Positions 1 to 42,486 of a stretch of 42,486 nucleotides of DNA are shown here, one piece after another (within the stretch, counting starts at the first letter, position 1; each line of letters begins with the position of its first letter). Source of the stretch: Phycisphaerae bacterium. Lineage in GTDB: Bacteria > Planctomycetota > Phycisphaerae > Sedimentisphaerales > Anaerobacaceae. Under the pieces are notes generated by a model. The model saw only the letters and a list, made by a program, of their open reading frames with translations. It did not search any database and was not told where the DNA came from. The position numbers and the translations under genes were made by a program. Where the stretch lies: positions 39,309 through 81,794 of the forward strand of contig JAGOLX010000024.1 of assembly GCA_017993835.1 (NCBI GenBank), read 5' to 3'.

Positions 1-2442
1 ACGCGTCCCGAGACGATGCTAGGCGACACCGCGGTCGCGATGAACCCCAGCGATCCGAGGGCTCCCTATCTCGTCGGCAAGCAGGTTCGTCTGCCCATCG
101 TCGGGCGGATCATCCCGATCATCGCGGACGAACACGTCGTGCTGCCGAACCCCGAGAGCGAGGACGAGAAGGCTCGCTTCTCGACCGGCTTCCTGAAGGT
201 GACGCCCGCCCATGACCCGGACGACTGGGCCATCGGGCAAAGGCACAATCTGCCGGTCATCAATATCATGGCGCCCGACGGCTCGATTAGCGACAAGCAC
301 GGCTGGCAGGACGCTACCGAGCCCGAGGCCCGCAATCTGCTGGGCCTGGACCGCTTCGAAGCCCGCGAGGCCATCGTCGAGTGGTTCCGCCAGGAGAACC
401 TCCTGGAGGAGATCCGCAACTACGCCCACGAGGTCGGGCACAGCTACCGCAGTCACGTGCCCATCGAGCCATACCTGTCGGACCAGTGGTACGTCGCGGT
501 CAAGAAACCCATCGAGCATCTGGCCGCCAAGTTCGGCAACGGGCTCATCGAAGGGACCGATGTCCCGGTGAATTCGCTGGCGGGCCTGGCGCTCAAGCCC
601 CTACTCGACGGCCGTCTGCGGTTCATCCCCGAACGATACGCCAAGACCTATCAGACCTGGCTGGAGAACCTGCGGGATTGGCCGATCAGCCGCCAACTCT
701 GGTGGGGACATCGCATCCCGGTCTGGCGATGCACAGCCAGACTCGGATCCGTGGCGTTTCCCAGCAGAACACAGGAGCCCAAAGAGTATCAAGCTGAATT
801 GCAGAGACGTCTAAATGAATTTGCGCGCCTGACGGGAACTAGTGGCTATCATGCACTCGTCGATCCGGAACGACTCGAGTTCTTCATCTGTTCTTCAGAC
901 ATCGAGGGGGATGAGGCCTTCAAGAAGATCGAGTCCCTGATGGAGTTCAGGGGTTCTCCAGGAGCTGGAGACGGACAGCCAACGCCCACGTATACGCTCC
1001 CCGATTTTCCAAACGAAGCTTATCCTTCGGCATTTGAAGTGCTGGACATGATTGCCACGGTTGACCAAGACCAAGACGTGCTCGACACTTGGTTCTCATC
1101 AGCCTTGTGGCCGTTCAGCACGCTGGGCTGGCCCGACCCGACGCCCGCGTTCAAGGCGTTCTATCCGGGCGACGTGCTCTGCACGGCGCGCGAGATCATC
1201 ACGCTGTGGGTCTCCCGCATGGTGATGATGGGCCAGTACTGCGCGGGCGATATCCCGTTCCATGACGTCTACATCCACGCGATGATCCAGGACGGCGAGG
1301 GACGCAAGATGTCCAAGAGCCTGGGCAACGGGATCGATCCACTGATCGCGATCGACAGCCACGGCGCCGACGCGATGCGGTTCACCCTGGCGACCATGAC
1401 GACGGACACCCAGGATATCCGCATGCCGGTCGCGTCGATGACGCTGCCCGATGGCCGCACCGCGAACACCTCGCCCAAGTTCGACCTCGGTCGCAACTTC
1501 TGTAACAAGCTGTGGAACGCGTCGCGATTCGCCATGATGAACCTGGAGGGCACCGATCCCGGCGCGTTCGACGCGAGCAAGATGGATATCACCGACAAGT
1601 GGATCCTGTCCCGCCTGGCGACGACCCGGGACGAAGTCACTCAGTCCATCGAGTCGTTCAAGTTCAGCGAGCCGCTCAACCAGTTGTACCGCTTCTTCTG
1701 GAACGACCTGTGCGACTGGTATCTGGAGTGGGCCAAGTCCCGAATGCGGGACGACAGCAGCAAGGGTGTCGCACAGAACGTCCTGGCCTTCGTCCTGGAC
1801 CAGACGCTGCGACTGCTGCACCCGTTCATCCCCTTCATCACGGAGGGCATCTACCAGAAGCTCAACGAGCTGGCGCCGGTTCGCGAACTCCGGGGCATCG
1901 CGTCGGGCGGCGCGGCGGCGGCCCTCGTCGTCGCGCCCTGGCCCGAGAGCATGGCGACGATGAAGGACCCGCAGGTCGAAGCGCACATCCAGGTCGTCCA
2001 GGACGTGGTCCGCGCGATCCGCGATATTCGAAGCAAGTACAACATCCCGCCGAGCACGAAGCTCAGGGCCTCCGCCAAGGCGTCGCAGGGCGTCGCAACC
2101 ATGCTCGCGGCGGGAAGCGATCTGGTCTGCCAGTTGGCAGGGCTCGAGACGTTCTCGGCTGCCGAAGGGCTCGCCAAGCCGAACAACGCCGCGACCGCGA
2201 TAGTGGGAGAGACGCACGTCTACGTACACGACGTCATCGATCCTGACGCGGAACGGGCTCGACTGGCAAAACAGAAACAGGAAATCGAACAGGCAAAAAG
2301 AGGCGTGGAAGCCAAGCTGAGCAACGAGAACTTCGTCGCGAGGGCCAAACCCGAAGTGGTGGCCCAGGCCCGAGAGAAACTTGCGCAGCTCCAGGAACAG
2401 CTCCAGGCGGTCGAAAAGCATCTGGCCGAGCTCGACGGGTAG
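1..2442 (+). CDS. valS: Valine--tRNA ligase, C-terminal part (5' end outside window)
   Basis: This class I aminoacyl-tRNA synthetase charges tRNA-Val in the cytoplasm. The reading frame is open from the first base, and TRPETMLGDTAVA of the editing domain is the first thing seen, so the catalytic HIGH region lies upstream of the window. Diagnostic blocks follow: PISRQLWWGHRIPVW, DVLDTWFSSALWPFSTLGWP, the KMSKS loop in GRKMSKSLGNG, and a C-terminal charged coiled coil (the tRNA-binding arm) ending in LAELDG. Between RIPVW and DVLDTWF, about positions 736-1068, lies an insertion of about 110 residues with lower GC than its flanks. It replaces the usual short, often cysteine-containing segment. 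The stop at 2440-2442 is 7 bases before the folded repeat element at 2450. The identification is very secure; the origin of the insertion is not. Confidence 0.97.
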   Translation, partial: TRPETMLGDTAVAMNPSDPRAPYLVGKQVRLPIVGRIIPIIADEHVVLPNPESEDEKARFSTGFLKVTPAHDPDDWAIGQRHNLPVINIMAPDGSISDKHGWQDATEPEARNLLGLDRFEAREAIVEWFRQENLLEEIRNYAHEVGHSYRSHVPIEPYLSDQWYVAVKKPIEHLAAKFGNGLIEGTDVPVNSLAGLALKPLLDGRLRFIPERYAKTYQTWLENLRDWPISRQLWWGHRIPVWRCTARLGSVAFPSRTQEPKEYQAELQRRLNEFARLTGTSGYHALVDPERLEFFICSSDIEGDEAFKKIESLMEFRGSPGAGDGQPTPTYTLPDFPNEAYPSAFEVLDMIATVDQDQDVLDTWFSSALWPFSTLGWPDPTPAFKAFYPGDVLCTAREIITLWVSRMVMMGQYCAGDIPFHDVYIHAMIQDGEGRKMSKSLGNGIDPLIAIDSHGADAMRFTLATMTTDTQDIRMPVASMTLPDGRTANTSPKFDLGRNFCNKLWNASRFAMMNLEGTDPGAFDASKMDITDKWILSRLATTRDEVTQSIESFKFSEPLNQLYRFFWNDLCDWYLEWAKSRMRDDSSKGVAQNVLAFVLDQTLRLLHPFIPFITEGIYQKLNELAPVRELRGIASGGAAAALVVAPWPESMATMKDPQVEAHIQVVQDVVRAIRDIRSKYNIPPSTKLRASAKASQGVATMLAAGSDLVCQLAGLETFSAAEGLAKPNNAATAIVGETHVYVHDVIDPDAERARLAKQKQEIEQAKRGVEAKLSNENFVARAKPEVVAQAREKLAQLQEQLQAVEKHLAELDG

Positions 2443-2449
2443 GAGTGGA

Positions 2450-2625
2450 CTTCTGCGAAATGGACGATTCGGCCTGTATTCTTCAAGAGAATCGCGTTCT
2501 TCGATTTCCTTGAAGAATCGACGTAGGTCTTTGTGATTCGTATGGTGGTGAAGATTCAGGAAGGAAAAATCGAGGGACAGGATTCTTCCTTCCTAAAGTA
2601 GGCGCAATTGCCCATTTTGCAGAAG
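2450..2625. repeat. Folded palindromic element, copy A (intergenic)
   Basis: This intergenic copy can fold into an outer stem with two inner hairpins. The outer arms are 2450-2475 and 2600-2625, with 21 of 26 positions complementary and two more as G-U. Hairpin 1 pairs 2478-2494 with 2502-2518 (15 of 17). Hairpin 2 pairs 2558-2571 with 2581-2594 (13 of 14). The core words GCCTGTATTCTTCAA, TTGAAGAAT, GATTCTTCC and AAAGTAGGC recur in copy B inside purQ at 29682-29848. It sits between the valS stop and the start of the BFN gene, so it could act as a valS 3' end or a leader structure for the next gene. No T-tract follows it, so it is not a canonical terminator. Confidence 0.85.
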
Positions 2626-2652
2626 TCCAGTCAGGAGATACAGGGGGATCGA

Positions 2653-3048
2653 ATGGAAGTGGAAGTTGAACTGTCGCGGATCATCATCAATGAGACTTCC
2701 GACCAACAGATCATCGTGTTGAAGGAACGTCATGGGACGCGGGGGTTCCCGATCGTGATCGGGATCGTCGAGATCTTCGCCATCGACCGGCGTCTCAAGG
2801 GGATCAAGCCGCCGCGACCGATGACCCACGACCTGCTGGCCAACGTGATCGACGGGCTCGGCGCAACGGTCGAGCGGATCGTCATCACCGACCTTCGCAA
2901 TCACACGTTCTACGCGACCATCCATCTGGCCATTGACGGTCGCACGGTCGAGATCGATTCAAGGCCCTCGGACGCCATCGCGCTGGGCGCCGCCATCCAG
3001 GCCCCTATTTTTGTGGCTGAGCATGTTTTCGATCTGACGAATCAGTGA
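2653..3048 (+). CDS. Bifunctional nuclease (BFN / DUF151) domain protein
   Basis: This is a 131-residue single-domain protein. It shows the BFN family pattern: an N-terminal strand of acidic and hydrophobic residues, QIIVLKERHGTRGFPIVIG, then RPMTHDLLANVIDGLGA and the terminal SRPSDAIALG block, which is the most conserved family signature. BFN-domain proteins have been reported to have nuclease activity, and the family is widespread in bacteria and plants; the substrate here is unknown. The ATG at 2653 is preferred because AGGAG and a GGGGG run lie just upstream. A TTG at 2608 would put the start inside the folded repeat element. Its 3' end overlaps that of lspA on the other strand by 44 bases. 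Confidence 0.88.
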   Translation: MEVEVELSRIIINETSDQQIIVLKERHGTRGFPIVIGIVEIFAIDRRLKGIKPPRPMTHDLLANVIDGLGATVERIVITDLRNHTFYATIHLAIDGRTVEIDSRPSDAIALGAAIQAPIFVAEHVFDLTNQ

Positions 3049-3589
3049 GGAAGGTGCCGATCACCAGCAGCCCGACCGCGGCGCAGAGCATGGCGTCGGC
3101 CACGTTGAACGTGTGCCAGTGCCGCCCGGGCCAGTACACCACGTCAACGAAATCGCGGACCTGCCCTTCGTTGAAGATGCGATCCCACAGATTGCCGCAG
3201 ACGCCCGCGCCGAACAGTCCCAGTGCGGCCTGAACGATGCGCTGGTGCGTCTGGCTGAAGAAGAACCACCCGAGAATAATGAGCATGGCGAGCGAGGAGA
3301 CCCCGATCAGGAAGGCCATCTGCCCGTCGGCGATTCCGAAGGCGGCGCCCCGATTCAGCGCCAGTTGGAACGACAGGAAGCCGTCGAGGATCGAGACCCT
3401 CTGTCCCGGCACATCCCGCAGCCAGACAAACACCGCGTGCTTCGTCCACAAATCCAGCGCCAGGCCGAGCAGCAACGTCGGCCAAAAGACCAGATGCGCC
3501 GTCACGTCAGGCAGCTCGATCCTGCGACGGGCGGCCAAAGAGCAGCCGGATATGACATGTCCCCCGGTTTCCTGATTGCCTGTTTCCAT
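3005..3589 (-). CDS. lspA: Lipoprotein signal peptidase (signal peptidase II)
   Basis: LspA is an inner-membrane aspartic protease that cleaves the signal peptide of diacylglyceryl-modified prolipoproteins. The 194-residue product has four hydrophobic segments, the family blocks LALNRGAAFGIADG and GNLWDRIFNEGQVRDFVDV, and FNVADA near the C terminus. The two catalytic aspartates are expected in the RDFVDV and FNVADA blocks. An N-terminal tail of about 25 residues before the first membrane segment is longer than usual. It starts 5 bases after the stop of the TPR lipoprotein gene and is probably co-transcribed with it from the promoter at 4661-4688. Its substrates would include the several lipoproteins in this window. 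Confidence 0.95.
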   Translation of the reverse strand: METGNQETGGHVISGCSLAARRRIELPDVTAHLVFWPTLLLGLALDLWTKHAVFVWLRDVPGQRVSILDGFLSFQLALNRGAAFGIADGQMAFLIGVSSLAMLIILGWFFFSQTHQRIVQAALGLFGAGVCGNLWDRIFNEGQVRDFVDVVYWPGRHWHTFNVADAMLCAAVGLLVIGTFLTDSSDRKHAQPQK

Positions 3590-3593
3590 AGCT

Positions 3594-4571
3594 TCAGTCG
3601 TTCAGTCCCTGCATAGGATTCTGTCGTTTCGAACTCTCCCGAATCAGCTTCTCCAGCACTTCGTGCTTGGGCTGGTCGGGCTTGATGAGCAATGAACGAC
3701 GCCAGTGCCGCAGCGCCTGCTCCTCCCAGCGTCCGCCCTCCGATTGGCGGGCTTTCAACATGCACGCGACGCCCAGGTTCCGGTACGCTTCCCAGTCGTT
3801 ATCGTCCAAGCGGATCGCCTGGAGGTACGTCTGGATCGCCTGCTCCAGGTCCCCCCGCTTGATGAAGCAGTACCCCAGATGCCTCAGAGCGGCGCCGTCC
3901 TGAGGCCGCATCTGCGATACCGAGACCAGGACCTCCTGGGCCCGGTCATAGCGACCGGCCTTCACACACGCTACGCCCAGGGATAGCAGGACGTTCGGAT
4001 CCGGGCTCCCCGCCGCGGAAAGTCTCTCATAGACCTCGATGGCCCGCGCGTAGTCCTGTTGGCCCTCGTAGGCCCGCGCCAGCAGGGGGAGCAATTCCTG
4101 TCGGTCCGGCGGAGCTTGTTCGCAGTAGGCCTGCGCCTTGGCGTACTGCCCCGCCTTGACGCAACACGCCGCCGCACCCGCCAAGGCGTCGAAATCGTTC
4201 GGGTCCAGAGCAACCGCCCGCCCGTACGCGATGGCCGCCTGGAGGGGCTTGTCCAACTTCTCATAGGCCTTGGCCAGATTCACCTGGTTCTCAAACGACG
4301 AGGGCTCCAGCTTGGCCGCCTGCCTGAACGAAGCCAACGCCTTGTCGGATTCGCCAAGCTCTTCGTAGACCTTGCCCAACTCCGCATAAGCCGCAGCAAA
4401 TGCCGGGTCGGCCTTGATTGCCTTGTTTAACGTATCGGCCGCAGATCGATCCTTCCCCGCTTCACGAAGCGCCAGGGCATCCCTGTACAGGTCCGTCGCA
4501 GATCTTGGCGAGGCACAGCCGGGAAACAGGCACAACGCCAGCGCCAGGCCGGCGAACCTTGCCACACTCAC
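3594..4571 (-). CDS. TPR-repeat lipoprotein
   Basis: This is a predicted outer or periplasmic lipoprotein of about 325 residues. From the GTG at 4571 the N terminus is short and hydrophobic and ends in the lipobox LFPGC. A GTG at 4622 is also possible but gives a longer, atypical leader. The rest is a run of about seven tetratricopeptide repeats with typical spacing, for example AYAELGKVYEELGESDKAL, VNLAKAYEKLDKPLQAAIAYGRA and AYRNLGVACML. Such repeats mediate protein-protein contacts; no catalytic domain is visible. It is the first gene of a two-gene unit with lspA and is divergent from gpmI. The specific role cannot be told from the sequence. Confidence 0.88.
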   Translation of the reverse strand: MSVARFAGLALALCLFPGCASPRSATDLYRDALALREAGKDRSAADTLNKAIKADPAFAAAYAELGKVYEELGESDKALASFRQAAKLEPSSFENQVNLAKAYEKLDKPLQAAIAYGRAVALDPNDFDALAGAAACCVKAGQYAKAQAYCEQAPPDRQELLPLLARAYEGQQDYARAIEVYERLSAAGSPDPNVLLSLGVACVKAGRYDRAQEVLVSVSQMRPQDGAALRHLGYCFIKRGDLEQAIQTYLQAIRLDDNDWEAYRNLGVACMLKARQSEGGRWEEQALRHWRRSLLIKPDQPKHEVLEKLIRESSKRQNPMQGLND

Positions 4572-4660
4572 CCTGTTGTCTTCCGCAGACGCCAATAGAC
4601 TGCCTTTCCAGAGGCCCGACACGCACCCGTGCGTGGTCCTTATCTCGTGCCGAGAGACGG

Positions 4661-4688
4661 ATTATACCGTCGCCCCCCTGCCGGTCAA
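4661..4688 (-). promoter_or_regulatory. Sigma-70-type promoter for the TPR gene-lspA unit
   Basis: On the reverse strand TTGACC (4683-4688) is followed after 16 bases by a perfect TATAAT (4661-4666). It faces the TPR lipoprotein gene and lies back to back with the gpmI promoter at 4734-4762. Confidence 0.72.
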
Positions 4689-4733
4689 AGCCCTTGGCGC
4701 CTCCCGCGGGGATTTCACCCATTTGCCAAACAT

Positions 4734-4762
4734 TTGACAGGGTGCGGCGGTACCTGTATGAT
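4734..4762 (+). promoter_or_regulatory. Sigma-70-type promoter for gpmI
   Basis: TTGACA (4734-4739), a 17-base spacer and TATGAT (4757-4762) give a near-consensus promoter with ideal spacing, about 100 bases upstream of the gpmI start. It may serve the whole gpmI-mutL-btuFCD run. Confidence 0.75.
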
Positions 4763-4870
4763 ACCGGACCCGTAGGCAGTCCGGCGGGACCGCTTCTGCG
4801 CATCGGATCGGGCTTCGGACGCGGTGTATCGCGTCGCGGACCCCTGACTTGTTTGAAAGGCATGTTCTAC

Positions 4871-6445
4871 ATGACGAAAGAGAAGATCGCCCTGAAGAAG
4901 AGACCTTGCGTCTTAATCATACGCGATGGCTGGGGTTACAATCCCGACCCGAATGAAGATCAGTACAATTCCATCAAGCGGGCCCGCGTCCCGACGGACA
5001 CCATGCTGATGGCCGAGTACCCCCACTGCCTGGTCCACACGTACGGCGAGTGGGTCGGCCTGCCCGACGGCACCATGGGCAACAGCGAGGTCGGCCACCA
5101 GAACATCGGGGCCGGACGCGTCGTGCCCCAGGAATCCGTCCGACTGACCTTCGCCATCCGCGACGGGTCGTTCTTCCAGAACGAGCAGTTCCTCAAGATG
5201 ATCGAGTTCGTCAAGGCCCATCAGGGCAAGATGCACGTCATGGGCCTGTGCAGCGACATCGGCGTACACTCGCTTCTCGGGCACCTCTACGGCCTGCTGG
5301 AACTCGCCAAGCGGAACGATCTGAAGGACGTCTTCATTCACGCGTTCACGGACGGGCGGGATTCGCCGCCGGACAGCGGCCTGGGCTACCTCACCGATAT
5401 CGAGAAGAAGGCCGCCCAGATCGGGGTCGGCAAGATCGCGACGGTCATGGGCCGCTTCTACGCGATGGACCGGGACAGTCGCTGGGACCGCGTGCAGAAG
5501 GCCTTCGATTGCCTGCGGTTCGGCAAGGGTCTCAAGGCCCGCAGCGCCACGGAGGCGGTCAAGGGCAGCTACGACAAGAGCGTCACCGACGAGTTCATCG
5601 AGCCGACCGCGATTGTCACCGAGAACGGCGAGCCGCTTGCCAAGATCGAGGACGGCGACGGCATCGTGTTCTTCAACTTCCGAGGCGACCGGCCGCGCGA
5701 GATCACGCGGGCGTTCGTCGATCCGGAGTTCAAGGAGTTCACCCGAGCCGTCAAGCCGGACGTGTATTTCGTCTGCATGACCGAGTACGATACCTCCATC
5801 CCGGCGCCGGTCGCCTTCCCGAAACCTGCCAAGATGAGGAACATCCTCGGCGCCTACTGGGGCTCCCTCGGCATCAAGCAGTTCCGCTGCGCCGAGACCG
5901 AGAAATATGCCCATGTGACCTTCTTTTTCAACGACTACAACGAGAAGCCCTTCAAGGGCGAGGACCGTCAGATCGTCCCGTCACCGAAGGTGCGGACGTA
6001 CGACCTGAAACCCGAGATGAGTGCCTGCGAGGTGACGAACGTCGTCCTGGAGCGTCTCGATTCCGACAAGTACGACGTCATGGTCGTCAACTTCGCCAAT
6101 CCGGACATGGTGGGCCATACGGGCGACCTGAACGCCGCGATCAAGGCCGCCGAGACGGTGGACGAGTGTGTCGGCAAGATCCTCGGCAAGGTCAAGAGCA
6201 TGGGCGGCGCCGCCATCATCACCGCGGACCACGGGAACTTCGAGAAGATGATCGACGGCTCGCTGGACAAGCCGCATACGGCCCACACCGTCGGCGACGT
6301 CCCGCTGATCGTCTTCGACGACCAGTACAAGGGCAAAAAGCTCCGCGAGGGCGGCACCCTGGCCGACATCGGTCCCACGCTCCTGGAGGTCATGGGGTTG
6401 CCCCAGCCGAAGGAGATGACCGGACGAAGCCTGCTGCAACTGTAG
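4871..6445 (+). CDS. gpmI: 2,3-bisphosphoglycerate-independent phosphoglycerate mutase
   Basis: This cytoplasmic glycolytic and gluconeogenic enzyme interconverts 3- and 2-phosphoglycerate, using two metal ions and a phosphoserine intermediate. The 524-residue length matches the family. Visible signatures are IIRDGWGYN (metal-binding Asp19), GTMGNSEVGHQNIGAG (catalytic Ser72), HAFTDGRDSPP, FFNFRGDRPREITRAF, NFANPDMVGHTG and ITADHGNFEKM with a final HTAHTVGDVPLIV. The ATG at 4871 is favoured over the ATG at 4862 because GAAAGG (4855-4860) sits 10 bases before the former and only 1 base before the latter. It follows a strong promoter and is followed after 26 bases by mutL. Confidence 0.96.
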   Translation: MTKEKIALKKRPCVLIIRDGWGYNPDPNEDQYNSIKRARVPTDTMLMAEYPHCLVHTYGEWVGLPDGTMGNSEVGHQNIGAGRVVPQESVRLTFAIRDGSFFQNEQFLKMIEFVKAHQGKMHVMGLCSDIGVHSLLGHLYGLLELAKRNDLKDVFIHAFTDGRDSPPDSGLGYLTDIEKKAAQIGVGKIATVMGRFYAMDRDSRWDRVQKAFDCLRFGKGLKARSATEAVKGSYDKSVTDEFIEPTAIVTENGEPLAKIEDGDGIVFFNFRGDRPREITRAFVDPEFKEFTRAVKPDVYFVCMTEYDTSIPAPVAFPKPAKMRNILGAYWGSLGIKQFRCAETEKYAHVTFFFNDYNEKPFKGEDRQIVPSPKVRTYDLKPEMSACEVTNVVLERLDSDKYDVMVVNFANPDMVGHTGDLNAAIKAAETVDECVGKILGKVKSMGGAAIITADHGNFEKMIDGSLDKPHTAHTVGDVPLIVFDDQYKGKKLREGGTLADIGPTLLEVMGLPQPKEMTGRSLLQL

Positions 6446-6471
6446 CGGACGGCCTGGGCGGTGTCAGATCT

Positions 6472-8280
6472 ATGAGTCGAATCGTTCTGCTCGATCGCAA
6501 CATGGTGAATCTGATCGCCGCCGGCGAGGTGATCGAGCGTCCGGCCAGCGTCGTCAAGGAGCTGATGGAAAACAGCATCGACGCCGGTGCGACCGCCCTC
6601 ACCGTGACCATCGAGGACGGAGGCCGCAGGCTCATTTCCGTCAGCGACAACGGCAACGGCATGGACGCCGACGACCTGGCGACCGCCTTCGAAGCCCACG
6701 CGACGAGCAAGATCCGCGAGGCCGCCGACCTGAACCAGATCTCGACGCTCGGCTTTCGAGGCGAGGCGCTCGCCAGCATTGCGTCGGTCGCACAGGTCCG
6801 CGCGGTCAGTCGCACGCCCGACAGCGACTCGGCCCACTGCATCGAGATCGACTGCGGCGACAAAGGCCCGGTCGTCCCGTGCAGCGGGGACGTCGGCACG
6901 ACGATCCAGGTCCGCGACTTGTTCTACAAGACGCCCGCCCGCCGCAAGTTCCTGCGGACCGCCAACACGGAGCTGGGCCATATCACTGAGCAGTTCGCGA
7001 GAATCGCCCTGCCCCAGGGCCATCTGGACCTGGCGTTGCTCCACAACGGACGGGAACTCTACCGGCTCTCGAAGACCGACGATCTCAAGCAGCGGGTTTC
7101 ACGACTATTCCCCATGCTCGTCTCGGCAGGCAGCGACGACCTGATCGAGACCGAGACCAACGAGAAGGGCATTCGCATCCGCGCCTTGCTGGGCCTGCCC
7201 GGCCTGTCGCGGACGAGCAACCAGTTCCAGTACACCTTTCTCAACGGTCGATTCATTCGCGACAAGTTCATCTCGCACGCGATCAAGGAAGCCTATCGGG
7301 GCATGCTCGACGCCAATCGGTTCCCGGTCGTGTTCCTGTTCATCGAGATGCCGTTCAGCGAGTACGACGTGAACGTGCACCCGACGAAAGTGGAGGTGCG
7401 GTTCTTCAACTCGAATCTGGTCCACTCCCAGGTTCTCGGCGTCCTGCGGGAACGCCTGCTGGGCACGAATCTGAACATCGCGGCGCAGTTGCCCGCTCGG
7501 GAATCCCCGCCGACGGATGAGGAGAACGTGGGCCGGGACTTGAGGAAAGAGCAGATCGCCGACGCGATGGCAGAGTTCTTCAAGAGGCACCGGCCCGTCC
7601 ATCAGCCGCAGTTCGATCTGCGTGCGGAAATCGCCGCCGACCGTCGCGACTCGGACTATCGCAGGACCGCAATCGACCGGCCCGCTCCCGTGCCGGTCTC
7701 TGTGACTCAGGATCGCAAGTACCTGCAGATCCATGACAGCTACATCATCGAGCAAACCGACGAAGGCTTCGTCATCATCGACCAGCACGCCTTGCACGAA
7801 CGGATGATGTTCGAAACGCTTCAACGCCGCTTGCAGCGAGAGAGCCTGGAATCGCAGAGGCTGCTGCTGCCCGAGAGCATCGAAGTCACCGAGGCGCAGA
7901 TCGGCGTCATCGAGAGCCACGCTGACGTGCTGACGCAGTTGGGCATCGAGCTGACGCCGTTCGGGTCCCGGACCTACGCGGTCCAGGCCTTCCCGGCTAT
8001 GCTGGGCAACGTCTCGCCCGTGGAATTCGTCCAGGGGCTTCTCGACCTGCTCGTCGAGCGAGGCGGCACGATGGCGAAGCAGGACCTGTTCAACGACATC
8101 CTGAGCATGGTCGCCTGCAAGGCCGCGATCAAGGCCGGACAGAAACTCTCCGATAGCGAGATCCGACAACTGCTCGCGGACCGCGAACGATTCGAATCGA
8201 CGAGCCGCTGCCCGCACGGCCGGCCCACGACGATCCGATTCACGATCGGCGAGCTGGAGAAACAATTCAAGAGGACCTGA
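6472..8280 (+). CDS. mutL: DNA mismatch repair protein MutL, endonuclease type
   Basis: This is a 602-residue MutL. The N-terminal GHKL ATPase domain shows IAAGEVIERPASVVKELMEN, DNGNGM, TSKI and GFRGEALASIASV. A proline-rich linker at about residues 340-420 leads to the C-terminal dimerisation domain. That domain carries the nicking-endonuclease motif DQHALHERMMFE, which fits DQHA-X2-E-X4-E, at about residue 437. It also has ACKAAIKAG and the partner metal-site motif CPHGRP at about residue 580. In organisms without MutH, MutL nicks the daughter strand itself, and the motifs predict that here. The stop codon overlaps the start of btuF by one base (TGATG), which is an unusual operon partner. 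Confidence 0.96.
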   Translation: MSRIVLLDRNMVNLIAAGEVIERPASVVKELMENSIDAGATALTVTIEDGGRRLISVSDNGNGMDADDLATAFEAHATSKIREAADLNQISTLGFRGEALASIASVAQVRAVSRTPDSDSAHCIEIDCGDKGPVVPCSGDVGTTIQVRDLFYKTPARRKFLRTANTELGHITEQFARIALPQGHLDLALLHNGRELYRLSKTDDLKQRVSRLFPMLVSAGSDDLIETETNEKGIRIRALLGLPGLSRTSNQFQYTFLNGRFIRDKFISHAIKEAYRGMLDANRFPVVFLFIEMPFSEYDVNVHPTKVEVRFFNSNLVHSQVLGVLRERLLGTNLNIAAQLPARESPPTDEENVGRDLRKEQIADAMAEFFKRHRPVHQPQFDLRAEIAADRRDSDYRRTAIDRPAPVPVSVTQDRKYLQIHDSYIIEQTDEGFVIIDQHALHERMMFETLQRRLQRESLESQRLLLPESIEVTEAQIGVIESHADVLTQLGIELTPFGSRTYAVQAFPAMLGNVSPVEFVQGLLDLLVERGGTMAKQDLFNDILSMVACKAAIKAGQKLSDSEIRQLLADRERFESTSRCPHGRPTTIRFTIGELEKQFKRT

Positions 8281-9173
8281 TGGTCAAATGGTGGCTCCTA
8301 TCGGCGGCATTCGTCCTGTGGACGGCGCTGGGGTCCGTGATCGTGCGACCCCCGGCCGATGCGACGGGACACACTCCGGTTTCGCCGGCGCCCGCCCGCA
8401 TCGTGTCCATGGCGCCGAACCTCACGGAGATCCTCTTCTCGCTGGGCTTGGGACCGAACCTCGTCGGGGTGACCCAGGACAGCGACTACCCCCCCGCCGC
8501 GACACAGAAGCCGACCGTCGGGAGCTTCTGGCAACCGAGTATCGAAGCGGTCATCGCCATGCGACCCGACCTCGTCGTCACACAGACGTTCGCCCAGCAA
8601 AGAGAGTTGGCCAGAAGACTCCGACGCATGGGCTACAAGAGTCTGGAGGTCGCCGTGGAGACCGTCGCGGGTCTGTTCGAGGGGATTTCCGCCATCGGGG
8701 AGGCGACGGGAACGACTGGACAAGCCGACGCGCTGTGCGCGAGCATACGAGCCGAGATCGACCGGCTCAGGGCGTTCACCGCCGGCACGCCTGCGGTGAA
8801 GGTCCTCTGGGTCGTGCAGCGAGAGCCGTTGCGAGTGGCCGGACGGAACACCTTCGTCCATGAGATGATCGAACTGGCCGGAGGCGAGAACGCCATCGGC
8901 CCGACGGTCCACATCTACCCCGCCATCGGGTCCGAGCAGGTGATCGCGGCCCGTCCCGAGGTCATCATCGAGCCCGCGATGCTGCCGGGAGTGATGGAGC
9001 AGCAGCGTCAGCAGGCCCTCGCCTACTGGAACCGATTCGAGAACGTGACCGCCGTGACCGCCGGAAGAGTCTACGTGATCGACGGCGACGTGGTCTCCCG
9101 GCTGAGCCCCCGCCTGCCCATCGCCATCGAGACGATTGCCCGATGCCTCAGGCCGGACCTGTTCGGAGACTGA
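8280..9173 (+). CDS. btuF: Periplasmic substrate-binding protein of a cobalamin/siderophore-type ABC importer
   Basis: This 297-residue exported solute-binding protein has an N-terminal hydrophobic segment (WWLLSAAFVLWTALGSVIV) serving as signal peptide or anchor, with no lipobox cysteine seen. It is followed by the class III periplasmic-binding-protein fold. RIVSMAPNLTEILFSLGLG is typical of the BtuF/FhuD/TroA-like group, as are VGVTQDSDYP, the central helix region and RVYVIDGD near the C terminus. The family binds vitamin B12 or ferric siderophores. BtuF is the better guess from the SMAPNLTEI opening, but the ligand cannot be proved. Its start overlaps mutL, and btuC follows after 3 bases. 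No cobalamin riboswitch was seen upstream. Confidence 0.82.
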   Translation: MVKWWLLSAAFVLWTALGSVIVRPPADATGHTPVSPAPARIVSMAPNLTEILFSLGLGPNLVGVTQDSDYPPAATQKPTVGSFWQPSIEAVIAMRPDLVVTQTFAQQRELARRLRRMGYKSLEVAVETVAGLFEGISAIGEATGTTGQADALCASIRAEIDRLRAFTAGTPAVKVLWVVQREPLRVAGRNTFVHEMIELAGGENAIGPTVHIYPAIGSEQVIAARPEVIIEPAMLPGVMEQQRQQALAYWNRFENVTAVTAGRVYVIDGDVVSRLSPRLPIAIETIARCLRPDLFGD

Positions 9174-9176
9174 CCG

Positions 9177-10208
9177 GTGCATTCGTCGCTGACTCCCAGA
9201 ATCCTGTTGTTCAGACTGGCCCTTGCGACGGTGTTGCTCGTCGCGCTCCTGCTGGCCTGCGCAATGATCGGTCCGCAGGATATCTCGCTGAGGGCGGCGT
9301 TGCACAGGCCTGCCGCAGGTGCGGCGGTCAGTCCGGACTATGAGATCCTCGTTCGGGTCCGCATTCCGCGGGTCCTGCTGGCGGCAATGGTGGGCGCGGC
9401 GTTGGCCGCTTCCGGCGTGATCTTCCAAGCGCTGTTGCGCAACCCGCTGGCCGACCCGTACATCCTAGGCGTGTCCAGCGGCGCCGGGCTCGGTGCGATG
9501 GTCGCAGTGATCGCCGGGCTAAACTGGACCCTGTGGGGGCGATCCCCCATCGCAATCTTCGCCTTCGTCGGCGCCCTGGGAACGGTTTGGCTGGTCTGGG
9601 GCATCGGTCGCGTCACCGGCAGATACCAGGTCACCGGGCTGCTCCTGGCCGGCGTCGTGGTCAACGCCTTCTTCTCCGCGATGATCATGTTCCTCGTTTC
9701 CGTCGCCAAGAGCCAGCAGCTCCACGCCACCCTCTTCTGGCTCATGGGCAACATGACGGAAGAGGATTTCTTCGTCCTCTGGATGGGCGGCGGCGGCATC
9801 GTCGCAGGCATCACGGCGCTGTATTTCCTGGGTCCGCAGCTCAACGTCATCAGCGTCGGCCACGAGGACGCCAGGAGCATTGGCATCTCGGTTCACCGGG
9901 TCGAATCTATCGCCTTCGCGATTTCCGCGTTCATTACCGCCGTGGCGGTCAGTCTCAGCGGGCTGGTTGGCTTCGTCGGCCTGATCGTGCCCCACGCGGT
10001 CCGACTCCTGTTCGGGCCGGACCATCGACAGCTCGTGCCGCTCAGCGCCCTGGTCGGCGCAGTGTTCCTGGTCATCGCCGACACTGCGGCCAGGATGGTG
10101 GTGGCGCCCGCCCAGTTGCCGGTCGGAGTGGTGACCGCCATGATTGGAGGTCCGTTCTTCCTGTTGTTGCTGGTCAGTCACAGCAGAAAGGTGTTCTGGC
10201 CGAGATGA
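9177..10208 (+). CDS. btuC: FecCD-family ABC permease (BtuC-like)
   Basis: This integral inner-membrane permease of 343 residues has about ten hydrophobic helices and forms the transport channel with the ATPase encoded next. Family blocks are RIPRVLLAAMVGAALAASG, FQALLRNPLADPYILG, the coupling-helix region GVSVHRVES-like (here GISVHRVES), and VGFVGLIVPHAVRLLFGPDH, with a C-terminal GVVTAMIGGPFFLLLL. The start is a GTG 3 bases after the btuF stop. The end overlaps the ATPase start as ATGA. Substrate is probably cobalamin, otherwise a ferric siderophore. Confidence 0.88.
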   Translation: MHSSLTPRILLFRLALATVLLVALLLACAMIGPQDISLRAALHRPAAGAAVSPDYEILVRVRIPRVLLAAMVGAALAASGVIFQALLRNPLADPYILGVSSGAGLGAMVAVIAGLNWTLWGRSPIAIFAFVGALGTVWLVWGIGRVTGRYQVTGLLLAGVVVNAFFSAMIMFLVSVAKSQQLHATLFWLMGNMTEEDFFVLWMGGGGIVAGITALYFLGPQLNVISVGHEDARSIGISVHRVESIAFAISAFITAVAVSLSGLVGFVGLIVPHAVRLLFGPDHRQLVPLSALVGAVFLVIADTAARMVVAPAQLPVGVVTAMIGGPFFLLLLVSHSRKVFWPR

Positions 10209-11065
10209 CAGCCGCAATCGAGGTCAAAGAGGTCTCGTTTGGCTATGGCCCGCACAGGCCGGTCCTGAACCGGATCGACCTGGCGGTTCGGGCGGGCACA
10301 TTCCTGGCCGTGGTGGGCCCGAACGGCGCGGGCAAGAGCACGCTAGTCAAGATCATGGCCGGCCTGCTCAAGCCGCAGTCGGGGAGCGTCCTGCTGGAGG
10401 GCCGGGAGTTATACTCCTACAGCGTGCAGGAGATTGCCCGGCGAATCGCTGTGGTTCGACAGGAATTCGTCCCGGCGTTCGAGTTCTCGGTCCTGGAGAC
10501 CGTTCTGATGGCCAGAACCCCGCGCTATGGCTCGTGGGGTTTCGAAAGCGAGCAAGACCGCACCCTGGCGACCCGTGTTCTGGAGATGACCGACACAGCC
10601 CGATTCGCCTCCCGTCCGCTCGGCAGCCTCAGTTGTGGCGAGCGGCAGCGAGTCTTCATCGCCCGGGCCCTCGCGCAGGACACCCCGATCCTCCTCCTGG
10701 ACGAACCGACGTCTTTTCTCGATCTCAAACACCAGGTGGACATCTACGACCTCTTGAAATCCATCCAGCAGCAGACCACGCCCACGATCATCGCGGTCAC
10801 CCATGACATCAACCTGGCGTCGCAGTATTGTGATGAGGCCCTGCTGTTGTATCCGCCGGTTCCGGGCGGGGATGCGAGCCTCGATGGCCGCTCAGCATCT
10901 GCGACTCGCTGCCGCGTCGGCCCGATCTCCGAGGTCCTTGCACTGCCGGAGATTCAGCAGGCATTCGATGTTCAGGTCTTCTCTGGCGCCGTAGGACGGG
11001 AGAGGTTCATCGTGCCCCTGGGAATCCGAGCAAAGGACGCGGATCGCGCCGGTCGCTCGACGTGA
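10205..11065 (+). CDS. btuD: ABC transporter ATP-binding protein (BtuD/FecE-like)
   Basis: This is the cytoplasmic ATPase of the importer, 286 residues. It has Walker A GPNGAGKST, Q-loop VVRQE, signature LSCGERQRVFIARAL, Walker B ILLLDEPTSFLD and the H-loop VTHDIN. The Q-loop to signature stretch fits iron/B12 importers. After the H-loop there is a tail of about 70 residues with low similarity to anything I recognise, apart from a VLALPEIQQAFDVQV segment common in this subfamily. The ATG overlaps the btuC stop, so translation is probably coupled. It ends the gpmI-mutL-btuFCD run. Confidence 0.9.
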   Translation: MTAAIEVKEVSFGYGPHRPVLNRIDLAVRAGTFLAVVGPNGAGKSTLVKIMAGLLKPQSGSVLLEGRELYSYSVQEIARRIAVVRQEFVPAFEFSVLETVLMARTPRYGSWGFESEQDRTLATRVLEMTDTARFASRPLGSLSCGERQRVFIARALAQDTPILLLDEPTSFLDLKHQVDIYDLLKSIQQQTTPTIIAVTHDINLASQYCDEALLLYPPVPGGDASLDGRSASATRCRVGPISEVLALPEIQQAFDVQVFSGAVGRERFIVPLGIRAKDADRAGRST

Positions 11066-11070
11066 GGGCA

Positions 11071-11088
11071 GTCCGCCGCACGGCGGAC
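11071..11088. terminator. Short GC hairpin after btuD, terminator-like
   Basis: GTCCGCCG-CA-CGGCGGAC is a perfect 8-bp stem six bases after the btuD stop. It lacks a following T-run, so intrinsic termination is doubtful; it may instead protect the 3' end of the transcript. Confidence 0.35.
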
Positions 11089-11217
11089 CGCCGCGGCAGG
11101 GAATACCCCATTTCTTTATAGGACAATCCAGGCCGTTGTCATGGGCCCATAAGCAGTTTCCTCGTGTCTTTCCCGCTTTTTTGAGAGATTGGGCTAGGAT
11201 TCGACCGGCCGCAATGG

Positions 11218-11223
11218 TATAAT
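11218..11223 (+). promoter_or_regulatory. Probable -10 element for the DksA-like gene
   Basis: A perfect TATAAT lies 59 bases upstream of the chosen GTG start. No convincing -35 hexamer is found at 16-18 bases upstream, so this may be an activator-dependent promoter or coincidence. Confidence 0.45.
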
Positions 11224-11281
11224 ACATAGTTCTATAGATGTGAGTGAATTTGCCAGCATTCATGTGAGAGGTGACTTCGAA

Positions 11282-11737
11282 GTGGCTGAGAAACGGAAAA
11301 AAACGTCAAAAAGAAACGGCGACCGCGCGCAGATCCCCAAGCCGCACCTCACAGCGAAGGAACTGTCGGTGCTCAGGGCAACGCTGCTGGAGAAAAGACA
11401 GGAGATTCTCCAGAACGTTCATGAGATCGAGGGCGAGACACTGCGGAAATCCAGACTGGATGCGAGTGGCGATCTGTCGAGCATGCCTATCCACATGGCC
11501 GACCTTGGTACCGATAACTTCCAGCAGGAATTCTCGTTGGGCCTGATGGATAGCGAGCGAAGGCTCATCGGGGAGATCGACGACGCGCTGCATCGCATCG
11601 AGAGCGGCACGTACGGGATCTGCGAGGGTACCGGCAAGCCCATCACCAAGGCGAGACTGGAGGCTCAGCCCTGGGCGCGTTATTCGGTGGAGTACGCCAG
11701 GATGGTCGAGGAAGGGCGCGTGCCGGAATTCGAGTGA
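11282..11737 (+). CDS. DksA/TraR-family protein with degenerate zinc finger
   Basis: The 151-residue product has a basic N-terminal tail, a coiled-coil stretch (ELSVLRATLLEKRQEILQNV) and the DksA C-terminal block ALHRIESGTYGICEGTGKPI followed by KARLEAQPWARYSVEYA. DksA relatives bind the RNA polymerase secondary channel and modulate transcription. Only one of the four zinc-ligand cysteines of the classical C4 finger is present (GICEGTG, then SVEYA in place of a CxxC-like pair), so zinc binding is unlikely. GTG at 11282 is favoured because GAGAGG lies about ten bases upstream; in-frame GTGs at 11240 and 11264 are alternatives. It is followed by yacG after 91 bases. Confidence 0.85.
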   Translation: MAEKRKKTSKRNGDRAQIPKPHLTAKELSVLRATLLEKRQEILQNVHEIEGETLRKSRLDASGDLSSMPIHMADLGTDNFQQEFSLGLMDSERRLIGEIDDALHRIESGTYGICEGTGKPITKARLEAQPWARYSVEYARMVEEGRVPEFE

Positions 11738-11828
11738 GAAATGTGCGATCTCGGCTCGTCGGCTTCACCGGCCGGCGGTCCGGATCCCGGAAGAGAAGAG
11801 CGGTCCCAGTTCGACGCGGGAAGCGGCT

Positions 11829-12131
11829 ATGGAGAGCATACCCCAGGACAGACAGGACACTCGAATGCGAGACCCGAGTCCGAGAGAGCCAGACGGTCCG
11901 GAACCGTCCCGGCGGTTCGTGTGCCCGAGCTGCAAACGCCCTGTGAATCGCCCGGCTGACGGCTCATCCGGCCTGCCCCGGTTCTTCCCTTTCTGCTCGG
12001 AGCGGTGCAAGCTCATCGACCTCGGGGCCTGGTTCGACGCCGACTACCGCATCCCCGCCAAACCCGATGAGGAATCGAATGAATCGCCGGACGCCGGTGC
12101 GGACGCCGGTCGCCGGACGCACGGGCAGTAG
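11829..12131 (+). CDS. yacG: YacG-family zinc-binding protein (DNA gyrase inhibitor)
   Basis: This is a small, 100-residue protein with the four-cysteine YacG signature: CPSC at about residue 32 and FPFCSERCKLIDLGAWFD at about residue 53, followed by YRIP. In E. coli, YacG binds zinc and inhibits DNA gyrase by contacting GyrB. The C-terminal tail after RIPAKPDEE is acidic and low complexity, as in homologues. Start ATG 11829 has GGGAAG 5 bases upstream; ATG 11865 is an alternative that keeps the whole domain. Confidence 0.88.
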   Translation: MESIPQDRQDTRMRDPSPREPDGPEPSRRFVCPSCKRPVNRPADGSSGLPRFFPFCSERCKLIDLGAWFDADYRIPAKPDEESNESPDAGADAGRRTHGQ

Positions 12132-12242
12132 CTCGCCACAGGGAGTCTGGACACCGAAGCGGTCCCGCAGTAACATGGCGGCAGTTCCACCATTGGTTCC
12201 GTGTTGCAGCGATGCGGTCAAGAGGTCTTGAAAGGAGGCAGC

Positions 12243-13532
12243 ATGGTCGACGCAAGAGAACCGACATCCCCGTTCGGCAGTTTCCTCTTCCCCCACATCT
12301 TCCGGTCCTTCCGCCTGGCGGTCCATCCGTCGAAGTTGGCCGTCGCATTCGCGGCGGTGACGGTGATCTGTCTGACCGGCTGGCTCATGGACTTGAACCG
12401 GACAGTCGTCGTCACGGGCGCACCTGCCGGCGTGCCAGGCAGCCTGATCATGAACATCGCAAGCCGCGGATCCACCACCGAACTCGACGTCTACGTCGCC
12501 TCAGAGTCGGCGCTATCCGTTGTTCTGGCGTCTATCCCGCCGGACGCGCCTCGCCTGGGCGTGTTCACAACCCTGTCGCGCTTCGTTGCCGCCCAGCTTG
12601 GCAGCGCAGTCGGCGCGGCGTTCCGACTCGATGGTCCGCAGTCCGCCGGCGCCTTTCTGCGATGCGCCAAGGCAATTGCCTGGGCGTTCGAGCGCCACAC
12701 GATATACAGCGTGGTCTTCTTCTCCGTCGCGCTGGTCGCCCTGTCGCTGGCGGGAGGTGCGATCTGTCGGATAGCCGCCCTCCAATTCGCCCGTAACGAG
12801 CGCCCCCGCCTGGTGCAGGCCACACGATTCGCCGCGAGGAGGCTCGTCAATTTCCTGGCGGCCCCGATCGCACCGGTCGCAATCGCGATCCTTCTGGGAC
12901 TGCCCATCCTCCTGCTCGGCCTGCTCGGCAACATCCCATGGGTCGGGGAACTGCTCACAGGCCTGCTGTTGCCCCTGGCGTTCGTCGGAGCGTTCTTCAT
13001 CGCGGTCGTGCTCGTCGGTGCGGCGGCCGGGCTGAGTCTGATGTTCCCCGCCATCGCCTACGAGGACTCGGATTTCTTCGACGCCGTCAGCCGGTCGTTC
13101 AGCAACGTCTATGGGAGACCCTGGCAAATGGGTTTCTACACCCTTGTGGCCGCTCTCTATGGGACCGTTTGTTATCTCTTCGTCCGGTTCTTCGCCTTTG
13201 TCGTTCTCTGGGCGACTCGCGGGTTCCTCCAACTGGGTCTGGGCGATGAGAAACTCCAGGCAATCTGGCCGCCGCCGAACTCTGTGGATCTTTTGGGGAC
13301 CTTCCCATCACCCGATGGCTGGTCGCTCTGGCTCGCGGCCATCCTCATTCGGATCGGGGTCCTGGCGGTGGTTGGGCTGACGATCTCGTTCGTCGTCAGT
13401 CTCTACTTCTCCGCCAGCACGGTGATCTATGCCTTGATGCGAAATCGTGTCGACGGGACCAGCCTGGACGAAATCCACGAGGAGGCGGAGGAACCGTCCG
13501 AAACAGCGAACATAGCCGAAAAGTCCGAATAA
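12243..13532 (+). CDS. Polytopic membrane protein of unknown function
   Basis: This 429-residue protein has several strongly hydrophobic helices: AVAFAAVTVICLTGWLM near the start, then AIAILLGLPILLLGLLG, LLLPLAFVGAFFIAVVLVGAAAGL, FVRFFAFVVLWATRGF and VLAVVGLTISFVVSLYFSAS. A soluble, probably extracytoplasmic loop lies after the first helix. The AIAYEDSDFFDAVSRSFSNVYGRPW segment is the type of motif that planctomycete membrane proteins of this size often carry between helices, but I cannot name a function. The C-terminal tail is acidic. AAGGAGG (12232-12238) stands 4 bases before the ATG, a strong ribosome site that fixes the start. Confidence 0.85.
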   Translation: MVDAREPTSPFGSFLFPHIFRSFRLAVHPSKLAVAFAAVTVICLTGWLMDLNRTVVVTGAPAGVPGSLIMNIASRGSTTELDVYVASESALSVVLASIPPDAPRLGVFTTLSRFVAAQLGSAVGAAFRLDGPQSAGAFLRCAKAIAWAFERHTIYSVVFFSVALVALSLAGGAICRIAALQFARNERPRLVQATRFAARRLVNFLAAPIAPVAIAILLGLPILLLGLLGNIPWVGELLTGLLLPLAFVGAFFIAVVLVGAAAGLSLMFPAIAYEDSDFFDAVSRSFSNVYGRPWQMGFYTLVAALYGTVCYLFVRFFAFVVLWATRGFLQLGLGDEKLQAIWPPPNSVDLLGTFPSPDGWSLWLAAILIRIGVLAVVGLTISFVVSLYFSASTVIYALMRNRVDGTSLDEIHEEAEEPSETANIAEKSE

Positions 13533-13706
13533 ACGCGATTTGCCGTCCCCCCGGCCGGCAGATCGAGGCGCCACAGGCCGGTCCGCAACTGAATTGCGAC
13601 CCCGTCTGTGCCGATGATACGGATGGGCCCGCGCGACGGCGCCCAAGTGCCTTCCAGGCTTGATGTTGCGGTAGAATCGAAAAGCCAGGTGTGATGCCGG
13701 GGGAAT

Positions 13707-15689
13707 ATGTGCGATCCACGCATTGAAACCGACACGCCGCCCAGTGACGGCGGGCTTTCGCACGCCCCCATTTCACCGGCGGGGCCTCTCCTGACGTTTC
13801 GCAGGCCGCTGATCGTGCTGGCGCACATCCTGGCATTCGCCGCCTCCCTGATGTTCTCCTTCCTCGTCGCGAATAACATGCAGTTCCGTCGCGACTGGCT
13901 TGTCGGACAGTATCCCTTTCTCCTGTTGTTCGTGCTCCTGGTGAAGCTGCCTGTGTTCGGGGCCTTCAAGCAGTATCGCGGGTGGTGGCGCTACGTGAGC
14001 ATCGCCGACCTCCTCCAGATCGTGCGGGCATCGCTGGTCAGCACGCTGATCATCGTCGCGGTCTGGTTCGTGGTGATCCTGCACGTCCCCTGGGTCCGTC
14101 GGATTCTGCCGACAGGGATCACGGCGGTCAGCCAGGGCGTCTTCATGGCCGATCTGTTCGGCACGGTGCTCCTGCCCGCCGGCCTGCGAATGATCACGCG
14201 CCTCTACCACGAGGAATACCGCACCACCGAGAATCGCCGGCTGACGCGATTCCTTATCGTCGGCGCCGGCAACGCCGGCGAGGGGCTGCTCCGCGAGATC
14301 CACCGCATGCCCGTCACCCAGTACGACGTCGTGGGTTTCATCGACGACGATCCCGCCAAGCAGGGCATGAACATCCACGGCATTCCGGTGCTCGGGACCG
14401 TGGCGCAACTGCCTCGGATCTGCAAGGAGCGCAACATCGAGGAGATCGCGATCGCAATGCCCTCGGCCACCCGCGAGCAACTCCGGCGGGTCATCCAGGT
14501 CTGCGAGGGCGCCCAGGTCCGCTTCCGCACGGTCCCCTCCATCACCGACATCGCCTCGGGGAGACTGCGGGTTTCCGAGATTCGAGACGTGGACATCAAC
14601 GACCTGCTCGGACGCGAGGTCGTGCAGCTCGACCTCGATCGGATCGAGGCATTCGCCAGGGACAAGATCATCCTGATCACCGGGGCCGGCGGGTCCATCG
14701 GCTCCGAGATGTGTCGCCAGATCTGTCATTTCGGTCCCGAGCTGCTGCTGCTCGTCGAGCAGGCGGAGAACCCGCTGTTCTATGTGGAGCAGGAATTGGG
14801 ACGCCGGTTCCCGAACGTGCGGACGCACGCATTGATCTGCGACATCACCGACCGGGCGCGAATCGACGCGATCTTCGAGCAACACCGACCCCAGGTGGTC
14901 ATCCACGCCGCGGCGCACAAGCACGTCCCGCTCATGGAGACCAATCCCGGCGAGGCCGTCAAAAACAACGTCCTGGGCACGCAGACTGTCGCGGACGCAG
15001 CGGACAAACGCCACGCGACGCACTTCGTCATGATCAGCACGGACAAAGCGGTGAACCCGACGAGCATCATGGGCTCGTCCAAGCGGATCGCCGAGATGTA
15101 CATCCAGGACCTCGGCAAGACCAGCCGGACGCAGTTCATCACCGTCCGATTCGGCAACGTGCTCGGCTCCGAGGGCTCGGTCGTCCCGATCTTCAAGCGA
15201 CAGATCGCGGAGGGCGGGCCCGTCACCGTGACGCACCCCGACATGAAACGCTATTTCATGACCATTCCCGAGGCCAGCCAGCTCGTCCTCCAGGCCGCCA
15301 GCATGGGCCAGGGAGGCGAGATCTTCGTTCTGGACATGGGCGAGCCCGTGCGGATCGTGGACCTGGCCAAGGAACTCATCACGCTCAGCGGCTTCCGTCC
15401 CGGTGAAGATATCGAAATCACCTTCACCGGCCTGCGACCGGGCGAGAAGCTCTTCGAGGAGCTTCGCATCGAGGGCGAGGACATGCAGCGGACCCGCCAC
15501 CCCAAGATCAGCATCTGGCGGAATATCCCGATGGATCGCGAGGCGCTCCGCGCCGGCATCGGCGAATTGCTGGATCTCGCCAGGCAACAGAATCATGACG
15601 GATTAACCGCCAGGATCAAGGCCCTCGTGCCCGAGTACTCCCCCAACCATGACTACTTGTCCCGGACCGCGGGAGCGATCCAATCGTAG
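13707..15689 (+). CDS. Polysaccharide biosynthesis protein, WbpM/CapD-type nucleotide-sugar 4,6-dehydratase
   Basis: The 660-residue product is a membrane-anchored dehydratase probably acting on UDP-GlcNAc in capsule, O-antigen or exopolysaccharide synthesis. The N-terminal part (about residues 30-170) has four hydrophobic helices. Next comes a CoA-binding-like Rossmann domain with FLIVGAGNAGEGLLREI, then the catalytic SDR domain with ILITGAGGSIGSEMCRQI, HAAAHKHVPLMETNP and the STDKAVNPTSIMGSSK region. That region carries the Ser-Met-Lys triad that replaces Ser-Tyr-Lys in this family. RFGNVLGSEGSVVP and GLRPGEKLFEEL complete the signature. Its 3' end overlaps that of the EF-hand protein gene by 37 bases. 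Confidence 0.93.
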   Translation: MCDPRIETDTPPSDGGLSHAPISPAGPLLTFRRPLIVLAHILAFAASLMFSFLVANNMQFRRDWLVGQYPFLLLFVLLVKLPVFGAFKQYRGWWRYVSIADLLQIVRASLVSTLIIVAVWFVVILHVPWVRRILPTGITAVSQGVFMADLFGTVLLPAGLRMITRLYHEEYRTTENRRLTRFLIVGAGNAGEGLLREIHRMPVTQYDVVGFIDDDPAKQGMNIHGIPVLGTVAQLPRICKERNIEEIAIAMPSATREQLRRVIQVCEGAQVRFRTVPSITDIASGRLRVSEIRDVDINDLLGREVVQLDLDRIEAFARDKIILITGAGGSIGSEMCRQICHFGPELLLLVEQAENPLFYVEQELGRRFPNVRTHALICDITDRARIDAIFEQHRPQVVIHAAAHKHVPLMETNPGEAVKNNVLGTQTVADAADKRHATHFVMISTDKAVNPTSIMGSSKRIAEMYIQDLGKTSRTQFITVRFGNVLGSEGSVVPIFKRQIAEGGPVTVTHPDMKRYFMTIPEASQLVLQAASMGQGGEIFVLDMGEPVRIVDLAKELITLSGFRPGEDIEITFTGLRPGEKLFEELRIEGEDMQRTRHPKISIWRNIPMDREALRAGIGELLDLARQQNHDGLTARIKALVPEYSPNHDYLSRTAGAIQS

Positions 15690-17002
15690 CTCGGCAGTGT
15701 GCGACCGTCCTTCAGGCGGATGCCGGAGGAATGCATGGGACAAACCCCGTCCCGACCGGTCGGTCGGGTGCCAATCGCCTCGATGCCTAGACTGTCGAGT
15801 GAGACGACTTCGCCTCGGTCCGTCCGCCCGTCGCAATTCTTGTCGAACCAGACCGCGATCCCCTTCAACTCACCCGCGGTCAGGAGGCCGTCGCGATTGT
15901 CGTCCAGCAGGTCCATGGCCCGATAGCCGTTCATGAAGAACAGCCACCACGTCACCGAGCCGAACAGTTCCCGGCCGGAGGCGATCTTCCCGTCGCCGTC
16001 CGCGTCCCAGACGAGCAGCCCAGTCGTCGGTTTGACCCAGGGCCGGCGCTCGACGATCCCGTCGCCGTCCAGGTCGAACCGCACGATTCGCTCCGACGCC
16101 AACAGCTCCGCAAGCGATAGGCTGTCCTGCATGCTGAACACGATGGGCGTGATCGCACCGATGGGCAGCGCCGCCATCTTCGCCAGATTGGCCTTCATCT
16201 CATCGATCCGCGCCTGCACCTCCGCGGGAATCGACTCCTCGGCCTCCCACAGGCGGATGTAGGCGCTGCCGGCCTCGTAGCTGATGATCCCTCTGATCCC
16301 TTCCAGCGGCAGATGCTGGAGCTGCAGATCTTCCTGAATCGAGAGATTGTACGACAACAGGTAGATGTCCTTCACTGCGGCCACGGCGATGGTCTTGAGC
16401 GATGCCGGCATCGGGGCCGTGCTCGAATTCCCAAAGAACTCCAGGTACTGCTCCTCCAGACTGGCCAGCCCCAGGTAGTACAGAGCGTTGTTCGGGTCTG
16501 TCGCGATGGCCCGGCAGAAGTTCCATTGCGCTGCCCCGGCGTGCTGGACGAGTTCGTCTACCCCCGGCTGTTCCGGCCGCCAATTCTCAGACTCGAGCCT
16601 TGTCTCTATGGCGGAGACACGGGCCCAGAAGGCCGTCTGGTCGGCAGCAGGGACGTCGCCGGTCGATTGGCGTCCGTATTCCTCCAAGGCGAGCCGTTCC
16701 GCCTCTGCTCTTCGCATCCGCCAAAGGTAGTCCCCCCACCACCAGTACGGTATCGGGTGAGGCGGCGTGTAATTGCCGAAGACCGCGACGAGGAAGGCCT
16801 TATTGACGAACGCCAGGTAGTGAATCCGGGCGAGAACATAGTAGGCGCTGGCATCCGCCGGATGTTCCTGAACGTACGCGGCAGCGTTCTTGATGAGCTG
16901 ATCGGCCGGGAGGTAGACCGGTGACGCCCACCGCCCCGCCGCCACGCCGGCCCACACCACTGCGACCAACACAGACCCAGTGCACCACTGCACTCTGCTC
17001 AT
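15653..17002 (-). CDS. Secreted protein with EF-hand-like calcium loops
   Basis: This is a 449-residue exported protein with an N-terminal signal segment (VLVAVVWAGVAAGRWASP). The central part is helical and lacks a domain I recognise. The C-terminal third carries four calcium-loop-like motifs: FDLDGDGIVE (about residue 308), WDADGDGKIASGRELFG (about 331), LDDNRDGLLTAGEL (about 365) and FDKNCDGRTDRGEV (about 385). The pairing of FDLDGDG with a following GLLVWDADGDGKI...ELFG is common in bacterial secreted calcium-binding proteins. ATG 17002 is preferred over 17038 because AAAGGGGA lies just upstream. It is divergent from the DUF2461 gene. Confidence 0.82.
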   Translation of the reverse strand: MSRVQWCTGSVLVAVVWAGVAAGRWASPVYLPADQLIKNAAAYVQEHPADASAYYVLARIHYLAFVNKAFLVAVFGNYTPPHPIPYWWWGDYLWRMRRAEAERLALEEYGRQSTGDVPAADQTAFWARVSAIETRLESENWRPEQPGVDELVQHAGAAQWNFCRAIATDPNNALYYLGLASLEEQYLEFFGNSSTAPMPASLKTIAVAAVKDIYLLSYNLSIQEDLQLQHLPLEGIRGIISYEAGSAYIRLWEAEESIPAEVQARIDEMKANLAKMAALPIGAITPIVFSMQDSLSLAELLASERIVRFDLDGDGIVERRPWVKPTTGLLVWDADGDGKIASGRELFGSVTWWLFFMNGYRAMDLLDDNRDGLLTAGELKGIAVWFDKNCDGRTDRGEVVSLDSLGIEAIGTRPTGRDGVCPMHSSGIRLKDGRTLPSYDWIAPAVRDK

Positions 17003-17045
17003 ATGGTCCCCTTTCCTTTGTGGAAGTGGTCGTCGCACTCGACCA

Positions 17046-17091
17046 CTATAGTATCTATTGTACCACAGGAGGACCTCTCACTATACTATAG
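17046..17091. promoter_or_regulatory. Inverted repeat in a divergent promoter region
   Basis: CTATAGTAT (17046-17054) and ATACTATAG (17083-17091) form a perfect 9-bp inverted repeat separated by 28 bases. It lies between the divergent EF-hand and DUF2461 genes. The arms contain TATAGT on one or both strands and could be -10 boxes, operator half-sites, or both. No good -35 boxes were found. Confidence 0.35.
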
Positions 17092-17144
17092 ATCCGCGAA
17101 TCGCGGAGTCGGCAACGTGCATAGCAATTGACGAGGATGGGGTA

Positions 17145-17861
17145 ATGGCAGCGGAATCACCGCGGTGCTTTCGGGGTTTCTCCCGCAAGACGTTCAGCTT
17201 CCTCCGGGACCTGAAACGCAACAACGACAAGGCATGGTTCACCGCGCATCGAGCGGTCTACGAGGAGCACGTCCTGCAGCCCTTGCGGGACCTCGTCACC
17301 GACGTCTCGGACTTCATGCTGGGGATCGACTTGTCGTTCGAGGTCGCGCCCGCGGTGGGCAAGACCATCTCGCGGATCTACCGCGACACGCGATTCTCCA
17401 AGGACAAATCCCCCTTCCACGACTGCGCGTGGATCGTCTTCAAGCGGTCGGGCAAGGACTGGGCCCGCTACGTCCCCGCCTATTTCCTGGAGATCGCCGC
17501 TAAATCCTACCGTTACGGCCTGGGCTTCTACGATGCCGCCCCCGACCTGATGGCCCGCTTCCGCCAGCAGATCGACGACAACCCCGAGTCGTTCTTCAAA
17601 GCCGTCGGCTGGTTCGACAAGCAGAAGGTCTTCACTCTGGAGGGCCAGCGGTACAAGCGTCCCGTTGGCCAGGACAAGCCCGAACCGATCCGCACCTGGT
17701 ACGGCTGCAAGAGCTTCTATCTGACCAGCGAGCACAAGATCGACGACGCGATCCTCTCGCCCAAGTTCGCCGACCAGCTCATGGACCACTTCGGCCTGGC
17801 CACTCCGCTCTACCGCTACATCCATCGCATCGTCGCCCAAGTCCTCGCCGAACGACGCTGA
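17145..17861 (+). CDS. DUF2461 (TIGR02453-type) protein
   Basis: This 238-residue cytoplasmic protein shows the DUF2461 pattern: FRGFSRKTFSFLRDLKRNNDKAWF at the N terminus, then RIYRDTRFSKDKSPF, the YFLEI strand and GLGFYDAAPDLMARFRQQI, ending in LATPLYRYIHRI. The family is widespread and has no assigned biochemical activity. GAGGATGGGG upstream of the ATG at 17145 supports this start; a longer reading frame begins at TTG 17058 but adds residues unlike the family. Downstream, after 30 bases, begin the repeats that bracket the GxxExxY gene. Confidence 0.88.
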   Translation: MAAESPRCFRGFSRKTFSFLRDLKRNNDKAWFTAHRAVYEEHVLQPLRDLVTDVSDFMLGIDLSFEVAPAVGKTISRIYRDTRFSKDKSPFHDCAWIVFKRSGKDWARYVPAYFLEIAAKSYRYGLGFYDAAPDLMARFRQQIDDNPESFFKAVGWFDKQKVFTLEGQRYKRPVGQDKPEPIRTWYGCKSFYLTSEHKIDDAILSPKFADQLMDHFGLATPLYRYIHRIVAQVLAERR

Positions 17862-17894
17862 TGCAGGACAGAATCTCCAGATAGCAGGATCATC

Positions 17895-17920
17895 TCACGC
17901 AGAGCCGCAGGGACGCAGAG
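17895..17920. repeat. GCAGAG-type repeat, left flank of the GxxExxY gene
   Basis: This 26-base sequence, opening TCACGCAGAGCCGCAG, is identical to 18358-18383. The two copies are in direct orientation and bracket the GxxExxY gene. Related degenerate units occur at about 40081-40106 and 42316-42350. Confidence 0.85.
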
Positions 17921-17922
17921 GA

Positions 17923-18306
17923 TCATTCTTCGAGGCCATTGACGATTCGTTCGATGCCGTTCTTCATCAGAGCTTCGCCGAAGTTGAGGAGATAGCCGAG
18001 CTTCAGGCCGGTCAGACGCAGGTAGGTATGGACCTGCTTCTCGTGAGCTTTCGTCGTCTTCTCCACGCTCTTGAGTTCCAGAATGACTTTGCCGTCGAGG
18101 ACCATGTCGGCGCGGAAGCCTTCCTCGAATCGGATGCCTCGGTACTCGATGGCGACAGGCATCTGCCTCTGTACGGTCAGACCCCTTCGCTCCAGGGCGT
18201 CGGCCAGGCACACCTCATAGACGAACTCCAGCAGTCCCGGGCCGAGTTCCCGATGCAGCGAGATCGACTCCTCAATCACGATGGTCCCGATCTCATTCTC
18301 TGTCAT
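17923..18306 (-). CDS. GxxExxY family protein
   Basis: This is a 127-residue protein with the GxxExxY signature in LGPGLLEFVYE (about residues 22-32), followed by LERRGLTVQRQ, FRADMVLDGKVILELKSVE and TYLRLTGLKLGYLLNFG. The D...ELK arrangement resembles the PD-(D/E)XK nuclease fold, which is the inferred relationship of this family. Its physiological role is not established. The ATG at 18306 has GGAGG 8 bases upstream; a GTG at 18315 is an alternative. The gene sits between two identical 26-base repeats, a context that suggests spread as a cassette. Confidence 0.9.
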   Translation of the reverse strand: MTENEIGTIVIEESISLHRELGPGLLEFVYEVCLADALERRGLTVQRQMPVAIEYRGIRFEEGFRADMVLDGKVILELKSVEKTTKAHEKQVHTYLRLTGLKLGYLLNFGEALMKNGIERIVNGLEE

Positions 18307-18357
18307 TCTCAGCACCTCCGCATGATGCCTATTGAAGACCTGTTTCGACGTTCTTTT

Positions 18358-18383
18358 TCACGCAGAGCCGCAGGGACGCAGAG
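18358..18383. repeat. GCAGAG-type repeat, right flank of the GxxExxY gene
   Basis: This is the direct second copy of 17895-17920, upstream of the GxxExxY start. A third, degenerate copy in inverted orientation follows at 18421-18445 (reverse complement opens TCACGCGGAGACGCAG), so the right side carries an inverted pair. Confidence 0.85.
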
Positions 18384-18469
18384 GGTCAAGAGACCTCCTC
18401 GATGTTCTCTTCCCTCATTCTCAGCGTCTCTGCGTCTCCGCGTGATATCTCTTTCAGTTGAATCGGTTC

Positions 18470-18565
18470 TCACCCCTGCGTGGCCCCCTCCACGATCCGG
18501 ATCTCCTCCTCCATCAGGCCGTACAACTCGTACACCAGCCGGTCGATCTCCGCATCCGTCGCCAT
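18470..18565 (-). pseudogene. Remnant resembling the C terminus of a DNA methyltransferase-type protein
   Basis: The reverse strand encodes a 31-residue stub from the ATG at 18565, with EIDRLVYELYGL followed by EEIRIVEG before a stop. This DxEIDxLVYxLYGLTxEEIxIVEG pattern is the usual last stretch of large Type IIG/BREX-like adenine methyltransferases. In the same frame LARFQH precedes the ATG, then a stop. The rest of the gene is absent; the isochorismatase gene ends at 18585. It looks like debris of a deleted restriction or defence gene next to repeats. Support is one short motif only. Confidence 0.5.
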
Positions 18566-18584
18566 GTGCTGGAAACGGGCGAGA

Positions 18585-19124
18585 CTATTTCACCAGCTTG
18601 GCGATCTCGCGGAAGCGCGGGTGTTCGGAGGTCGCGAGCAACTCGAACAAGACCATCTCCGTGCTGCCGATGCCGGCCCCTTCGTCGGACAGGCGCGTCA
18701 GCGCGAGCTGCTTGTTCTGCTCGGTCCGCGACGAGATCGCGTCGGCGACGACCGTGACATCGAGCCCTTCCTCCATCAGGTCCATCGCGGTCTGGTAGAC
18801 GCAGACGTGGGTCTCGATACCGCACAGAAGGACCTGCTCCCGGTCGAGCACGTTGAGCAAGTCAGCGAATTCCTCCTGACCCCAGCAACTGAAGCTGGCC
18901 TTGTCGATGGGCTCCTGGCCCGTCAGAAGCTCAGCGATCTCCGGCACGGTCGGCCCGAGCGACTCGGGGACCTGCTGGCACCACAGGATGGGGATCTCGA
19001 GGATCTTCGCCCCCTGGATCAGGATACGAATGTTCTTGAAGAGAGATTCCTTGTCCGTCATCGACTGGGCGAGCTTGCCCTGCACATCGATGACGACCAG
19101 ACAGCAGTTCTGGATATCGAGCAT
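18585..19124 (-). CDS. Isochorismatase-family hydrolase
   Basis: This is a 179-residue cysteine hydrolase of the nicotinamidase/isochorismatase superfamily. The catalytic triad can be placed as Asp in VVIDVQGKLA, Lys in PIDKASFSCW and Cys in GIETHVCVYQTAMDL. TVVADAISSRTEQNKQLAL is the usual block following it. The single-domain length and HVCV context match the YcaC-like and other stand-alone members, so the substrate is unknown. It is the last gene on the reverse strand below the sigma/anti-sigma pair, 127 bases from it, and may be separately transcribed. Confidence 0.9.
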   Translation of the reverse strand: MLDIQNCCLVVIDVQGKLAQSMTDKESLFKNIRILIQGAKILEIPILWCQQVPESLGPTVPEIAELLTGQEPIDKASFSCWGQEEFADLLNVLDREQVLLCGIETHVCVYQTAMDLMEEGLDVTVVADAISSRTEQNKQLALTRLSDEGAGIGSTEMVLFELLATSEHPRFREIAKLVK

Positions 19125-19251
19125 TCCTCTGCCTTTCCACAGTGAAGGAGTTCTGCCCGACGCAGGATTCGGCCTGCTTCAGGCGCGACGAATGCCCAGA
19201 GAATAACAAGACTGAAGAAAAAGAGGAAGCGCATCCGTGCGCTACATCCAG

Positions 19252-20259
19252 TCACCGTGTGGTACGAAGGAGGACGATTGTCAAACTGGCCTGGGCCGAT
19301 CCTTGAACAGGTGTGTGTGTGGCATTATTCGGTCGCTCGGGTCCAGTCAGCTTCGGCATGGGGATAGCGTCCATCGCCCAGAGGCCGCCCGAGTCGTCGG
19401 CAATCGGCGGCAAATCGCCGCCGGGGGCGTTCCGCATCACGCGATTCATGACCGCGTATGTTGCCGCCGTTTCGATCGAGGCTTCGGTGCTGTTGCGGTC
19501 CACGACGGCGACGATCTGTTCCGGCGTGACCGATTCGATAGTCACCGGAGTCGCACGGCCGTCAGGCGACTCGACAGACAACGCGGCCGAGTCAAAATCC
19601 TGCCAGACGCCGCCGAGCGACGCGATCAGGCGATTGACGCTGTCGCGGGTGCCGGCGACCCGGTAGACCCGCTGGTCGTCCGCGGTCCCGGTCTCGCTCA
19701 GATTCGTCAGGCCGCAAGTCTGGATCTCCCGCCTGACGAACGTGTCCGTCGATCCAAAGGCCGCGGTCCGCAGCTCCAGCCGGCCGGAGAAACCCGCATC
19801 GGCCATTGCGAGGGCAGGCGCCGCCCCCCCCAAGTCTTCCACCGCCGGCGGCAGCGGATTCGGCGCCGTCGCGACAAAGGGTCCTGAGCCCGGAACCGGC
19901 GCGACAACCTGGTAGACAACGACCCCAAGGGTCGCCAGCAGAGCGATCATGGCCGCCGCGGCTACGAGCTTGCGGAACACCAGATGCACGACGCCCGCGG
20001 TCCGCCGCGAGGAGACCGGGTGCTCCTGGAGGAGCGTCTTGCGCTCGAGCGTGTGCTTGATCTGTTCGAGCAGGTCGCCGGGGGCCTCGGCCGGGGGCAG
20101 CGAGCAGAACAGGGTTCTGCAATTCTGAAGCTGCCGCAGACGCCGGGCCACTGACGGATCGTGAGCCGCCATGCGCTGCACCTCCGTCCGCTGACGGGGG
20201 GACAGCTCCCCATCCATGAAACTGCTGAGCAGTTCATCGAGATTCGGGTTCGGCTTCAT
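19252..20259 (-). CDS. Anti-sigma factor-like membrane protein
   Basis: The 335-residue product has an N-terminal cytoplasmic helical domain (LDELLSSFMDGELSPRQRTEV...DPSVARRLRQL) like the anti-sigma domains that hold ECF factors. It lacks the HxxxCxxC zinc motif. A single membrane helix follows (LVAAAAMIALLATLGVVVYQVV, about residues 93-114, quoted in part), and then an extracytoplasmic domain of about 200 residues with no family I recognise. Its ATG overlaps the sigma-factor stop (ATGA), so the pair is translationally coupled. The inferred role is to sequester the sigma factor at the membrane until an envelope signal releases it. Confidence 0.83.
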   Translation of the reverse strand: MKPNPNLDELLSSFMDGELSPRQRTEVQRMAAHDPSVARRLRQLQNCRTLFCSLPPAEAPGDLLEQIKHTLERKTLLQEHPVSSRRTAGVVHLVFRKLVAAAAMIALLATLGVVVYQVVAPVPGSGPFVATAPNPLPPAVEDLGGAAPALAMADAGFSGRLELRTAAFGSTDTFVRREIQTCGLTNLSETGTADDQRVYRVAGTRDSVNRLIASLGGVWQDFDSAALSVESPDGRATPVTIESVTPEQIVAVVDRNSTEASIETAATYAVMNRVMRNAPGGDLPPIADDSGGLWAMDAIPMPKLTGPERPNNATHTPVQGSAQASLTIVLLRTTR

Positions 20260-20900
20260 TTCAGCATGGCCTCCAGTATCTCCCTGAGATTGCCCCGGGC
20301 CCGGCTGAGCCGGCTCCGGACGGTTCCGAGTTCGATATTCAGAACTTCGGCAATCTGGGCGTAATCCATCCCTTCGATGTCGCGGAGCACGACCACGGCC
20401 CGCTGGGGTTCTTCGAGCTGGAGCAGACACTTTCTGGCCAGTTCGCAGAGCTCCCGGCTCTGAGCCACGGTGGCCGGATCGACCGCCCGCTCGTCGCTGA
20501 GGCAGTCCCTCAACATCAGCGAGGTCGTTCCGTCCGGCTCCGTTTCTTCGGCATCCAGAGATCGAGCGGCCATTCGGCTGCTCCGCTGGCAGTGGTTCAA
20601 CGTCAGGTTCACCGCGATGCGAAACAGCCAGGTGTAGAAGCTGCTCTTGCCCTGGAACTTGTCAATACTCTCTATCACTTTGACAAACGCTTCCTGGACG
20701 AGTTCCGCCGCGTCGTCGGGATTTCCACACATTTTCAGGATGACGTTGTAGATGCGGTTCTGGTACTTGAGAATGAGCCGTTCCATGGCCGTCGTGTCGC
20801 CCATCTGCGACTGCTGGACGAGCACGGAGTCGTCAATATTGATATTCGCCGCTTTCAAGTACACCACGACCTCATCAGAACAGCCTGTCCACGAAAACAC
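20256..20900 (-). CDS. ECF-type RNA polymerase sigma factor
   Basis: This is a sigma-70 family extracytoplasmic-function factor. Region 2 is seen in MERLILKYQNRIYNVILKMCGNPDDAAELVQEAFVKV with FYTWLFRIAVNLTLNHCQR. After a linker comes region 4 with LEEPQRAVVVLRDIEGMDYAQIAEVLNIELGTVRSRLSRAR, the helix-turn-helix that reads the -35 box. The start is uncertain: GTG at 20900 overlaps the GGGAGG sequence itself, while a GTG at 20864 has GAGG 5 bases upstream. Either keeps all domains. It is coupled to the anti-sigma gene downstream. Confidence 0.93.
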   Translation of the reverse strand: MFSWTGCSDEVVVYLKAANINIDDSVLVQQSQMGDTTAMERLILKYQNRIYNVILKMCGNPDDAAELVQEAFVKVIESIDKFQGKSSFYTWLFRIAVNLTLNHCQRSSRMAARSLDAEETEPDGTTSLMLRDCLSDERAVDPATVAQSRELCELARKCLLQLEEPQRAVVVLRDIEGMDYAQIAEVLNIELGTVRSRLSRARGNLREILEAMLK

Positions 20901-21051
20901 CTCCCTTGCGACCGGAGATCACCAGCTTTGGGGGAGTCTATCATCGCAGATTCCGCGGTTGTGGTCAATGGAATTTGGCGTCCGTCGCAGGACAACTCGC
21001 CCACCAGCCTTGCGGCTATGTCCCTTCGTCGCGGGACGCCGATAAAACAAA

Positions 21052-21081
21052 AGGCTGGCGGTCCATTACGACCGTCAGCCT
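21052..21081 (-). terminator. Bidirectional-looking intrinsic terminator after the PilZ gene
   Basis: AGGCTGGCGGTC (21052-21063) and GACCGTCAGCCT (21070-21081) form a 12-bp stem with one mismatch and a 6-base loop. On the reverse strand the stem is followed by TTTTGTTTTATC, which suits termination of the PilZ transcript 80 bases after its stop. On the forward strand CGATC then TTTTT also follows. Confidence 0.8.
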
Positions 21082-21160
21082 CGATCTTTTTCATTGCCCC
21101 GTGTGTGCCGGCGCGCCGGTTGCGCCGCGAACGATTCAGGCCGGCCGACGCCCGTTCAGA

Positions 21161-21475
21161 TCACTCAAAGGCGATCCCCAGGCCGATGTTGGCGTCGTCC
21201 AGCGTGTGGCGACGATCCACACGGACGACGCGTCCCTTCTTGATCCGGGCGTACTGCCCCTTTTCCTCGGCAAGGGCATCGGTCCGCGGGAAATTCAATT
21301 CCACCACGCTGCCCTCGCGGACAGGCGTGCTCAGCGGAACCGTAATCAGAGCGCCGGTCTTGCTGACATTGGCGCTGCGACCGTTGAAGAAGCGGTCCGC
21401 CTCGGGCAGCCAGACGCTGACCGGCCACGAAAGATCCATCCTTCTTTCCTTACGCTGCTCTACCAAGGTTTCCAT
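21161..21475 (-). CDS. PilZ-domain protein
   Basis: This is a single-domain, 104-residue protein with the cyclic-di-GMP-binding signature of PilZ: RKERR (RxxxR type) at about residues 8-12 and NVSKTGA (D/NxSxxG type) at about residue 38. Beta-strand blocks GSVVELNFP and GRVVRVDRR, ending in IGLGIAFE, follow. It would act as a c-di-GMP receptor, possibly controlling motility or surface polysaccharide. The ATG at 21475 has GGAGG 8 bases upstream; longer frames exist but add non-conserved residues. It is a stand-alone transcription unit ending at the hairpin at 21052-21081. Confidence 0.9.
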   Translation of the reverse strand: METLVEQRKERRMDLSWPVSVWLPEADRFFNGRSANVSKTGALITVPLSTPVREGSVVELNFPRTDALAEEKGQYARIKKGRVVRVDRRHTLDDANIGLGIAFE

Positions 21476-21642
21476 GTCATGAACCTCCATTGCACCTGGA
21501 ACCATCGACGGAACAGTCATCGACATGGATAACATGGGAGCTTTACAGAATTTAGCGAATATGCCGACTAGTCCGGCATTTTCCCTGAATGATCTCGCAC
21601 CGCATCGACCTCCGTCGAGATTATCGGTCATACGGAGGTCTC

Positions 21643-22827
21643 GTGTGCAAGAACGTTCTTCGACAACTCTTGCGACGCGAGACCCTTTCGGGTATCGTTC
21701 CATCCATGGCAGCACGAGTCATCGGAATCAATGGCCAGCAGGGAGATCTGGATCGCATCAAGGAAGCGGCACGGATCGTCGAGGACGGCGGCCTGGTCGC
21801 CTTTCCTACGGAGACGGTCTACGGCATCGCCTGTCGAGTCCATCCCGCCGCCCTGGCGAAACTGGATCGCATCAAGGGTCGGGACGCGAGCAAGCACTAC
21901 ACCGTGCACATCGGACAGATCGACGAGTACCGCAAGTACGTGCAGGGAATCGGGATACAGACCGAGAAGCTCATCCGGCGCGCGTGGCCGGGCCCGTTGA
22001 CTCTCGTGTTCCACCCGGCGCCCGCGCAGATCGCGGAACACAGGAATCGCCTCGGCTGCGACGTCGCCGACACGATCTACAAGGACGGCTCGGTCGGCAT
22101 ACGCTGTCCGGACCACCCTGTCGCGTCGCTGCTGCTGCGTCTGGTGGACGCGCCGGTGATCGCGCCCAGCGCCAATCGGGCGGGCAAACCCCCCGCTGCC
22201 GAAGCCGCCGGTGTCGTCGCCGAGTTGAGCGACGACCTGGACGTCATCCTGGACGGCGGCGCCTGCAAGCTCGGCAAGAGCAGCACCGTCGCGACGGTCG
22301 GACACGACGGCATCCAGGTGCTGCGGGATGGTGCATACTCGATCGCGGACCTCACGAAGGGGTCCACGATCACATTCCTGTTCGTCTGCACGGGCAACAC
22401 GTGTCGCAGTGCGATGGCGGAAGGCTTGTTCCGCAAACACCTGGCGGAAAAACTGGGCTGCGACATTGACGCCCTGAAGAAACGGGGCTATAACGTCCTC
22501 TCAGCAGGCACGATGAATATGGCTGGTGTTCCCGCCAGCGTCGAAGCCGTGGCGGCTTGTGCGCTGCAGGGAGTGGACATAGGCAGTCATGTGAGCCGGC
22601 CTTTGACCCGATCTCTCATCGACGCCAGTGACTACATCTTCTGCATGACGCGGGCGCACTGTGAGCAGGTCATCTACCTGTCGCCAGAGGCGGAAGGGAA
22701 CTGTCACCTCCTCGTCCCCGGCGGCGAGGTTCCTGACCCCATAGGTCAGCCGCAGGAGTACTTCAACAAGTGCGCCGCCCTAATCGAAGCGGCCGTGAAA
22801 GCAAGAATAAGTGAGCTCGCATTATGA
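21643..22827 (+). CDS. Fusion: Sua5/YwlC threonylcarbamoyl-AMP synthase + low-molecular-weight phosphatase
   Basis: This is a two-domain protein of about 394 residues. Domain 1 (about 25-235) is Sua5/TsaC: GGLVAFPTETVYGIACRV, KGRDASKHYTVHI, WPGPLTLVF, GIRCPDHP and APSANRAGKPPAAEA. It makes the threonylcarbamoyl-AMP used for tRNA t6A37. Domain 2 (from about 243) is a low-molecular-weight phosphatase with P-loop CTGNTCRS (Cys at about 249) and the general-acid block DPIGQPQEYF. A Thr before the second P-loop Cys matches the protein-arginine phosphatase YwlE rather than tyrosine phosphatases (Ile). Start GTG 21643 has GGAGG upstream; ATG 21589 and ATG 21706 are alternatives. The stop overlaps rpiB as ATGA. 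Confidence 0.9.
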   Translation: MCKNVLRQLLRRETLSGIVPSMAARVIGINGQQGDLDRIKEAARIVEDGGLVAFPTETVYGIACRVHPAALAKLDRIKGRDASKHYTVHIGQIDEYRKYVQGIGIQTEKLIRRAWPGPLTLVFHPAPAQIAEHRNRLGCDVADTIYKDGSVGIRCPDHPVASLLLRLVDAPVIAPSANRAGKPPAAEAAGVVAELSDDLDVILDGGACKLGKSSTVATVGHDGIQVLRDGAYSIADLTKGSTITFLFVCTGNTCRSAMAEGLFRKHLAEKLGCDIDALKKRGYNVLSAGTMNMAGVPASVEAVAACALQGVDIGSHVSRPLTRSLIDASDYIFCMTRAHCEQVIYLSPEAEGNCHLLVPGGEVPDPIGQPQEYFNKCAALIEAAVKARISELAL

Positions 22828-23291
22828 GAGTAGCAGTGGGAAGCGACCACCGGGGTTACGACGCCAAACAGTTGATCAAGGCCATCGTGGGCCAGATGGG
22901 ACACGAGTGCATTGACGTCGGGACCGAGAACGCGACGCCGGTCGACTATCCCGACCTGGCCTACGTGGCCGCCAAGACCGTGTCGGACAAACAGGCCGAC
23001 AGGGCCATCCTGATCTGCGCCACGGGCCTGGGTATGAGCATCGCCGCCAACAAGGTGCGAGGGATCCGGGCGGCTCTGTGCCACGACGAACTCAGCGCGA
23101 GGATCGCGCGGGACCACAACGACACGAACGTCCTGTGCCTCTCGGGGGACCAGATCGGCGAGGTGCTGCTCCGCAGGATCGTCGAGGCCTGGATGACCAC
23201 GGAATTCAGCGGCGGCCGTCATCAGCGACGGGTCAACAAGATCGCTGCCATCGAGGAAGGCCGCGATCCGCGGGAGATCTCGAACGGGTAG
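22824..23291 (+). CDS. rpiB: Ribose-5-phosphate isomerase B
   Basis: RpiB interconverts ribose-5-phosphate and ribulose-5-phosphate in the pentose phosphate pathway. The 155-residue protein has VAVGSDHRGYDAKQLI, DYPDLAYVAA, the CATGLGMSIAANKVRGIRAAL block with the active-site cysteine, and HNDTNVLCLSG. All are typical of RpiB/LacAB. The ATG overlaps the stop of the Sua5-phosphatase gene by four bases. A hairpin GTCCCGC/GCGGGAT at 23304-23325 lies between it and the convergent lipoprotein gene but lacks a T-run. Confidence 0.95.
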   Translation: MRVAVGSDHRGYDAKQLIKAIVGQMGHECIDVGTENATPVDYPDLAYVAAKTVSDKQADRAILICATGLGMSIAANKVRGIRAALCHDELSARIARDHNDTNVLCLSGDQIGEVLLRRIVEAWMTTEFSGGRHQRRVNKIAAIEEGRDPREISNG

Positions 23292-23342
23292 CGTTCACAT
23301 GGGTCCCGCAAAGGAGAGCGGGATGCCCTCGCCGCCGCAGGT

Positions 23343-23981
23343 CTACTCCAGCTTCTGTTGCAGTTGATCCAGCACAGACCGCACCGACTTGATCTGCTCC
23401 TGCAGCTCGATCATCTGCTGCGTCTGGGCCTTGAGCCGGTCGCTGAGCAGATCGACCTTCGACTGGGCGGTCTTGGCGTCTTCCATCGCCGCATTCCGCG
23501 CCTTGGTCAGGGTCGCCACCTGTTTCTCCAGCATGCCTCGCGTGTCGATCAGGCCGGAAACCATCTTCTGGAGATCGTCCCGCGATTTCACCAGCTCTTC
23601 CACGCGCTGCTGGAGCTGACCGCCGGAGGTGGTCAACTGCTCGACCTTGGCCGCCAGATCGCCGCGAGCCTTGTCGAGATCGCTGACCCTGGCTTCCAGG
23701 CCGGTGCGGGCCGTCGTCAGACCCTCCACCTGCTTTCGAAGGTCTTCCTCGGCCTTCCTGGAATCCGCCAGTCCCGATTCGGCGTTCTTCAGCGAGGCTT
23801 GCAGCTTCGTCACGTCGCCCTGGAGATCGGTCTTTTCCCGCTGGCTCTTGTCGAGCGCCGTCCGGAGCTGCTTGATCTGGGCATTCGCTTCCGCCTGCTC
23901 CTTGGCGGACCCGTTGCACCCGCCGCCGGCCAGCAGACAGATCGCCGCACCGATGCCAGCGATCATGAACCATCTGTTCAT
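23343..23981 (-). CDS. Coiled-coil lipoprotein
   Basis: This 212-residue protein has a lipoprotein signal peptide ending in LLAGGGC and then an almost uninterrupted heptad-patterned coiled coil. It is rich in Lys, Gln, Glu and Leu (for example LRTALDKSQREKTDLQGDV and RVSDLDKARGDLAAKVEQL). No enzymatic motif is present. Such proteins are usually structural or act as spacers in the periplasm; no specific role can be assigned. GGAAAGGAGG upstream of the ATG at 23981 fixes the start, although the frame stays open much further upstream. It lies downstream of accA in the same direction, 106 bases away. Confidence 0.82.
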   Translation of the reverse strand: MNRWFMIAGIGAAICLLAGGGCNGSAKEQAEANAQIKQLRTALDKSQREKTDLQGDVTKLQASLKNAESGLADSRKAEEDLRKQVEGLTTARTGLEARVSDLDKARGDLAAKVEQLTTSGGQLQQRVEELVKSRDDLQKMVSGLIDTRGMLEKQVATLTKARNAAMEDAKTAQSKVDLLSDRLKAQTQQMIELQEQIKSVRSVLDQLQQKLE

Positions 23982-24087
23982 CAATCCACTCCTCCTTTCC
24001 ATCACATGCACTGCATCGCGAACGACCGTTCCTCCCGGCGCGGGGTCCGCCGCTTCCCGTCTCGGCCCGGTCTCATTCGCCTTTTCA

Positions 24088-25161
24088 TCACACCCTGGCG
24101 GGAGAAGAGCCCCGCTGTGTTCCTGCCGTTCGGCCCGTGCTGACGATTCGCATCCCGGACTTCCCGCCCGCCCGCACCCCGTGGTCCGTCCCGACAGACC
24201 GCCACTTGCGATAGCGACTCTCGACCAGATCGCGGATGGACATCCGCTGCAGTTGGGACAGCACCTGGGCAATATAGGATTCCACGTTGTACACAGTGTC
24301 GTGGACGTTGCGGTGGGCGCCGCCGACGGGCTCGGCGATGATCTCGTCGACGAGTCCCAGCTTGTGCAGGTCCTTGCTGGTCAGCTTCAAGGCTTGGGCC
24401 GCGTCCGGCGCCTGTGACCCGTCGCGCCAGAGAATGGCCGCACAGCCCTCCGGCGAGATCACCGAGTAGTACGCGAACTCGAGCATGGCCAGGCGGTCGC
24501 CGACGGCAATGCCCAGGGCCCCGCCGGAACCCCCTTCCCCAATGCACACACAGACGATCGGCACTTTCAGACGTGACATCTCGGTCAGGTTGACCGCAAT
24601 CGCCTGGGCCTGTCCGCGTTCCTCAGCGCCGATGCCCGGATAGGCCCCCGGCGTGTCGATCAGCGTCACAATCGGCAGGCCGAACTTCTCCGCGAACTTC
24701 ATCTTCGCCAGAGCCTTGCGATAGCCCTCCGGGTTCGGACACCCGAAGTTGCAGACGATCTTCTCCTTCGTGGTCTTGCCCTTGTTCTGCCCGACGACCA
24801 GCACCTTGTTCCGCGCGATCTGCCCAATGCCGGTGACGATGGCGCGGTCGTCGCCGAAGCAGCGATCCCCGTGCAACTCGCGGAAGTCCTTGACCATCAG
24901 GTTCAGGTAGTCCGTCAGGAGGGGTCTCTGGGGATGCCGGGCCACCTGGACCGTCTGCCACGCGGTCAGGCTCGAATAGACCCGCTTGAGTTCCGCGATC
25001 CGGTCGTTCTCGAGACGCCGGATCTCCACAGAGTAGTCGATCCCCTTCTTCATGCCAAGCTTGCGCAGCTCCTCCACCTGCCGTTCCAACTCGGCCACCT
25101 TCTGCTCGAAATCGAAGTATCCACCGCCTAGTCTACTACCTTCGGGCGCCATAGTCCTCAT
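24088..25161 (-). CDS. accA: Acetyl-CoA carboxylase carboxyltransferase subunit alpha
   Basis: AccA with AccD transfers the carboxyl group from biotin to acetyl-CoA, the first step of fatty acid synthesis. Signatures are FDFEQKVAELERQVEELR, VQVARHPQRPLLTDYL, FGDDRAIVTGIG, GCPNPEGYRKALAKMKFAEKF, TLIDTPGAYPGIGAEERGQ, IGEGGSGGALGIAVGD and YYSVISPEGCAAILWRD. The C terminus runs about 40 residues past the usual end with a basic, Gly-rich tail. ATG 25161 is chosen; ATG 25152 is equally possible. It is divergent from tyrA across about 240 bases. Confidence 0.95.
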   Translation of the reverse strand: MRTMAPEGSRLGGGYFDFEQKVAELERQVEELRKLGMKKGIDYSVEIRRLENDRIAELKRVYSSLTAWQTVQVARHPQRPLLTDYLNLMVKDFRELHGDRCFGDDRAIVTGIGQIARNKVLVVGQNKGKTTKEKIVCNFGCPNPEGYRKALAKMKFAEKFGLPIVTLIDTPGAYPGIGAEERGQAQAIAVNLTEMSRLKVPIVCVCIGEGGSGGALGIAVGDRLAMLEFAYYSVISPEGCAAILWRDGSQAPDAAQALKLTSKDLHKLGLVDEIIAEPVGGAHRNVHDTVYNVESYIAQVLSQLQRMSIRDLVESRYRKWRSVGTDHGVRAGGKSGMRIVSTGRTAGTQRGSSPARV

Positions 25162-25333
25162 TCGACCCACTCGATACGTGGGCGCAACCAGTCCTTCTGT
25201 CAGCCAGACACCTTGTCGTGTATACAAAAAACCGGCCGCTCACTCGCGGCACTGAGGTCCTTGTCGCCGATTCCTTCGGCTGCTCTGTAGAACTCCAATT
25301 TAGCATTTGCCCACGCCAAATGAAAGAAAAAAA

Positions 25334-25360
25334 TTGACAGCCGCGCGGAGCAACTATAGT
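25334..25360 (+). promoter_or_regulatory. Probable promoter for the tyrA-purL-purQ run
   Basis: TTGACA (25334-25339) is followed after 15 bases by TATAGT (25355-25360), 45 bases upstream of the chosen tyrA start. The spacer is short for an optimal sigma-70 promoter. Confidence 0.5.
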
Positions 25361-25404
25361 CTTGTGTATCGCCCGTGCGGCACACTTCTCTTAAGGTCTT
25401 ATTT

Positions 25405-26277
25405 GTGAAGAGCTTACGGCAGGTTTCCATCGTAGGATTGGGGCTTCTGGGCGGCTCGATCTCGCTGGCTGTGCGCGAGCGTATGCCCGGCGTCGCGGTC
25501 GTCGGATACAGCCATCGACCCGCGACGAGGCGCAGAGCCAAGAGCCTGGGAATCGTAACCCGGGTCGCGGGCGATTTGGCCACTGCGGCTGAGACCGCCG
25601 ACATGGTCATCCTGGCAACCCCCATCTTCACCTTCGAGCAGTACTTCGCGGACCTGGCCGGCGTGGTGCCGTCGGACTGTATCGTCACCGACGTCGGCTC
25701 CACCAAGCTGCTCCCCCACCAGTGGGCCGACCGCAGGCTCGGGAAGTCGGCCCGTTACGTCGGATCGCATCCGATCGCCGGCTCGGAGCAGCGCGGCGTC
25801 GAGTTCGCCCGGGATGACCTCTTCGACCAGGCGCGATGCATCCTGACCACCACAGCGACAACGGACCGCGCCGCCGTCAGGATTCTCAGGGAGTTCTGGT
25901 CCGCCCTGGGGTGCAATGTCCACGTCATGAAGCCTGTCGACCACGACCGGGTCTTCGCCAATATCAGCCATCTGCCTCACGTGATGGCCGCCGGACTGGT
26001 CAACGCCAGCGACGAGGAGGATATGAAGTACGCCGGCAAGGGGTTCCTCGACAGCACACGGATTTCCTCGGGCCCCGCGTCGATCTGGACGGACGTCCTG
26101 GTCGCCAACGGGCAGAACATCACCGACGGCCTGGACCGTGCCATTGTCGAACTGTCGAAGCTGAAGGAGGCCATCCGGAACGGCAATAGAGAACGGATCA
26201 TGGAGTTACTGGAGACGGCCCGGTGCAAGCGGGCCGCACTCATCAAGTACAAGATCAGGAAGAAGGAACTACTGTAG
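25405..26277 (+). CDS. tyrA: Prephenate dehydrogenase family protein
   Basis: TyrA oxidatively decarboxylates prephenate (or arogenate) in tyrosine synthesis. The 290-residue protein opens with the NAD(P)-binding strand VSIVGLGLLGGSISLAV. It continues with DMVILATPIFTFEQYF, IVTDVGSTK, YVGSHPIAGSEQRGVEFA and DHDRVFANISHLPHVMAAGL, the last containing catalytic-site His residues. GTG 25405 lies just before the Rossmann fold; GTG 25375 is an alternative. There is no fused chorismate mutase and no ACT domain, so feedback control is not obvious. Its TAG overlaps the GTG start of purL by one base. Confidence 0.92.
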   Translation: MKSLRQVSIVGLGLLGGSISLAVRERMPGVAVVGYSHRPATRRRAKSLGIVTRVAGDLATAAETADMVILATPIFTFEQYFADLAGVVPSDCIVTDVGSTKLLPHQWADRRLGKSARYVGSHPIAGSEQRGVEFARDDLFDQARCILTTTATTDRAAVRILREFWSALGCNVHVMKPVDHDRVFANISHLPHVMAAGLVNASDEEDMKYAGKGFLDSTRISSGPASIWTDVLVANGQNITDGLDRAIVELSKLKEAIRNGNRERIMELLETARCKRAALIKYKIRKKELL

Positions 26278-29162
26278 TGAGACAATGGCGTTTCGAGGTA
26301 TTCAACCGGCCCGGCCTTCCGGACGTGCAAGGCAATAGCGTACTGGCGGACATTCGAGAACTGGGCATCACGACGATCGAGGTCGTCCAATCGGCGAGGG
26401 TCTTCCTGATCGAAGCCGATTTCGACAAGGCCTTCGCGGAGCGAGTGGCCTGCGAGCTGCTGACGGACCCGGTGTGCGAGCAGCACTACCTCGGGCGGAG
26501 CACCGCCCCGCCGGGACTGGCCAAGGCGACGCTGATCGAGGTCCATCTCAAGAGCGGCGTGACCGACCCGGTCGCCGAGTCCGTCATGGCGGCCCTCAGG
26601 GACATGGGCGCAAATCCCGCCGGCGTGCGGACCGCACGCAAGTACGTGCTCCTGGGCGAGAAGATCAAGCCCGCACAGATCGATCTGATCGCCCGCAAGG
26701 TCCTGGCCAACGACGTGATCGAGGACGTCGTGATCGGCGATGACGCGGAGCCGCCGAGCCCGCACCTGAAGCCGTACGAACTGAACCTCGTCCATTGGCC
26801 CATTCGGGACCTTGACGACGACGGGTTGACCGCCCTGAGCAAGCAGCGGGACCTGTTCCTGAACCTCGTCGAGATGAAGACGGTTCAGGACTACTTCCGT
26901 CACCTCGAACGGGAGCCGACCGACGTCGAGCTGGAATCCATCGCCCAGACCTGGAGCGAGCACTGCGTCCACAAGACCCTCAAGAGCGAGGTGGACATGA
27001 CCCACAACGGGGAGAAGGTCCACTTCGACAACCTGCTCAAGGAGACCGTCTTCAAGGCCACCCAGCAGCTCAACAAGGACTGGTGCATCTCCGTGTTCGC
27101 CGACAACGCCGGCGTGGTCGAGTTCGACGAGCAGTCGGCAGTGTGCTTCAAGGTCGAGACGCACAACCACCCGTCGGCGCTCGATCCGTACGGCGGGGCC
27201 GCCACCGGCATCGGCGGCGTCATCCGCGACCCGATGGGGACCGGCATGGGCGCCCGCCCGATCGCAAACACTGACATCTTCTGCTTCGGCCGGCCCGACA
27301 AGAGCCTGGACGAGATCCCCAAGGGCGTCCTGCACCCCCGGCGGATCATGCGCGGCGTCGTCGCAGGGGTCCGCGACTACGGCAACCGCATGGGCATCCC
27401 CACCGTCAACGGCGCGATCTACTTCGACGACCGCTACATGGCCAATCCGCTCGTCTACTGCGGCAACGTCGGCATCATGGACAAGACGAAGGCCTTCAAG
27501 CACCAGCAGGCGGGCAACCTGATCGTCGTGGTCGGCGGACGGACCGGACGCGATGGCATCCACGGCGCGACGTTCTCCAGCGGCCAGATGACGCACGAGC
27601 ACGAGACGATCTTCTCGCACGCGGTGCAGATCGGCAACGCCATCACCGAGAAGAAAATGCTCGACGTCATTGTTCAGGCCAACGAAGCCGGTCTGTACGA
27701 AGCCATCACCGACTGCGGCGCGGGCGGACTGAGCAGCGCGGTCGGCGAAATGGGCTCGGAACTCGGCGCCGAGGTGGACCTGGAGAAGGTCCCGCTGAAG
27801 TACACCGGCCTGAGCTACACGGAAATCTGGATCAGCGAGGCCCAGGAGCGAATGGTCCTGGCGGTCAAGCCGGAGAACCTCGACGCAATCCAGAGAATCT
27901 TCGCAGGCGAGAACGTCGAATCGACGGTCATCGGACGCTTCACCGGCGACGGCAAGCTCCACCTCCGTTACAGCGGACAGCAGGTGGGCGAGCTGGACAT
28001 GAGCTTCCTCCACGACGGTGTCCCCAAGTACAAGCGTCAGGCCGCCTGGACAAAGCCTCGCGTCAGCGAACCGACCCTGGCGGAGAAGGACAACTACAAC
28101 GACGACCTGCTGCAAATCCTGTCGTCCTTCAACGTCGCCAGCAAGGAGTGGGTGATCCGCCAGTACGACCATGAGGTCCAGGGCGGTTCGGTGGTCAAGC
28201 CGCTGGTGGGCATCGCCAACGACGGGCCGAGCGACGCTGCGGTGGTCCAGCCCAAGTTCACCTCCCGGCGGGGCGTCGCCCTCAGTTGCGGCATGAATCC
28301 CCTGTATGGCGACATCGATCCCTACTGGATGGCGCTGGCGGGTATCGACGAAGCGATTCGCAATCTCGTCTGCGTCGGCGCACGGGTGGACCGCATCGCC
28401 CTGCTCGACAACTTCTGCTGGGCCCGATGCACTGATCCGGAGGTCCTGGGCAGTCTCGTGCGGGCCGCCCAGGCCTGCTACGACGGCGCGATGGCGTTCC
28501 AGGCGCCGTTCATCTCGGGCAAGGACTCCCTCAACAATGAGTTCGTCTGCGAGGACGGATCGCTCATCCGCATCCCGCCCACCCTGCTGATCAGCGCGAT
28601 GTCCCTCGTCGACGACATCGACCAGTGTGTCACGATGGACCTCAAGAAGCCCGGGAACATCCTGTTCATCGTGGGCAGGACAAGCAACGAGCTGGGCGGC
28701 TCGCACTACTACCAGGCTCGTGGGCACACGGGCGCCAATGTCCCCAAGCTCGATCTGACGCTGGCGCCGAAGATCGCCCGACAGATCGCGTCGGCCATCG
28801 CCGACGGCCTGGTCGCAAGCTGTCACGACTGCTCCGAGGGCGGCCTGGCGGTCGCCCTGGCGGAGATGGCCTTCGCCGGCGGCCTGGGCGCCGAAGCGGA
28901 CCTCCGCGGACTGCCCAGGGGCAAGGACTGCTCGCGAACCGACGTGCAGTTGTTCAGCGAGTCGAACAGTCGATACCTCGTCGAGGTCGCGCCAAAGCAC
29001 TTCGACGCCTTCGCGAAGAAGATGCTGAATCTGCCGTTCGGACAACTGGGCGTCGTGACCGAGGCGCCAAGCCTGGTCGTCAAGGACGCCGAAGGCCGGA
29101 ACATCATCGACGCCAAGATCGGCCAACTCAAACAGGCGTGGCAGAAGACGTTCAACTGGTAG
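26277..29162 (+). CDS. purL: Phosphoribosylformylglycinamidine synthase: tandem PurS-like domains fused to PurL
   Basis: This 961-residue protein belongs to step four of purine synthesis (FGAR to FGAM). Two PurS-like segments precede the catalytic part: residues about 1-80 (WRFEVFNRPGLPDVQGNSVL) and about 85-160 (ATLIEVHLKSGVTDPVAES). The PurL part follows with TWSEHCVHKT (about residue 220-230), VETHNHPSALDPYGGAATG, GRDGIHGATFSS, LYEAITDCGAGGLSSAVGE and SGKDSLNNEF. A separate PurS is therefore not needed. The glutaminase partner PurQ is encoded next. The GTG start overlaps the tyrA stop as TAGTG, with AAGGA 10 bases upstream. It pairs an amino-acid gene with purine genes in one run. Confidence 0.95.
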   Translation: MRQWRFEVFNRPGLPDVQGNSVLADIRELGITTIEVVQSARVFLIEADFDKAFAERVACELLTDPVCEQHYLGRSTAPPGLAKATLIEVHLKSGVTDPVAESVMAALRDMGANPAGVRTARKYVLLGEKIKPAQIDLIARKVLANDVIEDVVIGDDAEPPSPHLKPYELNLVHWPIRDLDDDGLTALSKQRDLFLNLVEMKTVQDYFRHLEREPTDVELESIAQTWSEHCVHKTLKSEVDMTHNGEKVHFDNLLKETVFKATQQLNKDWCISVFADNAGVVEFDEQSAVCFKVETHNHPSALDPYGGAATGIGGVIRDPMGTGMGARPIANTDIFCFGRPDKSLDEIPKGVLHPRRIMRGVVAGVRDYGNRMGIPTVNGAIYFDDRYMANPLVYCGNVGIMDKTKAFKHQQAGNLIVVVGGRTGRDGIHGATFSSGQMTHEHETIFSHAVQIGNAITEKKMLDVIVQANEAGLYEAITDCGAGGLSSAVGEMGSELGAEVDLEKVPLKYTGLSYTEIWISEAQERMVLAVKPENLDAIQRIFAGENVESTVIGRFTGDGKLHLRYSGQQVGELDMSFLHDGVPKYKRQAAWTKPRVSEPTLAEKDNYNDDLLQILSSFNVASKEWVIRQYDHEVQGGSVVKPLVGIANDGPSDAAVVQPKFTSRRGVALSCGMNPLYGDIDPYWMALAGIDEAIRNLVCVGARVDRIALLDNFCWARCTDPEVLGSLVRAAQACYDGAMAFQAPFISGKDSLNNEFVCEDGSLIRIPPTLLISAMSLVDDIDQCVTMDLKKPGNILFIVGRTSNELGGSHYYQARGHTGANVPKLDLTLAPKIARQIASAIADGLVASCHDCSEGGLAVALAEMAFAGGLGAEADLRGLPRGKDCSRTDVQLFSESNSRYLVEVAPKHFDAFAKKMLNLPFGQLGVVTEAPSLVVKDAEGRNIIDAKIGQLKQAWQKTFNW

Positions 29163-29163
29163 A

Positions 29164-29340
29164 GAAATCCGAATTTCGACCCCGCCAAGGCGGGAACGTA
29201 AATCCGAAACAAGCACGAATGACCAAAACCCAAAATTCGAAACGGAGTATCCGAGTGACCGTAGCGTTTCGGTCATTTGGATTTCGGGCCTTTGAATTTG
29301 TTTCGAGCTTCGTGCTTCGGATTTTGAATTTTGCTTTTTG
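29164..29340. repeat. Dispersed CCGAAAC-type imperfect palindrome, copy 1 (between purL and purQ)
   Basis: This AT-richer intergenic stretch is built of words such as AAATCCGAAACAAGCACGAA on the left and their approximate complements on the right (GAGCTTCGTGCTTCGGATTT). It resembles 35385-35545 in word content and two-armed layout. It separates purL from purQ by 186 bases within an otherwise tight run. Confidence 0.7.
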
Positions 29341-29348
29341 AGGCAAAG

Positions 29349-30320
29349 ATGGAACAAGTCCGAGCGATAGTCCTACGGGCCGCGGGAATCAACACCGACC
29401 TGGAAACCCAATATGCGTTGGAGCTGGCCGGCGCCAAGGCCGACCGCGTCCATATCAATCGAGCGATCGAGGACAAGGCACTGCTCGATCAGTACCAGAT
29501 CCTCATCTTCCCCGGCGGATTCAGCTACGGCGACGACGTCGCCGCCGGCAAGATCATGGCCAACCAGGTCGCCCACCATCTCGCAGAGGCGGTGCGGAAG
29601 TTCATCGACGACGGCAAGCTCGTCCTGGGCATCTGCAACGGATTCCAGGTCCTCGTCAAGGCAGGCATCCTGCCGGGGGGCTCGGAAAAAGGCAGATCGG
29701 GCCTGTATTCTTCAACGAAATCTCTTGGCTCGATTTCGTTGAAGAATGGACGTGACGAAGCTCTCGACGCGCGGCCAGGGTTTGAGGGGGAAGAATCGAA
29801 GAGGGAGATTCTTCCCCCTCAAAGTAGGCCCGATCTGCCTTTTTCCGAACCTTCCGCCGCCGGCGATTGGGAACCCTTCCGCCAGCAGGACGTCACCATC
29901 ACGTACAACGACAGCAACAAGTACGAAGACCGCTGGGTCTACCTCATGCCCCAGACGGATCGCTGCGTGTTCATCGAGCCGCAGCGGCAGATCTGCGTGC
30001 CCATCGCGCACGGAGAAGGCAAGATCGTCACGAAGAGCAACGAGACCCTCCAGAGACTCAAAGACGAGGGCTGCATCGCTTACAAATACGTCGATGAAGA
30101 AGGCAAAGAGGGCCCCTATCCGATCAATCCCAATGGCTCGATCGAGTCCATCGCCGGCCTGACGGACCGCACCGGGCGGGTCCTCGGACTCATGCCGCAC
30201 CCCGAGCGATACGTCCGGCGGACCCAGCACCCCCACTGGTCCCGACTCGGCGAAGACCTCGACCCGGACGGCATCAAGATCTTCCGCAACGCCGTCAAAT
30301 ACGTCCGCGAGAACCTGTAA
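29349..30320 (+). CDS. purQ: Phosphoribosylformylglycinamidine synthase glutaminase subunit, with in-frame folded-element insertion
   Basis: PurQ is the class I glutamine amidotransferase that feeds ammonia to PurL. The 323-residue frame shows IVLRAAGINTD, PGGFSYGDDVAAGKI, the nucleophile in LGICNGFQVLVKAG (Cys96) and the His284/Glu286 pair in MPHPERY. VTITYNDSNKYEDRW is the usual middle block. Between ILPGG and that block, residues about 112-167 are encoded by the folded palindromic element copy B (29682-29848) and look unlike any PurQ sequence. Without them the length would be close to normal. GAGG lies 5 bases before the ATG at 29349. The last codons form part of a perfect 11-bp palindrome at 30308-30332. 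Confidence 0.93.
   Translation: MEQVRAIVLRAAGINTDLETQYALELAGAKADRVHINRAIEDKALLDQYQILIFPGGFSYGDDVAAGKIMANQVAHHLAEAVRKFIDDGKLVLGICNGFQVLVKAGILPGGSEKGRSGLYSSTKSLGSISLKNGRDEALDARPGFEGEESKREILPPQSRPDLPFSEPSAAGDWEPFRQQDVTITYNDSNKYEDRWVYLMPQTDRCVFIEPQRQICVPIAHGEGKIVTKSNETLQRLKDEGCIAYKYVDEEGKEGPYPINPNGSIESIAGLTDRTGRVLGLMPHPERYVRRTQHPHWSRLGEDLDPDGIKIFRNAVKYVRENL
29682..29848. repeat. Folded palindromic element, copy B (inside purQ)
   Basis: Three perfect stems are seen: outer arms 29682-29704 with 29826-29848 (23 bp), hairpin 1 29707-29722 with 29732-29747 (16 bp), and hairpin 2 29781-29797 with 29807-29823 (17 bp). The core words are shared with copy A at 2450-2625, but the outer arms (here TCGGAAAAAGGCAGAT...) are unrelated to those of copy A. 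The element is translated in frame within purQ. Confidence 0.9.
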
Positions 30321-30412
30321 TACAGGTTCTCGACCTGTCCGACAAACGTTCCGCCTTCGACGAAATCGAAGGTGGTGAATAGAGGACCTGTGCGTGTGGG
30401 TTGAGAACCCAC
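30308..30412. repeat. Cluster of short palindromes at and after the purQ stop
   Basis: CGAGAACCTGT-AAT-ACAGGTTCTCG (30308-30332) is a perfect 11-bp stem spanning the purQ stop codon. Its right arm is also the left part of a second hairpin, ACAGGTTCTCGACCTGT (30322-30338), so the two are mutually exclusive. CCGCCTTCGA/TCGAAGGTGG (30351-30375) and GTGGGTTGAGAACCCAC (30396-30412) follow. No T-tract is present. The last unit recurs at 35711-35725 and 41385-41401. Confidence 0.75.
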
Positions 30413-30442
30413 GGGCCACTTGATGTCGCACAGCCCTCGCGG

Positions 30443-33400
30443 CTAATCGCCCAGCGTGGGTTCGGCGGCTTCCCAGTTGGCTCGGTCGTTGCCCGACCTG
30501 CCTGCGCTGGATTCGATTCGGTGGAGGGCCAGGCCCTGCCCGTCGGCTTCTGCCGGCCAGGGGGTCGTGTCGCCGTAGATCACTTCGTCCACGATGACCC
30601 ACGCGACCGGGGAGGCCGGGTTGTCGCCGGGCATGGATTTCTCCAGGGCCACCCGCTCGCCGCCGTTCGACAGGTTGCCCTTCCATGGGCCGAAGAGCCG
30701 AATACCGAGGCGCGATGCCCCGATCTGATAGATCTCGATGAAGGCATCGAGCCGCGAGGCATCTACGAGGGGGTCGAAGCCGACGACGATGAGGTGTTCT
30801 CCCGGATCGATCGCAGTCCCGGCGGGGAAATCGTATTCCACCCCGCCGTCGAGTCGCCAGACGACGTTCCCGCCGCCAAGGGAGATCGCCTCGCCCAAGG
30901 GGTTGTACAGCTCGATGTATTCCTCGTTGGCGTCGGGCGGGTGGTACATCAGTTCGCTGATCACGAGGTCCAAGATCGGATTGGCGTTGGCGGCGCCGGG
31001 CGAGGGCGTCAGGCGGAACCAGCAGTCGCCGCCGTCGGGGTAGCGGCCCAGCGCGACGTTGGGTTCCTGTGCCTTGAACCGCACCGCGTCCGCAACGCGG
31101 TCGGCGGTCGTGCCCGGCAGGTGCGACAGGAAGAGTTCCTCGCCGTCTTTGCTCAGGCCGAAGGCGCGGACATCCTCGAAGACCGCGTAGCCCCCCGCGG
31201 CGACCAACGTCTCCGGGATGGCCCACTTCTTCAGGTCCGCGGCATCATCGCTCAGATACCAGTCGGCCAGGGTCACGGCCCCCGTCGTCGGGTTGTACAA
31301 CTCGATCCAGTCACGGCCGGTCACGGGATTGGCCAGGAACTCGTTGATCCATACCATCGTTTCAGGCTCGGGATCGTCCTGGCCAGGCGAACCGCCGACG
31401 TACGTGCCGGCCCGCCAATTGCCCGGCCAATTCAACGAACCCTCGGGCTCGCCCGGCAGGGCCGAGTCCAGCGGGACGAGCGAGTGCCCGCCGCCGTCGG
31501 CGGCCGGGGGCCAGCCGCGACCGTCGCCGTACTCGTACTCGGCAATGGTCCCATTCCACCTGTCCACCAGCGAGACACGCTCGCCTTCGTTGGCCAGCTT
31601 GCCCGCATACGCGCCCGCGACAAGCCCCGAGAGCGCCGGACCATAGCGGGACAGGAACGCCTGCTCATTCGCGACGACCAGGACGAATCGGCCCGGGCCG
31701 AGGCTCTTGACCCTGCCGTCTGCGAAGCGGAAGGTGACGCCTCCGTCGAACGAAACGCCGTTCAAATCGAGGATCTTGTCACCGACATTCTTGATCTCGA
31801 TGAACTCGCATTCGTCGTTGTCGGCTCCGTCGCCCAGTTCGGGCGGGTTGTACATCAACTCGGTGATCCGCAGGTCCGCCAGGATTCCCGCCGCGACCGG
31901 CTCGTCCGCGACGAACTGCACGGGATTGGACCAATGGCTCCACCGGCCCGTGTCGTCCTTCATTCGGCAGCGAACTCGATAGGTTCGCCCCGGCTTGGCG
32001 ACAGTCGCAGGCAGCCAGATCCCGCTGCCGAATGCCTTGATCTCACCGCTCTCCCAGGCCGCGTCGATCTCGTACTTGCCGGGCGCCCCCTGCACGGTCA
32101 CGGACGCGCCGGCCTGCACCGACTCCGCCAGCAGGCGCGCGTCGATATAGCAGTCGGAACTGCTCGATATGTGCGAATTGAGCACCTGGATCGCGATGAC
32201 GTTGTCGCCTGGGACGAGCCACGTGTGAGCATCGCCCAGGTCATGCGTGACGAAATCCGAGTTGTCGATGGCGCTGACGGCGGTGTCGGAGTACGCGACG
32301 TTCTCGCCTCGGACATTATCCTGGAAGGCGAGGACGCCATTGACCCACAGGTTCACGCCGTCGTCGTATTTCACGTCGAGGGTCAGCCGGCCGAGGGCGT
32401 CGAGGTCGGCGACCTTGAAGGTCCTGCGGAGATACACGCTGGTGTAATTGTAGCGCATGTCCGCCAGGTTGGTTGCAGCGGGCTCATCGGCGCCGTACCC
32501 AATGATCGTCCTCCCGAAGAGCCACGAGGAGTCGTCGAAGCCGAGCTGACGCCAGGCGCCCTGGACCGTGGAGGGCTCCTGCGTGCCCTTGAAGTACTTC
32601 CACATGCCGCCCTCGGGCACCACAATGATCGTCTCGCCGCCATCCTGTATCGCGGCCCGCGAGCCCGCCGCCACCTCGGCGATCCGCCACTTCATCGCGC
32701 CGAACGTGCCGGCGCCCTGGGGATCGGAGAAGGCGGAGACGCTGAACGTCAAGGCGTTGACGGGGAATCCCGTCGGGGCCGTGGACTGGATCTGCGGCGT
32801 GTCGGGAATGGCCTCGTCCGCGGCCTTGCCGGCCAGGTAGATGACCCGCTCGGCCACGTAGTCCTTCATCACCTGAACCATGCCCTCGAAGGTTCGCTTG
32901 TAGCCGCGATCAACCGCCTCCTGGTAGAAGCGTCCCTGTCCAGCCTTGAGACTGGCCTGCCGGTCGATGTACGTGGGGTAGGCGCCCTCGCCCAAGGCCC
33001 AATGGTAGTCCCACATGCACTGGTCGGCGTCGGCCAGGGACAGGCCGCCGGACGGGTCGTCGATGATCCCGGCGTAGTCGTCAATCAACTGGTTCGTCTG
33101 ATCGGTGTTGAACAGCAGGTCGATAACCTCCCGCAGACGGTTCTTGTTCTCGATGTCGATGGAACTGTAGCTCAGCACGCCAGCCCGGCGGAACGGATCG
33201 TCCGGATCGTTGCTGCCGTAGTAGGTGGTCCACGTCAGATCGAGGTCCCAGGGGAGCTGCCACCACTGGTCCGTCTCCGGATGGTGATAGAGGAACCAGT
33301 TCTTCTCGGTGATGTCGCCGTGATGGACGGCCTGATAGATCGCGTGGTAGCCGTAGTAGGCGTCGAGGCTCACGTTCCGGCGCCACCACGATTCGTCGGC

Positions 33401-35194
33401 GTTCTGGTATCTGCCGAGGAACTGACTGAGATCCGACCCGTCGGAGGGCTGCGTCGGACCCTGGTTGTTCTGCTCGTCGTTGCTGTAGTCCATCTTGAAA
33501 ACACTGCCGTCGGGCAGGCCGTGCTCTTCGAGGAACCGACCGTCCACGCCCTCAATGGTCATGTACAGGCCCCAGAAGTCGCCGTCGTACTGCGTCCCCT
33601 GGGTCGTCAGCGGCGCGTGGGCCGCGTTCTGTGTCCCGTCTTCGTGGAGTTCGTCGATGATGCGGAAGTGGACGTAGTTCGTCTTCGACGCCGGACAGCC
33701 CGCCAGGTTGAACAGGCGAAACGACAGGGCCTCGAACATCCCCTGCTCGCCCCGCTGCCCGAAGCTGCCCTGCTGGATGCAGGCGGAGAAATTCAGTTTG
33801 TCCCACGTCGTGTCGTAGGGCTCGCCGTAGTCGTCGCGACCCTGGAAGTAGTGTCCCCGGCCGAAATCCACCTTCCACATACTCTTGCCCATCGAGTAGC
33901 GCCACACTCCGCCTCGGGCGCGATAGCGAATGTGGTCGTAGACCCGCCCGTCGTAGACGAGCGTCCCGTACCAGCGGAATTCGCTCCCACTGTACTTCGA
34001 CAGCCAAGTGCAGTCCTCCACGTCGTTCTTCTTGCTGAGGAGATGGTAGACGGGCAGGCTCCGCATGACCTCGGCGGGGAACTCGATTTCCGGCGTGACG
34101 CCGGGCTGCACCGCTCCTCGCCAGGCGGGCACGCCGTCATAGACGAAGTACGCGAAGTTCGGCTGCGGATCGTCCGAATAGGGCGCCGCCGCGGAGGCGC
34201 CCAGAACATCCGTCGCCATGATGCGGTATCGAACCAGGTTGCGATGCATCTGCGCATCCGCGGGGATCTGCACGCTGTATAGGCCATCCCCCGCCCTGGC
34301 GTCGCCCAGAAGCCCGTTGTCGTGCATCCTGACGCTCGTCCACCCGGTGCCGTACCGCGGGTCGGTCTTGGCGATGTAGTCCCCCGGCGTGACGACCTGG
34401 TAGCGCAGCGTCACCTCGGGAATCCACTGGTCGTCGGTGATCTTGGCCGTGACAGTCACGACCTGGCCGCCCTTGGGCTGCCCGGGCGAATGGTCCACCT
34501 GTCGGATGCGCGGCGGCACGTTCTCCACAAGCACACGGTTGGCCTCGCACGGCGTCGGATACGCCGACCGCCAACTCCCGCCCAGGTCGTTGTCCGCCCG
34601 TGGATTCATCAACTGGAGCGAAGGACCCGTGCCCGGCGAGGTCTCCGGGACCGCGTCGCCGACGGTCGGCCAGGGGAACCCGAGCTGATAATCGACCTCA
34701 TCGACGACCGACCCTGAGGCATCGCACAGGACCACCCGTTCGCCCTCTCCGTCCAGTCCGCCGGCATAGGGCCCGAACACCGAGCCGCCCGGCAGCGGAA
34801 CTCGATCCGCCCCGTACTTCGCCGTCAACTGGTCCGGGTCCTGCGCAACGACCACGAACCCGCCGGCGGCCAGCGTCGTCCCTTCCGGAAACGTGTAGAG
34901 CACCCCCTCGACGAACGACCAGCCCGACAGGTCCGCGTCCGCCGTCCCGAAGTTGTGCAATTCCACAAACTCCACCAGCTCGGTCTTGATGTCGGGATTC
35001 GTGTGCAGCTCGTTGATGACCACCGAGGCCGCCGCGCCCTGCGCCGCGAGCACAGCCCCCGTTCGCGGCACGGCCACGCAGGCATGGCCCCCAGGAAAGA
35101 ACCGCCTCACGGCGTCACTACAAACCTCGCTCCCGAGCAGGCACAGAACCGCCATGACCATCGCCGCCCGCGGAAATCGATTCGATACGCGCAC
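30443..35194 (-). CDS. Large secreted CotH-kinase and lamin-tail-domain protein
   Basis: This 1583-residue exported protein has a signal-like segment (AAMVMAVLCLLGS). A lamin-tail domain at about 56-175 has VINELHTNPD and VEFVELHNFGTADADLSGW. An Ig-like stretch at about 229-355 precedes a CotH-type kinase domain at about 360-720, with WQLPWDLDLTW (Asp-Leu-Asp at about 650) as the likely metal/active site. A carbohydrate-binding-like region at about 862-1025 is followed by three more lamin-tail domains at about 1103, 1279 and 1407, each with an INEF/ITELMYNPP-type opening. CotH relatives phosphorylate proteins; the target here is unknown. GTG 35194 has GAGGA upstream. It is convergent with purQ. 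No PEP-CTERM or other sorting tail is seen. Confidence 0.9.
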   Translation of the reverse strand: MRVSNRFPRAAMVMAVLCLLGSEVCSDAVRRFFPGGHACVAVPRTGAVLAAQGAAASVVINELHTNPDIKTELVEFVELHNFGTADADLSGWSFVEGVLYTFPEGTTLAAGGFVVVAQDPDQLTAKYGADRVPLPGGSVFGPYAGGLDGEGERVVLCDASGSVVDEVDYQLGFPWPTVGDAVPETSPGTGPSLQLMNPRADNDLGGSWRSAYPTPCEANRVLVENVPPRIRQVDHSPGQPKGGQVVTVTAKITDDQWIPEVTLRYQVVTPGDYIAKTDPRYGTGWTSVRMHDNGLLGDARAGDGLYSVQIPADAQMHRNLVRYRIMATDVLGASAAAPYSDDPQPNFAYFVYDGVPAWRGAVQPGVTPEIEFPAEVMRSLPVYHLLSKKNDVEDCTWLSKYSGSEFRWYGTLVYDGRVYDHIRYRARGGVWRYSMGKSMWKVDFGRGHYFQGRDDYGEPYDTTWDKLNFSACIQQGSFGQRGEQGMFEALSFRLFNLAGCPASKTNYVHFRIIDELHEDGTQNAAHAPLTTQGTQYDGDFWGLYMTIEGVDGRFLEEHGLPDGSVFKMDYSNDEQNNQGPTQPSDGSDLSQFLGRYQNADESWWRRNVSLDAYYGYHAIYQAVHHGDITEKNWFLYHHPETDQWWQLPWDLDLTWTTYYGSNDPDDPFRRAGVLSYSSIDIENKNRLREVIDLLFNTDQTNQLIDDYAGIIDDPSGGLSLADADQCMWDYHWALGEGAYPTYIDRQASLKAGQGRFYQEAVDRGYKRTFEGMVQVMKDYVAERVIYLAGKAADEAIPDTPQIQSTAPTGFPVNALTFSVSAFSDPQGAGTFGAMKWRIAEVAAGSRAAIQDGGETIIVVPEGGMWKYFKGTQEPSTVQGAWRQLGFDDSSWLFGRTIIGYGADEPAATNLADMRYNYTSVYLRRTFKVADLDALGRLTLDVKYDDGVNLWVNGVLAFQDNVRGENVAYSDTAVSAIDNSDFVTHDLGDAHTWLVPGDNVIAIQVLNSHISSSSDCYIDARLLAESVQAGASVTVQGAPGKYEIDAAWESGEIKAFGSGIWLPATVAKPGRTYRVRCRMKDDTGRWSHWSNPVQFVADEPVAAGILADLRITELMYNPPELGDGADNDECEFIEIKNVGDKILDLNGVSFDGGVTFRFADGRVKSLGPGRFVLVVANEQAFLSRYGPALSGLVAGAYAGKLANEGERVSLVDRWNGTIAEYEYGDGRGWPPAADGGGHSLVPLDSALPGEPEGSLNWPGNWRAGTYVGGSPGQDDPEPETMVWINEFLANPVTGRDWIELYNPTTGAVTLADWYLSDDAADLKKWAIPETLVAAGGYAVFEDVRAFGLSKDGEELFLSHLPGTTADRVADAVRFKAQEPNVALGRYPDGGDCWFRLTPSPGAANANPILDLVISELMYHPPDANEEYIELYNPLGEAISLGGGNVVWRLDGGVEYDFPAGTAIDPGEHLIVVGFDPLVDASRLDAFIEIYQIGASRLGIRLFGPWKGNLSNGGERVALEKSMPGDNPASPVAWVIVDEVIYGDTTPWPAEADGQGLALHRIESSAGRSGNDRANWEAAEPTLGD

Positions 35195-35866
35195 GTTCCA
35201 TCCTCTTCCATTCCCCGATCATGAGCTGGTCGTCGCACCGCGCACGACCCATCCGCCCCGCGCCGCCACGTCCCATTCTATTCGATTGCCCCCCTCGAAG
35301 TCAAGGGCACCCGGACTGTGGGACTGTGTCTGTGCAAGTTCCCGGGCGTCCAGGATGCTGGACTGAGGGCGGTCTTGCCGGCAGGCACGAAATCCGAAAT
35401 TCGAAGCTCGAAATCCGAAACAAATTCGAAGCACAAAACCCAATAATCGAAACGCTGCCGCGTCGCCGGCGGGTCCCCGTTTTGGATTTTGGATTTCGGT
35501 TATTTGAGCTTGTTTCGGATTTCGATATTCGTGCTTCGAGCTTTCATCGAAGTATGTCGCCCGACATGAAGCGCGATGTCGGTTCATCTTCACAGACACA
35601 TGGGATCGCCCGATAAGTCGTCTCCCCCGCCGCCATCAGACCGACGCTGAGGGAGTGCTCCAGCCGCGAAATACGCGAACCGCCGAAGAAGGCAACCGAT
35701 GTCGGTAGGATGGGTTCTCAACCCACGCGTCCAATGTCCGTCATCGCAAGCGATAGTGCGGCAATCCGCGTCAATCGGCGAAATCGGCGGGTACCCCCTG
35801 ACCCTCGAACCCACTCTCCTTGGGCTCTCCTAATTCCTAAATCCGGATGCGGCCGCTCGATCCCCC
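35195..35866. other. Gap without a convincing gene (672 bases)
   Basis: The stretch holds the CCGAAAC-type palindrome copy 2 (35385-35545), a TGGGTTCTCAACCCA palindrome (35711-35725) and a TCAATCGGCGAAAT repeat unit (35771-35790). Short open frames here are interrupted by these repeats and have no ribosome sites. The part next to 35194 should hold the promoter of the CotH/lamin-tail gene, but none is clear. Confidence 0.6.
35385..35545. repeat. Dispersed CCGAAAC-type imperfect palindrome, copy 2
   Basis: The left arm contains CGAAATCCGAAATTCGAAG and AAATCCGAAACAAATTCG; the right arm contains GCTTGTTTCGGATTTCG and GTGCTTCGAGC, roughly complementary. A GC-rich centre (about 35452-35478) separates the arms. 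It is related to 29164-29340. Confidence 0.75.
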
Positions 35867-37006
35867 CTACTGGCTGAGGTCTTTGATGCGGATGTTGCGG
35901 TACTCGTGGAATCCATCTTCTCCCTGCAGCCCGAGATACCCGCGCGTCAACTTGTCCATGTTGGCGGAGACGCTCACCACTTCGCCGTTCAAACGAACCA
36001 CAACGCTCGATCCGACAAGCACGATCTCATATTCGTTCCACTCGCCGACAGGCTTGAGCGCCTTCTGTGCCAGCGCAACATTCAGATCGTGTGTCGCGCC
36101 GAAGATCATCGCCATGCGGGCGGTGTTCTGGCACTGAATCTCGTACTTCTGACTGGGCCAGTCCTCGCCTTCCTTGTTGGATCGCAGGAACACGCCGCCG
36201 TCCTGGTCGGGTCTCATGAAGCGGAACTCCAGGCGAAGAATGAAATCGCCGTACTCTTTGTCGCTGCGGAGCCAGCCACGCCCGCCATTGAGCTTGATGA
36301 CCCCGTCCTCCGCGACGAATTTGGCGCCGTTCATAAGATGCCAGCCGTCGAGAGTCTCCCGGTTGAAGAGGCTCGCGAAGCCCTCTTCTGCCTTGCTGAG
36401 GTCCTTGATTCGGATGTTGCGGTACTCGTGGAATCCATCTTCTCCCTGCAGCCCGAGATACCCGCGCGTCAACTTGTCCATGTTGGCGGAGACGCTCACC
36501 ACTTCGCCGTTCAAACGAACCACAACGCTCGATCCGACAAGCACGATCTCATATTCGTTCCACTCGCCGACAGGCTTGAGCGACTTCTGTGCCAGCGCAA
36601 CATTCAGATCGTGGGTCGCGCCGAAGATCATCGCCATGCGGGCGGTGTTCTGGCACTGAATCTCGTACTTCTGAGTGGGCCAGTCCTCGCCCTCCTTGTT
36701 GGATCGCAGGAACACGCCGCCGTCCTGGTCCGGTCTCATGAAGCGGAACTCCAGGCGAAGAATGAAATCGCTGTACTCCTTGTCACTGCGGAGCCAGCCA
36801 CGCCCGCCATTGAGCTTGATGACCCCGTCCTCCGCGACGAATTTGGCGCCGTTCATGAGGTGCCAGCCGTCGAGGGTCTTGCCGTCGAAGAGGCTCGTGA
36901 AGCCCTCTTTGGCCTCTTCGGCAGCCCACGACCCGTTTGACACGTTCAGAAGACACCACGCAGCAATGACGATCGTGATATGGACGAAACTACGGCTGTG
37001 GACCAT
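35867..37006 (-). CDS. Secreted protein with two near-identical DUF1080 domains
   Basis: The 379-residue exported protein has signal peptide FVHITIVIAAWCLLNVSNGS and then two DUF1080 (3-keto-disaccharide hydrolase type, concanavalin-like fold) domains of 174 residues. Each opens with FTSLFDGKTLDGWHLMNG or its variant FASLFNRETLDGWHLMNG. Each then runs through GGRGWLRSDKEY, DFILRLEFRFMRPDQDGGVF and YEIQCQNTARMAMIFG to GFHEYRNIRIKDLS. The family is abundant in Planctomycetota and Bacteroidota and is linked to sugar degradation. The two domains differ at only a handful of residues. ATG 37006 has AAGGAGG 8 bases upstream; a GTG at 37015 overlaps that site. Confidence 0.93.
   Translation of the reverse strand: MVHSRSFVHITIVIAAWCLLNVSNGSWAAEEAKEGFTSLFDGKTLDGWHLMNGAKFVAEDGVIKLNGGRGWLRSDKEYSDFILRLEFRFMRPDQDGGVFLRSNKEGEDWPTQKYEIQCQNTARMAMIFGATHDLNVALAQKSLKPVGEWNEYEIVLVGSSVVVRLNGEVVSVSANMDKLTRGYLGLQGEDGFHEYRNIRIKDLSKAEEGFASLFNRETLDGWHLMNGAKFVAEDGVIKLNGGRGWLRSDKEYGDFILRLEFRFMRPDQDGGVFLRSNKEGEDWPSQKYEIQCQNTARMAMIFGATHDLNVALAQKALKPVGEWNEYEIVLVGSSVVVRLNGEVVSVSANMDKLTRGYLGLQGEDGFHEYRNIRIKDLSQ
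35871..36914. repeat. In-frame tandem duplication, 522-bp unit, two copies
   Basis: The unit at 35871-36392 is repeated at 36393-36914 with a period of 522 bases (174 codons), judged from GATGTTGCGG at 35891 and 36413. By eye there are about twenty substitutions, clustered toward one end; a block of about 150 bases is identical. Confidence 0.92.
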
Positions 37007-37450
37007 GTTCTTCACCTCCTTACGTGTCAGTCTTCAGTATTGGCGTTTGCCATTTCACTTCGCGATCCGTGCTCCTGCACGGGGCGTCTTCGATAATACC
37101 ACAATGGTGACGGCGATTACAGCCACAATGCTCCCGGTCGTCAGGATCGTTGGATAAGGCAGTGTCACAGTGGTCCGGCGGTACCCGACAGGGGGCTCTC
37201 ATCACACGCCGGAAGCACCATGGCGGCGGGTTCAACGCACGACGCGCTCGGCACGACACACAACAGATCGTCATCCGCAGATTACACAGATTTCACAGAT
37301 TACGGGACCCCACATCTGTGTCAATCGGCGAAATCTGCGGCTGCGCCCTCCGGAATCATCACAGAGTTGTCGGCTCTGGTATCGGCGATATCCGTTAGAG
37401 CTTGAAGCGATGCCTGACCTCAAAGCCCCTCGGCTCCCCCCTCTACTTCG
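37007..37450. other. Gap without a convincing gene (444 bases)
   Basis: Upstream of the DUF1080 gene. The only structure found is an imperfect palindrome at 37275-37340 with CCGCAGATTACACAGAT on the left and AATCTGCGG on the right, enclosing a TCAATCGGCGAAAT unit shared with 35771-35790 and, in part, 41091-41117. No promoter was identified. Confidence 0.6.
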
Positions 37451-37882
37451 TCAGTTCACGGGGTCGCCGCTCGGACGATCAGCATAGCGAACGACACAAA
37501 TCTCCAACTGCTTCGATGCCGTGCCCAGAACAAAGGGTACCTCCCTCCAGCCAACAAGTACAATGGCGTCTCCGCCCAGCCTCCTCGCTTTCCCTAGGGC
37601 CTTTTCAGCGAAACCGCTCCAGGATGCGACCGGATCGCCGGAGACTACTATCATGCCAAGTTCAATGTGCTCTGGGATCTGTGAGTAAGGGAGCAATGGC
37701 TGTTCGAGCGGGAAATCGGCGTCGCCCCCTGCGCGTGAGTAGATGGCGACAGGATGTGAAGCCGGGTAGGCCGGGAACCGACGCGCGACACCGGCGTCAT
37801 TTACCGTTACCGGCGCGCAGCCAGCTACGATCATCAAAACCAGAGCGACTCTACTCAGCCCTGTCAAGGAGCCTGTCTTCAT
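37451..37882 (-). CDS. Small lipoprotein of unknown function
   Basis: This is a 143-residue predicted lipoprotein. MKTGSLTGLSRVALVLMI is a typical signal peptide and VAGC is the lipobox. The mature part has no cysteine-rich or repeat pattern; it includes YPASHPVAIYSRAGGDADF and a GGDAIVLVGWR stretch near the C terminus that resembles small surface lipoproteins but gives no function. AAAGGCGA precedes the ATG at 37882; a longer frame reaches 37948. It is the last of three consecutive reverse-strand lipoprotein genes in an accessory-looking stretch of lower GC. Confidence 0.75.
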   Translation of the reverse strand: MKTGSLTGLSRVALVLMIVAGCAPVTVNDAGVARRFPAYPASHPVAIYSRAGGDADFPLEQPLLPYSQIPEHIELGMIVVSGDPVASWSGFAEKALGKARRLGGDAIVLVGWREVPFVLGTASKQLEICVVRYADRPSGDPVN

Positions 37883-38223
37883 AAAATCGCCTTTCGTGGT
37901 AACTTCGCGCAATCCTCTTCGCGAACGATAGGAGGCGTAACGACACACAGGAGGACAGTGTCATTCAGTGAGGCAACACTGTTGGTCTGTAGCTTAAGTG
38001 CATCTGCTATGCAAATGGGCCTATCAGATCCCCTATACCAGTTCAAGTCATGTGTTTCTGAATGCCGAGGACTCCTCCAACGTGGGGTAACCGTTCACGG
38101 GAACATCGCGTTCTTCAGTGAGAACACCGTGTTCCCACGCAACTCGCAATCTGTCTTGAGGCAAATTGCCATGTCACATCGTTTGTATTGCTTCAGAATC
38201 GCCGTTAAAGGCCCCGTGAGCGG
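37883..38223. other. Gap between lipoprotein genes (341 bases)
   Basis: The forward strand has an 89-codon open frame from GTG 37958 with AGGAGG only 3 bases upstream. Its codon use is not persuasive and it runs into the converging gene. A tRNA-like string at about 37985-38055 does not fold. No repeat or promoter was recognised. Confidence 0.5.
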
Positions 38224-38913
38224 CTAAAACGTGGGCAACGTGGGCGGGTCAGTATCTGCACGCCAGCATTGAGGACCTCCATGATACCGATCTCCCTGCT
38301 CAACTGTGACGCGGCAGATCGTACCGGCTTGGTCAAAACAGACGAAGATAGTGTTTGCGCAAATGAAGCCGGCGAACTTCCCGAAACGCTGTCTCGCAGG
38401 CGCATTATTATAACCCCATATCTCAGCGACGTTTGGAGTGAGTGACAGCTCCTCATACCAGGGCATGATGGTCGGCATGAGCACCTTGCCGTGAGGCTTC
38501 CCGAGGAGCGACAATACATCATCTTTGGTCAACCTGCCGGTCTCGGATTCCAGGGTTTCCGCGTGGGCCAAATCAACCGTCGTGCGGTCCTCACGACGTT
38601 CACTTATGAAATGAAAGCCATTGAGCCGGTCGTTGCGGAACTCGAGGACGACCGCGCACCCAGTCACGGAGAACGATGTTACGTACTGGTAATAACGTCC
38701 GACGAGCTCGCATCTTCCCTGTGGCGTCATTCTTGTCTCGCCAAAACTCTGCGCGCCGAGGCGTGCGAGATCGATCTGGTCTCTCGCTTGTCCAAGGTCG
38801 AGCGCCTCGACGGCTGACATTTGAAAACTGCGACCGGTCGTTGCCGCGCAAGAACACGACACTGCCAATGACCCCAAGAGTACGGTGTAGGCAAGATAAG
38901 AACAGATTCTCAT
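38224..38913 (-). CDS. Lipoprotein-like exported protein of unknown function
   Basis: The 229-residue product has an N-terminal signal (YLAYTVLLGSLAVSCSCAA) with cysteines suited to lipidation. The segment GRLTKDDVLSLLGKPHGK resembles the short BamE/SmpA-type motif in which a threonine-lysine turn precedes LLGxP, and AEIWGYN follows at about the expected distance. This hints at a BamE-like fold but is weak. CAGGAG precedes the ATG at 38913. It lies 57 bases downstream of the next lipoprotein gene and may share its transcript. Confidence 0.7.
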   Translation of the reverse strand: MRICSYLAYTVLLGSLAVSCSCAATTGRSFQMSAVEALDLGQARDQIDLARLGAQSFGETRMTPQGRCELVGRYYQYVTSFSVTGCAVVLEFRNDRLNGFHFISERREDRTTVDLAHAETLESETGRLTKDDVLSLLGKPHGKVLMPTIMPWYEELSLTPNVAEIWGYNNAPARQRFGKFAGFICANTIFVCFDQAGTICRVTVEQGDRYHGGPQCWRADTDPPTLPTF

Positions 38914-38970
38914 AACATACTCCTGATTGAGGACTGTGTGGACGTTGGATGCCTCTTGATAGGGGCACCA

Positions 38971-39495
38971 TCACTTGACATTCGGACAGAGGGCTACAAG
39001 TCCTAAGGCTATGCTCATACGGTCCGCTTCAGTCAAGTCACCAACAGGAAACATGCAGAAGATCCCCCCCTTCTTGGCAGAGAGGTAAATACGATATTCT
39101 TCAGACACTTCCATGTCTTCGAGGCTGGGACCGGACTTGTACAACTCAATCTTCGTGACGATGGCGAACGGAATCACCCGCGGCCCGTGACTCAAATATG
39201 TGATCCCAGCCATATCGACAGACTGGATCAGACACCTGTCAAAAGCCTTGGCAGCATCGTCAAAGAGGAGGCCGGGATTTCGCACCCTGGCTTTGCGGCC
39301 TGCCAACACCTGTACCTTCTCCAGCGCATCCTCTGGTCGGTCGGCTCCTTTCAAGTCCTTACGAGTGATCGTCTGGCCCGTACCGCAACCAACAACAGCA
39401 GTCGCGAGAGCAGATGCCGTAAACACTGCACAGAAGTACCTGAGGTTCTTCATATTTCTGATGTCTTTTATACTCGTATTGCACGTCTTCTTCAT
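38971..39495 (-). CDS. Lipoprotein of unknown function
   Basis: This 174-residue protein has a signal segment (YFCAVFTASALATAVVGC) whose VVGC is the lipobox. The mature region is polar and mixed alpha/beta, with IQSVDMAGITYLSHGPRVIP and a terminal block AKKGGIFCMFPVGDLTEADR. No known family is recognised. GGAGAAG stands before the ATG at 39495; ATG 39453 would give a shorter, more typical leader but lacks a ribosome site. It is the first of three reverse-strand lipoprotein genes. Confidence 0.72.
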   Translation of the reverse strand: MKKTCNTSIKDIRNMKNLRYFCAVFTASALATAVVGCGTGQTITRKDLKGADRPEDALEKVQVLAGRKARVRNPGLLFDDAAKAFDRCLIQSVDMAGITYLSHGPRVIPFAIVTKIELYKSGPSLEDMEVSEEYRIYLSAKKGGIFCMFPVGDLTEADRMSIALGLVALCPNVK

Positions 39496-40149
39496 ATGGA
39501 CTTCTCCAAGCCCCCGCCCATTATGTCTGTGAGAACACAGCACGAGTCTATGACGTCCCAATCAAGAATAGTCATCTGAAATGCGTAGACACGCCACGGC
39601 GGCGACCGCGCGCGTATGAGGCGATGCGAATTCCGGAACTGCCACATGACTCGCCCTCTTTAAGATGAAGAAACCGTTCTCACCTGACCTCTCGGGCGCG
39701 CTACTCCGGGTGTATCTGTTTGGCAGGTTGACCGGCCGACGCAACCGGCCACCTATCTGGCATCCTATACTACCCCACCCACCCCCACACAAGTCAACCG
39801 AGTTCTCTCAAGAAACTCATCTTCGCCGAGATTACAGCAAGGTCGCAGCGACAATCAAGGGTATCACGTGGATTCTCTCGGTATCCTCAGTCTCAACACA
39901 GGCTCCGGCATCGCCTTTGATTTCTCGCGTGGCGGCCTCGGGCCCGCCAAACTGGAGTCGATCATGGCTGGATGGGGAGGGGATGTCAAGGCCCGTCTTG
40001 CGGGCCTTGACCGTCGCTCGTCATTTGGCCCTCGTCGCTCGGATGGATTCCCGCGTTGGCGGGAATGACACCCCAAGAGCCTCTGCGTCTCTGCGGCTCC
40101 GCGTGCGTTGGTCTGTTTTCCTTCGTTCCCCTTCGTGACCTTCGTGGTG
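39496..40149. other. Gap of repeats (654 bases)
   Basis: The left half shows nothing recognisable. The right half is a composite repeat (39911-40106) and then a TTCGTTCCCCTTCGTGAC-type dispersed unit near 40120-40150. Open frames on both strands cross the repeats and are not supported as genes. Confidence 0.6.
39911..40106. repeat. Composite dispersed repeat R1
   Basis: The modules in order are: a TCGCCTTTGATTTCTCGCGT lead; GGGCCCGCCAAACTGGAGTC; a perfect 11-bp hairpin GTCAAGGCCCG/CGGGCCTTGAC (39985-40011); a 20-base ATTCCC-N8-GGGAAT palindrome (40047-40066); and a CTCTGCGTCTCTGCGGCTCC unit. The same order occurs at 42150-42349 and its first part at 40920-41010. Confidence 0.88.
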
Positions 40150-40485
40150 TCATCTGTTGGCACACTGGCGGTTCTCGATATCCTCGAACTGGCTGATGAC
40201 CACGTCGCCCTGGGGAAAGCGGGCGACGATCTGGAGTTCTCCGCCCATGGCGGCGATGAACCGACGGAGCGTGCTGATGTACATGTCCGACTGATGCTCC
40301 AGCTTGGAGACCGCGGCCTGGTTCATGTCGAGCTTGGCGGCAAGCTCCTCCTGGGTCAACTGCATCGCCCGACGGAGTTCCTGCAGCGCCATTTCCGAGT
40401 GCATCTGGGCAGTTCGTTTGCGAATCCGCTCCCGACTGGCCGGTGACATCTTCTCAAGGAGATTCCTGAACGGCTTCGCCATCAT
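40150..40485 (-). CDS. higA: XRE-type antitoxin (HigA-like)
   Basis: This 111-residue protein has a helix-turn-helix: LRRAMQLTQEELAAKLDMNQ then AAVSKLEHQSDMYISTLRRF. GGELQIVARFPQGDV follows. This is the pattern of HigA-like antitoxins, which bind the toxin and repress the operon. Its ATG overlaps the toxin stop (ATGA), and the toxin-first order is characteristic of higBA modules. The N-terminal LEKMSPASRERIRKRTAQM extension is typical of this type. The likely operator is the direct repeat at 40848-40875. Confidence 0.88.
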   Translation of the reverse strand: MMAKPFRNLLEKMSPASRERIRKRTAQMHSEMALQELRRAMQLTQEELAAKLDMNQAAVSKLEHQSDMYISTLRRFIAAMGGELQIVARFPQGDVVISQFEDIENRQCANR

Positions 40486-40841
40486 CCATTTCCTTCATTT
40501 CGTAGTGAATCGACGTGTTCGTCGTAGAGTCTGTCGGCGACCGGAACGAATTGCTCGTACCAGCGGTCGTTGCCGGTCTTGTCCCCGCCGATGAGTAGAA
40601 TCGCACACCGGCGCGGGTCGAAAGCATACAGGACCCTGTATGGGCGTCCGGCGTGCTGGACACGAAGCTCCCGCATATGCTCATGCCTGGAACCTTCAAC
40701 ACCCGAACTGTACGGGAAAGGCAGATGTGGCCCTTCGATTTCCAGCAGTCCGACCGTGGCGGCCACGGATTCCTGTTCGGCCTCGGTCAGGCGTCCCCAC
40801 CAATGGCCGAACTCATCCGTATACTCTACGTCCCAAGCCAT
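40482..40841 (-). CDS. higB: RelE/HigB-type toxin
   Basis: This 119-residue protein has the phage Gp49/HigB-like signature: YTDEFGHWWGRLTEAEQ, ELRVQHAGRPYRVLYAFDPRRCAILL (quoted in part) and IGGDKTGNDRWYEQFVPVAD. Toxins of this family are ribosome-dependent mRNA endonucleases. The RVLYAFDP and GGDKT blocks are expected to hold the functional basic and aromatic residues. It is the first gene of the module, transcribed from the near-consensus promoter at 40861-40889 and overlapping the antitoxin gene by four bases. Composite repeats flank the module on both sides. Confidence 0.9.
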   Translation of the reverse strand: MAWDVEYTDEFGHWWGRLTEAEQESVAATVGLLEIEGPHLPFPYSSGVEGSRHEHMRELRVQHAGRPYRVLYAFDPRRCAILLIGGDKTGNDRWYEQFVPVADRLYDEHVDSLRNEGNG

Positions 40842-40847
40842 ATCGGC

Positions 40848-40889
40848 ATAACCTATTAGGAATATAACTTATTAGTAATATTCTGTCAA
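40848..40889 (-). promoter_or_regulatory. Promoter and operator of the higBA-type module
   Basis: On the reverse strand TTGACA (40884-40889), a 17-base spacer and TATATT (40861-40866) form an almost ideal promoter. A 12-base direct repeat, CTAATAAGTTAT (40864-40875) and CTAATAGGTTAT (40848-40859), differs at one base with a 16-base period and overlaps the -10 box. This is the expected place for antitoxin binding and autorepression. Confidence 0.8.
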
Positions 40890-40919
40890 GTGGCTTTTTC
40901 TGGAATTCTCTCGTCGACT

Positions 40920-41010
40920 CGCCTTTCAGTCCCTTCGGCTTCTCGCGTGGCGGCTGCGGGCCCGCCAAACTGGAGTCGATTATGGCTGTACGGGGACGAA
41001 GTGTCAAGGG
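40920..41010. repeat. Composite dispersed repeat R2 (partial)
   Basis: The first modules of R1 recur in the same orientation: CTTCTCGCGTGGCGGC, GGGCCCGCCAAACTGGAGTC and GATTATGGCTG. It then diverges where R1 has its GGCCCG hairpin. With R1 it brackets the toxin-antitoxin genes as direct repeats. Confidence 0.8.
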
Positions 41011-41277
41011 CGGCGAAGCCGCGTGGAAGCGAAGAAGCGTAGGAGCGTTTTGCGAGCGGGGCAAGCGGCCGGGGGCCGGGGTCGGGCCCAATCCCCGCAA
41101 ATCGGCGAAATCTGCGGATGCAATGCCGCATTTCGTGATTCGTGGCCCGTGGCTTGAGATGGCCTCAGATGGGAACGGTGTGCGGAGCACACCCTACCGC
41201 TGCCGCGTTCATCAGCGTTCATCTGCGGTTGCATCTCCTCTGGGGCCTCTGCGCCTCTGTGGTGGAAAGGAAGATGG

Positions 41278-41297
41278 ATTCCCGCTTCCGCGGGAAT
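41278..41297. repeat. 20-bp palindrome of the ATTCCC-N8-GGGAAT pattern
   Basis: This palindrome has ATTCCCGC and GCGGGAAT arms. The same pattern occurs at 40047-40066 and 42287-42306, each followed by GAC. The pattern equals that described for the Neisseria dRS3 repeat. Confidence 0.85.
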
Positions 41298-41529
41298 GAC
41301 ACAGAGGGATTGCCACGCTGTCCTTCGCAATAACAGAGTCGAATCCGCGTCCATCCGTGTGAATCCATGTCGAAGATCGAGCGCGTGGGTTGAGAACCCA
41401 CCCTACCCGCTTCGTGCCCGTCGTGGTTTCAAACGCTGAACCAGTCCGGCGGAGCCTCTCATGCGAATCGACCATCGAGGTCCCGCGGTTGACAGGCGCG
41501 CGACTGGGCATCTCTATCCGGCGTCGATG

Positions 41530-42021
41530 TCACGGGGCGTCATCCCCGGACAGCGCGCGCCCGACGTAGACGACCTCGCCCACAGAAGACTCCGTGGCAC
41601 CACGGTAAAAACCAACGCCCTCCAACGTACCGTCGAGTGCATTCGGATCCATCGTGATGGTCATCATGTCAATTCCGACAGTACAAGAGTCGCCTTCACA
41701 CCTTTTGCCCTGCAGACAGAGCGTGGCACGGATCTCGTTGTTCATGCGCTCCATGTTCCCAAAGAGGCTGAACGTGAGATCCTCGGGGTCCGTAATCGCC
41801 AGGACACCGCTGCACAGATAGTGGTCGTCGACCACCTTCATAACGCCTAGGCGAAGCGTTCCTGAGATCGGGGTCCCTTCGATTGTATTCGAGAAAGACC
41901 ACAACTGTTCACCGACAAGACCGTCTGGGTCGCCGCCCCCTCCCCCGGCGTCTCGTGGGGGCAGAATGCCTACCAAGCCGACAACACAAAGACCGACAAG
42001 AATACCCGTAGTGAATCTCAT
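41530..42021 (-). CDS. Exported protein of unknown function
   Basis: This is a 163-residue protein with an N-terminal hydrophobic signal (FTTGILVGLCVVGLVGILPP) and then a glycine run (DAGGGGGDPDG). The mature part is predicted to be beta-rich (LWSFSNTIEGTPISGTLRLG, DLTFSLFGNMERM, MTITMDPNALDGTLEG). Four cysteines (CSGVL, CLQGKRC, SCTVG) could form disulfides. No family is recognised. AAAGGA precedes the ATG at 42021. It lies isolated between repeat-filled gaps. Confidence 0.7.
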   Translation of the reverse strand: MRFTTGILVGLCVVGLVGILPPRDAGGGGGDPDGLVGEQLWSFSNTIEGTPISGTLRLGVMKVVDDHYLCSGVLAITDPEDLTFSLFGNMERMNNEIRATLCLQGKRCEGDSCTVGIDMMTITMDPNALDGTLEGVGFYRGATESSVGEVVYVGRALSGDDAP

Positions 42022-42486
42022 CTCATTGTCCTTTCACTAACGCAAGGTCATTATGGCTCGCAAACGATGATTGCGTGATTCCGTCGGCGGAGAAGTACAG
42101 GCGTCAGGCATATCATTCTCACCAACCTCCCCTCCCAGGGGGCCTCTTGCATTGCCTTTGATCTCCCGCAGTGCGGCTGCGGGCCCGCCGAACTGGAGTC
42201 GATTATGGCTGCATGGGGAGGAAATGTCAAGGCCCGTCCTGCGGGCCTTGACCGTCGCTCGTGTCTCGTATCTCGTCGCTCGATGGATTCCCGCTTCTGC
42301 GGGAATGACACCCCGCAACAGCCTCTGCGTCTTTGCGTCTCTGCGTGAGAGAGTTCCTCTGTCTTCGTATTACTACTTGTTCACATCTTGTTGTCCTGCG
42401 CAGATATATCAAGCCGGTATCTTGTTAAGTTGTTGCAGGGTAACACTTTGGTACCGCAAGACGGCCGTGGCGGTAACGCGGCCTTT
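42022..42486. other. Gap at the right edge (465 bases)
   Basis: Apart from repeat R3 nothing is recognised. The AT-richer tail after 42350 has no open frame with a ribosome site and may be the upstream region of a gene outside the window. Confidence 0.55.
42150..42349. repeat. Composite dispersed repeat R3
   Basis: It carries the same modules in the same order and orientation as R1: the GCCTTTGAT lead, CCGCCGAACTGGAGTCGAT, hairpin GTCAAGGCCCG/CGGGCCTTGAC (42226-42252), ATTCCC-N8-GGGAAT (42287-42306) and a CTCTGCGTCTTTGCGTCTCT tail. Confidence 0.88.

Follow-up and report, generated by a model that had tools for sequence, protein, structure and literature searches.

Short mobile DNA palindromes without genes of their own, and their in-frame genic copies, in an uncultured planctomycete lineage

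Introduction

Two distant segments of a planctomycete contig, one behind valS and one inside purQ, look like copies of the same folded element. An earlier note had left two readings side by side, either a non-autonomous palindromic element that is REP/BIME-like, IS200/IS605-derived or Rickettsia-palindromic-element-like, or a structured RNA. Which of these it is, and why its stems stay paired, are the questions raised by the 42,486 nt stretch analysed here (the window). We find that the two segments belong to a single family of mobile DNA palindromes, short and gene-less, of an uncultured planctomycete lineage.

Results

Architecture of the element

The folds of both segments contain the long outer stem and the two enclosed hairpins described before, and the shared core words occur in identical order in both copies (Table 1). 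The previously proposed extent of about 170 bp holds for the purQ copy; the valS-side copy is longer, with bounds at about 2444-2631. The arms of the latter, whose direction was set by the family alignment, are GGACTTCTGC and GCAGAAGTCC. Folding as single-stranded DNA gave z scores of -6.8 for the valS-side copy and -12.8 for the purQ copy, and 0 of 200 dinucleotide shuffles were as stable in either case.

Table 1 Features of the two element copies and their host or neighbouring genes, in window positions
Feature	Position	Strand	Remark
valS (tRNA-synt_1, anticodon domain), upstream neighbour	16..2442	+	
Type B copy, old, intergenic	2444..2631	+	1 nt after valS stop, 21 nt before BFN-domain gene
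Type B left outer arm, approximate	2447..2471	+	fold and alignment
Type B hairpin 1 (ATTCTTCAAG / CTTGAAGAAT plus inner pairs)	2478..2518	+	fold and alignment
Type B hairpin 2 (AGGAAGGAAAAATC / GATTCTTCCTTCCT)	2558..2594	+	fold and alignment
Type B right outer arm, approximate	2600..2628	+	fold and alignment
Bifunctional nuclease (BFN) domain gene, downstream neighbour	2653..3048	+	
purQ ORF, type A insertion in frame	29331..30320	+	329 aa
Type A copy in purQ	29682..29848	+	core 29683-29847, 165 nt = 55 codons
Type A left outer arm CGGAAAAAGGCAGATCGGGCCTG	29683..29705	+	sequence reading and fold
Type A hairpin 1	29707..29747	+	fold and alignment
Type A hairpin 2	29781..29823	+	fold and alignment
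Type A right outer arm TAGGCCCGATCTGCCTTTTTCCG	29825..29847	+	sequence reading and fold

The element measures ~165–181 bp and consists of a long terminal inverted repeat and two internal hairpins: an outer stem of ~27 bp surrounds hairpin 1 (~16 bp), a linker of ~39 nt, which is the least conserved part, and hairpin 2 (~17 bp). This architecture is kept across six genera, and the two halves are inverted relatives of each other, ~80% alike over 54 nt. Two subfamilies with inner sequence in common can be distinguished, (i) type A, to which the purQ copy belongs, with arms resembling CGGAAAAAGGCAGATCGGGCCTA and variable ends, and (ii) type B, represented by the valS-side copy, with arms resembling CTGGASTTYTGCAAAATGGAGATTAGGCCTA and CTGGASTT ends (CTGGASTTYTGCAAAATGG in genome G007, ATGAGTTCTGCAAAATTGC in G017). 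Bacterial miniature inverted-repeat elements (MITEs) are 70–300 bp long with terminal inverted repeats of 15–30 bp; type B, at ~165–196 bp depending on the genus, has this size and such repeats, 95% of the cells in its outer stem of ~27 bp being paired. Kissing between the two hairpin loops is unsupported: the loops are complementary in one copy (L010), but only 76% of cells are paired overall.

Distribution of the family

A covariance model was derived from an alignment of 59 copies. The further copies that the earlier note had made the test of a family are present: in the genome of origin the model recovered 35 full-length copies, with E below 1e-30, and about ten that are truncated or nested. 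The model also matched all eight sister genomes of the genus and, elsewhere in its GTDB family, five genera (G015, G017, G021, G026 and G035), and gave no match in the 47 other relatives searched. BLAST with the type A consensus recovered ~40 places in the genome of origin and detected the element in 6 of the 8 sister genomes and nothing beyond the genus; a core word has many occurrences genome-wide. Exact 21-mer hits in contigs of Cyanobacteria, Cloacimonadota and Caenarcaniphilales came without a model match and are due to chance, and viral contigs gave zero exact hits. A literature search that had most subscription journals outside its reach returned no description of the family. The family is real and, as far as the searched literature shows, undescribed, and the kind of element is already known.

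Mobility and insertion sites

Joined-flank searches located empty orthologous sites in sister species for 16 of 16 genic insertions tested. In sister species and other genera, the terminal inverted repeats of type B are surrounded by target-site duplications of 7–13 bp, for example TTCATAA, TATCTAA, CGTTGTCATA and ATAAATAACA, so type B behaves as a MITE. Direct repeats of at least 7 bp bordering the copy ends were counted: in G017 they accompany 12 of 20 type B copies where 0.4 would be expected, other genera have 9 of 23 against an expectation of 0.8, and the genus itself has 5 of 25 against 0.4. Dispersed copies, empty sites and direct duplications in relatives thus bear out the suggestion of a non-autonomous mobile palindrome. 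Most sites are not common to different species. A type B copy beside groES occupies the same site in two species (L015 in the genome of origin, L093 in G004) and carries several compensated stem changes; at least one type B site is therefore old. An apparent shared site of L002 and L033, which lie in the same gene family, was discarded as their positions differ. Type B copies adjoin valS, tpiA, groES and rpsP starts, and the gene context of element copies varies. Apparent neighbouring genes of ~300 aa in G017 proved to be an artefact of the length of the analysed stretch.

Type A lacks a direct target duplication (1 of 36 copies, 0.6 expected), and its mode of insertion may differ from that of type B; yet type A copies resemble one another nearly as closely as type B copies of G007 do, the median nearest-neighbour identity being 0.89 versus 0.92. 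Beyond the core, type A arms extend into copy-specific complementarity with a mean run of 3.7 bp, compared to 1.4 bp for mismatched copies, and 0 of 2000 shuffles reach this value. At L006 (GCGGAT / ATCCGC) and L034 (CTGAC / GTCAG), the empty sites contain the left sequence and not its right complement, which suggests, from these few sites, that the right end of type A copies the left flank. The same picture would arise from an ordinary duplication if template switching had overwritten its right copy at a later time. Type A might spread by fold-back, its right end being extended on the left flank to give an inverted rather than a direct target copy; template switching would keep the arms paired for long periods while the copies are translated, and several families of coding palindromes would at the same time supply the lineage with new protein segments. 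We put this scenario forward tentatively and consider it doubtful as a whole.

An end-pattern search for an autonomous parent or a transposase with the same ends was negative in G000 and G007, both draft genomes of the kind that repeats break. The one-ended hits examined proved to be either truncated copies or copies with a different sequence inside hairpin 2. In G007, six one-ended type B remnants (L247, L249, L250, L251, L252 and L254) run from a CTGGASTT-like end to variable interior stops, and in L244 and L245 hairpin 2 is interrupted by an identical stretch of foreign DNA, GGTGGTATCCCCARATGACT, which is probably one end of a different insertion sequence.

The genome of origin contains Y1 transposases and GTAG-type REPs, which raises the possibility that type A, unlike type B, moves by a single-strand reaction of the Y1/RAYT type (REPIN-like). 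The lack of a direct duplication, the hairpin architecture and the two inverted half-units, ~80% alike, are what such a mechanism would have in its favour, but neither the element nor ends resembling its own occur at any of the five Y1 loci, the ends of type A have no GTAG tag, and its inner sequence is common with type B, whose copies have direct duplications. We therefore regard Y1/RAYT mobilisation of type A as unlikely. The IS200/IS605 derivation offered earlier is rejected because type B duplicates its targets by 7–13 bp and the Y1 loci have no ends in common with the element; the REP/BIME proposal likewise fell, as there is neither a GTAG-tagged unit of 20–40 bp nor a linked RAYT. One of the Y1 loci in the genome of origin (L183, contig C12 near 42135) has AAAGGGGTCAGGCTTTGG inverted repeats on both sides, which are unrelated to the element and resemble those of the TIR-associated tyrosine transposases (PMC3733652).

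Maintenance of paired stems

The stems of the family covary very strongly. Two-sided changes affect 46 of 69 pairs and amount to 413 cells, compared to 145 after shuffling, and sliding controls collapse. Stems at the level of shuffled sequence, which would have spoken against the element, are thus not what we find. G-U accounts for 1.9% of pairs, alike in genic and non-genic copies. In 22 independent sister pairs of copies, one-sided changes led to 31 G-U pairs versus 69 mismatches, a split close to the one-third G-U expected without selection, an expectation estimated by taking transitions as twice as common as transversions. Changes coinciding in both arms numbered 59, compared to 14 in the permutation. 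Rare G-U pairs and one-sided changes without a G-U preference therefore favour DNA-level copying from arm to arm over selection on RNA. Paired changes of this kind can arise by template switching between arms, a mechanism that has been published (PMC8794818).

Compensated changes also occur at fixed sites. At the orthologous site L010/L032 there is one double change and zero broken pairs, and L008/L034 and the groES-side type B copy have several compensated changes each. Divergence of the element at L010/L032 is low, with pS 0.05 versus 0.40 for synonymous sites of the host gene in the flank, which template switching alone leaves unexplained. Among all copies, L010 and L032 are nearest to one another; this speaks weakly against their conversion by others, so some constraint may act on this element.

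Selection on the DNA hairpin itself, through a role in chromosome biology or as a protein-binding site, would fit the low G-U content with its Watson-Crick double changes as well as the low divergence and mutual closeness of L010 and L032. It does not account for copy-specific pairing that extends into flanks of host origin, for which an earlier function cannot be presumed, for the frequency of one-sided mismatches (69 of the 159 stem pairs that differ between sister copies) or for the scarcity of sites common to several species, and we judge it an unlikely reason for the structure of the resident copies.

A structured RNA, cis-regulatory or involved in processing, that spread by duplication and kept its fold for the sake of a function would have stems that covary because the RNA must fold. 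The strength of the covariation, an architecture conserved in six genera, the type B copies beside valS, tpiA, groES and rpsP starts and the compensated groES-side site in two species all agree with it. Such an RNA would tolerate G-U pairs as intermediates; instead they remain at 1.9%, and one-sided changes to G-U are no commoner than expected without selection. Genic copies lie in both orientations, the gene context is inconstant, no credible Rfam match was obtained, and target duplications and empty sites make mobility evident. The RNA reading, which the earlier note had kept as its alternative, is accordingly disfavoured, and we consider it improbable. Arm-to-arm copying at the DNA level remains the preferred account of the paired stems.

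Genic copies lie in open frames

At least 22 type A copies lie within genes, 17 in the genome of origin and 5 in G001, G004 and G005, as judged from the coding potential of the flanks and from spanning frames. All of them are open, 17 in plus phase 1 and 5 on the minus strand, and in protein genes type A occurs only in the two open frames of the element (plus phase 1 and one minus-strand frame), giving a readable insert of ~55 extra amino acids. Compared to empty sites of sister species, 19 genes have gained a net length divisible by 3. The net length is 158 for L020, where the comparison extends into upstream non-coding DNA, and 166 in one comparison and 165 in the other for L040. Hosts identified by Pfam are PurQ, NadE, RNase R, GH127, a 2-hydroxyacid dehydrogenase with DUF3410, PfkB plus HAD, an [FeFe]-hydrogenase, a radical SAM protein, a URO-D protein, an Exo_endo_phos protein, an FtsK-like protein and an MTHFR/pterin-binding fusion; the coding scores of L007 are weaker, and L009 and L024 have no Pfam match. 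The plus-frame peptide, SEKGRSGLYSSTKSLGSISLKNG...DARPGFEGEKS..EIFPPQSRPDLPFS, is well conserved.

The only purQ match in the genome is the insert-bearing one, and its insert follows ILPGG, between two stretches that can be aligned with solved FGAM synthases. That the element carries no gene, as described before, is right insofar as a transposase is absent; the purQ copy is nevertheless an in-frame insertion in the ORF of its host. The reading frames predict that the inserts can be read through when the host proteins are translated. Type B is intergenic and was not convincingly found inside genes; together with a 7-bp duplication it would add 188 nt in G007, which is not a multiple of 3, and this length may explain the lack of convincing genic copies.

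That intron-like excision or ribosome bypassing takes the genic copies out before or during synthesis of the host protein, which would then be normal, is highly improbable: the insert does lie within conserved enzymes such as PurQ and NadE, its structure is stable and bypassing elements with hairpins exist elsewhere, but removal requires neither an open frame nor a length divisible by 3 and is contradicted by the 22 of 22 open genic copies, the multiples of 3 in 19 genes and the occurrence of both orientations.

Several further observations concern the genic loci. In L040 (contig C46 of the genome of origin, near 6050), the element lies in the linker just before a thioredoxin-like 2Fe-2S domain that is fused to the [FeFe]-hydrogenase at the C-terminus. 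Other short REP-like repeats (GTAGCCCAGCCGCC...CGGCTGGGG; CCCGACGCGCAGCGGCGCTGCGGGG) occur at or near the type A hairpin loops of L016, L019, L051, L026, L057 and L292, and the additions of 27 nt in L026 and 24 nt in L057 keep the multiple of 3. At the L057 and L078 sites, relatives (L293 in G004; L292 in the genome of origin) have only the outer arms around a different interior, and these forms of ~105 and 150 nt are still multiples of 3. L292 (C110:2300-4900, minus strand) is an 866-aa MTHFR/pterin-binding fusion ORF with four in-frame repeat inserts. Two of these are of type A, one a remnant whose interior is made of AGAAGGT repeats and the other a copy in which GTAG-type REPs are nested; the remaining two are a second AGAAGGT palindrome and a KELHHRGTEVTE...LCLCGES repeat. 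Judged by their reading frames, several unrelated repeat families seem to be protein-coding in this genome.

Discussion

The best overall explanation, and one that we hold to be likely, is a family of miniature inverted-repeat mobile elements whose in-frame genic copies are tolerated and whose arms are kept complementary mainly by template switching. The element would be moved in trans by a putative transposase; insertions that shift the frame or stop translation would be lost, and those in frame would survive as tolerated extra loops, by analogy with Rickettsia palindromic elements. The arms of resident copies would be kept complementary mainly by replication template switching from one arm to the other, which may also carry a small number of adjacent host bases over to the other arm. 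A regulatory or RNA function is unnecessary for most of the pattern.

Rickettsia is the best-known case of palindromic repeats that often insert in frame into conserved genes, and the same outcome is met here in a different phylum. Clean empty sites, orthologous filled sites and the duplications of a sister subfamily make the origin of coding palindromes testable. The family also provides a natural set of compensatory changes that are better explained by template switching than by selection on RNA, and these changes are a warning for covariation-based RNA discovery.

Rickettsia palindromic elements are short palindromic repeats with an open frame that lie between genes and in frame within unrelated conserved genes (PMC2229807, PMC10969869). 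The likeness to them and to their Wolbachia counterparts is one of behaviour, that is, repeats between genes and in frame in unrelated protein genes, and it is in this sense that the Rickettsia comparison of the earlier note proved apt. By behaviour the planctomycete element works like these elements, although it is not a demonstrated member of their group: they measure ~100–150 bp, and the planctomycete element is somewhat longer (165 bp), has two internal hairpins and occurs in another phylum. Their CGTC tag at one end (PMC3733652) is missing here, and their target duplication is given as '?' (PMC2229807), in contrast to the direct duplications of type B.

The bacterial MITEs NEMIS/Correia, RUP, ERIC and YPAL are, like the present element, 70–300 bp long with long terminal inverted repeats and no transposase gene. 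Some of them, ERIC and the 107-bp Correia element, likewise have open frames fused to genes. MITEs make direct target duplications, as does type B; type A differs from them in having copy-specific inverted arm extensions without direct duplications. REP, BIME and REPIN systems with RAYT resemble the element in being dispersed and in pairing inverted half-units across a linker; REPs are known inside genes and occur in Planctomycetes (PMC3733652). The planctomycete unit is, however, much longer, its aligned ends have no GTAG tag, no Y1 transposase is linked to it and type B makes direct duplications. IS200/IS605-derived elements leave targets unduplicated and share ends with a Y1 insertion sequence; type B duplicates its targets, and the five Y1 loci have no ends in common with the element. 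Coding palindromes are also found in nematomorph mitochondria, where long inverted repeats are kept inside translated genes (PMC6649704); the nematomorph arms encode conserved host sequence, whereas the planctomycete element is an inserted dispersed repeat.
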